DNA of 38,299 nucleotides from a virus: positions 1-38,299 of the IMG/VR virus record IMGVR_UViG_3300035670_000609, one strand, 5' to 3'. Made by a program: the position numbers and the translations under genes. The notes beneath the pieces were generated by a model. It saw only the letters and a list, made by a program, of their open reading frames with translations, had not been told where the DNA came from and did not search any database. This document shows, in pieces, positions 1-38,299 of the stretch; the stretch's first letter is position 1, and each line of letters begins with the position of its first letter.

Positions 1-41
1 CTTTTGCGTACACGCCCGCAGAATCCAGCGAGGTTTTTGCC

Positions 42-515
42 ATGACTGCTCGAGGCCGCCGCCCGACGCCGGCCGCCGTCAAACGCCTGGCCGGGAATCC
101 TGGCAAACGCCCCATCCGCCCGGATCTCGCCGCGCCGTCTGGCGTGCCGGAAATGCCGGGCCGCTTGCTCGTCGATCCGGTGGCCGTCGCCAAGTGGAAC
201 GAGACGGTTCCGCTGCTGTTGGAACTGGGGACGCTGACGCTTGCGGACGGCGAAGCGCTGGCGACGTTGTGCGAAGTGCATTCGGCGGCGCAGTCGTGCC
301 TGCTCGAGCTGCGGGCCGGCGGCCCGGTGATCCGCACGGATCTCGGTGGCGTCAAGCCGAACCCGGCCGGGCCGCTCTATCGCAGTCTGGTAGGGTTGCA
401 AACATCGCTGCTTGGCGAGTTTGGACTGACGCCAACATCACGGGTGCGACTCGGTGGCAAGGAAGAAAAGCCAACGGACGAAGTCGAAGAGTTCTTCAAA
501 GTCCACGGTGCCTGA
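42..515 (+). CDS. terS: Terminase small subunit (P27-like)
   Basis: 157 aa, ATG start with a weak GCGAGG upstream. The N-terminus (RGRRPTPAAVKRLAGNPGKR) is the basic, GNPG-containing opening typical of P27-family small terminases, which recognise the packaging site and recruit the large subunit. The middle is helical (LTLADGEALATLCEVHSAA), as in the family. It lies directly upstream of the large terminase and its 3' end overlaps that gene by 62 bases in another frame. The right end of the window carries an HNH gene that in related phages sits just before TerS. Confidence 0.85.
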   Translation: MTARGRRPTPAAVKRLAGNPGKRPIRPDLAAPSGVPEMPGRLLVDPVAVAKWNETVPLLLELGTLTLADGEALATLCEVHSAAQSCLLELRAGGPVIRTDLGGVKPNPAGPLYRSLVGLQTSLLGEFGLTPTSRVRLGGKEEKPTDEVEEFFKVHGA

Positions 516-2055
516 CCTGACGCCAGAGGGCGAGGCCAAGTACCTGCGGGTGGTGCACTTCTTTGAGAAGATCCTGCGGCACAGCAAGGGCCAGAACGCT
601 GGCAAGCCGTTTACGCTGCTGCCGTGGCAGCACCACGTGATGCGAGAGCTGTTTGGCCGCATCAACCCAGATGGCACACGGCAGCACCGGATCGGCTACA
701 TCGAGCTACCCAAGAAACAGGGCAAGTCCACGACGCTCGCCGGCATTGCCCTGTACATGACGGCGTTTGACTCTGAGCCTGGTGCCGAGGTGTACGGGGC
801 AGCTGCCGACCGGGAGCAAGCCAGCATCATCTACCGCGAGGCGGCCAGCATGGTGCGAGCGTCGCCGGCACTGAGCAAGCACCTCGAGGTGATCGACAGC
901 CGGAAGACCATCGTCCACAAGGCGAGCAACTCGTTCTATCGGGTGCTGTCTGCTGATGCGTTCCGGGCCGAGGGGCTGAACATCCACGCCCTGCTGTTTG
1001 ACGAGCTGCACGCCCAGCGTGACCGGCGGCTGTGGGACGCCCTGCGGTACGGCGGTGCGGCTCGCCGGCAGCCGCTGCTGCTGTCGATCACAACTGCCGG
1101 CTACGACCGAAAGAGCATCTGCTGGGAACAGCACGCCTACGCTGAGCGGTGCATCGCAGACCCGACGGTAGATCCGGCTTTCTTCGGGTGCATCTACGCT
1201 GCCGCGCCGGAGGACGATTGGCAGAACCCAAAGACCTGGCACAAGGCAAACCCGTCGCTGGGCGAGACCATCACGGTAGAGTCGTTTGCCGCAGACGCTC
1301 GAGAGGCCGAGCAGTCGCCGTCCAAGCTGAACGCCTTCCTGCGGTACAGGCTCAACGTCTGGACGACACAGGACGTGCGCTGGTTGTCGCCTGATGCGTG
1401 GGCCAAGTGCGGCAAGCCGCTGCGGGACGAGCTAGAGAAACGCCAGTGGTACGGCGGCCTCGACTTGGCGAGCACCACGGACTTGTCGGCGCTGGTGCTC
1501 GTGAGCCAGGACGAAGACGGCACGTTTGACGTCATGCCATACTTCTGGGTGCCGCAGGACAACGCCGCAGAGCGGACGCTACGTGACAAAGTTGACTACC
1601 TCGGCTGGATACGTGACGGGTACGTGCGAGCCACCGATGGCAACGTCACCGACTACGACGTGATCCGCCGAGACATCGTGCAGCTGTCGCAGCAGTTCAA
1701 CATTCGGCAGATCGGCATCGACCGCTGGAACGCCACGCAGCTGGCGACGCAACTGCAAGGGGACGGTATCGACGTCTTAGGATTTGGTCAGGGCTACGGC
1801 AGCATGTCCAGCCCGAGCCGTGCCCTTGAAAACTACGTGCTGTCCGAGAAGATTCGCCACGCTGGCAACCCGGTGCTGGCGTGGATGGCAAGCAACGTGG
1901 CAGTACAGAGCGACCACCAATCGAACATTAAGCCTTCCAAAGCCAAGAGCACAGAGCGGATCGACGGCATCGTGGCCTTGGTCATGGCACTCGGGATTCA
2001 CGCCACAGCAACGGCACCGCCGCCCGAACAGAACTGGGAAATCTTCACGATATGA
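454..2055 (+). CDS. terL: Terminase large subunit (ATPase and nuclease)
   Basis: 533 aa. It drives DNA packaging with an N-terminal ATPase and cuts DNA with a C-terminal RNase H-like nuclease. Walker A is PKKQGKST (residues 86-93) and Walker B is ALLFDELH (179-186). Nuclease acidic residues are visible at D337 (GGLDLAS), D423 (IGIDRWN) and D504 (ERIDGIVAL), so both domains look intact. The start used is GTG at 454, inside the TerS gene. No strong ribosome-binding site is visible, and the next in-frame Met (residue 63) would remove conserved sequence. The stop overlaps the portal start in an ATGA, implying translational coupling. Confidence 0.95.
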   Translation: MARKKSQRTKSKSSSKSTVPDLTPEGEAKYLRVVHFFEKILRHSKGQNAGKPFTLLPWQHHVMRELFGRINPDGTRQHRIGYIELPKKQGKSTTLAGIALYMTAFDSEPGAEVYGAAADREQASIIYREAASMVRASPALSKHLEVIDSRKTIVHKASNSFYRVLSADAFRAEGLNIHALLFDELHAQRDRRLWDALRYGGAARRQPLLLSITTAGYDRKSICWEQHAYAERCIADPTVDPAFFGCIYAAAPEDDWQNPKTWHKANPSLGETITVESFAADAREAEQSPSKLNAFLRYRLNVWTTQDVRWLSPDAWAKCGKPLRDELEKRQWYGGLDLASTTDLSALVLVSQDEDGTFDVMPYFWVPQDNAAERTLRDKVDYLGWIRDGYVRATDGNVTDYDVIRRDIVQLSQQFNIRQIGIDRWNATQLATQLQGDGIDVLGFGQGYGSMSSPSRALENYVLSEKIRHAGNPVLAWMASNVAVQSDHQSNIKPSKAKSTERIDGIVALVMALGIHATATAPPPEQNWEIFTI

Positions 2056-3434
2056 TCGCCCCCATCGAATCGCCCGAAGACAAGTCGTACCGCATCATCG
2101 ACTTGCGAAGCTCTTACGGCGACTCGTGGAGTGACACTCCGGTGCGTGCCCCGTCTGGAGTGCGTGTCACGCCGGAGACGGCGTTGCAGTGCAGTACGGT
2201 GCTCGCCTGCGTGCGACTGGTCGCCGAGAACCTGGCGACGGTTCCGCTGCACGTGTACCGCCGGCTGCCAGAGGGTGGCAAGGAGCGTGCCCGTGATCTG
2301 CCGCTGTACCGCATGCTGCAGCAGCAGCCCAACGGGTGGCAGACGTCGTTTGAGTTTCGGGAGATGCTGACGGCGCACTGCCTGCTGTACGGCAACGCCT
2401 ACGCCGAGATCCGGCCCGGTCAGTCCGGTGCGGTCAGCGAGCTGTGGCCGCTGCACCCAAGCCGGATGAAGGTAGAGCAGCTCGAGGACGGGACGCTTCG
2501 GTACTGCTACCGGGAAGACCGTGGCACCGAGACCTTGTACCGCCAAGACCAGATTTTCCACCTGCGGTGGCTGTCTGCCGATGGCGTCATGGGGATGCTG
2601 CCAATCAACCTGTCTCGGGACGCCATCGCCCTGGCCCAAGCCCTCGAGACGCACGGCGGTGCGTACTTTGGCAACGCCTGCCGGCTGTCGGGGCTGATGG
2701 AGTCGGACAACCCGATCACGGTGGAGACGGCCGAGCGGCTCCGCGAGCAGTTTGAGCGGATGCACCGAGGCAGTGACCGAGCGCATCGCACGGCCGTGCT
2801 GCCGCAGGGCGTTCACTGGAAGGACGTGCAAAGCACCAACGAGGCTTCGCAGTTCCTTGAGACTAGGCAGTACCAAGTCATTGAAATTTGCCGTGCCTAC
2901 CGTGTCGATCCGTCCTACGTGCAGGACAAAACTAAGGTGGGCTACGCCAGCCAAGAGCAGGCCGCTATCGACTTGGTTCAGCAGACGCTGCTGCCCTGGT
3001 TCCGCCGCTGGGAGTCGGCGATCACCCGTGACCTGATCGTGCGTGACGACGTCTTCTTTGCCGAGTTCGACACCCGTGGCTTGCTGCGTGGCGACCTGGC
3101 GGCCCAGGCCAACTGGCTTCAGACGATGCTGAACACAGGCATCTACTCGATCAACGAGTGCCGCGAGGTGCTCAACATGAATCCGATCGGCCCGGATGGC
3201 GACCAACGCTACATGCAGGCGAACCTCACGACGATGCAGGGCATCGCTGCGAGTGCGTCAACCGGCAACGGTGGCGAGCCAGCACCGGCTGACAACCTGC
3301 CGACGTCCTACGTGGACGACCTGCTCAACGGCCCAGACATTCAGAACGACACGCCCGTAAGGCCCAGCGGCCCCGCACCTCGAGCGGCTAAGCCAGCCGC
3401 CAAAAAGCGAGCACCAAGGAAAAAGAAGCAATGA
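2052..3434 (+). CDS. Portal protein (HK97 family)
   Basis: 460 aa, the usual size for HK97-type portals, which form the dodecameric ring at the head vertex through which DNA enters and leaves. Family features include the opening region with VAENLATVPLHVYRR (about residues 57-71), NGWQTSFEFREMLTAHCLLYGNAY in the first third, and the late segment with GYASQEQAAIDLVQQTLLPW. The C-terminal tail (from about 400) is low-complexity, rich in Pro, Ala and Lys. The start overlaps the TerL stop and the stop overlaps the protease start, both as ATGA. Confidence 0.93.
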   Translation: MIAPIESPEDKSYRIIDLRSSYGDSWSDTPVRAPSGVRVTPETALQCSTVLACVRLVAENLATVPLHVYRRLPEGGKERARDLPLYRMLQQQPNGWQTSFEFREMLTAHCLLYGNAYAEIRPGQSGAVSELWPLHPSRMKVEQLEDGTLRYCYREDRGTETLYRQDQIFHLRWLSADGVMGMLPINLSRDAIALAQALETHGGAYFGNACRLSGLMESDNPITVETAERLREQFERMHRGSDRAHRTAVLPQGVHWKDVQSTNEASQFLETRQYQVIEICRAYRVDPSYVQDKTKVGYASQEQAAIDLVQQTLLPWFRRWESAITRDLIVRDDVFFAEFDTRGLLRGDLAAQANWLQTMLNTGIYSINECREVLNMNPIGPDGDQRYMQANLTTMQGIAASASTGNGGEPAPADNLPTSYVDDLLNGPDIQNDTPVRPSGPAPRAAKPAAKKRAPRKKKQ

Positions 3435-4045
3435 CCGAGATTCGCGCCCTCCCGCTGCCGCTCACTGTCGAGACACGCGACGACGGCAAGACCGTCATCC
3501 GTGGCATGGCGGCCAAGTACAACACCCGTTCCGTGGATCTCGGTGGGTTTACGGAAGAGATTCGGCCTGGTGCCTTTGACGCCGTGATGCAAAAGGACGG
3601 CCGCAACGTCGTGGGTCTGTACAACCACGACCAGAACTACGTGCTGGGCACCGAGCGAGCCGGCACGCTGCGGCTGGCGGCAACGTCTGAGGGGCTGGCC
3701 TACGAAATCGACCCGCCCGCAACCCGGCAGGACGTCGTCGAACTGATCCGCCGGTCAGATGTCTATGGATCTTCGTTCGCGTTCACGGTGGCCCGAGACG
3801 GCGACGAGTGGACAACCGACGACAATGGGAAGCATCTGCGGTACATCCGCAGCATCGAGGGCTTGTACGACGTCGGCCCGGTGCTCACGCCGGCCTACGG
3901 CGACACCTCGGTGGCGGTTCGCTCACTAGAAAAGCATTTGCAGACGCACCGACCGGCGCTGAAGCTGCCGGCACTTCGACGGGATGCGAAGACCGAGAAG
4001 GCAATTCGGCGTTTCTTGAGGCAGCATGGGCGCAAAGTCGGGTGA
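3431..4045 (+). CDS. Prohead maturation protease (S78/U35 HK97-like)
   Basis: 204 aa serine protease that cleaves capsid N-terminal delta domains during head maturation. Family marks are IRGMAAKYNTRS near the N-terminus, the catalytic histidine in LYNHD (H66) and the catalytic serine in YGSSFAF (S115, with S114 beside it). ATGA overlap with the portal gene. The C-terminal 40 residues are basic and divergent. The HNH gene starts within its last 20 bases, which suggests that gene was inserted at the protease 3' end without breaking it. Confidence 0.9.
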   Translation: MTEIRALPLPLTVETRDDGKTVIRGMAAKYNTRSVDLGGFTEEIRPGAFDAVMQKDGRNVVGLYNHDQNYVLGTERAGTLRLAATSEGLAYEIDPPATRQDVVELIRRSDVYGSSFAFTVARDGDEWTTDDNGKHLRYIRSIEGLYDVGPVLTPAYGDTSVAVRSLEKHLQTHRPALKLPALRRDAKTEKAIRRFLRQHGRKVG

Positions 4046-4433
4046 TCCGTGCCAGACGTGCCACAACGGGCGAATGGGCGTGTACGCAACCTGCGACCGA
4101 GGCAGCGTATACACAAGATATTTGCGATGCGATCATTGCAATTGCACGGGCAAAGAGATCGTTCGCCCATGTGATGTGAGACGCCGTCGGTCGCGTGTGT
4201 CTCAAAGCACGGTCTCTGCCCTGGCAATACGCTCTAGGCTCGGGCCAAAAACCAAGTTTGATGTGTTAGCTAGAGACAGGTTTTGCTGCGTGTATTGCGG
4301 CAAAAAAGCCCCTGACGTGCAGCTTCACGTAGATCATGTAGTTCCAGTCTCCGCTGGTGGAACAAATGATCTTTTGAACCTGGCAACTGCATGCGTTGAG
4401 TGCAACATCGGAAAAGGCAAGCGAACGGCTTAG
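4026..4433 (+). CDS. HNH endonuclease with N-terminal zinc-binding domain
   Basis: 135 aa. The N-terminal half has a Cys-rich module (C9/C12, C23, C35/C38) likely to bind zinc. The C-terminal half is an HNH nuclease: CCVYC (87-91), LHVDHVVP with D103/H104, NDLLNLATAC and VECN (124-127). It lies between the protease and capsid genes, which are normally adjacent, and overlaps the protease by 20 bases in another frame. Its codon use looks more AT-rich than its neighbours. This fits a free-standing homing-type HNH nuclease, although a role in packaging or DNA processing cannot be excluded. Confidence 0.85.
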   Translation: MGAKSGDPCQTCHNGRMGVYATCDRGSVYTRYLRCDHCNCTGKEIVRPCDVRRRRSRVSQSTVSALAIRSRLGPKTKFDVLARDRFCCVYCGKKAPDVQLHVDHVVPVSAGGTNDLLNLATACVECNIGKGKRTA

Positions 4434-4528
4434 GTATCAAGTTTGCGCCTCTGCCACTGCAAGGAAACGCTACCGTTCTGTAGGGTTCTACATAGGTCAA
4501 CACCTACCGCACACCAAGGAGCCGCACG

Positions 4529-5926
4529 ATGGCCGCCTCTCGCGTCAAGGAACTGCTGGACGAACTCGCCTCCACGCTCGCGGAACTCGGCATGCTCGAG
4601 GACGCCGACGCGGAGTCGCCCGAGACGGCGATGGAAGGAGACGAGACTCCCGAGGGCGAACGGTCCGCCGTCGCTGCGGTTGAGGCCCGGCAGGCCAAGT
4701 ACGACGAGCTGCTGGCGAAGGCTGAGCGGATCAAGGCTGCCATCGCCAAAGAAGAGGCCCGTGAGGCCCGCAAGAACGAGCTGCTCAAGGTGCTGAACCG
4801 CGCCGCCCCCGTGGAGACTGCCGAGATGTCGAAGCCCCGAATCGAGCCGATTGCGTTCCGTGGCCGGCTGCGTGCGTTCGACAGCCTGGAGACGGCCCAC
4901 CGCTGCGGCCAGTGGCTCAAGGCTCACTTCGGTGATCCGCAGGCCCGTCAGTGGTGCCGCGACAACCTTGGCACCGAATACCGTGACCTCGGCGGCCAGG
5001 TGCAGAGCCTCGGCGGAAGTCTCGTTTTTTCGGATTTCAGCAACACCATCGTCCGATTAGTAGAGTCGTTCGGGGTGTCTATGTCGCTCGCCCAGCGGGT
5101 GACGATGTCTTCGGACACGCTCTTGGTGCCCAAGCGGCTCACGGGCGTCACTGGCTACTGGATCGGCGAAAACACGACCATCCAGACCAGCGACCCGACT
5201 GCCACGATGGTGCAGCTTGTGGCGAAGAAGCTGGCAATCGCCACGAAGGTGTCGAACGAGCTGCTCGCCGACAACGCCATCAGTGTCGCCGACTGGCTCG
5301 CCCAGGAGTACGCAACGGAGATGGCGGCTCGGATCGACGACGCTTTCTTCAACGGGACGGGCACTTCCAGCTATGGCGGGATTAATGGCCTGGTGCAGAT
5401 CGACGACGGCACGCACACCGCTAGCGTGGTGTCGGCCGCCAGCGGCAACACCAGCGTCGCTGCCCTGGACATCGACGACTACCTCAAGGCTCTGGCGGCT
5501 CTGCCCCGGTACGCCATCGGAACGTCGGCGTTCTACATGCACCCGAGTGTGTACCACAACAGCGTGCAGCGGATGATGCTTTCCAGCGGCACGGCTGGCT
5601 CTGGCACCATCGGTGCCCTGGCTGGCGGCAACACTGCTGCCAACCTGGCCCAGAGCACGCCGACCACGTTCCTCGGCCTGCCGGTCGTGTGGGTGCTCAA
5701 GATGGCTCCAACGCCAGCCAGTGGTGAAATCGCTGCCTACGTTGGCGACCTGTCGCTCTCGTCCATCATGGCGACCAAGAGCGACATGCAGGTAGCGAGC
5801 AGCACCGACCGGTACTTCGAGGCCGATCAGACCGCCTTCCGGGCGATCCAGCGGCTCGACATCAACCACCACAGCCTCGGCACCACCAGCGAAGCTGGCC
5901 CGGTCGTGGCGCTTAAGCTGGCCTGA
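4529..5926 (+). CDS. Major capsid protein (HK97 fold)
   Basis: 465 aa. Residues 1 to about 95 are charged and helical (many Glu/Ala/Lys), matching the scaffolding delta domain removed by the protease two genes upstream. The remainder follows the HK97-type capsid pattern: SFGVSMSLAQRVTMSSDTLLVPK, a long E-loop/spine region, ATKVSNELLADNAISVADWLAQEYATEMAARIDDAFFNGTG, FYMHPSVYHNSVQRMML and a C-terminal strand region with AFRAIQRLDI. Ribosome-binding site AAGGAG lies 9 bases before the ATG. A short hairpin (TAGGT-CAAC-ACCTA, about 4493-4507) lies in the leader. Confidence 0.92.
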   Translation: MAASRVKELLDELASTLAELGMLEDADAESPETAMEGDETPEGERSAVAAVEARQAKYDELLAKAERIKAAIAKEEAREARKNELLKVLNRAAPVETAEMSKPRIEPIAFRGRLRAFDSLETAHRCGQWLKAHFGDPQARQWCRDNLGTEYRDLGGQVQSLGGSLVFSDFSNTIVRLVESFGVSMSLAQRVTMSSDTLLVPKRLTGVTGYWIGENTTIQTSDPTATMVQLVAKKLAIATKVSNELLADNAISVADWLAQEYATEMAARIDDAFFNGTGTSSYGGINGLVQIDDGTHTASVVSAASGNTSVAALDIDDYLKALAALPRYAIGTSAFYMHPSVYHNSVQRMMLSSGTAGSGTIGALAGGNTAANLAQSTPTTFLGLPVVWVLKMAPTPASGEIAAYVGDLSLSSIMATKSDMQVASSTDRYFEADQTAFRAIQRLDINHHSLGTTSEAGPVVALKLA

Positions 5927-5955
5927 ACCTAAACCTTCCCCGGAGACTCTGACAC

Positions 5956-6384
5956 ATGAACAACAGCGGCGAAAAGAGCGTCACGAAGGCGGCTGCCAGC
6001 GTTGCGGCCAACGCTACGCATTCGCACGAGATCGACACGCTGGGCTTTAAGTATGCCACGATCGACGTGGTCTACTCTCCCTTCACTGCGGCGACGGCGG
6101 CTTACGCCAGCGTCTGCAAGGTGCAGGAGTCGGACGCCAGCGGCTCGGGCCAGGCGGACGTCACCGGCCTGTCGATCACTGCTGGTGCTGGTGCGACCAC
6201 CGGCGCGAGCGTCGGAGCCGTGGCTCGTTTCAACGTCGATCTGCGTGGCCGCAAGCGGTACTTGACCGTTGTCACGAGCCCCGGAAACACGGTGGCCGTC
6301 GTCAGCAACGCCCGGCTGAGCAAGGGCGAGGAGCACGCTGTCACCGCCACTGAGACTGGCGTGGACAACGTCGCCAGCCTCTGA
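5956..6384 (+). CDS. Small head-associated protein, function unknown
   Basis: 142 aa, beta-rich and low in charge. The centre is Gly/Ala/Thr-rich (ADVTGLSITAGAGATTGASV), followed by FNVDLRGRKRYLTVV. Its place immediately after the capsid gene and its composition suggest a virion protein such as a head decoration or stabilising protein, but I do not recognise a specific family. A GGAG sits about 10 bases before the ATG. The protein at 37598 has a similar small beta-sandwich-like pattern. Confidence 0.65.
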   Translation: MNNSGEKSVTKAAASVAANATHSHEIDTLGFKYATIDVVYSPFTAATAAYASVCKVQESDASGSGQADVTGLSITAGAGATTGASVGAVARFNVDLRGRKRYLTVVTSPGNTVAVVSNARLSKGEEHAVTATETGVDNVASL

Positions 6385-6465
6385 CGCTAGACACGACCGG
6401 TACAACGCCCACATGCGGGCGGCTGGGCTGCTGCCCGGCCGCCCGTTGGCGTTTCTGGAGCACGC

Positions 6466-7227
6466 ATGAAAGTCCGCATCGGCAACGTCGAGCACGAAGT
6501 CAGCGTTGAGGCCGCCTTTAGCGTGCCGAGGCTGACGTTTACCGACAACATGTTTTGCGTCACGCAGGCACTGTTGCCGCTTGGCATTCGCCCGACGAAG
6601 TTTACCGGTGCATTCTGGGAACAGTGTTTGGATCGGGTTCTTCTCGACATGATTGGCCGCACCGATTGGGTGCTGACGGTGGACTACGACAGCGTCTTTG
6701 AACCAGAGGCGGTGAGCCGGCTGCTGACGGCGGCTTTGGTTTCTGGGTACGACGCCATCGCGCCGCTCCAGGTCAAGCGTGACGACGGCGTGCCGATGTT
6801 CACGCCCGAGGGGCACGGCCACAAAATCGGGATGGTGCAGCTGCCGAACTCGTGGTTTGAAGCGGTCGTGCAGCCGGTGGATAGTGCCCACTTTGGGCTG
6901 ACGCTGATTCGCTCCGAGGCGCTCAAGCGGACGCCGGCCCCGTGGTTCCTGGGTACGCCCAAGGCTGACGGGCACTGGGGCGACGCTGCCGAAGGCGAAG
7001 ACCACCGGGTAGACCCCGACATTCACTTTTGGAAAACCTTTAAGGCGGCTGGCAACAAGGTCGGCATCGCGCCGCAGATCGCTATCGGCCACGCAGAGCT
7101 GAAGATCACGTGGCCGGGCCGGGATCTGAAGCCGGTGTACCAGGCACCGAGCCACTATTGGAACGGTGGCAGCCGCCGGCCAGCGGAAGCGTGGGGCAGC
7201 GTGGAACACGGAGAAGCGTCTACATGA
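6466..7227 (+). CDS. GT-A-type glycosyltransferase in the head gene cluster
   Basis: 253 aa. WVLTVDYDSVFEPEAVSRLL carries a DxD-type metal/nucleotide-sugar motif (D73-Y-D75). The later VDPDIHFWKTFKAAGNKVGIAPQIAIGHAE resembles the acceptor-side segment of GT2-like enzymes. It probably transfers a sugar from a nucleotide-sugar donor, but the acceptor is unknown. Its position between capsid and connector genes hints at modification of a virion protein or of the host surface. It is not a standard member of this gene block. The next gene starts inside its stop codon (ATGA). Confidence 0.75.
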   Translation: MKVRIGNVEHEVSVEAAFSVPRLTFTDNMFCVTQALLPLGIRPTKFTGAFWEQCLDRVLLDMIGRTDWVLTVDYDSVFEPEAVSRLLTAALVSGYDAIAPLQVKRDDGVPMFTPEGHGHKIGMVQLPNSWFEAVVQPVDSAHFGLTLIRSEALKRTPAPWFLGTPKADGHWGDAAEGEDHRVDPDIHFWKTFKAAGNKVGIAPQIAIGHAELKITWPGRDLKPVYQAPSHYWNGGSRRPAEAWGSVEHGEAST

Positions 7228-7433
7228 GCGACCGAGTCAAAGTGCAGTTTGCTAGACCATTTCGGGTCTACCGAAAAGGCGACGTCATCGAGATGGATCG
7301 TGGCCCGGCAAAAAGCTGGATGATCGCTGGCATCGTGACACCTGTGCTCGAGGAGCAGCGAACGATTGAAGAGGCAATGGTTGAGCACCGGGCGGAAACG
7401 GCTGACGTGCCGCGCAGGAGGAAGCGTCGATGA
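7224..7433 (+). CDS. Small basic protein in the head-tail region
   Basis: 69 aa (MSDRVKVQFARPFRVYRKGD...). The ATG at 7224 is chosen because it overlaps the glycosyltransferase stop in an ATGA, as almost every junction here does, whereas upstream in-frame starts lie inside that gene. The first half reads like a small beta-barrel (VKVQFARPFRVYRKGDVIEM) and the C-terminus is very basic (RRRKRR). No family recognised. The position fits a minor head or connector component. Confidence 0.65.
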   Translation: MSDRVKVQFARPFRVYRKGDVIEMDRGPAKSWMIAGIVTPVLEEQRTIEEAMVEHRAETADVPRRRKRR

Positions 7434-8110
7434 GGTACCGCAGTCTCGTTCGTGTCACTGAGCCGACGGTGAATCCCGTCACGCTGTCAGAGGCAAAGGC
7501 CCACCTGCGCATCGACAGCGACGCCGAGGATGATCTGATTTCCACGCTCATTACGGCGGCCACACGCTGGACAGAGGACTACTGTGACCGGACGTGGTGC
7601 TACACGCAATGGAAGATGAGCGTCGATTCGTTCTATGGCAACGTCGGAAGCCCGGTGCAGTTTGGACTGAAGGCTGACGGCAACAACATCGACGGCCGGC
7701 AGACCGTGGTGCCCAACTTGGATCTTGAGCTTCCACGTCCGCCGATGGCCCAGAGCGGCACGGCTACGGCTGTCACGATCACCTACACGCCAAACGCTGG
7801 GGCCAGCACGGCGACGCTTGATTCAACGCAGTACCGGGTCGACCGCCTGTCCACGCCGGGCATCTGCCGACCGCTGTATGGGCAAACGTGGCCGAGCCAC
7901 TTGCTGGATTTCAACAGCACAACTGTCACGTACTGGGCTGGCTATTCCGCCGACGGCACTGCCGTGCCCAATGCCGTAAAGGTGGCAATCAAGATGATCG
8001 TGGCCCACCTGTGGAAACATCGAGAGATGACTGCCGAGCAGGCTGTAACAGAAGTGCCCGGAGTAAAAATGCTACTGGACGCTGCTGGTTTCTGGGGATC
8101 ATACAAATGA
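7430..8110 (+). CDS. Head-tail connector (phiE125 gp8 / HK97 gp6-like)
   Basis: 226 aa. The N-terminal segment TEPTVNPVTLSEAKAHLRID followed by DLISTLITAATRWTEDYCDRTW is the hallmark of this connector family, whose members form the ring under the portal. The C-terminal region has WPSHLLDFNSTTVTYWAGY and a final helical stretch with AIKMIVAHLWKHRE, also typical. Starts in an ATGA overlap with the preceding 69-aa gene and ends in an ATGA overlap with the head-closure gene. Confidence 0.88.
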   Translation: MRYRSLVRVTEPTVNPVTLSEAKAHLRIDSDAEDDLISTLITAATRWTEDYCDRTWCYTQWKMSVDSFYGNVGSPVQFGLKADGNNIDGRQTVVPNLDLELPRPPMAQSGTATAVTITYTPNAGASTATLDSTQYRVDRLSTPGICRPLYGQTWPSHLLDFNSTTVTYWAGYSADGTAVPNAVKVAIKMIVAHLWKHREMTAEQAVTEVPGVKMLLDAAGFWGSYK

Positions 8111-8430
8111 TTTCCGCCGGCGAGCTGACCGAGCGAGTCGTGATCCAGCAGCCCACCGACACGCAAAACGCTGTCGGCGAGGCCACGCTGTCGTGGAGCA
8201 CGTTCGCCACCGTCTGGGCAAAAGTCCGGGCAATGTCTGGCCGCGAGGCCGAGCGGTACGGACAGGTGGTTGGCCTCTCTGGGCACGTGCTGACGATTCG
8301 GGCATTGCCAGGCATCACGACGGCCATGAGAGTCGTGTACCGCTCTAGGACGCTTGAGATCGGGGCTATCAACGAGTTTGACCGGGTCTGGTACCAGGAA
8401 CTGGTCTGCACGGAGACGCAGTCAGCATGA
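8107..8430 (+). CDS. Head closure / head-tail adaptor protein (SPP1 gp16-like)
   Basis: 107 aa, a standard size for the family. The opening ISAGELTERVVIQQPTDTQN, WSTFATVWAKVRAMSGREAE and TIRALPGITTAMRVVYRSRT follow the usual adaptor pattern of short beta strands. These proteins cap the connector after DNA packaging. The ATG at 8107 overlaps the connector stop and the 3' end overlaps the next gene at 8427, both as ATGA. Confidence 0.88.
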   Translation: MISAGELTERVVIQQPTDTQNAVGEATLSWSTFATVWAKVRAMSGREAERYGQVVGLSGHVLTIRALPGITTAMRVVYRSRTLEIGAINEFDRVWYQELVCTETQSA

Positions 8431-8849
8431 GCCTTGTAGAAGCCCCAGAAGCGTTTCTGTACCAGCGGCTGACCGGCCAGACGGCAGTCAGTTCCCAGGT
8501 TGGTACCCGCGTGTACCCGCTCATCGCGCCTAGCGGCACGCCGATGCCGCTCATCGTCTATCAGCGCACCGGCGTCGAGCGTCCGCAGTCGTTAGCCGGC
8601 AACGTGGGCAACCCGGTGGTGACGCTGCAGCTGACGACCTACGGCACCAGCTACACAAGCGTCAAAAGCATCGCTCGAGCTGTGCGGCTTGCCGTGGACA
8701 ACTGGACTGGCACGACGGCGAGCGTGACGATTCAGCGGACGACGCTGCTATCGGAGGCCGACGGCGTGGACATGCCGCAGGATGACCAGATGCTGCCGTA
8801 CTACAACGTGCAGCAGTCGTTTGAATTTCGGATCAACGAGGCTACGTGA
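8427..8849 (+). CDS. Tail completion/terminator protein (DUF3168-like)
   Basis: 140 aa. Matches the DUF3168 pattern: N-terminal EAFLYQRLTGQTAVSSQVGTRVYPL, a central PLIVYQR strand, VTLQLTTYGTSYTSVKSIARAVRLAV and a C-terminal FEFRI strand. The family includes tail terminators that cap the tail tube and join it to the head. Placed between head closure and an HK97 gp10-like gene, the conserved order in such phages. Begins in ATGA and ends with TGATG. Confidence 0.82.
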   Translation: MSLVEAPEAFLYQRLTGQTAVSSQVGTRVYPLIAPSGTPMPLIVYQRTGVERPQSLAGNVGNPVVTLQLTTYGTSYTSVKSIARAVRLAVDNWTGTTASVTIQRTTLLSEADGVDMPQDDQMLPYYNVQQSFEFRINEAT

Positions 8850-9385
8850 TGGCACGCCCGGCAATCACGCTTGAGTTTCCAGACGTGCCTGGCCTTGCCG
8901 ACGAGTTTCGCAGGCTGCCGAAGTCTCTGGCGTCGGCGGCCATCGGCGCGGCGGTAAAGCGTGCGATGCAGCCGGCCCAAGAGAAGCTGAAGCAAATTAC
9001 GCCAAAAGGACCGACCGGCAACCTTCGTCGAGGCATTGCCACGAAAGCCAAGCGGTACCCAAAGAGCGGCGCAGCAGTGGCGGTGGTGGGGTATCGCAGG
9101 CCGAATTCGTCCAAGCCGCCCAAGGTTGGCACCAAGCGTCGAAACAAGTCGAACGACCAAACGCAGCACCAGCTGCTGGTGGAATACGGCACCAAAGAGC
9201 GGTTCACGAAACGAGGTGCGTACCGGGGCCGAATGCCGGTCCTTGAGCCGATCGCGAAGGCTTCCGAGGCCACGAAAGGCCAAGTGACTGCCAACCTTCA
9301 AAAGGAAATGGTGGCCGCCGCAGAAAAGGCGCTCAAGCAGCTGCCGAAGTACCTAGCCGCGCGGGCCGCCAAGGGCCGCGCGTAA
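8849..9385 (+). CDS. HK97 gp10-like neck/tail protein
   Basis: 178 aa from the ATG at 8849 (a GTG one codon upstream at 8846 is possible). Typical gp10-like pattern: LADEFRRLPKSLASAAIGAAVKRAMQPAQEKLKQITPKGPTGNLRRGI, a basic middle, then LLVEYGTKERF and a C-terminal helix. The TGATG junction with the preceding gene supports coupled translation. It is rich in Lys, Arg and Ala. The family is found in the neck or proximal tail of siphophages, but its precise role is not settled. Confidence 0.8.
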   Translation: MARPAITLEFPDVPGLADEFRRLPKSLASAAIGAAVKRAMQPAQEKLKQITPKGPTGNLRRGIATKAKRYPKSGAAVAVVGYRRPNSSKPPKVGTKRRNKSNDQTQHQLLVEYGTKERFTKRGAYRGRMPVLEPIAKASEATKGQVTANLQKEMVAAAEKALKQLPKYLAARAAKGRA

Positions 9386-9458
9386 CTGCAAGGGAAGACG
9401 CCTGGCGGTGTAGAAAAACGGTGGGCACACGCCCACGACACACCCGGAGGAGCGCCGA

Positions 9459-9785
9459 ATGGCAACCGATTCGCAGGGCAATACGTTCGTCTTCAGCGGC
9501 AGCACGTACACCGTCACCAGCGTCACCGTTACGCCCGGCGGCGATCTGCTCGACAATAGCCACCTCGGCCTGGCGAGTGGTGCCAATCGCACCTATCAGT
9601 CACCGGCGCTGATCGACAACGAAGTGAGCGTTGAAGCTTACGGCACCTCGGCTGTTGCTATCGGCTCGTCTGGAACGCTGGCGTTCGCCAGTGCGACCTA
9701 CACGGCGACCGTGTCTGCTTCAAGTGTGGCGTACTCGGTCGGCGAGCTGGTGCGGCAGTCGCTCACCTTTAAGGTGAAGTCGTAA
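9459..9785 (+). CDS. Tail tube-like protein, copy 1
   Basis: 108 aa, beta-rich, starting MATDSQGNTFVFSGSTYTVT. GGAGGA lies 8 bases before the ATG, the strongest ribosome-binding site of the region and in keeping with an abundant structural protein. The opening MATDSQG is shared exactly with the next gene, so the two are tandem paralogues. Position just before the tail chaperones argues for a major tail protein role. The assignment rests mainly on gene order and composition. Confidence 0.65.
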   Translation: MATDSQGNTFVFSGSTYTVTSVTVTPGGDLLDNSHLGLASGANRTYQSPALIDNEVSVEAYGTSAVAIGSSGTLAFASATYTATVSASSVAYSVGELVRQSLTFKVKS

Positions 9786-9803
9786 TCACGACGGGAGGAC
9801 GTC

Positions 9804-10175
9804 GTGGCTACTGACTCACAAGGTATTACGCTGGCTTGGGCGGGCAGCGCCCTGGCGGCCGAAATCGTGTCGCTGTCTGTGGATGGCGTGTCGCACGGTT
9901 TCGTAGACGTGACGCCGAGATCCACGCTTGTGCGTGCTCGGCAGCACAGCCCGCATGACACGAACGCTGGCACTGTGTCTGTGACAATGCGAGCCAAGGG
10001 TGTCCTGCAGGGTTCCACGTTTGGCACGCCGCAGTCATTGTCAATCACTCGTGGCACGGCGACATACCTGACGGCACAGACGGCGTACCTCGAGAACTTT
10101 GCGTGGAGTGCTAGTCTCGGTGAACTCCAAGAGTATCGGGCGACGTTCCGACTCTCTGGCACCGTCACGATCTAG
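9804..10175 (+). CDS. Tail tube-like protein, copy 2
   Basis: 123 aa from a GTG start preceded by GGGAGGA. Opens MATDSQGITLAWAGSALAAE and ends YRATFRLSGTVTI; both ends resemble the preceding 108-aa protein (MATDSQG start; final strand LTFKVKS). This copy looks more like a complete tail tube domain (VSLSVDGVSHGFVDVTPRST). One copy may form the tube and the other a decoration or terminal ring. Which does which cannot be read from the sequence. Confidence 0.65.
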   Translation: MATDSQGITLAWAGSALAAEIVSLSVDGVSHGFVDVTPRSTLVRARQHSPHDTNAGTVSVTMRAKGVLQGSTFGTPQSLSITRGTATYLTAQTAYLENFAWSASLGELQEYRATFRLSGTVTI

Positions 10176-10183
10176 GAGACAGC

Positions 10184-10516
10184 ATGGGACTCGCCGAAGA
10201 AATCCTTGCAGCCGACCAGGCCCAGACGCTCAAAGTGCACGTTCCAGAGTGGAAGTGCGACGTCTACATCCGCTCGCTGCCGCTGGGTGATTTGCAGGCG
10301 TGGGAGCTGGCGTGTCTTCGCAGCAAGGGCGAAGGCGTTGAGGACTACCGCACACGCTATCTGGCAAAGTGCCTTGTCGATGTAGACGGCAAAGAGGTTT
10401 TCACGAGCGAGCAGCTGAAACGGATCAGCGGCACGGTGGGTGCCCGGCTGTTCAAGATCGCCCAAAAGCACAACGACTTGGATGACAAGGAAATCGAGGA
10501 CATTGGAAAAAACTAG
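10184..10516 (+). CDS. Tail assembly chaperone, G-like short product
   Basis: 110 aa. A helical chaperone that coats the tape measure during tail assembly. It opens MGLAEEILAADQAQTLKVHV and includes ELACLRSKGEGVEDYRTRYL and a QLKRISGTVGARLFKIAQKHN helix. It ends at TAG 10514-10516, immediately after a canonical A_AAA_AAC slippery heptamer in the correct frame. A fraction of ribosomes should therefore make the longer G-T fusion. Lies directly upstream of the tape measure, as expected. Confidence 0.85.
   Translation: MGLAEEILAADQAQTLKVHVPEWKCDVYIRSLPLGDLQAWELACLRSKGEGVEDYRTRYLAKCLVDVDGKEVFTSEQLKRISGTVGARLFKIAQKHNDLDDKEIEDIGKN
10507..10513 (+). promoter_or_regulatory. -1 programmed ribosomal frameshift site
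   Basis: A AAA AAC heptamer, in phase with the G frame (codons GGA AAA AAC TAG). Simultaneous slippage of AAA and AAC by one base gives AAA AAA CTA GTA and leads into a 99-codon open frame without a stop. This is the classic X_XXY_YYZ arrangement used by lambda-like G/G-T genes. A GC-rich segment follows, but no strong stimulatory stem-loop was defined. Confidence 0.9.
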
Positions 10517-10812
10517 TAGACCGGCCACTGGATGCTTTCCCGCTCCTGCTGGCCGGGCACTTGGGCATGACGTTACGGGAACTCGGGCAACGCATGGACA
10601 TTGCCGAGTATCGACAGTGGCTGGCACTGCATCGGTTCGTGAATCCCTTGGGAGGTGAGTGGCGACAGACGGCCAGGATCGTGGCGGCAACGCTGGCACC
10701 GCATTGCGGGCGAGGCAGGACGCCACGGGAAGATGACTTCATGCCGATTGACCGGCCGCCAATGTCGGCGTCTGAGATTGCGGCGGAACTTGGAAAGCTG
10801 AAGCCCAACTGA
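10513..10812 (+). CDS. T-domain extension of tail chaperone (G-T fusion by -1 frameshift)
   Basis: This -1 frame segment has no plausible start of its own near 10513. It is read after slippage at 10507-10513, giving a G-T protein of about 209 aa (110 from G plus 99). The extension begins LVDRPLDAFPLLLAGHLGMT and continues with a helical region and PPMSASEIAAELGKLKPN at the end. In lambda-like phages the T part links the chaperone-coated tape measure to tail tube subunits. A TTG at 10561 could start an independent product, but the slippery site makes the fusion far more likely. Confidence 0.85.
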   Translation, partial: LVDRPLDAFPLLLAGHLGMTLRELGQRMDIAEYRQWLALHRFVNPLGGEWRQTARIVAATLAPHCGRGRTPREDDFMPIDRPPMSASEIAAELGKLKPN

Positions 10813-10813
10813 C

Positions 10814-12520
10814 ATGGCGACGACTCTAGCACTGGCGATGCGGGCGAGCATGTCAGCCAGCGGCGTCGTGTCTGGTTCCAACCAGGCTGCGTCAGCCTTG
10901 GACAAGATGGGCAAGCAGGCTGCCAAGACCGCCAAAGACGTCAACACCCTGAAGAACATCGCCATCGGTGCGGTGATCGCCAAAGGTGCCATGATGGCCG
11001 CTAATGCGTTCACGAGCGCCGCTTCGGCGGTGGCCGGCTACGTGTCCGAGATCCGGCAATCTGCCGACGCCACCGCAAAGCTGGCAGCCCGGCTTGGCAT
11101 GTCGGTTGAGTCGCTCCAGGCGTTGCAGCTTGCAGCTCAGATGTCAGGCGTTGGCGAACTAACGCCCGTGCTGCAAAAGATGTCGATCACGCTGGGCCAG
11201 GCTGCCAGCGGTGCCAAGCCGGCGATGGAAGCCCTGCAGGGCATCGGGCTGAGCATCGACGACTTGGCCGGAATGAATCCGGACGAGCAGTTCAAAGCCA
11301 TCTCGGCAGCCATTATGGCCATCCCAGACCCGGCCGCTCGGGCAGCTGCGGCTGTTCGCATCTTCGGCGAGCAAGGCGTGTCGCTGTTGCCGCTGATGGC
11401 TCAGAACCTGGACGAAGTGCAAGCCCGCATGGAACGGCTTGGCATCGTCCTGAGCGCGGACCAGACCGAAGCCATTGAAGGCATGAACGACGCGCTGCTG
11501 ATGGTGCAGGCGACGTTTGAAGGAATCATCGGCCAGGTCGTAGGCAACCTTGCGCCGGTGGTGACGGCGCTGGCAGAAGAGATCCTGTCGATGGTGGAGT
11601 CGTTCACCAGCATGGCAGGCGACGGCGGAACCGGGATTGCCAATGCAATTACCGACGCCATGTTTGACATTCTTGAATACTTGGCCGGCGTGTTCGACCG
11701 TGCCATCGAAGGATTTAATGGCTTTGGCGTCACGATGCAGGAAGTCGGAGCCGTCTTTGATTTCGTCGGCAACGTCTTTACGGCGGTAGCCGAGTCGCTG
11801 CGGGCTGCGTTCAACGCTTTTGAAATGATTGGCAATTTCCTGGCAATCACGCTGGGGGCTTTTCTTGAGGGTCTCGGGTCGTGGGTTAGCAGCGACTTGC
11901 AGCAATTTGGCGAAGACCTGAAACGCAATGCAATGGAGGCTGCCGACCGGAACTTTGAGCAAATGCAGGATGCTGGCTCAAACGCCGCAGGCGCTGCGGG
12001 CAGAGCAGTGTTTGGCGGCGTCCCTGCACAACAAGCCGATGGCCCAGCGTCACGGGCTGTCCGCAATGCCCGTGCACGCAACACGCCCGAGGCTAAAGCC
12101 GAGCGAGAGGCAACACGGAAGCAGCGGGAAGCAGAACAAAAGGCTGCCAAGGAGGCTGCAGCCGCAGACCAAAAAGCAAAGCGAGACCTTGCTGCTACAG
12201 AAAAAAAGCAAAAAGAAGATGCCGAACGACAAACCAAAGCGGACGCTGCGCAAGCAAAAGTTGACGCACAACAACAAGAAATAATGACCTTTCAGTACGA
12301 CAGGGCCATGCTCTTGCGAAGCAAATCAAACGAGGCCCTCCAGGCCAACGACATCCGCTCTGGCGAGGGCATGTCGCAATTCCTCGCCCTTGCGTCTGGC
12401 CGGGAAGATCCGGCAATCGCCGAGTACCGCAAGCAGACGCAGAAGCTCGAGGAGATGAAAGCCGAGCTGCGTGCGCTCCAGCAGGAGAAGGTTGAGATTC
12501 TCGGTGGAGCAAACAACTGA
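10814..12520 (+). CDS. Tape measure protein
   Basis: 568 aa, the longest tail gene. The N-terminal 110 residues are Ala/Ser/Lys-rich and helical. There are hydrophobic, Met-rich stretches (NIAIGAVIAKGAMMAANAF), a central LGMSVESLQALQLAAQMSGV region typical of tape measures, and a long charged coiled-coil tract (about residues 420-500, rich in Glu, Lys, Gln and Ala). At roughly 1.5 angstrom per residue this predicts a tail of about 85 nm. Starts one base after the chaperone extension stop; the stop overlaps the next ATG (TGATG). Confidence 0.92.
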   Translation: MATTLALAMRASMSASGVVSGSNQAASALDKMGKQAAKTAKDVNTLKNIAIGAVIAKGAMMAANAFTSAASAVAGYVSEIRQSADATAKLAARLGMSVESLQALQLAAQMSGVGELTPVLQKMSITLGQAASGAKPAMEALQGIGLSIDDLAGMNPDEQFKAISAAIMAIPDPAARAAAAVRIFGEQGVSLLPLMAQNLDEVQARMERLGIVLSADQTEAIEGMNDALLMVQATFEGIIGQVVGNLAPVVTALAEEILSMVESFTSMAGDGGTGIANAITDAMFDILEYLAGVFDRAIEGFNGFGVTMQEVGAVFDFVGNVFTAVAESLRAAFNAFEMIGNFLAITLGAFLEGLGSWVSSDLQQFGEDLKRNAMEAADRNFEQMQDAGSNAAGAAGRAVFGGVPAQQADGPASRAVRNARARNTPEAKAEREATRKQREAEQKAAKEAAAADQKAKRDLAATEKKQKEDAERQTKADAAQAKVDAQQQEIMTFQYDRAMLLRSKSNEALQANDIRSGEGMSQFLALASGREDPAIAEYRKQTQKLEEMKAELRALQQEKVEILGGANN

Positions 12521-13386
12521 TGGCTGTGGTTAACGTCACCGAGCTGGCAGACGTCTCCGCATCCAGGCGGTTTGGCGAGGCTCCCAAGTTTCAGAGGAAA
12601 TGGGTAGTTGAGGTAGACAATCCGACGACGCCGCAGACGTTCATCGTAAATGCGTGCGGGGTGCGGTTTTTGGATCAGCACCCGGAGGCGTACTACTGCC
12701 GGGCAATGACGACGAGCGTGAGCAACTACAGCGGCTCGCGCTTCCACTATGAGGTGACGTGGGACTACGAACTCCCACGGCAGTCGGAAGCGGACCTGGA
12801 CCCAAACCCGCTTGCTCGCGCCGACATCTGGCGATGGAGCACCGGCGGACTTTCTGTGCCAGCGCTGTACTACTACGACTCTGGCACGCTCAAAGCACTA
12901 ACCAACACGGCAAGCGATTTCTTTGAAGGCGCGACCACTGACATCAGCACGCTCCAGGCGTCGATTTCCGCCAACCGCGCCACGTTCGATTACTCGCTGG
13001 CCCAGGCCGTCACCAACAGCGTAAACAGCGACACGTACCTAGGCGGTGCTGCCCACACGTGGAAGTGCTCTGGCATCTCGGGCCAGCCAGCCGTTGAGGT
13101 GGTGAATGAAGTCGAGATTCGCTATTGGCAGATCGAAACAACGCTGGAGTTCCGGCCCGACGGCTGGGATCTGCAGCTGCCTAACGTCGGGTGGAATTAC
13201 CTAGACGGCAGTGTGAAAAAGCGGGCCTACGTTATCGACACGGACTCTGGCGACAAGGTTCCATCCAGCAATCCACAGCCACTGAACACCGACGGGACTC
13301 TCAAGACAGGGGCACCCGATATTCTCGTTCGCCAGGTGCAGCGTGAGGTGGCGTTTGCCACGTACTTTGGGACGCCGCCATCATGA
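12520..13386 (+). CDS. Tail-tip protein after the tape measure, unknown family
   Basis: 288 aa, rich in aromatics (WDYELPR, IWRWSTGGLSVPALYYYDS, WNYLDGS) and beta-strand patterns, with no membrane segment. Position directly after the tape measure is where distal tail proteins are encoded, so a tail-tip role is likely. I do not recognise the fold. The segment with VEIRYWQIETTLEFRPDGWDLQLPN suggests a second beta domain from about residue 195. Start in TGATG, stop in ATGA overlap. Confidence 0.7.
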   Translation: MAVVNVTELADVSASRRFGEAPKFQRKWVVEVDNPTTPQTFIVNACGVRFLDQHPEAYYCRAMTTSVSNYSGSRFHYEVTWDYELPRQSEADLDPNPLARADIWRWSTGGLSVPALYYYDSGTLKALTNTASDFFEGATTDISTLQASISANRATFDYSLAQAVTNSVNSDTYLGGAAHTWKCSGISGQPAVEVVNEVEIRYWQIETTLEFRPDGWDLQLPNVGWNYLDGSVKKRAYVIDTDSGDKVPSSNPQPLNTDGTLKTGAPDILVRQVQREVAFATYFGTPPS

Positions 13387-13829
13387 GTTTCAGCTACGAC
13401 ATCAGCGTGCGGGTGAATCAGACGCTAGCGACTGTCTCGAGCAGTCTGTATCAGCTTGGGTTCTGCACGTCTGCCTCAAGCGTAGTCGCACCGCCCGCCA
13501 TTCAACTTGCTTTAGCCGGAAGCGGCACCGCTGCCAGCAAGGCAATAAGCGCAAAGTGCTACGACATAAATTCAGCAACCGGAATTGAAGTGGCATCAGA
13601 ATCGCAGTTTGGCACAAACGCAACGACAACTTACGTGTTTTTGCGAGAAAACAGCGGCCACGCTGCAGCTGAACTCAACATTCTAGACTCCAATCCCAAC
13701 CAAATTTTCAGAATCAAAGCTGGACAAGCGGCCCTTATTCCTGCATTGGCCAGCAATCAGCAGTTGTACGCAGTTGAAGTGGGCACACACACGACCGGCT
13801 CGTTGCAAGTCATAGTTATAGGAGAGTGA
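13383..13829 (+). CDS. Tail-associated small protein, paralogue A
   Basis: 148 aa, beta-rich. Opens MSFSYDISVRVNQTLATVSSSLYQLGFCTS and ends SLQVIVIGE. The following gene has the same plan (N-terminal FSYQLAINVAKQLP..., FGTNA in the middle, ending LQIVLIGE), so these are tandem paralogues with strongly diverged sequence. The region is somewhat more AT-rich than its surroundings. Probably a tail-tip or fibre component; function unknown. Confidence 0.65.
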   Translation: MSFSYDISVRVNQTLATVSSSLYQLGFCTSASSVVAPPAIQLALAGSGTAASKAISAKCYDINSATGIEVASESQFGTNATTTYVFLRENSGHAAAELNILDSNPNQIFRIKAGQAALIPALASNQQLYAVEVGTHTTGSLQVIVIGE

Positions 13830-13830
13830 C

Positions 13831-14295
13831 GTGGCAGACTTTTCCTATCAACTTGCAATAAACGTCGCCAAGCAGCTGCCGGCTATTGCGGACCCGCTGG
13901 TAGACGTTGACTTCTGCTCGAGCACGGGGGCAACGCAGTCGCCGCCGACGCTTCGGTTTAGCGTGGCCGCCAACGGTACAGCAAGCATTGAGGGCGTTTT
14001 GTCGGATTGTAAGTCGATTGGCGTTGGCACTGGCACAAACCCGACAACGCTCTTGGCAGCAACGCCATTCGGTACAAACGCAGATAGCGCTTACATGCTC
14101 ATCACGGAGGTCAGCGGAAACACCGCTGCATTTGCGACCGTCTACGCTGTCGATGGGACTAGCAAAAACACGTTTAGCACCATTAACGCACAAGGCACAA
14201 TCCTTATTCGGCAGCCCCCAAGCGTGGGCTACGCCGCCGCATCGTCTAACGCTGCTGCTACTGCGCGTCTACAGATCGTCTTGATCGGAGAGTGA
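13831..14295 (+). CDS. Tail-associated small protein, paralogue B
   Basis: 154 aa from a GTG start. GGAGAG inside the last codons of paralogue A serves as its ribosome-binding site. It shares FSY near the start, FGTNA(T/D) in the middle and LQ(V/I)V(I/L)IGE at the end with paralogue A. The 15-base junction GGAGAGTGACGTGGC, which encodes the C-terminal GE, the stop and the next GTG, is identical at the 3' ends of both genes, consistent with duplication of a whole gene unit. Confidence 0.65.
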   Translation: MADFSYQLAINVAKQLPAIADPLVDVDFCSSTGATQSPPTLRFSVAANGTASIEGVLSDCKSIGVGTGTNPTTLLAATPFGTNADSAYMLITEVSGNTAAFATVYAVDGTSKNTFSTINAQGTILIRQPPSVGYAAASSNAAATARLQIVLIGE

Positions 14296-14296
14296 C

Positions 14297-14860
14297 GTGG
14301 CCAGGCAAACAGCAAACAACGGAGCCAACCAGGCCGCCACCGGCAAGGGCGTGACGTTCACCCGGCAGGCTGCCCAGCGGATTGCCAAGGTTGTCCGCAC
14401 CGTAGAGGGTGGCAATCGGAATCAGCCTGGCATTGTGTTTGACCACCCGATGCCGAGCAGCGGTGGCGGCGTGACGTTTCGAGTGGCGACGTTTACGGGC
14501 TCGTGGGGAATGAACTCCTCGAAGACTGTGACGTTTGTCAACCAGACGAACACGCCAAACACGGCCAGCGTCAGCAATCTGTACTTCGATTACCCAGAGC
14601 CAACTGGCAACGTCACGTGCGGCATAGCAAAAGAGGGCACGGCGTGGTATCTCATTGACGTGCCGATTGAGTACGCCACGGCGGTTTTCGCCACCGAAAC
14701 CGCGTCTGGCTCGTTTGTGTCGGCCATTGATATTTCCGCGTCGCTCGACACAACGACATGTGACATTACGGTCAACAAAACCGTGACGAGCGGAGACATC
14801 GTGTATATCGTCCCTGAGTCTACTTTTACCGCTCAATTCCTGACGTTTAAGGTGGACTGA
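14297..14860 (+). CDS. Tail-region structural protein, unknown family
   Basis: 187 aa from a GTG preceded by GGAGAG at the end of the upstream gene. Polar and beta-rich (GGVTFRVATFTGSWG, TVTFVNQTNTPNTASVSNLYFDY). The N-terminal 40 residues are basic and helical (GVTFTRQAAQRIAKVVRTVE). Context places it among tail-tip genes. No enzymatic motif is visible. The stop overlaps the next ATG (TGATG). Confidence 0.6.
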   Translation: MARQTANNGANQAATGKGVTFTRQAAQRIAKVVRTVEGGNRNQPGIVFDHPMPSSGGGVTFRVATFTGSWGMNSSKTVTFVNQTNTPNTASVSNLYFDYPEPTGNVTCGIAKEGTAWYLIDVPIEYATAVFATETASGSFVSAIDISASLDTTTCDITVNKTVTSGDIVYIVPESTFTAQFLTFKVD

Positions 14861-15504
14861 TGGTATGCCCGTGCTGCGCTCCCGGGTGCGAAGCGTGCCC
14901 GGACTACTGCGCGTTTGACATGTCCATCGATACGCAGGACACGCTGGGCAGCAACAGCATCACGCTAGATCGAGGCTCATGCACCGGGCCGTGCTCCGAC
15001 GCCGTCACAAATACAGCGACGTTTGGTGACGACTCTGTAACCGTCACCGCTAGCTACGGAGGCGGAATCACGGGATTCGGCCGAGCAGATGAATCAAACT
15101 CGTCGGGCGGTGTTGGTTACACCAGGGCCGTAAGCATTACTGCAACGCTGACGTGCGACTTTTCCACGAAGAAATGGGAGCTGAACGTCACTCTTGTTGA
15201 GTCTGATTTCCAAAACACCGATCCGTTTTATTCGGGAATTGGCTTTCAGAAAAAGCAGACGTTGGATTTGGTGTATTCAATCGACCTAGAGCTAGGGTGT
15301 GCAGACAAGGTCAACCTAGTGGACGTGGTGGCAGATGGAGATGGAGTCACCGTGGATGGAGAGTTCTACGATTGGCAGGTGATTTCGTACTCGGAAACAT
15401 GCGAAGAGCTCGACGGAAACAACGTCTATCAACCATGCGGCGATTATCTTGCGTTCAATGTCCCGACTGTCACGTTTGAGTTTAAGCGACGCACGGGCTG
15501 CTGA
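14860..15504 (+). CDS. Cysteine-rich tail-region protein
   Basis: 214 aa. The first 17 residues hold six cysteines (MVCPCCAPGCEACPDYC), a density that suggests a metal-binding knuckle or disulphide cap. More cysteines follow (SCTGPCSD, CGDY, and a terminal RRTGC). The body is beta-rich with acidic patches. Placement after the tail-tip genes suggests a virion protein. I do not recognise the family. Confidence 0.6.
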   Translation: MVCPCCAPGCEACPDYCAFDMSIDTQDTLGSNSITLDRGSCTGPCSDAVTNTATFGDDSVTVTASYGGGITGFGRADESNSSGGVGYTRAVSITATLTCDFSTKKWELNVTLVESDFQNTDPFYSGIGFQKKQTLDLVYSIDLELGCADKVNLVDVVADGDGVTVDGEFYDWQVISYSETCEELDGNNVYQPCGDYLAFNVPTVTFEFKRRTGC

Positions 15505-15809
15505 TGGCAACGCTTTTCATTTCGCACGACTTGCTGATGGATCGCTGTAGAAAAAACAGCTCGTCCTTGTCGCAGGTTGAGCATTGCATCACGCGACGTG
15601 TTTCGGCTGGCGTCTTCGTGGACGACACAAAAGCACCGGACTGGCTTGTCGTCTCGCAAAAGCGAGGGTTAGGCGACATGGTGGCTGACGGCTTGGCTGC
15701 CGTCGGCATTACCAAGGAACGTGTGTCTAAGGCGATCGGCCGCCCGTGTGGCTGCGACAAGCGGCAAAAGCGGCTGAACGACTTAGGCCGCCGCTTCGGT
15801 ATCGGTTGA
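15504..15809 (+). CDS. Conserved-type phage protein with C-terminal CGC(D)K motif
   Basis: 101 aa. The C-terminal half (GLGDMVADGLAAVGITKERV, then GRPCGCDKRQKRLNDLGRRF) matches a short motif, GLGD...V...IGxKPCGGCKKRxxxLN, that I recall in many phage tail-region proteins of unknown function. The paired cysteines and basic residues suggest a small metal- or nucleic acid-binding tail. TGATG overlap with the preceding gene. Confidence 0.6.
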   Translation: MATLFISHDLLMDRCRKNSSSLSQVEHCITRRVSAGVFVDDTKAPDWLVVSQKRGLGDMVADGLAAVGITKERVSKAIGRPCGCDKRQKRLNDLGRRFGIG

Positions 15810-15830
15810 CACCAATGGCAGAGTCACACC

Positions 15831-16094
15831 GTGGACGAACACCGCTTCACGATCCGAGGCGAGCCTGTCCGCTGGCGGTACAGCCGTCTGCGTGGAAGTG
15901 CCGACGGCTATGCAAGGTATGAGCCGCGAGAAGTGATAATTCACTCTGGCCTTTCCGGCCGGCGTCGCCTCATGGTGGAGCTGCACGAGGCGCTGCACCA
16001 GGCGTTCTACGACCTAGATGAGTCAGTCGTGCTCGAGGTGGGCAATGACCTGGCAAAGATCCTGTGGAAACTGGGCTATCGACTGCCTCAGTGA
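15831..16094 (+). CDS. Minimal HExxH zinc-peptidase-like protein
   Basis: 87 aa from a GTG start. It contains H52-E-A-L-H56 within MVELHEALHQAFYDLDESVV, the zincin signature, and a downstream glutamate (E69 in VVLEVGNDLA) placed to act as third ligand. The sequence before it is short (VIIHSGLSGRRRLM). It could be a stripped-down metalloprotease of the kind sometimes found next to phage repressors or lysis genes, or a non-catalytic relative. Followed by the metallophosphoesterase gene with a TGATTG junction. Confidence 0.6.
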   Translation: MDEHRFTIRGEPVRWRYSRLRGSADGYARYEPREVIIHSGLSGRRRLMVELHEALHQAFYDLDESVVLEVGNDLAKILWKLGYRLPQ

Positions 16095-17150
16095 TTGGGA
16101 CGAAACGGCCGACGACGCCGACCCAACGCCAGACCTCGAGGGATGGATCTACCTATGCCGTCCGACCCGATTGCCAACCTGGCCAAACGCATCGTAAAGC
16201 AGCACCCGGATCACCCGGCGCGGGGGCTGGCACGCAAACTGCGTGAAGCGGCCAACAAAGCAATCACGCTGGAGCAGGCCCGCAGCCGGATTCGGTATCA
16301 GCTTGGTGTACAAGGCAGGCGACACCGCAAACACGCTACGCAGCAGCGCCCGCCACGCCAAGCCGGCGAGCGCCGCCCGATGCCTAAGAGCATGGCAACC
16401 CCGTGGACGCCGCATGAAATGGGCGTGACCGGCCGCATCGGCATCCTGTCGGACGTCCACGTGCCGTATCACTCAGAGATCGCCGTGGCCGCCGCCGTCG
16501 GCTACCTAGCTGATCTCGGGATTGATGCGTTGCTGCTTAATGGCGACATCTGCGACTTCTACAGCATCAGCCGGTGGATGAAAGACCCGTCGCAGCGGGA
16601 CTTCAAAGGCGAGTTGGAATCGTGCCGAGACTTTCTGCACTACATCCGCGAGCGGTTTCCAGACATCGCAATTGTGCTCAAGGCCGGGAACCACGAGGAG
16701 CGTTGGCAGCACTGGCTGTGGGAGCATGCTCCCGAGATCAGTGACGACCCGATTATGAGCCTGTCGGCATGGCTCAAACTCAAAGACCACGACATCACGC
16801 TTGTTGAAGATCAGCGGCCCGTGATGCTTGGCAAGCTGCCGGTGATGCACGGCCACGAACTGCCGAAGGGGCTGGCCGCGCCGGTCAACGTTGCTCGAGG
16901 TGCGTTTCTGCGGACGCTGACGACAACGCTGGTCGGGCATTCCCACCGGACGAGCAACCACACCGAAAGCAACATGTGGCACCAGGAGACGGCGTGCTGG
17001 TCGTGCGGCTGCCTGTGCGACCTGACGCCGGAGTACGCCCGCATCAACCGGTGGAACTGGGGCTTCGCTGTGGCAACAGTCCACGACGACCGGCAGTTTG
17101 ACGTCGAGAACCTGCGCATCACGCTTGAAGGCGTCGTGCGGACGTCGTGA
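16095..17150 (+). CDS. Calcineurin-like metallophosphoesterase
   Basis: 351 aa from a TTG at 16095 that overlaps the preceding stop. ATGs at 16143 and 16155 are plausible alternative starts, and the first 20 residues are only basic filler. Complete metallophosphoesterase motif set: GILSDVHVP (DxH), LLNGDICDF (GDxxD), KAGNHEERW (GNHE), PVMHGHELP and LVGHSHRTS. The N-terminal 100 residues (NLAKRIVKQHPDHPARGLARKL...ARSRIRYQLG) look like a helical DNA-binding or oligomerisation domain I recall in front of phage phosphoesterases. The substrate is unknown: phosphodiester, nucleotide or DNA end. Confidence 0.88.
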   Translation: MGRNGRRRRPNARPRGMDLPMPSDPIANLAKRIVKQHPDHPARGLARKLREAANKAITLEQARSRIRYQLGVQGRRHRKHATQQRPPRQAGERRPMPKSMATPWTPHEMGVTGRIGILSDVHVPYHSEIAVAAAVGYLADLGIDALLLNGDICDFYSISRWMKDPSQRDFKGELESCRDFLHYIRERFPDIAIVLKAGNHEERWQHWLWEHAPEISDDPIMSLSAWLKLKDHDITLVEDQRPVMLGKLPVMHGHELPKGLAAPVNVARGAFLRTLTTTLVGHSHRTSNHTESNMWHQETACWSCGCLCDLTPEYARINRWNWGFAVATVHDDRQFDVENLRITLEGVVRTS

Positions 17151-17194
17151 GTGGACAGCAGCCGTAGGCTGCGTTGACCACCAGGAGGACGACA

Positions 17195-17662
17195 ATGACA
17201 GCAGCGACACTCGAAGAATCCAACGCAGCCATCCAAGAGGCCGTGCGACGCCGGATGGAAGCCACGCCCGACGATGACCCGAAGAAGGCCGGCTACAAGG
17301 CACCGTGCTGCGAAGGACAGCCGATGCGTGGACCAAGCGCCGCCGAGGTGCTCGAGCGGTTTAGCCCAACGCCGCCTCAGGCCAGTCTGGCGTGGTTGGA
17401 TGCCAGCAACACGCTCCAGCAGCTGCACCGGGAAAAGACCGCCCAGTACGGCGGCGAAACAGATCCGTTTGAAAACGTTACGGCCTCGGCCAAGTGCGGG
17501 GTGGAACCGTGGCGTCGTGCCCTTTGTGACCTAAGCGACTGCGTTGTGCGAATGCAGAAGTTCGCCCAAGGCCAGCCGGTTGATTGGGAGAACGCCCTGA
17601 TGGACGCAGCCAACTGGGCGCTAATCTGCTACGTGAAACTGAAGGAATCCAAGGCCACCTAA
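17195..17662 (+). CDS. MazG/nucleotide-modification-like phage protein
   Basis: 155 aa; the ATG at 17195 is chosen for its GGAGG 7 bases upstream. The C-terminal half (LHREKTAQYGGETDPFENVT, then GVEPWRRALCDLSDCVVRMQ, then WENALMDAANWALICYVKL) matches an all-alpha phage family with the pattern (K)xxxYGxxxDPFxNF...W...L.DK...K...DxLxDxANYAL. I associate this with MazG-like or nucleotide-modification proteins. Last gene of the late operon, followed by a terminator. The enzymatic role is inferred, not shown. Confidence 0.6.
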   Translation: MTAATLEESNAAIQEAVRRRMEATPDDDPKKAGYKAPCCEGQPMRGPSAAEVLERFSPTPPQASLAWLDASNTLQQLHREKTAQYGGETDPFENVTASAKCGVEPWRRALCDLSDCVVRMQKFAQGQPVDWENALMDAANWALICYVKLKESKAT

Positions 17663-17668
17663 GCCGGG

Positions 17669-17712
17669 CCAGGGCTTGAGCGGCTGGGTTTTCGTCCTTT
17701 CCCCAGCCGCTC
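17669..17712. terminator. Terminator between convergent operons
   Basis: Rightward reading: CCAG-g-GCT-tg-AGC-gg-CTGG-g-TTTT, a compact GC hairpin followed by a T-run (17689-17692). Overlapping it is a perfect 11-bp inverted repeat GAGCGGCTGGG / CCCAGCCGCTC (17678-17688 and 17702-17712). It sits between the rightward late operon and the leftward integrase/membrane-protein operon, where a two-way terminator would be expected. Confidence 0.6.
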
Positions 17713-17726
17713 GCCCTGTGCTCGAG

Positions 17727-17942
17727 CTAGCCGTGGTTCCACCAGGCCGAGTATTTTGCTGCCGCGAACCAAACGAATCCGAGCAGCCCAGTAATCATCC
17801 CGGCCATAGACGTGCCGCTAATTTCGGCACCCTTCTTTTGCCCTTCTGCGCCAACAATAAAAAGCGCAACTCCGACACAGAAAAGCAGGGTCGCAAACAC
17901 CATATGACCCTTGTATTTCTTGCTGGTTCTTTCGTTTGCCAT
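17727..17942 (-). CDS. Small two-helix membrane protein in the lysogeny operon
   Basis: 71 aa (MANERTSKKYKGHMV...). The start at 17942 is set by AAAGGAGG seven bases upstream; a longer reading to 17987 lacks such a site. Two hydrophobic segments, about residues 14-32 (VFATLLFCVGVALFIVG) and 45-62 (MAGMITGLLGFVWFAAAK), join a short basic N-terminus and an aromatic C-terminus. Encoded on the same strand just downstream of the integrase. It could be a lysogenic conversion or superinfection-exclusion protein, which is inference from position only. Confidence 0.65.
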   Translation of the reverse strand: MANERTSKKYKGHMVFATLLFCVGVALFIVGAEGQKKGAEISGTSMAGMITGLLGFVWFAAAKYSAWWNHG

Positions 17943-18017
17943 TGCGTACCTCCTTTGGGTGATTTCACCGTAACTCACGCATTTCACTCAAAAAACTGCA
18001 CAAATGTTCCAGCACTG

Positions 18018-18923
18018 CTAGCCGATGTCTGGCAAGTAGTCCACCGCCGACTGCGTCCCGACGATCCGGGCGTCGTAGTAGTGCTTTTCCGCCATTTCCT
18101 CGCTGGCGTGCCCAAGCTGCGTCTTGGCGCTGACCCCGGCTTTTTTCATGTAGCTAGCCGTAGCTTTGCGGATGCTGTGGAACGACTTGTACTCAACGCC
18201 GGCTGAGCGGCACAGCACCCGAAACGAGGCGTAGCACGACTTGTGCAGGCGACCATCAAGCCAGGGCCATACACGCTCGCTGGCGGCTCTTTGTCGGGCG
18301 GCCATACGTTTTGCCAGCTGGGGGGAAATGGCCCGTGTAATCGTGTCACGGTGGCCCTTGCGGGTCTCAGCCAAAAACGTGAGCTGGCACCTTTCTAGGT
18401 CTACCTCTGACCAGCGTAACGCCAAGATTGCCCCGATCCGCTCGCCTGTCTCAAACATCGCCTGAACCATAGTTGTCCAGAGCCATGCGGCAGGCACGCC
18501 GCTTACAACACCTTTTCGGTGCCGTGCCGCCTCCAGCAGCTTCCGCAGTTCGTCTGCCGTGAACGCCCTTGGATGCGGCACAGGAGCGACCGGGCGCTTG
18601 TAATCGGGGAACTCAATCAGTTCGCCGTTGGCGCGTTTCATCCGCTTTTTTGCCACCCAATTCCAAATGCTTCGCAGCTGGGCGGAATCCTTGGCTAGGC
18701 TGCCCTTGGAAAGTGGCTTGTTTCCGAATCGCCTGCGATGGTGATCGGCACGCCAGCGGAGAAACTTGGCGACCTCCAAGTCGTCAAGATCGTCTAGCAC
18801 TGGTTCCCGACCGAGGTATTCCGCCCACCTGTCCAGCGTCGAGCAGTAGAGATCCACCGTCCGTTGCCGCAAATCCTTAAGCGGGGCAATACGCTCTACA
18901 AGCAAAGTCCTAATCGTGTCCAT
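18018..18923 (-). CDS. int: Tyrosine-recombinase integrase
   Basis: 301 aa. An N-terminal SAM-like core-binding domain (about residues 5-95) is followed by a catalytic domain with R162 (FETGERIGAILALRW), K189 (TRKGHRD), H249-x-x-R252 (FHSIRK), H272 (QLGHAS) and the nucleophile Y282 or Y283 (EKHYYD). All catalytic residues are present. AAAGGAG lies 7 bases before the ATG. It implies a temperate lifestyle, with attP probably close by, but no att core or tRNA fragment was identified. Confidence 0.95.
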   Translation of the reverse strand: MDTIRTLLVERIAPLKDLRQRTVDLYCSTLDRWAEYLGREPVLDDLDDLEVAKFLRWRADHHRRRFGNKPLSKGSLAKDSAQLRSIWNWVAKKRMKRANGELIEFPDYKRPVAPVPHPRAFTADELRKLLEAARHRKGVVSGVPAAWLWTTMVQAMFETGERIGAILALRWSEVDLERCQLTFLAETRKGHRDTITRAISPQLAKRMAARQRAASERVWPWLDGRLHKSCYASFRVLCRSAGVEYKSFHSIRKATASYMKKAGVSAKTQLGHASEEMAEKHYYDARIVGTQSAVDYLPDIG

Positions 18924-18952
18924 TTAGACGCTCCTTTGGTTAAGTTGCGCCA

Positions 18953-18981
18953 ATTGTAGGACGTGCTGAACAGGTGTACAA
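18953..18981 (-). promoter_or_regulatory. Leftward integrase promoter
   Basis: On the minus strand: -35 TTGTAC, 17-bp spacer, -10 TACAAT. The predicted start point leaves a leader of about 20 bases carrying AAAGGAG before the integrase ATG. It coincides almost base for base with a rightward promoter on the other strand. Confidence 0.65.
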
Positions 18982-18982
18982 T
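18954..18982 (+). promoter_or_regulatory. Rightward promoter overlapping the integrase promoter
   Basis: On the plus strand: -35 TTGTAG (18954-18959), 17-bp spacer, -10 TACAAT (18977-18982). The inverted repeat ATTGTA...TACAAT makes the -10 of each promoter overlap the -35 of the other, so the two cannot be occupied at once. It would give a leader of about 135 bases for the HTH gene at 19125. A related 14-15 base sequence GTGTACA(A/G)...GTTTCG/GTTCG recurs at 18974-18987 and 19028-19042, possibly operator copies. Confidence 0.55.
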
Positions 18983-19080
18983 GTTCGCACCCGCACCCCG
19001 TCCGTTTTAACAATCGGCACAAAAGTAGTGTACAGAGTTTCGACTAACTGCGACAATAGAGAGTAGGGCGGACGACTCGT

Positions 19081-19108
19081 TTGACGGGGTTGCTTCGCCA
19101 AATACGAT
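19081..19108 (+). promoter_or_regulatory. Promoter for the HTH gene
   Basis: TTGACG (19081-19086), 16-bp spacer, TACGAT (19103-19108). Expected transcription start is about 19115, so the start codon at 19107 would be upstream of the RNA. This supports translation from 19116 (leaderless) or 19125. Confidence 0.5.
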
Positions 19109-19124
19109 GCAGGGCATGGTTGCG

Positions 19125-19385
19125 ATGGCAGATCTCGAACAGGGCAAGTACCTCACTGTCAAGGAAGCCGTGGCACACATGGGCTGTGCCGAGTCGTGGG
19201 TGAGGACGCTTCTTTGTCGTGGCGCACTCAAAGGGGCGAAGAAGTTCGGGGAGCGAGCCTGGATGATTCCCCTGGCTGCCGCCACTGAGGCCAGAGACGC
19301 GCTGACGACCAGGTCTACAGGCAAGCGGCATCTTGCCAAGCGGCCGCTGGCCAAGCGAAAGAAGCCAGGCAAACGCAAGAAATAG
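19125..19385 (+). CDS. HTH (MerR/excisionase-like) DNA-binding protein with basic tail
   Basis: 86 aa from the ATG at 19125 (in-frame ATGs at 19107 and 19116 are alternatives). MADLEQGKYLTVKEAVAHMG then AESWVRTLLCRGALKGAKKFGERAWMI is the winged HTH pattern of excisionase/MerR-like (HTH_17) proteins. The last 25 residues are almost all Lys/Arg/Pro/Ala (KRHLAKRPLAKRKKPGKRKK), like a histone-type tail. Divergent from the integrase, so it may be an excisionase or a regulator of the int promoter. It is the nearest candidate for a lysogeny switch protein. Confidence 0.7.
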   Translation: MADLEQGKYLTVKEAVAHMGCAESWVRTLLCRGALKGAKKFGERAWMIPLAAATEARDALTTRSTGKRHLAKRPLAKRKKPGKRKK

Positions 19386-19433
19386 CGATTCTCGCTGCTT
19401 CTTGATTGCTCACGATATTTTTGCCTGGACGGC

Positions 19434-19462
19434 TTGACGCCTAACTGACGATAACCTAGAGT
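19434..19462 (+). promoter_or_regulatory. Promoter in the early leader region
   Basis: TTGACG (19434-19439), 17-bp spacer, TAGAGT (19457-19462), in the 340-base space after the HTH gene. The only coding capacity before the next terminator is a 26-codon hydrophobic ORF at 19520. Confidence 0.5.
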
Positions 19463-19519
19463 ACGCCGCCGTGGCGTTTAGTGATCTGGTCGCAATGACG
19501 AAAGGCATGGAAGCCAATC

Positions 19520-19600
19520 ATGAACACACAGCTACTGCTCGAGCTGCTCATCATCTGCCTGCGGATTGTTTCCGCCGGTCTTTGCCTTACTCCCAACTGA
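19520..19600 (+). CDS. Possible 26-aa hydrophobic microprotein
   Basis: MNTQLLLELLIICLRIVSAG followed by LCLTPN. One amphipathic or membrane-like helix (residues 4-23). GGAAG lies about 7 bases before the ATG. It sits alone between a promoter (19434-19462) and a terminator (19607-19642), so the stretch could be a tiny transcription unit. An overlapping 67-codon frame from GTG 19471 looks less protein-like. Low certainty that it is translated. Confidence 0.35.
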   Translation: MNTQLLLELLIICLRIVSAGLCLTPN

Positions 19601-19606
19601 CGCTAG

Positions 19607-19642
19607 CCACTAGTCGAGCGTCACGTAGTGGACGATCTTTTT
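19607..19642 (+). terminator. Rho-independent terminator candidate
   Basis: CCACTA (19607-19612) and TAGTGG (19626-19631) can pair and are followed by a short spacer and TTTTT (19638-19642). A competing 7-bp pair TGACGCT/AGCGTCA (19598-19604/19617-19623) overlaps it, so alternative folds are possible. It lies between two promoters. Confidence 0.45.
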
Positions 19643-19670
19643 ACCCCCCTCGTTTTCCGGGGCGACTCGC

Positions 19671-19698
19671 TTGACCGCACACTATACGGCGGTACAGT
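19671..19698 (+). promoter_or_regulatory. Main early promoter
   Basis: TTGACC (19671-19676), 16-bp spacer, TACAGT (19693-19698). It precedes the long rightward early operon, which has no further clear promoter until the accessory region. The first gene begins 28 bases downstream of the -10. Confidence 0.6.
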
Positions 19699-19726
19699 GC
19701 CCCACCACACCAAAGGACACGACGAC

Positions 19727-19954
19727 ATGGACCCGCACGCACGAGAAGCCGCTGCCGCAACCGCAGCCATCGCAAGTTTTTACAGCACGACATGGCGGCC
19801 CAAGCAGGGCGACATCGTCCGGGTGCTTGAGCCGTTCCGAGAGACGCCGGTTTTCGCCACCGTGCAGCACGCTCACGGCGATGTTGTGCTGGTGCTCACC
19901 GACAGAGGCGAAAGCCTGGAATACGACCGGGAGGAGTGCGAGCGAGTTTTTTAG
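19727..19954 (+). CDS. Small early protein, beta-barrel-like
   Basis: 75 aa (MDPHAREAAAATAAIASFYS...). AAAGGA is about 10 bases before the ATG, the same leader motif used by several early genes. The second half (KQGDIVRVLEPFRETPVFATVQHAHGDVVLVLTDRG) looks like a small SH3-like barrel, and it ends in an acidic patch. First gene of the early operon; such positions often hold host-takeover or regulatory proteins. No family recognised. Confidence 0.6.
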   Translation: MDPHAREAAAATAAIASFYSTTWRPKQGDIVRVLEPFRETPVFATVQHAHGDVVLVLTDRGESLEYDREECERVF

Positions 19955-20059
19955 GAGACCGGGCGGAGCCTGGATTGCAGGGAGGCATGCGAGCGGTGGA
20001 CTGAAGGACCGGGAAGCCGCTGGTGGTTTTGAAAAGGACACGAAACGAAAGGACACGAG

Positions 20060-20746
20060 ATGAGCACAGAACTGGCAACGGTTGAAACCTCGGCAGTCGC
20101 CTCGCACAGGGCCGCCACGAATGCAGCAGGACTCTGCCGCGACTTGGTGGTGAAGACCGCCATGAAGATCCAAGGGCGGAGGTACGTGCAGGTCGAAGGC
20201 TGGCAGGCGATCGCCAATGCTTTCGGCTGCATTGCATCCGCCAGGGACGTGGAGCGTGTCGAGGGTGGCTATCGTGCCACCGGCCAGGTCATCCGCGTCG
20301 CAGACGGCAAGGTACTGGCGGAGGCCGAGGGCTTCGTCGGCGATGACGAATCTACCTGGGCCAAGCGGCCCGTGTTCGCCCGGCGAGCGATGGCACAGAC
20401 CAGGGCCATGAGCCGCGCGTGCCGATCGGCGTTTGCCTTCGTTGTCACGCTGATGGATGCCGGGCTGGAAACAACGCCGGCTGAGGAGATGTCTGGCGTT
20501 GTCCAGCCGGAACCTGTGGTTGTGAGGACCAAACTGGACTCGCCGCCGGCAGCGGACAAGACGCCGGTCGAGATTGCACGCGAACTGATCCGCGCGGCAA
20601 CGAGCGTTGACCAGGTAATGATCCTGCGAGCCAGAGTCGAGGCCCGGCTAAAGGACAAGACGCTGTCGTCCTTTGAGGCCGACGAGCTGTTCGATCAGGC
20701 GCAGGCCCGCCAAGAGTTCCTCGAAGAGAGCGAGGTGCCGGCATGA
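20060..20746 (+). CDS. Phage protein probably linked to recombination/ssDNA
   Basis: 228 aa. Residues 36-56 (KIQGRRYVQVEGWQAIANAFG) and about 100-130 (WAKRPVFARRAMAQTRAMSR and following) match a phage family I recall with the pattern (K)IxGRxYVxxEGWQ...SMAQTRAxSKAxR. It is usually found in early recombination or replication clusters and is often listed as unknown. The C-terminal third is helical and acidic. AAAGGA precedes the ATG. A DNA-annealing or recombination-partner role is inference. Confidence 0.6.
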   Translation: MSTELATVETSAVASHRAATNAAGLCRDLVVKTAMKIQGRRYVQVEGWQAIANAFGCIASARDVERVEGGYRATGQVIRVADGKVLAEAEGFVGDDESTWAKRPVFARRAMAQTRAMSRACRSAFAFVVTLMDAGLETTPAEEMSGVVQPEPVVVRTKLDSPPAADKTPVEIARELIRAATSVDQVMILRARVEARLKDKTLSSFEADELFDQAQARQEFLEESEVPA

Positions 20747-21078
20747 GCGAGCAAAAAAAAATGTACCGAGCGTTCTTTCACTTCGGCGCGTTGTCCATGT
20801 GGCACCCGGAATCACCGGCGCAGGGCTTCTGCTCGCAGATGTTCTTGTCTCCCTGCGGACAGTACGTGCAGGTTCAGCGTCAACGGCCGGATAAGAGTTG
20901 GGAAAACGTCCGAGAAGAAATCTCACGCTACTGGCAGCCCACCAAAGCCCAGGCATACGCCCAGGTTTCAGACCGGTTGCGGCTGATTGGACAGACGCTG
21001 ATAGCTCAGGCCGACCAGTTTGACCGGGAGGCAGCAGAGGAGATCAGCACGCCCGCCGTGGCGTCAGAGTCGCTGTGA
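20743..21078 (+). CDS. Early protein of unknown function
   Basis: 111 aa, in ATGA overlap with the preceding gene. The start (MSEQKKMYRAFFHFGALSMW) is followed by an aromatic beta region (YVQVQRQRPDKSW) and a helical C-terminus (QAYAQVSDRLRLIGQTLIAQ). It is co-translated with the putative recombination gene, suggesting a joint role. The following 123 bases to the next gene hold no clear feature except a TTGACC without a matching -10. Confidence 0.55.
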   Translation: MSEQKKMYRAFFHFGALSMWHPESPAQGFCSQMFLSPCGQYVQVQRQRPDKSWENVREEISRYWQPTKAQAYAQVSDRLRLIGQTLIAQADQFDREAAEEISTPAVASESL

Positions 21079-21201
21079 TGCGACATCGGCCGTTTCGCGG
21101 GAGTATCGACCAGACCACCGCAGTCGAGGCCGTTTTAGACATGGGGCGGTGACTTGACCGGATGCCGCACGTTACGCGGCCAAAACACGAAAGGATGCGT
21201 G

Positions 21202-21510
21202 ATGAGCGACTACTACTCGGACAGCGTGACTGACCTTCCGCTGTTTCGCCGCACCGATCCGGTGACGTCCAAGATCGCTGGCACGATGGCCCGCGAGTTC
21301 AAGGGCGACCACGAGCGGCGAATCCTCGAGGCGCTGGCCGCTGGGCCGGGGACCAAGGACGAGATCGCCGTACGCTGCGGCCTGAGCGAGCAGCAGGTGG
21401 CCCGGCGAATGCACGGGCTGGCTCGGGCCGGGCTTGTGGAGGCGACGGGCACGACTAGGCCGAGCGCGAGCGGAAGGCCAGAGCGGGTGTATCGGAGGGT
21501 TTTGGCATGA
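21202..21510 (+). CDS. Winged-helix DNA-binding protein
   Basis: 102 aa from the ATG at 21202 with AAAGGA upstream (an upstream TTG at 21154 is less likely). Residues about 35-90 form a winged helix: HERRILEALAAGPGTKDEIA, then CGLSEQQVARRMHGLARAGL, then a wing with TTRPSASGRPERVYRRV. Similar domains serve as transcription regulators and as phage replication accessory factors. The N-terminal part (LPLFRRTDPVTSKIAG) resembles a stretch found in small phage HTH proteins. Confidence 0.65.
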   Translation: MSDYYSDSVTDLPLFRRTDPVTSKIAGTMAREFKGDHERRILEALAAGPGTKDEIAVRCGLSEQQVARRMHGLARAGLVEATGTTRPSASGRPERVYRRVLA

Positions 21511-21905
21511 GGCCAGACGTTGACGCCTACAACCGTTACATCGCTAGTCACCAGTGGGCATGCAAGCGAGACGCTCGCAAGGAAATCGACGGCCACCGAT
21601 GCCAGACGTGCCTGCACGACGGCACTTTGTGGCGTCTTGAGGTTCACCACAAGACATATGAGCGCCTCGGCAATGAAGACGTTGAGCGTGATTTGGTAAC
21701 GCTCTGCTGCCAGTGCCATGAGGCTGTCACAAGCGTAATCCGGTCTCGTCGGTATGACGGGAAGCCGGTGCCAGTGTGTTTTGTTTCAGATGATTTCATT
21801 TCACGAAAGGATGTGCGATATGGCATGGACGACCTTGACCTACAAGATCACGGGCGACGCTCCGCTGATTATGCACAACGGGGATCTCGCAAACCCGTTG
21901 AGTAA
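21507..21905 (+). CDS. HNH-type nuclease or zinc-finger protein
   Basis: 132 aa, ATGA overlap with the winged-helix gene. CQTC (32-35), LEVHHKTYERLGNE (about 44-57) and LVTLCCQCHEAV (about 63-74) give the CxxC...HH...N...CxxCH layout of HNH nucleases. The C-terminal 50 residues are not part of the fold and overlap the next gene by 86 bases in another frame, so the stop may have drifted. Possible DNA-processing nuclease in the early region. Confidence 0.7.
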   Translation: MRPDVDAYNRYIASHQWACKRDARKEIDGHRCQTCLHDGTLWRLEVHHKTYERLGNEDVERDLVTLCCQCHEAVTSVIRSRRYDGKPVPVCFVSDDFISRKDVRYGMDDLDLQDHGRRSADYAQRGSRKPVE

Positions 21906-22446
21906 GGCCGCCAAGGCTCTCAAGCAGGTGACGAGCAAGAAGAAGAAGACCGACGCCGACTTTGAGCGGATGGCCGAGATTGAGTTTAAGGCCGGTCTCT
22001 ACATCGACGAGGATCGCGGTCCTGTGATACCCGGCGAGAACATCGAGGCCACGATCTACAACGCGGCCAAGATCACCAAGGAGGGAAAGATCGCCAAGTC
22101 GGCGTGCTTTGTGCCGAAGGCTGCCGTGCTGCAGTACAGCGGGCCGCGCGACGCCGATGGTTTGTGGAAGGACGAGCGGTTTCGAGACTGCTCTCCCGCG
22201 AAGATAGGCATGGCCCGTGTTATGCGGACACGGCCAATTTTTGAACAGTGGTCGGCGATTGTGGAAGTCGAGTTTGAGGACTCGGTCGTGAACGAAGACC
22301 AAGTCGATCGCTGGATGCACGCAGCTGGCACGCAGGTCGGGCTTTGCGACTGGCGGCCAAAGCATGGACGTTTCACGGCCGAGAAGGTGGCAAACACGAC
22401 TCCTAAGAAGCGGAAGTCGGCACCGGAGGCTGTCGGCGCGTCATGA
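21820..22446 (+). CDS. Phage protein with RAMP-like IPG motif (weak)
   Basis: 208 aa; ATG 21820 chosen for AAAGGA upstream. The pattern begins LTYKITGDAPLIMHNGDLAN, has a basic stretch (KKKKTD), then RGPVIPGENIEATIYNAAK, FVPKAAVLQYSG, and ends VGLCDWRPKHGRFTAEKV. I recall this plan (GxxPLxMH...iPxxxixxai...vGlGdWRP) from phage proteins of unknown function. The IPGxxIxAxI segment resembles the IPGSSLKG turn of Cas7/RAMP-type RNA-binding folds. That link is a structural guess. The structured repeat array begins about 100 bases after its stop. Confidence 0.55.
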   Translation: MAWTTLTYKITGDAPLIMHNGDLANPLSKAAKALKQVTSKKKKTDADFERMAEIEFKAGLYIDEDRGPVIPGENIEATIYNAAKITKEGKIAKSACFVPKAAVLQYSGPRDADGLWKDERFRDCSPAKIGMARVMRTRPIFEQWSAIVEVEFEDSVVNEDQVDRWMHAAGTQVGLCDWRPKHGRFTAEKVANTTPKKRKSAPEAVGAS

Positions 22447-22552
22447 GACAAAAGAACTGAGGCGTGGTGAGGTCTGGCGATGTGAGGTGGTGCCAGGCAG
22501 GGCGGGGTGAGTTGCGTGTTCTGGCGCGGCGAGGCACCGCAAGATTGTTAAA

Positions 22553-22598
22553 CCACTCTCGTGATAGGCACGGCAGCATCTTCGACGGTGCGGAGTGG
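22553..22598 (+). ncRNA. Three-way-junction unit 1
   Basis: Outer stem CCACTC/GAGTGG (6 bp). Second hairpin CGTG-ATAGG-CACG. Third hairpin GCATC-TTCGAC-GGTGC (one G-U pair). Linkers are T, GCA and G. 46 bases. Confidence 0.7.
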
Positions 22599-22697
22599 GA
22601 TGGAATGAGGTCGGGCATGACATGTTCGGATCTGTTCCGGTGGGATTTGGTTGTGCAAGGCGTGGCAAGTTCCGGCGAGTCCGGGCCCCGCATAAAA

Positions 22698-22743
22698 CCA
22701 CCTACACGGTCGGCGTGGTTGCGGCTTCGATGCCGCAAGGTGG
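22698..22743 (+). ncRNA. Three-way-junction unit 2
   Basis: Outer stem CCACC/GGTGG. The second hairpin is CACG-GTCGG-CGTG, in which both sides are changed relative to the other units so that pairing is kept. Third hairpin TTGCGGC-TTCGAT-GCCGCAA. 46 bases. An extra flanking pair CCGCA/TGCGG is possible. Confidence 0.7.
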
Positions 22744-22818
22744 GATGGATTGCGGCACGTCACGTCGGGGCAAGTTGTGCCACGTCGGGGTCGGTCCTGT
22801 CCTGGCTAGTCATGGAAA

Positions 22819-22863
22819 CCACCATCGTGTTGGCACGGAGGCCGATCAACGCGGCCGTGGTGG
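22819..22863 (+). ncRNA. Three-way-junction unit 3
   Basis: Outer stem CCACCA/TGGTGG, second hairpin CGTG-TTGG-CACG, third hairpin GGCCG-ATCAACG-CGGCC. Linkers T, GA and G. 45 bases. Confidence 0.7.
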
Positions 22864-22931
22864 GATGCACCCAGGCGAGCTGGTGCGAGTCGAGTCGGTG
22901 TGCGGAAAGGCGTGTTGTGTTTTGGCATTGA

Positions 22932-22978
22932 ACCACACCCGTGCAGGCACGGTTCCCGATCAACGCGGGAGGTGTGGT
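22932..22978 (+). ncRNA. Three-way-junction unit 4
   Basis: Outer stem ACCACACC/GGTGTGGT (8 bp), extended by TTGA/TCAA across a 2-base bulge. Second hairpin CGTG-CAGG-CACG. Third hairpin TCCCG-ATCAACG-CGGGA, with the same loop as unit 3 but a different, still fully paired stem. 47 bases. Confidence 0.7.
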
Positions 22979-23076
22979 ATTCAATTTTGGAAGGTCTGGG
23001 TTTGTCACGTTGGGGTAGTTCTTGGTTTGTCACGTTAGTTCGGGCTACGGCATGTTTGGGTCAGGCACGGTTAACG

Positions 23077-23122
23077 CCACCATCGTGATAGGCACGCGTG
23101 CGGATTCGAGGCCGCGTGGTGG
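23077..23122 (+). ncRNA. Three-way-junction unit 5
   Basis: Outer stem CCACCA/TGGTGG, second hairpin CGTG-ATAGG-CACG, third hairpin GCGG-ATTCGAGG-CCGC. Linkers T, CGT and G. 46 bases. It lies 75 bases before the replication-initiator-like gene. Confidence 0.7.
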
Positions 23123-23197
23123 TTTGCACCGAGGAATGGTGCGGCGGGTTGATGTTGGTCATGGCCCGTTTTGTTGAGGCTGGGTAAGGATTTTTTG

Positions 23198-24037
23198 ATG
23201 GCTGGTTCGTGGCTCAAAATGCGGCACGACCTGAACGACGCCCCGGAAATCCGGCGGCTCGCTCGAGCGTGCGGCGTCACCAAGGACGACGTGCTTGGAA
23301 AGCTGTTTCGGGCTTGGAGCTGGTTCGATCGTCACTCGCACAGCGGCCGCGTGGCCGACGAGACCTTAGACCTTGTCGATGAGATAGTTGGCCATTCGGG
23401 GTTTGCCCAGGCACTCGTCAGTGTCGGGTGGCTTGCTGAGGACCAGGCCGGAATCGTCATTCCGAACTGGGACCGGCACAACTCCGAAACCGCCAAGCAG
23501 CGGGCGCTGGATGCAGCCCGCAAGGCGGCGGCCCGCGATGTCGAAACTGTGTCCGGCAAGATGCCGGACATACCGCCGTACCCGTGTCCGGCAAAGACCA
23601 GGACCAGAGAAGACGAGACGAGAGAAGAACTTCCTCCTCTTCCGCGCGAGGGATTTGACCAGGCGGCATGGCAGCAGCTTCGCCGGTCCTGGAACGCCGG
23701 ACCCGGCAAACAGTGGAAGATGCTGAACCCGCCACCGCCGGCCGTTGATCGCCTGTCTGAGGACGATTGGCGCGACGCCTACGAGGCCGGAATCGCCAAG
23801 CTCGCCAAGGTGCGGTTCTTCAAGACTCCCGTAAGCCTTCGCCAGTTTTGCTCCATCGACGATCGGAAAGGGAGATTCCTCGACCGGCTCTTAGGAGGCG
23901 AGTTTGACGACAAGACGGCCGCCGGCCGAGGCGACTTCGCCGACGGCCCGCCGCCACCCAAGGTGTTCACCGGCGAGGTAGCCGAAGCATTTGAACGTAC
24001 CCGTAGAAAGTTAGCAGCCGCCAAGGAGGGCACATGA
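23198..24037 (+). CDS. Phage replication initiator-like protein
   Basis: 279 aa; the ATG at 23198 has TAAGGA seven bases upstream. The N-terminal domain reads SWLKMRHDLNDAPEIRRLAR, then DDVLGKLFRAWSWFDRHSHSG, LVSVGWLAED, IPNWDRHNSETAKQRALDAA. This is the winged-helix pattern of phage replication proteins (O/DnaD-like) that bind the origin. The middle is Pro/charged and probably flexible. The C-terminal part (QQLRRSWNAGPGKQ and on) may contact the host helicase loader. The structured array directly upstream is therefore a candidate origin or regulator. Confidence 0.7.
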   Translation: MAGSWLKMRHDLNDAPEIRRLARACGVTKDDVLGKLFRAWSWFDRHSHSGRVADETLDLVDEIVGHSGFAQALVSVGWLAEDQAGIVIPNWDRHNSETAKQRALDAARKAAARDVETVSGKMPDIPPYPCPAKTRTREDETREELPPLPREGFDQAAWQQLRRSWNAGPGKQWKMLNPPPPAVDRLSEDDWRDAYEAGIAKLAKVRFFKTPVSLRQFCSIDDRKGRFLDRLLGGEFDDKTAAGRGDFADGPPPPKVFTGEVAEAFERTRRKLAAAKEGT

Positions 24038-24282
24038 CCGACACCGCCACGCCAACCGCACCGCCACCGCTCACAGAGCGTCAACGCCAGGTGCTCGACT
24101 TCATCACCGACTTTGCCGACCGCCACGGCTACAACGCCAGCGTTCGCGAGGTGATGCAGTTTCTCAACTGCAAGTCGCCTAACGGCGCGGTGTGCCACAT
24201 CGCGCCGCTGGAGCGGAAAGGCTACATCCGGCGCGAGCCAAACACCGCTCGATCAATCCGACCGATCCGTGAGGTGCTGTAA
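24034..24282 (+). CDS. Stand-alone LexA-type DNA-binding domain
   Basis: 82 aa. Residues about 14-77 match the LexA N-terminal winged helix: LTERQRQVLDFITDFADRHG, then ASVREVMQFLNCKSPNGAVC, then LERKGYIRREPNTARSIRPI. The peptidase half with the cleavage site and Ser-Lys dyad is absent, and the gene ends naturally in a TAATG overlap with the next gene. It could bind SOS-type operators without being cleavable, or act as a phage regulator. Confidence 0.82.
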   Translation: MTDTATPTAPPPLTERQRQVLDFITDFADRHGYNASVREVMQFLNCKSPNGAVCHIAPLERKGYIRREPNTARSIRPIREVL

Positions 24283-24515
24283 TGCCGCTGCCAGAGCTGC
24301 CATCGCCGGTGAAGGTTGCCAACCGCTGTGCACGACGAGCGTGGAAGAACGGGTTGACCGACAAAGACCGTCTGCTACTCGAGCAGGCTGCCGACACGAT
24401 CCGGCTGCTGATTTGCAGGAACTACGAGCTGGCTCGCAAGGCTGAGCGTCACGAGGCGGATGCGGCCCGGCTGTTCTTCATGCACTTTGGGACACAGAAA
24501 GGCGGTGCCTCGTGA
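24282..24515 (+). CDS. Small helical early protein
   Basis: 77 aa in TAATG overlap with the LexA-like gene. Mostly basic and helical (VKVANRCARRAWKNGLTDKD, LLLEQAADTIRLLICRNYEL, RKAERHEADAARLFFMHFG). No recognised domain. The stop is inside the next GTG start (GTGA), so it is part of a coupled chain of small genes leading to the sliding clamp. Confidence 0.55.
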   Translation: MPLPELPSPVKVANRCARRAWKNGLTDKDRLLLEQAADTIRLLICRNYELARKAERHEADAARLFFMHFGTQKGGAS

Positions 24516-24610
24516 GCGAGCTGCTTCAGGCAATCGACGCTCTGCCGGCCGGCGACTTCCTTGCCGGCGTCATGGCACTCACGTGGCTCTGTGACAGGTG
24601 CCTCCGATGA
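24512..24610 (+). CDS. 32-aa microprotein
   Basis: GTG start overlapping the previous stop (GTGA), stop overlapping the next ATG (ATGA). It reads MSELLQAIDALPAGDFLAGV followed by MALTWLCDRCLR. It fills an otherwise empty space between two genes in an operon where nearly every junction is overlapped, which supports real translation. One helix with a CDRC near the end; function unknown. Confidence 0.5.
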   Translation: MSELLQAIDALPAGDFLAGVMALTWLCDRCLR

Positions 24611-24786
24611 GCCTCTCCGAGTTCACCTGCATCGCCCTCGGGATGCTTTTCAACGTACTCACGTTTGTCCTCGGCGTTGCCGTGGGCGTGAATGTTTCTG
24701 CCAAGAGAAAGGACTCTCCAGATGACAACCGCTACCGCTACGAAGACGAAGGCTTCCAGCACTACGCTGACGATTCCGAGGACTGA
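24607..24786 (+). CDS. Small single-span membrane protein
   Basis: 59 aa (ATG in ATGA overlap). A hydrophobic helix spans about residues 7-31 (CIALGMLFNVLTFVLGVAVG) and is followed by an acidic, Tyr-rich cytoplasmic-type tail (DDNRYRYEDEGFQHYADDSE). The last 65 bases overlap the start of the sliding-clamp gene. Function unknown. Confidence 0.6.
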   Translation: MSLSEFTCIALGMLFNVLTFVLGVAVGVNVSAKRKDSPDDNRYRYEDEGFQHYADDSED

Positions 24787-25834
24787 GCTGCTCCAGGCGG
24801 TGCAGGCCGCCAGCAAGGCGATTTCGCGTGGCCCGAAGCCCGTCTTGACATACGTCAAGATTGGAAACGGACTTGTCACCGGCACGGACCTCGAGGTGCG
24901 GATTGACGTTGCCATCGGCGAAATGTGCGACCCGTGCCTAGTGCCGGCCGACAGGCTGCTGTCGATCCTCCGGGCCGCCACGGGCGACACCGTGACGCTT
25001 AAAGCCACCGGCAGCGGCGTTGCCATCACGTGTGGCGGCGGCAAGTGGCAGCTGCCTACCGAGGACGTCAACGAGTACCCGACATGGGAACCGGCGGAAA
25101 TGAAACCGGTGTGCCGGCTGCCCGCTGACCAGTTTGCTCGAGCGGTTAGGGCCACCGTGTACGCCACGGACAACGAGACGAGCCGCTACGCCCTCGGCGG
25201 CGTGCTCATCGACGTGACCGGTGGGAATCCGACGTGGGTTGGAACCGACGGCCGGCGAATGGCAACCGTGGAGACCGAGACCGACCAGGCCGTGGACGAC
25301 TCGCAGACCGTGGTGCCGGCCAGGATTCTGCGGATCGCCGCCGGCATGGCTTCTGGTGACGGCAGCGTTCAAGTTGAGGCCAACACCCACGAGTGCCGCC
25401 TTGAGCTGGATGGCGTGACCGTGACCGGCCGGCTCATCGAAGGGCGCTTCCCGAGGTGGCGTGACGTCATGGGCGACCCCGAAGGCTCGGCCAGCGTCGT
25501 GTCTACGGCGGATCTCATCGGTGCTGTCAGGGCTGCCGCCATCGTCACCAGCGAGCAGTCCAAGGGAATCACGCTCAAGTGGGCTGGCGACACTCTGACG
25601 CTGTCGGCGCAGTCGTCGGAGCACGGCGAGAGCCTGGTGAAGTGCCCGATGCTTCAGGCTGGCGACGCCGCTGACACGAAGCTCGACCCGCATTTCCTTG
25701 AGCAGTACCTGGCAAATCTACCGCCAGACGAGGAACCGCAGGTGGACATCTACGTTACGGACGCACAGAGTCGCGTGCTCTTGCGGTGCGGCCCATACTG
25801 CGGCGTCATCATGCCTCTGGCGGGGGACGCATGA
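24722..25834 (+). CDS. dnaN: DNA polymerase sliding clamp (beta subunit)
   Basis: 370 aa, full length for a bacterial clamp. The ATG at 24722 has AAAGGA upstream; an earlier start at 24692 lacks one. Typical marks: TLTIPRTELLQAVQAASKAI at the N-terminus, TGTDLEVRI, RYALGGVLIDV...WVGTDGRRMA at the second-domain start, LIEGRFPRWRDV, and the terminal YCGVIMPLAGD. It forms the ring that tethers polymerase to DNA. No phage polymerase is encoded in this window, so it probably couples the host replicase or other clamp-binding proteins to phage DNA. Confidence 0.92.
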   Translation: MTTATATKTKASSTTLTIPRTELLQAVQAASKAISRGPKPVLTYVKIGNGLVTGTDLEVRIDVAIGEMCDPCLVPADRLLSILRAATGDTVTLKATGSGVAITCGGGKWQLPTEDVNEYPTWEPAEMKPVCRLPADQFARAVRATVYATDNETSRYALGGVLIDVTGGNPTWVGTDGRRMATVETETDQAVDDSQTVVPARILRIAAGMASGDGSVQVEANTHECRLELDGVTVTGRLIEGRFPRWRDVMGDPEGSASVVSTADLIGAVRAAAIVTSEQSKGITLKWAGDTLTLSAQSSEHGESLVKCPMLQAGDAADTKLDPHFLEQYLANLPPDEEPQVDIYVTDAQSRVLLRCGPYCGVIMPLAGDA

Positions 25835-26142
25835 AGAAGCGACTAGCTATCTGCGAAGCCGAGTTTCGCCGGCTGTGGCGAGATGTCGAACTCGACCGAA
25901 CTGCGTTGGCGGAACATTTTGGCTGCAGCGTGTCAACGATTGACCAGCTGCGGGCAAAGTTTGACCTGCCAAAGCGCAAGCGGTGCCGTTATCGGCCGCA
26001 GCAGACAATTGCAGACCCGACGCCCGAGGAGATTGCTGAGCGTGCAAGGCAGTGCCGCGAGCGGCACTTTGCCGAGAAGCTCCGCGAGCCAGACATTCTG
26101 CCGGTCCGTCTGTGGCGGAAGGAGTTGACACGCTCGGCATAG
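25831..26142 (+). CDS. HTH protein with DPTPEEI tail (paralogue 1)
   Basis: 103 aa in ATGA overlap with the clamp gene. The HTH is about residues 24-46 (TALAEHFGCSVSTIDQLRAK), followed by FDLPKRKR and then DPTPEEIAERARQCRERHFA. A second protein with the same layout starts at 27994 (HTH, ALPPR, DPTPTEIHAACIRIQ). Likely a sequence-specific DNA-binding regulator; target unknown. Confidence 0.65.
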   Translation: MKKRLAICEAEFRRLWRDVELDRTALAEHFGCSVSTIDQLRAKFDLPKRKRCRYRPQQTIADPTPEEIAERARQCRERHFAEKLREPDILPVRLWRKELTRSA

Positions 26143-26149
26143 TCCGTGC

Positions 26150-26551
26150 ATGTCGCTGACGTTCACGATCACTGGCGATCCTGTGCCGCAGCCACGCGCC
26201 AGGATCTCGACTCGCGGCGGCTTTGGCCGCGCGTATGTCGAAAGCAAGCACCCGGTGCACACGTACCGCAAAGCGTTGGCACTGGCCGCCAGGCTTGCCG
26301 GTTGCACTACGACGTGCGAGCCAGTGAACGTCGTGATTGACGCCGTGTTCGCTCGGCCGAAGTCACATCTGACCAAGTCGGGCGTTAAACCGTCGGCACC
26401 AAAGCTGCCACGGTGCGACGTGGACAACATCGCCAAGGCTGTTCTGGACTCGCTCACGGGCGTTGTGTGGGACGACGACGCCCAGGTGCAGCGGCTGGTG
26501 GTCGAGAAGACCTACGGGCTTACGGGCCGCACGACCGTGAGGATCACATGA
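26150..26551 (+). CDS. rusA: RusA-type Holliday junction resolvase
   Basis: 133 aa. ITGDPVPQPRARIS at the N-terminus and PKLPRCDVDNIAKAVLDSLT with GVVWDDDAQVQRLVVEK in the second half are the RusA signature. Catalytic acids D90, D92 and one of D108-D110, plus K96, are present. It cuts four-way junctions during recombination or before packaging. Its 3' end overlaps the FkbM-like gene in an ATGA. Confidence 0.9.
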   Translation: MSLTFTITGDPVPQPRARISTRGGFGRAYVESKHPVHTYRKALALAARLAGCTTTCEPVNVVIDAVFARPKSHLTKSGVKPSAPKLPRCDVDNIAKAVLDSLTGVVWDDDAQVQRLVVEKTYGLTGRTTVRIT

Positions 26552-27123
26552 CAGAGGAACCGTGGCTGAGCGTCTGGGAGCCGTTCATCGGCATTGGTGG
26601 CGTGGCCTACGACATCGGTGCCAACTCTGGCACGTGGACGCAGTGGCTTAAGCCACGGTTCGCCAGCGTCGTGTCGCTCGAGCCGGATGACCGGTGCGAG
26701 CCGCCACAGGGCTGCCGCTACGAACGCCAGGCTGTGTGGCGCACTACCGGCGCTGCCGTGCTGTTCCGCCGCGAGATGGCATTGCAGTCGTCGTTGTTGA
26801 AGACTCACGCCGTCGGCAATGGCGGCAAGGCTGTGTCTGTGCTCGAGACGGCGGTGGTTCCAAGCATCACGCTTGACGACCTGGCCCAGCGGTACGGGCA
26901 ACCCGACTTGATCAAGATCGACATCGAGGGGGCCGAGGCCGACGCCATCGCCGGGGCCACGCTTCCGTGCTTCAGAAGGTGCCGGTGGCTCGTGGAGCTG
27001 CACGACACACGGGACGCAGTCGCAGAGCAGTTTGAGCGTCTTGGGTACGCCGGGTGCGAGATTATCCAACACCCGTCCCCGCTGGCAGGAAAGGGACACG
27101 AATGGATGCTGGTGGTTCCATGA
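26548..27123 (+). CDS. FkbM-family methyltransferase
   Basis: 191 aa. SAM-binding motif I is VAYDIGANSGTWTQWLK (about 19-35), VVSLEPDDRC follows, and LIKIDIEGAEADAI (121-134) is the characteristic FkbM motif. Members O-methylate sugars or small molecules. Followed, with ATGA overlap, by a glycosyltransferase. The pair could modify a surface glycan or a virion component. It is unusual that both lie in the early region rather than with structural genes. Confidence 0.85.
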   Translation: MTEEPWLSVWEPFIGIGGVAYDIGANSGTWTQWLKPRFASVVSLEPDDRCEPPQGCRYERQAVWRTTGAAVLFRREMALQSSLLKTHAVGNGGKAVSVLETAVVPSITLDDLAQRYGQPDLIKIDIEGAEADAIAGATLPCFRRCRWLVELHDTRDAVAEQFERLGYAGCEIIQHPSPLAGKGHEWMLVVP

Positions 27124-28028
27124 TTGTGACGATGACCGATGAGCACTTGCCAGACAACGTGCTCCCCGTAGACCCAGAGTTTGCGACGCAGTACGCCCAA
27201 GTCACGGCAGACGGTGCCATCAAGGCTACCGACAGCACCGTGGCGATTGTCGGGCTGGCCCGCAACCTCGGCGACTTGTTGCCCGAAACGATGCGGCGAA
27301 TCTACGAGACGGCACACCGGTTTGAGGATTACCGAATCATCATCGTCGAGAACGATTCGACAGACGGGACAAAGGATTACCTGTCCGGGTGGGCCGAAGA
27401 AGATCCAGACCACGCCATCGTTCAAATGAGCGAGACTGGCCGCCCGCAGCTGCGTGGATTTGAGCCGCAGCGGATGAAGGCAATGGCGGAATACCGCAAC
27501 CAGTGCCACGACCTAGTGGCGAAGCACTACCCGCAGGCCGACTACGTGATCGTTCTAGACACCGACGCCTGGGGCGGGTGGAGCGTCCAAGGCGTGCTGA
27601 ACGGCATCGGCTGGCACGAGCTGCTGCCGCAGGCCGGCGGGCTGATGAGCGTGTCGCTTTTCAAGCACCCTGGAATCCTCGTGGCCGGCGAGGTGCAGTG
27701 GTGCCACTACGATCAATTCGCATTTCGGTGGTTTGGCTGGCGTCAGCGTCTTGAGTCGTGGTTTTCGTTTTGGCTTCCGCCGCCTGGTGCTACACCGCTG
27801 CCGGTGAACTCTGCGTTTGGCGGATTGGGTATCTACAAGACGGCTGCGTACCTCAGCTCGAGGTACTCAAGCCCGGACGGGGACTGCGAGCACGTGCATT
27901 TCCACAGGATGATGAAAGGCAAAGGATGGAGCACCTACCTGAACCCAGCGCAACGATGCGTCATGTCGTGGCTGGCGGACGAGGAGCCACCCGATGCCAC
28001 GCAGCCCGACGTCAACGATCAGCATTGA
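27120..28028 (+). CDS. GT2-like glycosyltransferase
   Basis: 302 aa from ATG 27120 (ATGA overlap; in-frame ATGs at 27102 and 27132 are possible). VAIVGLARNLGDLLPETMRR, YRIIIVENDSTDGTKDYLSG (nucleotide-binding E77-N-D79) and DYVIVLDTDAWGGWS (DxD, D147/D149) are GT-A features. Later GGLGIYKTAAYLSSRYSSPD and DCEHVHFHRMM fit the acceptor region. It probably adds a sugar to a glycan, protein or DNA base; the acceptor cannot be read from sequence. The 3' 35 bases overlap the next gene. Confidence 0.82.
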   Translation: MIVTMTDEHLPDNVLPVDPEFATQYAQVTADGAIKATDSTVAIVGLARNLGDLLPETMRRIYETAHRFEDYRIIIVENDSTDGTKDYLSGWAEEDPDHAIVQMSETGRPQLRGFEPQRMKAMAEYRNQCHDLVAKHYPQADYVIVLDTDAWGGWSVQGVLNGIGWHELLPQAGGLMSVSLFKHPGILVAGEVQWCHYDQFAFRWFGWRQRLESWFSFWLPPPGATPLPVNSAFGGLGIYKTAAYLSSRYSSPDGDCEHVHFHRMMKGKGWSTYLNPAQRCVMSWLADEEPPDATQPDVNDQH

Positions 28029-28335
28029 GCAGTTTCGGGCCGATTGGCTCGATTACATCCCTATTGCGGTGCTGTGCGAAAAGTACGGCATCACGAAAGA
28101 CCAGCTGATTCGCCTCCGAGAAGTCTGGGCGCTGCCGCCTCGGATGGATTGCAGCCGACGGCACAAGCCGAAGAACGGCCGAGACCCCACGCCGACCGAG
28201 ATTCACGCGGCGTGTATTCGCATTCAGGCGACGTGGGACGAGACCACCAGGGAATCTCGGTGCGTCTACAAGCGGGCAGACGTCGAGGTTTCCGGCGTGT
28301 CTTTTGGCGTACTCGACGAGGAAGAGGACGAGTAA
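27994..28335 (+). CDS. HTH protein with DPTPTEI tail (paralogue 2)
   Basis: 113 aa, GAGGAG ribosome-binding site inside the glycosyltransferase gene. ISIEQFRADWLDYIPIAVLC then EKYGITKDQLIRLREVWALP is an HTH, followed by RDPTPTEIHAACIRIQATWD and an acidic C-terminus (DEEEDE). Same layout as the 25831 protein. Likely DNA-binding. Overlaps the next ATG as TAATG. Confidence 0.62.
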   Translation: MPRSPTSTISIEQFRADWLDYIPIAVLCEKYGITKDQLIRLREVWALPPRMDCSRRHKPKNGRDPTPTEIHAACIRIQATWDETTRESRCVYKRADVEVSGVSFGVLDEEEDE

Positions 28336-28610
28336 TGCAGACGCCTGACCACGTGCATAGGCGGATCGTCGTGGAATACGGGCGTGTGTACGTGTACGCC
28401 TACGTTACCGACGCCAACGGAAAGGTGCTCGAGGAAGAGTGCTTCAAGCAGCCTTTTTCGCTGTCCCAGCGCGAGGCCGCCGAAGAGGCCAACGACTGCT
28501 ACCAGCAGGTCTACCAGTGGCTGCAGGACACCGTGCTTTGGTACGCAACTGCAAGGGATGACGAGGCGGATGGTAGACCAGACAAAGACTCGGAGAGCGA
28601 CCGCCCATGA
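28335..28610 (+). CDS. Small acidic protein, unknown
   Basis: 91 aa. The N-terminal half is a beta-type segment (HRRIVVEYGRVYVYAYVTDA), the centre is helical (SLSQREAAEEANDCYQQVYQ) and the last 20 residues are Asp/Glu/Arg-rich. Last gene of the early block before the membrane-protein cluster. Overlaps both neighbours by a few bases. No family recognised. Confidence 0.55.
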   Translation: MQTPDHVHRRIVVEYGRVYVYAYVTDANGKVLEEECFKQPFSLSQREAAEEANDCYQQVYQWLQDTVLWYATARDDEADGRPDKDSESDRP

Positions 28611-29164
28611 TGACGATTGCGCTGATTGTTGCCGCGTTGGTGCTGCTGGCCGGCAAGGATCTGCAGGCCCAAGCCGCTGCCGTTTGGGCACGTGTGCCCA
28701 GCGTTGAGCTGCGGTGGCAACAGGTGGCAGCGGCAGTGCTGCTTATTGGCGCGATCGTGTCGTGGAACTGGCAGCAGCAGGTCACGCCCGGCCCGACGCC
28801 GCCGGCACCGCCGGCAGGGCTAAACCTTCGCGGGCTGTTCCAAGGCATCACTGCTGCCGAGGATGCCGCCCTGGTCGCCGCCCTGACTGGCGAGCTGGCC
28901 GACGAGATCGCTTGGGATGGCACGCTTGAAAGGCCGCTGCTCACCACGGGCGTGGCGATTGACGAACTGCGGCGGCGTGCTCGTGAACTCCGCTGCCGTG
29001 GCGTGTCCATCGGTGCTCGGCAGCCTGCGGCTCGTGACGCGATTGCCAAGCACCTCGATGCTGCCGTCGGCAATGAAGGTGGCCCAATTGACGAGGCCAA
29101 GCGAGTCGCGTGGGTGAAGGCTCTGGGCGAGATTTCGGAGGCGGCTGCCGATGTCACGCGGTGA
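28607..29164 (+). CDS. Membrane protein preceding the peptidase, possible lysis component
   Basis: 185 aa. Two hydrophobic segments: residues 3-16 (TIALIVAALVLLAG) and about 39-55 (QVAAAVLLIGAIVSW). A Pro-rich linker (TPGPTPPAPPAG) follows, then a mainly helical soluble domain. The next gene, a membrane-anchored peptidase, overlaps its end by 14 bases, so the two products are likely to work together at the envelope. A holin-like or peptidase-partner role is inference. Confidence 0.6.
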   Translation: MMTIALIVAALVLLAGKDLQAQAAAVWARVPSVELRWQQVAAAVLLIGAIVSWNWQQQVTPGPTPPAPPAGLNLRGLFQGITAAEDAALVAALTGELADEIAWDGTLERPLLTTGVAIDELRRRARELRCRGVSIGARQPAARDAIAKHLDAAVGNEGGPIDEAKRVAWVKALGEISEAAADVTR

Positions 29165-30242
29165 CGAGCGAATCATCACGAGAGTCCTGACGCTTGTCAT
29201 CGCCGGGCTGCTGACGGCGGTCGCGGCCCGTTACGTGCACCGGATGCTTGACCGAGTAGAGCAAAGCAACTTTGGCTACACGCCAGACCCCGAAGGCGTG
29301 CGGGATTTCCTGGGCGAGTTGCAGGCTCCGTACTTTGCAGACGCCGCCCCCGAGGCGATGCAGAAGGCAGAGCGGGTAGACACGTTCCTTTACCGGGCGA
29401 TGGATCACGCCCACCGGTCACGGTACGGCAAGCCGTTTGTCGTGGGCAAGCAGGGCATTGGCGATTGCGTGTCGTGGGGCGCGATGCACGCAATTTTTTG
29501 TTCTGAGGCTGTGTCGTTCCAGCTGGGGCAACTGGCCGAGCCGCCGCTGATGCCAGCCAGCGAAGCCCTGTATGGCGGCTCGCGCGTGGAAGCCAGAGGC
29601 CGAGACGGCTTAGGCTTTTCGCCGGTTGGCGGATGGAGCGACGGCAGCTACGGCGGGGCCGCTGCCAAGTGGGTGCGAGACTGGGGCGTGGTCTACAGGC
29701 AGCCCTTCCCGGAATTGGGGTACGACCTGACGACCTACTCCGCAGAGCGTGCGAAGAACTGGGGCGCGTATGGAAACGGCGGCCAGAACGACCGGGGCCG
29801 GCTCGACACGATTGCCAAGAAACACCCGGCTCGCCACGTGGTTGCCATTCGCACGTGGAGTGAACTCGAGGCAGCGATCACAGCCGGCTTCCCGGTCACG
29901 ATCGCCAGCAGCCAGGGCTTTTCTAATCGCACCGACGAGTCTGGCGTGCTCGCCGCCAGCGGCACGTGGATGCACCAGATGTGCATCATCGGCATCCGCT
30001 TTGCGGATAAGGCACCGCAAGGCGTCAGGGCCGTCGATGCCGCCCTAGTGCTCAACAGCTGGGGAACCAAATGGATCAGCTATGCCGGCAAGTATCCAAG
30101 CGACCAACCCGATGGCTCGTTCTGGGCGACGCGCCCCGTCATCGAAGGCATCCTGCGGCAGAACGACTCGTACGCGATCGGCGACATCAAGACTGGATTT
30201 CGTTGGCGAGACATTCACCACGGTAATTGGTTGGCAAAATGA
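29151..30242 (+). CDS. Membrane-anchored papain-like (C1) cysteine peptidase
   Basis: 363 aa. A signal-anchor helix (about 11-28, VLTLVIAGLLTAVAARY) precedes a papain-type domain. Oxyanion Gln is Q101 and the nucleophile is C106 in KQGIGDCVSWGAM. The histidine is H275 in GTWMHQMCIIGI. Asparagine N302 lies in LVLNSWGTKW, the hallmark NSWG. All catalytic residues are present in the canonical order. The domain faces outward if the anchor is N-in. It sits where a lysis enzyme would be expected, yet no glycanase or amidase was found, so it may attack the host envelope or mature virion proteins. Confidence 0.85.
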   Translation: MSRGDERIITRVLTLVIAGLLTAVAARYVHRMLDRVEQSNFGYTPDPEGVRDFLGELQAPYFADAAPEAMQKAERVDTFLYRAMDHAHRSRYGKPFVVGKQGIGDCVSWGAMHAIFCSEAVSFQLGQLAEPPLMPASEALYGGSRVEARGRDGLGFSPVGGWSDGSYGGAAAKWVRDWGVVYRQPFPELGYDLTTYSAERAKNWGAYGNGGQNDRGRLDTIAKKHPARHVVAIRTWSELEAAITAGFPVTIASSQGFSNRTDESGVLAASGTWMHQMCIIGIRFADKAPQGVRAVDAALVLNSWGTKWISYAGKYPSDQPDGSFWATRPVIEGILRQNDSYAIGDIKTGFRWRDIHHGNWLAK

Positions 30243-30532
30243 CAGACGCAGCAGTGATTTCCACACCGGCGAAGCCGGACGCAAAGCCTCTTGACCGCCG
30301 GCTCCTGGCAGCTGCGGTTGGCCTGTTCGTCGTTGGCTGGATCATCGGTCAGCACTCGCCCGGCGGCACGCTGCCGTGGCAACCTGAAAAGCCTAGGCCC
30401 GTCCTCACGGCGCTTGCACGCCTGGCTAAGTTTGGTTTGTGGTTGATGGTCGTCGAACCAGTACCGCCAGATCTTCCGCAGCAGTACGCCCGTCACGACC
30501 CTGACTACATTTCGCATCGGGAGGGCTGGTGA
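30239..30532 (+). CDS. Small membrane protein in the lysis-like cluster
   Basis: 97 aa in ATGA overlap with the peptidase gene. A hydrophobic helix lies at about residues 23-38 (LLAAAVGLFVVGWIIGQ) and a weaker one near 60-75 (LARLAKFGLWLMVVEPV). The termini are charged and the C-terminus is HDPDYISHREGW. No family recognised. Coupled by TGATG to the GlsB-like gene. Confidence 0.58.
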   Translation: MTDAAVISTPAKPDAKPLDRRLLAAAVGLFVVGWIIGQHSPGGTLPWQPEKPRPVLTALARLAKFGLWLMVVEPVPPDLPQQYARHDPDYISHREGW

Positions 30533-30789
30533 TGTTTTCGATTCTGGGCTGGCTCATCACGGGTTGGATCGCCGGCAGCATCGCCGAGTGGTTCCTACCG
30601 CATCGCGCCGAGGTGCCCGGCTGGCAGACCGTGGCCACCGGCATCTCCGGCAGCATCGTCGGCGGCATCGTCTACGCATTGGTTCACGGCTCTGGATACA
30701 ACCCGGCTGGACTCGTCTGGTCGTGCATCGGGGCTGCCATCTGCCTCGCGGCGTGGCAGTGGTATCAGCAACAGGGAGGCAAGCCATGA
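30532..30789 (+). CDS. GlsB/YeaQ/YmgE-like (transglycosylase-associated) membrane protein
   Basis: 85 aa, three hydrophobic stretches. ILGWLITGWIAGSIAEWFLP, PGWQTVATGISGSIVGGIVY and a last hydrophobic span match the small YeaQ/YmgE/GlsB family. That family is known from stress responses and annotated as transglycosylase-associated. In this position it could serve as holin or antiholin; that is inference. Starts in TGATG, stops in ATGA. Confidence 0.75.
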   Translation: MFSILGWLITGWIAGSIAEWFLPHRAEVPGWQTVATGISGSIVGGIVYALVHGSGYNPAGLVWSCIGAAICLAAWQWYQQQGGKP

Positions 30790-31076
30790 CGCTCTGGCAA
30801 TGGATCGTCGGATTCCTCGTCTGGCTGTCGGCCGACCCGGCCGCCATTGACCTTGAGGCTCCCAAGGCAGCGGCAGCAGTCGCAGCTGCTCGAGCCAGCC
30901 TGCTTGTCGAGGCGGCACCGGCTCCGCAGCCCAAGCCTCCGACGCCTTCGGTGTGCTCAAACTGCAACGGCACAGGCTGGCTGACGATGCCTGACGGGCA
31001 CAAGGTGAAGTGCCCGCAGTGCAACGGAACCGGCAAGCCATGCCCGGACGGCAAGTGCCCAAACCCAAAGAAGTAA
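30786..31076 (+). CDS. Membrane-tethered DnaJ-type zinc-finger protein
   Basis: 96 aa. N-terminal hydrophobic segment (TLWQWIVGFLVWLSAD), an Ala/Pro-rich linker, then CSNCNGTG (57-64), CPQCNGTG (76-83) and two further cysteines (C86, C91). These are the CxxCxGxG repeats of the DnaJ central zinc domain, without any J-domain. It could bind unfolded protein or a partner enzyme at the membrane, perhaps the peptidase encoded upstream. ATGA and TAATG overlaps on either side. Confidence 0.72.
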   Translation: MTLWQWIVGFLVWLSADPAAIDLEAPKAAAAVAAARASLLVEAAPAPQPKPPTPSVCSNCNGTGWLTMPDGHKVKCPQCNGTGKPCPDGKCPNPKK

Positions 31077-31399
31077 TGACGACATTTACGCAACTCCCGG
31101 GCACGCTCAACCTGGACATCGTCCAAGGCGACTCGCTGTCTGTAGACGTCGATTTCGACATTGCGCTGACGAGCTACACGTTCTCAGCGCAGATCGTGTC
31201 ACTGGTCAGTCACGCCCAGGTCGTCGCCGTCACAACTGAGCTGGTGTCAGCACTCGCTGGTATCGTCACGTTATCGCTCACGGCCGAGCAGACTGCGGCC
31301 TTGGCCCTCGGCACCTACGCACTCGAAGTGTCTTGGACGACGCCTGCCGGCGTTGTCCGAAAAGTTCTCTCAGGATTCGTCAACGTCACCAGGAGATAG
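31076..31399 (+). CDS. Tail/baseplate-type small beta protein
   Basis: 107 aa. LPGTLNLDIVQGDSLSVDVD, then YTFSAQIVSL and LALGTYALEVSWTTPAGVVR, resemble the N-terminal beta domain of upper-baseplate (BppU-like) proteins with the lDixqGdsf...y...aqi pattern. The first gene of the fibre cluster follows the membrane cluster with TAATG. Likely attaches fibres to the tail tip. Confidence 0.6.
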   Translation: MTTFTQLPGTLNLDIVQGDSLSVDVDFDIALTSYTFSAQIVSLVSHAQVVAVTTELVSALAGIVTLSLTAEQTAALALGTYALEVSWTTPAGVVRKVLSGFVNVTRR

Positions 31400-31401
31400 T
31401 C

Positions 31402-31833
31402 ATGGCAGTCACGATTTCCCTCTACAACCACACGGCGAAGCTGTTCGCCGAAGGCTCGCTCGCGGTCGGCGACACCTACAAAGTGAAGCTGCTTTCGGCG
31501 GCTACGTTCGACGCCAGCCACACCACGCTGGCCGGCACCGGCGGCACCGAAGCCACGACTGGCACCGGCTACACGGCTGGCGGCCAAGCTCTGAGCAACG
31601 TGGCGGTGACGACGGTCACGACGAACGATGCTAAGTTCGACGCCGACGATCTGACGTGGACTGCAAGTGGCGGTGCCATCACGGCATCATATGGAATTAT
31701 CTACAACGACACCGATGCAGATGATCCGCCGATTGCGTTCATCGATTTTGACGGCTCGCAGTCTGCGGGCGATGGGACCGATTTCCGCGTGGTGTGGAAC
31801 GCGTCTGGAATATTTACCTTTACGGTGAGCTAA
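31402..31833 (+). CDS. Phage structural protein ([11 protein letters not shown] type)
   Basis: 143 aa; AGGAG 8 bases before the [63 protein letters not shown] and [20 protein letters not shown] follow a pattern I recall as a common phage structural protein. It is all beta with no catalytic motif. Next to other fibre-region genes; the exact place in the virion is unknown. Confidence 0.68.
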
Positions 31834-32162
31834 TGCCACGACTCGTCAACCGAGCCAAGATGAGCACCTCGACGACCGGCACGGGCACCATCACGCTCGG
31901 GTCGGCGTCGAGTGGTTTTCAGTCGTTCGCCGGTGCTGGCGTCAGCGACGGCGACACGGTGCGGTACGTCATCGAGGATGGCACAGCGTGGGAAATCGGC
32001 TCTGGCGTCTACACGGCGAGCGGCACGACGCTGACTCGCGAGGTGCTGGAGTCGAGCAACTCTGACACGGCGATCAGCCTGTCAGGGTCGGCGGTCGTGT
32101 TCGTGACGGCTGTTGCCGAGGACATCCCGCATCCATACGGTCAATCGCTTTTGTTCTGCTAG
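31833..32162 (+). CDS. Phage tail-region protein (NRAKMST...TGTGTITLG type)
   Basis: 109 aa. [55 protein letters not shown] and a terminal [11 protein letters not shown] match a short beta domain I recall from many phages, also found fused to tail fibres. TAATG overlap with the upstream gene. Probably a fibre or baseplate component. Confidence 0.68.
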
Positions 32163-32171
32163 GAGACATAG

Positions 32172-32543
32172 ATGGCAGCGCCCAATTTGGCGGCCCCGAA
32201 GAAGATCACCGGCAAGGTGGCGTTTGCCGCCTGCACAAGCACGAACGAGGTCACAATCCTGAGCAACGGCACGGCATCGAGTGCGTGCCTGCGTGTGACG
32301 AGCCTGACGCTCGCCAACGTAGACGGCTCGTCGGCCGTCGATGCCACGGTGCGGCTCTACAACGCCGCCAGCGGCGGGACGGCGTATCGCTTTATTAGCA
32401 CGCTCAACGTGCCAGCGGACTCGTCGGTGGTCGTCGTTGGCCGCGACAACGCCGTGTATCTCGAAGAAGATCGCCGCATCACGGTGGCGGCGAGTGCGGC
32501 CGATGACCTTGAGGTCGTGTGCAGCTACGAAGAGGTGACTTGA
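32172..32543 (+). CDS. Phage structural protein with EEDRRI...CSYEEV motif
   Basis: 123 aa; AGGAG before the ATG. The C-terminal half (STLNVPADSSVVVVGRDNAV, YLEEDRRITVAAS, DLEVVCSYEEV) follows a pattern I recall for small head or tail surface proteins. All beta. TGATG into the LamG-like gene suggests assembly with it. Confidence 0.65.
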   Translation: MAAPNLAAPKKITGKVAFAACTSTNEVTILSNGTASSACLRVTSLTLANVDGSSAVDATVRLYNAASGGTAYRFISTLNVPADSSVVVVGRDNAVYLEEDRRITVAASAADDLEVVCSYEEVT

Positions 32544-33316
32544 TGCCTCTTTCGACGCTGCGAGGCTACCCGCGCATCGGCGGCGTGATCGGCTACGGGC
32601 CGACACGAGGCAGCGGCATCTGGACGCTGCAAGAGCGGTACGCCCTGGAAGATGACTTCTACGACGACGTGTCGCTGCTGCTGCACATGAACGGCAGCAA
32701 CGGCAGCACGACGTTTTTGGACTCGTCGCGGCTTGGGCACACGGTTACGGCGAACGGCAACGCGCAGATTAGCACGGCGCAGGGCAAGTTCGGTGGGGCG
32801 AGCGCTGCGTTTGATGGGAACGGTGATTATTTGAGCGTTGCAGGATCATCATCAGCGTTTAGCTCGACCGGCGATTTGACAATAGAGGCGTGGTGCTACA
32901 TACGTAGCGCATCTGCCTTTGCCGGGATTTTCAGTTTGCGAGAAAGCGCCGCTGCCGCCGGAGCAGCAATCAACATTTTGAACAATGGAAACTTTGATTT
33001 TGGAATATACGGCAGTGGTGGTGGTTCTTTTGCTACATATCCAGTTTCTCTAAATGAATGGCTGCACGTTGCTCTTGTGCGATCAGGCAGTGGCACTAAT
33101 AACTGCACATGCTTTGTAAACGGCACGCTGGTCGGGCAGTTTACTTCGACGGCTGAGGCAAATAGAGCCAGCAATACTGCCGTCATTGGCAGATACTACG
33201 CCAACGGAACAAATCAGTATTTTGTTGACGGCTATATAGATGATGTTCGCTACACGAAGGGCCGAGCCCGCTACGAAGCCGCGTTCACTCCAAGACAGCG
33301 AGCGTTCATTCCATGA
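32543..33316 (+). CDS. LamG/concanavalin A-like receptor-binding protein
   Basis: 257 aa. After about 50 N-terminal residues a LamG-3-type domain begins: DDVSLLLHMNGSNGSTTFLD, GKFGGASAAFDGNGDYLSVA, LTIEAWCYIRS, NEWLHVALVRSG, CTCFVNGTLVGQFTS and FVDGYIDDVRYTKGRARYEA. This jelly-roll domain binds carbohydrate in other systems. It is a strong candidate for the tail receptor-binding protein. The 3' half is visibly more AT-rich than the 5' half, suggesting that the binding domain was exchanged. Confidence 0.82.
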   Translation: MPLSTLRGYPRIGGVIGYGPTRGSGIWTLQERYALEDDFYDDVSLLLHMNGSNGSTTFLDSSRLGHTVTANGNAQISTAQGKFGGASAAFDGNGDYLSVAGSSSAFSSTGDLTIEAWCYIRSASAFAGIFSLRESAAAAGAAINILNNGNFDFGIYGSGGGSFATYPVSLNEWLHVALVRSGSGTNNCTCFVNGTLVGQFTSTAEANRASNTAVIGRYYANGTNQYFVDGYIDDVRYTKGRARYEAAFTPRQRAFIP

Positions 33317-33843
33317 TCTACCGCAACCTCTCCACTGGCCGCATCGCCCCGCTTCCGTGGCGTGTCCGCCTGCCTGACGGCACCACGCTCACCGATCCGG
33401 CGCAGTGGGCGAGCAATCCCGACGCCCTCGCCGCCGCCAACTACGCCGTCACCGAGCGAGACGCCAGCGACGACGCCTATGACCTGGAGCAAGCCAAGGC
33501 GGCGAAGCTCGGCGAAATTGACCGCGCCTGGGCCGACAGGATCACAGCCGGCTGGATGGTCCCAGGCGAAGCGTATGCCCTCGGCATCGACGTTGCCGAT
33601 GTGACGCTGCTCCTGGGTGCGTACACGCTCGCGAAGGATGCCGCCGCCCTCGGGCTTCCCGATGATGTCTCAATCATCGACACCGCCGGCGAGTCGCACG
33701 AGTTCACGTCGCAGACGCTGACGCCCGTCATGCTCCAGTACGGCTCGGCTCGTGCCACGCTGTCGGGCTGGTACGCCTCCATGCGTCAAGCCGTCGCCGC
33801 CGCCACGACTCTCGAAGAGGTCGCCAACATCGAGGTGACGTGA
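33313..33843 (+). CDS. DUF4376-like tail fibre-region protein
   Basis: 176 aa, ATGA start. The central part (QAKAAKLGEIDRAWADRITA, GWMVPGEAYALGIDVADVTL) and the C-terminal FTSQTLTPVMLQYGSARATL resemble the DUF4376 region of phage fibre or fibre-assembly proteins, with alternating helices. The short N-terminal part (LPDGTTLTDPAQWA) is beta. Probably a fibre chaperone or a fibre segment. Confidence 0.65.
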   Translation: MIYRNLSTGRIAPLPWRVRLPDGTTLTDPAQWASNPDALAAANYAVTERDASDDAYDLEQAKAAKLGEIDRAWADRITAGWMVPGEAYALGIDVADVTLLLGAYTLAKDAAALGLPDDVSIIDTAGESHEFTSQTLTPVMLQYGSARATLSGWYASMRQAVAAATTLEEVANIEVT

Positions 33844-35351
33844 TGCAGCTGCATCCCCTCGGCGCAGCACCGCTCGGCTCGACCACAGCGGAAGAAGCGG
33901 CACCGTCGCAGGCAGGCACGCTGCTTGGCTTTGGCCCGCTAGGTGCAGGGCCGCTGGCGTCGGTCGGCGAAGCCGCGCCGGCAGTCGGCGTAACGCTTGA
34001 CGCCCCTGCGGCAGCGATCACGCTGGCAGCAGTCGCCCCTGCGGTGCAGACCGGCGCAAGCGTGGCGGTCCCCGCCGCGTCCATCGCGGTGGCAGCCGTC
34101 GCGCCTGCCGTCCAGGCTGGCAAGAGCGTCAGCGTGCCGGCGGCGTCCATCGCCGTGGCAGCCGCCGCCCCGGCAATCAGAACTGGGGCGAGCGTCGCGG
34201 TGCCTGCGGCCGACATCGCCGTGGCGTGGCAGGCACCGGCGGTGCGAACCGGCGCGAGCGTGCTAGCACCGGTGACAGCAGTGACTGTGATCGCCGAGAC
34301 GCCGACGGCGAGCACGGGTGTACGACTCCCTGTTCCTCCAGTCGATCTAGGCGTTGAGCCGGAAACGCCGGCCATCAGCACTGGCGTTTCGATCGCCACG
34401 CCCGCCAAAGACATTGCTGTTGCCGCAGAGCCGCTCCAGCTGGTCCTAGGCGACGTGATCAGCGTCCCAGCTGCCAACGTCGCCGTGGCCGGCATTGCCC
34501 CGACTGTCGCCGCAGGAAAAGCAGTCGGTGCGCCTGTCGCGTCAATCGGCATCGACGCGCAAGATCCGGCCATTTCTACCGGTGCAATCGTCACTGCACT
34601 GGCAGCGTCAATTGGCATTGAGGCAAACGCGCCAGCCGCCAACGTCGGCGATTTGGTCGCCACGCCGACAGCCGTTATCGCCATCGGCGCTCTAGAGCCG
34701 CTGGTTGTGTCTGGCGTGTCCATTGCAGCGCCGGCTGCAACGGTTGCCATCGCAGCAGCGGCCCCAACTATCAGCACCGGAGCGCTCGTGGCGGCCGGCA
34801 CGGCGGCAGTGGTGCTCGAGGGCCGCCAGCCGGCAATCAGGACCGGGGCCAGCGTCTCGCCCCCGGCCGGCAGCTTCACGATTGCGGCCATCGCCCCGTT
34901 TGCCGGGCCAGTCGTAACGCTGCGTCCAAATGCCGCGTCGCTGACAATCGCAGCCGCCTCTCCCAGCATCAGTCTCGGCTTTTTGGCAAGCGTCCCATCT
35001 GCTGGGTTGGCGTTGGCTGGAGTCGCGCCAACGGTGGCATCTGGCAAGTCTGTTGCGGCACCTGCCGGGCTGGTCTCGATTAATTCGCTGTCGCCATCCG
35101 TGGCTGCAGGCAAAAGCCTTAGTCCGCCTACGGTTGCGTTCTTTGTTGCGGGCCAGACTCCCAGGATCGTGTCTCGCGGCATAATCGTGCCGCACGTGTT
35201 TGTTTTTGTCGGCGAGCTGGTTGCAACGGAACCAGGGCTTTCGCCGGCCATCGGCTTTGCAAGCCAAGCGGAAGAACCCAGCTTCACCGTTTCATCTCCA
35301 CGATTCTCGACGCGCCGCAGCGGCTCGACGGTCGTGGTGAGTTCGGGGTGA
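33843..35351 (+). CDS. Tail fibre-like protein of 17 exact 22-residue repeats
   Basis: 502 aa from ATG 33843 (a GTG one codon upstream is possible). The DNA from 34041 to 35162 encodes 17 consecutive units of exactly 22 residues plus a shorter unit just before them. The consensus is roughly A(I/V)xTGxSVxxPAAxIAVAAxAP, with Gly at position 5 and Pro at 11 and 22. It is extremely rich in Ala/Val/Ile/Pro with almost no charge, suggesting a beta-solenoid or stacked beta-hairpin rod. The N-terminus (LHPLGAAPLGSTT, LLGFGPLGAGPLAS) and a Ser-rich C-terminus flank the rod. Probably a long fibre shaft; function inferred. Confidence 0.75.
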   Translation: MQLHPLGAAPLGSTTAEEAAPSQAGTLLGFGPLGAGPLASVGEAAPAVGVTLDAPAAAITLAAVAPAVQTGASVAVPAASIAVAAVAPAVQAGKSVSVPAASIAVAAAAPAIRTGASVAVPAADIAVAWQAPAVRTGASVLAPVTAVTVIAETPTASTGVRLPVPPVDLGVEPETPAISTGVSIATPAKDIAVAAEPLQLVLGDVISVPAANVAVAGIAPTVAAGKAVGAPVASIGIDAQDPAISTGAIVTALAASIGIEANAPAANVGDLVATPTAVIAIGALEPLVVSGVSIAAPAATVAIAAAAPTISTGALVAAGTAAVVLEGRQPAIRTGASVSPPAGSFTIAAIAPFAGPVVTLRPNAASLTIAAASPSISLGFLASVPSAGLALAGVAPTVASGKSVAAPAGLVSINSLSPSVAAGKSLSPPTVAFFVAGQTPRIVSRGIIVPHVFVFVGELVATEPGLSPAIGFASQAEEPSFTVSSPRFSTRRSGSTVVVSSG

Positions 35352-35375
35352 CGCCATGCCCACAATCTTGCGACA

Positions 35376-35404
35376 TTGCCCAACGGTATCCGGCCGGCTA
35401 CAGT
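35376..35404 (+). promoter_or_regulatory. Promoter of the 61-aa HTH gene, probably leaderless
   Basis: TTGCCC (35376-35381), 17-bp spacer, TACAGT (35399-35404). The ATG at 35411 lies where transcription should begin. The spacer contains GGTATCCG, also found in the spacer of the promoter at 35602, which suggests a common operator. Confidence 0.5.
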
Positions 35405-35410
35405 GAGGGC

Positions 35411-35596
35411 ATGGCAAAGAAGATCGACCCAGACGAGTACGTTCGCGTCGGCACCGCCGCCGCCCTGGCCGGAGTCACCCGCGCCTACATCAACCGGCTC
35501 ATCGCTCAAGGCCGCCTGCCCGGCGTCAGGATCGACGGCCAGAACTTCGTCAAGCGGGAGGACGCCGAGAAGTTTGCGAATCCGCCGAAAAACTAA
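35411..35596 (+). CDS. Excisionase/MerR-like small HTH protein
   Basis: 61 aa (MAKKIDPDEYVRVGTAAALA, then GVTRAYINRLIAQGRLPGVR, then IDGQNFVKREDAEKFANPPK). This is the HTH_17 layout: recognition helix in YINRLIAQGRLPG and wing VRIDGQNFV. Small size and shared upstream motif suggest an autoregulator that also controls the gene at 35675. It could also be an excisionase despite its distance from int, especially if the map is circular. Confidence 0.75.
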   Translation: MAKKIDPDEYVRVGTAAALAGVTRAYINRLIAQGRLPGVRIDGQNFVKREDAEKFANPPKN

Positions 35597-35601
35597 AGGG
35601 C

Positions 35602-35630
35602 TTGACAGCCGGTATCCGATTGGATACAAT
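35602..35630 (+). promoter_or_regulatory. Near-consensus promoter with palindromic operator
   Basis: TTGACA (35602-35607), 17-bp spacer, TACAAT (35625-35630). This is the best promoter in the window. A perfect inverted repeat GTATCC-GATT-GGATAC (35612-35627) fills the spacer and overlaps the -10, so a bound protein would block transcription. GGTATCCG is shared with the promoter at 35376. Confidence 0.75.
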
Positions 35631-35674
35631 GGTTGGCGTGGCTGGCAACTGGTGCCTGCCGATTGGAGGTCGCT

Positions 35675-35986
35675 ATGGGCTGGGCGTTTGCGAGCCCTGA
35701 CGGGCATTCACGCGAGCCGTTCCGTGTCAGTTACGACTGGCTAGAGGCTCGCTACGGGCTAGAGTTGTCAGGCGCGATGGACGATGCGGACACTATTCGC
35801 CACTACCTGCACCGCTGCACCAACGGTCGGTATGTGAGAATTGACCCGCAGGATATGTCGGCCGTGCGGGAGATCATGCTGAAGGCTGAAGAAGTACTGA
35901 GTCGCCGCCAGCCCGGCGAGCCGGCGGAGAAGCTCGTTGCGAGCAACATTGCCAAGCGTGCAAAGAAATGGCTGGAGGACGTATGA
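35675..35986 (+). CDS. Accessory protein, tandem paralogue 1
   Basis: 103 aa; GGAGG 7 bases before ATG 35675. It contains EPFRVSYDWLEARYGLE near the N-terminus and ends AKRAKKWLEDV. The next gene repeats the plan (KPFRVSSDWLWYAHG ... VQRGKQWLAGQ), so they are diverged duplicates. Expressed from the strong, apparently repressible promoter at 35602, and followed in an ATGA overlap by its paralogue. Function unknown; context suggests a lysogeny-expressed or early accessory gene. Confidence 0.65.
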   Translation: MGWAFASPDGHSREPFRVSYDWLEARYGLELSGAMDDADTIRHYLHRCTNGRYVRIDPQDMSAVREIMLKAEEVLSRRQPGEPAEKLVASNIAKRAKKWLEDV

Positions 35987-36249
35987 AGCCGTTCCGTGTA
36001 TCGTCGGATTGGTTGTGGTATGCCCACGGGCCTGCGGCAGACGGCGGCCAGCCCACTGCGGTGGCGTTGTGCGATCTGGCATCCGACCGAGACTATGTCC
36101 TGGTGGCAGATAAGTCGATGGTGCAGGAAATCGTTAGCGTGGCCGAATTGTACGTTGGTGGTTACGGCGGCGACCCAGGCGACCGAGCGCAGACGCGGCG
36201 TGCGGAAAAAGTTGTGCAGCGAGGAAAGCAGTGGCTTGCGGGGCAATGA
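35983..36249 (+). CDS. Accessory protein, tandem paralogue 2
   Basis: 88 aa in ATGA overlap with its paralogue. Shared features are PFRVSxDWL at the start and a closing basic helix (RAEKVVQRGKQWLAG). The middle (AVALCDLASDRDYVLVADKS, MVQEIVSVAELYV) parallels YVRIDPQDMSAVREIMLKAE of copy 1. No known domain. Confidence 0.62.
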   Translation: MKPFRVSSDWLWYAHGPAADGGQPTAVALCDLASDRDYVLVADKSMVQEIVSVAELYVGGYGGDPGDRAQTRRAEKVVQRGKQWLAGQ

Positions 36250-36397
36250 CTCTAGAGGACGGAACATAAAGCCCAGATCGTATGCGAGAACCGACGAAAA
36301 ACTTGTCATATTCGATATGATTAGGGAAGATTTCCGCACCAGTTTTTCTTTCACAAAACATGACAAACACTTTGCTCGACGTCATACCGGCTGGACG
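36250..36397. other. AT-rich non-coding junction
   Basis: 148 bases, clearly richer in A/T than its neighbours, with no convincing gene. It contains a perfect inverted repeat TCATAT-TCG-ATATGA (36306-36320), which could be a regulator site, and a possible -35 TTGTCA (36303-36308) without a clear -10. It marks the left edge of the cassette-like region. Confidence 0.5.
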
Positions 36398-36595
36398 ATG
36401 CGAATAGACTTAGACACCTGCCGCGACCCTGACATGCTCGCAGCCGAGGTGCGGCGACTGCAGGCGGTCATCAACAGCGAGGCAACGCTCACCGACGCGG
36501 AGCGGGAGGCGATTGATTGGTGCATCTTCCAGGATTGGGTGCCGCAGGAAAAAGCCGCCACACTGCGGGGGCTGCTGGAGCGGACGCGGGGATGA
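36398..36595 (+). CDS. Small LTDAE...GLLERT-type protein
   Basis: 65 aa. MRIDLDTCRDPDMLAAEVRR, LQAVINSEATLTDAEREAID and AATLRGLLERTRG. I associate LTDAEREAI...AATLRGLLER with short proteins frequent in planctomycete genomes. It has no ribosome-binding site of note. Its TGA stop overlaps the first base pairs of the attC-like element that follows, exactly as in the next gene. Confidence 0.6.
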   Translation: MRIDLDTCRDPDMLAAEVRRLQAVINSEATLTDAEREAIDWCIFQDWVPQEKAATLRGLLERTRG

Positions 36596-36682
36596 GAACG
36601 CCAGCGATCAGCGGCCCGCGACCGCTGACGAAACTACAACCAGACGGCGGCATCGCGGGTCCGCTGCATCGCGTGGTTCTCA
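36593..36682 (+). repeat. attC-like hairpin element A
   Basis: 90 bases. Perfect terminal inverted repeat TGAGAAC/GTTCTCA. Inside, GCGAT/ATCGC, CAGCGG/CCGCTG and CCCGCGA/TCGCGGG pair in order. One unpaired C and one unpaired T sit on the right arm between the stems, and a 31-base variable apex closes the element. Conserved AAC/GTT ends, imperfect symmetry and extrahelical bases are the architecture of integron attC sites. Confidence 0.65.
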
Positions 36683-36685
36683 AAC

Positions 36686-37036
36686 ATGGCTGACGGCAAA
36701 GGATGCAAGTGTGCGGCACATTCAGAGTCCGAGTGCGGCTGCGATGCCGATTGGACGCCGCAGGAGGTGTACGACCTTCGGGCCGAGAATGAGCGGCTGA
36801 AAGAGGCAATCCGCCGATTGGCCGAGCAGGATGCCACGCTGTCGGTGCAGGGCGGAAGCGTGACGGCGACGATGGAAGGGGCGCTGACCGACGCGGAATG
36901 GGACGAGATTGAGGGGATGGTCAGTGATTACCAAGAAATCGCAGAGTTCAACGAGGAGCGGTGCCACCCGCACTATGCCGCAAAGGCAAGGAGACGCGCC
37001 GCGATGCTCATTGGCCTGCTGGAAAGACTAGGCTGA
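36686..37036 (+). CDS. Cassette-borne small protein, Cys-rich N-terminus and LTDAE C-terminus
   Basis: 116 aa; the ATG follows element A by only 3 bases and lacks a ribosome-binding site. The N-terminus is CKCAAHSESECGC, then comes a leucine-zipper-like helix (EVYDLRAENERLKEAIRRLA). The C-terminal half (ALTDAEWDEIEGMVSDYQEI ... AAMLIGLLERLG) is related to the C-terminus of the 65-aa protein upstream. It is enclosed by attC-like elements in the same orientation, so it forms one cassette of about 400 bases. Function unknown. Confidence 0.62.
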   Translation: MADGKGCKCAAHSESECGCDADWTPQEVYDLRAENERLKEAIRRLAEQDATLSVQGGSVTATMEGALTDAEWDEIEGMVSDYQEIAEFNEERCHPHYAAKARRRAAMLIGLLERLG

Positions 37037-37082
37037 GAACGCCAGTGATCAGCGGCCCGTCCGCTGCATCGCGTGGTTCTGT
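37034..37082 (+). repeat. attC-like hairpin element B
   Basis: 49 bases, a shorter version of element A: TGAGAAC ... GTTCTGT ends, GTGAT/ATCGC and CAGCGG/CCGCTG stems with the same unpaired C, and a 5-base apex. The outer arms are nearly identical to element A (TGAGAACGCCAG(C/T)GATCAG and CCGCTGCATCGCGTGGTTCT). The upstream gene's TGA overlaps its first bases. Confidence 0.65.
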
Positions 37083-37135
37083 TGCGTATGATTTGATTTT
37101 GTTTGCGGAGTGATTGAGAACCGTGGGTTTCCCAA

Positions 37136-37268
37136 GGGATGCTGCAAGGAAACATCTGGCCCGGCATTTTGAAAACGGCTGACGAAGCATCTAGCGATGC
37201 AGAAACGCCCGCGAGGGCGTCCCGTGGAGTGACCCCTGCCGGGGAATAACTGGTCACCTAGGCATCCC
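37136..37268 (+). ncRNA. Candidate type I hammerhead ribozyme
   Basis: Core order: outer stem I CCCGGCA/TGCCGGG (37160-37166/37237-37243), internal loop, inner stem I ACGG/CCGT, CTGACGA (37179-37185), stem II GCATC-TAGC-GATGC, GAA(A) (37202-37205), stem III ACGCCC-GCGA-GGGCGT (37205-37220), then C37221 as the cleavage nucleotide (GTC). Conserved CUGANGA, GAAA and GUC are all present. The 10.1-11.1 pair, usually G-C, would be A-A, which may reduce activity. A further closing stem GGGATGC/GCATCCC (37136-37142/37262-37268) encloses it. No gene spans the stretch. Confidence 0.7.
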
Positions 37269-37339
37269 ACGCTTCCCGATCACTCTGAGCAGACAACAGA
37301 ACCAGTGTTTCTACGGAACCCGATAACCACACCTCCCGG

Positions 37340-37559
37340 CGTGATAACGCGCCCCGACATGCCTGACGCACGGGGAAAACCAAGGTTGCCCGGTGCTATC
37401 ACGGCGGCGGGCGTGATAACGTGCGGCGTTAGATAAAGAGCCTGGCGACATGTCGCAGCAAGTAACAAATCGAAGCTGATCTGTACCAAAAACGATACGA
37501 CGGTGACATGACACGGCAAGAACTGCAAGGGATACGGCATCCTCACGTATCGTGATAGC
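37340..37559. repeat. Four CGTGATARC sites in a non-coding region
   Basis: CGTGATAAC at 37340-37348 and 37412-37420 (plus), CGTGATAGC at 37395-37403 (minus) and 37551-37559 (plus). The first and third are extended: GGCGTGATAACG(C/T)GC. The last is joined to TCACG-TAT-CGTGA, an inverted repeat. The stretch from the ribozyme to 37598 is otherwise without genes. Possible iterons or operator sites. Confidence 0.5.
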
Positions 37560-37597
37560 AGGCCACGAGTCGGGCCAGACCCGCGCCAGGAGCAAGC

Positions 37598-37951
37598 ATG
37601 TCACAAGTCAAGATCAAGCGTCAGTTTCGAGTCGTTGAGCTGTCGGTCACAACAGCGACCGGCACAAGCACCACGCTACGATCCGAAGACATGCTGCACG
37701 CAGCAGTGCGATTGCCAACAATCACGACCAACGCTGCAACCTTGCAAGTCTGGGGCAACACCACGGACACAGGCACCTTCGCTCGCGTGTATTCTAGTGC
37801 GGGTGCAGCTGCAGACATCACGCTTGAGCCTAGCACCACGGACCCAACGATTTACGCTATCCCAGACGCCGCCGCCGCCGTGCCATATCTCAAGCTGGTT
37901 GCAGCCAGCGCTAACGAGACGGCGACGGTGTCCGTGATGCTGAAGAGCTAG
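37598..37951 (+). CDS. Small beta-rich virion-type protein
   Basis: 117 aa; AGGAG 6 bases before the ATG. The pattern RQFRVVELSVTTATGTSTTL, ATLQVWGNTTDTGTFARVYS, AIPDAAAAVPYLKLVAASAN and ATVSVMLKS resembles small phage structural beta-sandwich proteins with the (L)xVwGs.DgtTFa.vy...GtA pattern. Weakly similar in style to the 5956 protein. The stop overlaps the HNH start (TAGTG). Confidence 0.58.
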   Translation: MSQVKIKRQFRVVELSVTTATGTSTTLRSEDMLHAAVRLPTITTNAATLQVWGNTTDTGTFARVYSSAGAAADITLEPSTTDPTIYAIPDAAAAVPYLKLVAASANETATVSVMLKS

Positions 37952-38262
37952 TGCCTACACGCATCCCCACCCACAGGCCGCTGCGATTGCGAACGTCCCG
38001 CGTACAGCGAGACGACTCCGCAAGGCCCAGCGCGGCAGCCCGTGGGTATTGCAGCAAGGCCCACAGAGCCTGGCGGCAGGCCGTGCTGACTCGAGACGCT
38101 TGGACATGCCGGCGATGCGGAAGGGTGGCGGACGGCCACCGTGAGGCCCACGCCGACCACGTTGTACCGATTAGCCAGGGTGGCGCACGCTACAATCTGG
38201 ACAACGGACAGACGCTGTGCCACGGGTGCCACTCGATGAAGACCGGGCGGGAGCGGCGGTAG
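37951..38262 (+). CDS. HNH endonuclease adjacent to the terminase genes
   Basis: 103 aa from a GTG overlapping the previous stop. CRRCGR (54-59), AHADHVVPISQGGARYNLDN (D69/H70, N-terminal half of the metal site), and TLCHGCHSMKTGRE complete the HNH fold. In HK97-like cos phages an HNH protein of this kind sits just before TerS and assists TerL in end cutting. Its position here, at the right edge, links to TerS at the left edge if the map is circular. Confidence 0.88.
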   Translation: MPTRIPTHRPLRLRTSRVQRDDSARPSAAARGYCSKAHRAWRQAVLTRDAWTCRRCGRVADGHREAHADHVVPISQGGARYNLDNGQTLCHGCHSMKTGRERR

Positions 38263-38299
38263 GGCGGGTCAGGAGTGTGGCGCAAACGGGCCGGGAAAC

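Follow-up and report, generated by a model that had tools for sequence, protein, structure and literature searches.

The locus analysed here raises the question of what five structured units, set within 750 bases between the gene of a RAMP-motif protein and a replication initiator-like gene, do for the virus that carries them. The window is the whole of virus record IMGVR_UViG_3300035670_000609 (38,299 nucleotides), and its terminase, portal, head, tape-measure and integrase genes indicate a temperate tailed phage. A sequence-only reading had described the units as a free-standing array, possibly a decoy, a multi-site regulator or an origin, with spacers in between. In our analysis the units are the tails of predicted guide RNAs, alternating with decodable guides, and the supposed spacers are ordered pentamer tracts that carry guide information. 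The locus, which runs on the + strand from an HNH gene through vipr, six tracts alternating with five tails, to the replication initiator gene (Table 1), is very probably a VIPR (Viral Interference Programmable Repeat) system of the phage, the tracts and tails being its predicted guide RNAs (vrRNAs), as judged from sequence and structure modelling. VIPR, which entered the literature only months ago, is a relative and proposed ancestor of CRISPR. In the available text of the VIPR preprint (PMC13142463), a phage RAMP protein is combined with guide RNAs made of YNNGG repeats and a structured tail, one base being skipped in the DNA target.

Table 1. Features of the predicted VIPR locus, in window coordinates
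Feature	Coordinates	Strand	Basis or remark
HNH endonuclease gene, proposed Vipr-accessory (vap)	21507..21905	+	Pfam HNH E=6e-7; homologue directly precedes vipr in most loci of the clade
vipr gene (phrog_4652), RAMP family	21820..22446	+	PDB 36pp E=3e-31; AlphaFold/Foldseek
vrRNA repeat tract 1: 12 YNNGG-type pentamers, 2-nt phase shift, about 4 more	22458..22540	+	pentamer scoring
Tail 1	22553..22598	+	three-way-junction unit
vrRNA repeat tract 2	22606..22690	+	decodes to primase-helicase motif R-I-M-R-L-P-G-F of other phages
Tail 2	22698..22743	+	three-way-junction unit
vrRNA repeat tract 3	22751..22815	+	pentamer scoring
Tail 3	22819..22863	+	three-way-junction unit
vrRNA repeat tract 4	22871..22930	+	pentamer scoring
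Tail 4	22933..22977	+	three-way-junction unit
vrRNA repeat tract 5	22986..23070	+	pentamer scoring
Tail 5, third stem irregular	23077..23122	+	three-way-junction unit
vrRNA repeat tract 6, no tail 3′ of the tract	23130..23189	+	decodes to start codon region of other phages' replication initiator
Phage's own replication initiation gene (phrog_2509), start MAGSWLKMRHD	23198..24037	+	poor match to tract 6

The RAMP protein that the sequence-only reading had placed upstream of the units proved to be Vipr, both by sequence (PDB 36pp, 'SUSP1 Vipr protein', E=3e-31) and by fold: its AlphaFold model (pLDDT 87) retrieved Csm3/Cas7-like RAMP subunits in Foldseek (E=4e-5, probability 1.0). The encoding ORF opens at 21754, and the conserved start is the ATG at 21820. 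The initiator gene expected downstream was likewise recovered, as phrog_2509. An HNH gene directly 5′ of vipr is common to most loci of the clade and is absent from SUSP1-like, Pseudomonas-phage and actinobacterial loci. The same anatomy, with up to seven tails each, was found in related contigs (L020-L031), and nearly every Vipr in bacterial genomes is adjoined by pentamer tracts. The locus adds to VIPR a clade that is carried by phages and has a nuclease gene. No similar DNA was found among the annotated phages searched, and no strong terminator or sigma-70 promoter within the array. A protein-coding reading of 22447-23197 was rejected: an intact gene across this interval was not seen in relatives, which carry unit arrays in its place, and matches to the long ORF found here were only fragmentary and displaced.

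Several further observations were made in passing. A protein consisting only of a LexA DNA-binding domain (24034-24282) and a phage-encoded sliding clamp (DnaN; 24692-25834) follow the initiator, a set also found in related phages. The closest genomic Vipr-HNH pairs include a Chloroflexota bin and a Brevundimonas bin, which does not name the host of the phage. In the Felixounavirus phage wV8 (L040), the record's DR_4 repeats (2262-2319 and 3655-3712) coincide with tails of vrRNAs on either side of an unannotated vipr (gp95). Unannotated VIPR loci with vrRNA tracts were also found in Gordonia phage MakoManhole, Pseudomonas phages Medea1 and LESphi2, and Mycobacterium phage LittleE (gp34) (L041, L042, L043 and L044).

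We analysed the stretches between and around the tails as candidate guide sequence. The six YNNG(G/T) pentamer tracts scored 22-42 bits, compared with maxima of 12-18 in 30 shuffles of the whole window. Over 83 window pentamers the composition was Y (97%), N, N, G (88%), followed by G (58%) or T (35%). Compared with the 9-16 YNNGG repeats that characterize a vrRNA, the tracts hold 12-17 pentamers with a slightly relaxed fifth base. A tail directly follows nearly every tract (tracts 1-5 here, not tract 6), and related arrays usually have N tails and N+1 tracts; the tail-less last tract is the one with the clearest target. Either the tails are separators, or the tail on the 5′ side also works, or the last guide has another kind of 3′ end. 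Other arrangements were seen elsewhere. At L033:5474-5910 and L035:926-1320 nothing but an AA, placed every 10-18 repeats, divides the tracts and structured tails are absent; these may be the staggered arrays named in the accessible preprint text (PMC13142463). At L047:3307-3775 a short conserved motif, ATGCAATCATCCTTTCA, stands between tracts in place of a structured tail.

The tracts were decoded by the published rule, as given in the available text of the preprint (PMC13142463), in which the NN dinucleotides are joined with one base skipped between them. Tract 6 reads AT GC GG GA TG AT CC TT GA TG AA, and the initiator gene of L117 and L131, two phages without an adjacent vipr, starts ATG GCC GGT GAA TGG ATT CCC GTT GAC TGC AAC. 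The two agree at 21 of 22 bases (22 of 24 once the pentamer before these is included), the matched bases always falling on codon positions 1 and 2 and the skipped base on the third position. Tract 6 also matched the initiator starts of L175 (22/24) and L176 (21/24); all four stretches had been retrieved through the tail pattern and not through the initiator. With a skip of one base the score was 20.5, compared with 14.5 for no skip and 13.5 for a skip of two; the highest-scoring of 72 shuffles reached 17. At its start, the phage's own initiator gene was a far poorer match. The last tracts of two related arrays, L024 and L025, decode to relatives' initiator starts (18/20 and 20/22), and none of 400 shuffles attained the values of tract 6, L024 or L025. 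The last tract of L024 matches its own initiator at 16/20 and may serve self-regulation.

Tract 2 matched the primase-helicase gene (RepB-primase/DnaB-type) of L137 and L139 at 16 of 16 bases over eight codons, again with the skipped base at the third codon position. By itself tract 2 scored 16.5, not above the shuffle maximum, and its support comes from sharing this site with a related guide of L022 (27/30 and 26/30). When the 16-base gapped pattern was scanned over viral contigs, 50 of the 54 stretches matched carry the primase-helicase gene, a count that shows where the address points and does not amount to 50 independent confirmations, because the motif is conserved in the family. The window itself lacks a primase-helicase gene of this type. 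Decoding gave no target for tracts 1, 3, 4 and 5. For tracts 6 and 2, exact patterns of 10 codons proved too strict and had zero matches, and four matches to an 8-codon pattern over the diverged half of tract 2 were rejected as chance. Weaker decodes (L026:3927, L022:7488 and others) were left out of the count, being near the shuffle range or lacking context. The decoding rule is thereby checked independently on uncultivated phages, with rivals' replication genes as targets. We propose that each guide would consist of a pentamer tract, as a rule with a 3′ structured tail, whose NN dinucleotides would spell the DNA target with one base skipped between them. With two guides addressed to the replication genes of other phages, the system most likely keeps related, presumably competing phages from replicating, and their DNA would perhaps be cut by the HNH protein.

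The tails themselves agree closely with what had been read from the letters. The five three-way-junction units lie where they had been placed, all on the + strand and 45-46 nt long, with all the stems, swaps and loops described; only the reported spacing of 114-141 was slightly off, the start-to-start distances being 145, 121, 114 and 144. A descriptor of the architecture matched four times in 760 kb of shuffled sequence, compared with five times in the 750 bases here and as many as seven times in related arrays. The compensatory change and selection on RNA structure claimed earlier were upheld across 73 model matches (47 distinct): the three helices were 92% paired, whereas shuffles gave 71% and slid helices 32-50%, and both sides had changed in 130 cells, compared with 36 expected. 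Once the register of the third stem had been set correctly, pairing in 43 distinct tails reached 100% in the outer stem, 100% in the second and 99.5% in the third; these included 13 G-U and no A-C pairs, which indicates that the functional molecule is the + strand RNA. Relative to genes, 72 of the 73 matches lie on one strand. The junction shifts among 7+5, 6+6 and 5+7 pairs, the 3′ strand remains 12 nt long in 42 of the 43 tails, and the outer and third stems, which we infer to stack coaxially, together have at least 12 pairs in 38. Loop 1 (D-like) is NN(N)GG, ending in GG in 41 of 43, and loop 2 (T-like) is mostly UUCRAN or AUCRACG. The flanks are also constrained, with AA on the 5′ side, (G/A)AU on the 3′ side and the next pentamer starting at about +8. 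As had been supposed, no Rfam family matched the tails, at either gathering or permissive E-values.

The elbow of tRNA is marked by G18 and G19 together with U55 and C56. By their sequence, the tails look like mimics of this elbow without an anticodon arm, that is, like shortened tRNAs: the 12-bp coaxial acceptor/T stack is present at the level of pairing, and the UUCRANY T-loop and the GG of the D-loop at the level of sequence. An anticodon arm and a CCA end are absent, and neither ARAGORN nor Rfam called the tails as tRNA. The 12-bp acceptor/T-type stack is the length measured by RNase P, and RNase Z grips the elbow (PMC4919913, PMC4810234). Actinobacterial VIPR tails (LittleE, MakoManhole and Mycobacterium sp.) have loops of the form UUCGANU, a D-like loop with GG, 11-12 pairs and no D stem; they follow the same plan, with a more open tRNA likeness. 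The available text of the preprint (PMC13142463) makes no mention of a tRNA likeness of VIPR tails, and the tRNA-like tail looks new.

The pattern of tail 1 matched 77 viral stretches, and 67 of these matches had no adjacent vipr or tracts (L114-L188). These solo elements, nearly all single, lie near replication genes, with a stop codon upstream and AAUGGAAAGGAGG...AUG downstream. They stand in 5′ leaders of genes (for example L117:3910, L163:1297 and L167:4341), where AAU and then usually AAAGGAGG...ATG follow. Five solo copies (L119:5814, L159:7272(-), L170:933(-), L178:6328(-) and L179:771(-), positions on the named strand) have one more hairpin, which stands between the D-like arm and the T-like arm at the position of the anticodon arm and shows compensatory change between copies. 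Since these copies have no adjacent vipr, the tail element should have a role without Vipr, and cutting of the transcript would be the simplest role common to the array and the solo settings.

The type of tail suggests how VIPR arrays are processed. The array would be cut at its tails into single guides by RNase Z, RNase P or both, the host's tRNA-maturation enzymes, or by an equivalent nuclease; we propose such tRNA-style processing tentatively, at slightly less than even chances. If it is true, VIPR can do without a processing protein of its own such as Cas6. Slightly more guarded is the wider proposal, also short of even chances, that natural RNA-guided arrays are punctuated by tRNA mimics, the phage taking over host tRNA-maturation enzymes to cut its guides by means of an element that, in relatives lacking an adjacent vipr, occurs by itself in a replication-gene leader, and that actinobacterial VIPRs do likewise with a tmRNA-like version. 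Against tRNA-style processing, a cut by RNase P 5′ of the tail would part the guide from its tail, tract 6 has no tail, and the tails have no CCA end; the conserved RAU directly 3′ of the tails is not accounted for by tRNA mimicry. A possible but somewhat doubtful alternative keeps the same VIPR locus and makes the tail a 3′ handle whose binding by Vipr, or by the HNH protein, begins or ends assembly, the tRNA likeness reflecting only a stable fold and other nucleases doing the processing. The tails do directly follow nearly every tract, and the available preprint text describes a structured tail at the 3′ end of the type II vrRNA, likens it to the repeat handle of crRNA, and states that vrRNAs are purified together with Vipr (PMC13142463). 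However, a handle for Vipr does not fit the 67 solo matches, and tract 6 has a target yet no tail.

The leaders could instead hold the original function, the tail being a cis-acting RNA of early phage transcripts that was copied into the VIPR array. It might act in translation control or in antitermination, by analogy with put-like elements. The solo copies occupy one syntenic place near replication genes, with a stop codon before them and a ribosome-binding site and start codon after them; this would suit such a role, as would an array without strong terminator or sigma-70 promoter; we nevertheless consider it unlikely, because it leaves unexplained both the five to seven copies alternating with guides and the fixed 12-bp stack with D- and T-type loops. 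Elbow features in several copies would also be expected of an RNA decoy titrating a host tRNA-binding defence or modification enzyme, but the units alternate with decodable guides beside vipr and the solo form is a single copy in a leader, which makes this very improbable. A DNA-level element, either a replication origin or iterons read as cruciforms, would fit the place beside the initiator gene but is hardly credible given the G-U pairs without A-C pairs on the + strand, the shared orientation of 72 of the 73 matches, and the guide code between the units.

Compared with the type II VIPR of Escherichia phage SUSP1, as described in the available text of the preprint (bioRxiv 2026.04.26.720920, PMC13142463), the locus likewise has a phage-carried Vipr homologue, an array of vrRNAs (about 100 nt each in SUSP1) with YNNGG-type repeats followed by a structured tail, and decoding with a 1-nt skip at the codon wobble position, directed to other mobile elements. 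It differs in that the HNH gene stands upstream of vipr, whereas the accessory gene is downstream in SUSP1-like loci; in a fifth repeat base that is G or T instead of the G of YNNGG; in a three-way-junction tail with tRNA-elbow features in place of a pseudoknot; and in having N tails with N+1 tracts. With VIPR types III-V, which have nuclease or helicase accessory genes in the same text, it shares a predicted nuclease beside vipr, but types III and V are enriched in defence islands and this locus is phage-borne (PMC13142463). With tRNA and the tRNA-like domain of tmRNA, the tails share the 12-bp acceptor/T stack, the T-type loop, the D-type loop with GG and the order of D then T arm; they differ in lacking an anticodon arm (an unrelated hairpin stands there in the five solo copies) and CCA, in having mostly a 6-nt T-type loop, and in receiving no ARAGORN or Rfam call. 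Synthetic polycistronic tRNA-gRNA arrays likewise separate guides by tRNA-like modules; those arrays are engineered with full tRNAs, whereas the present one is natural and would, on our proposal, be processed at its tails.
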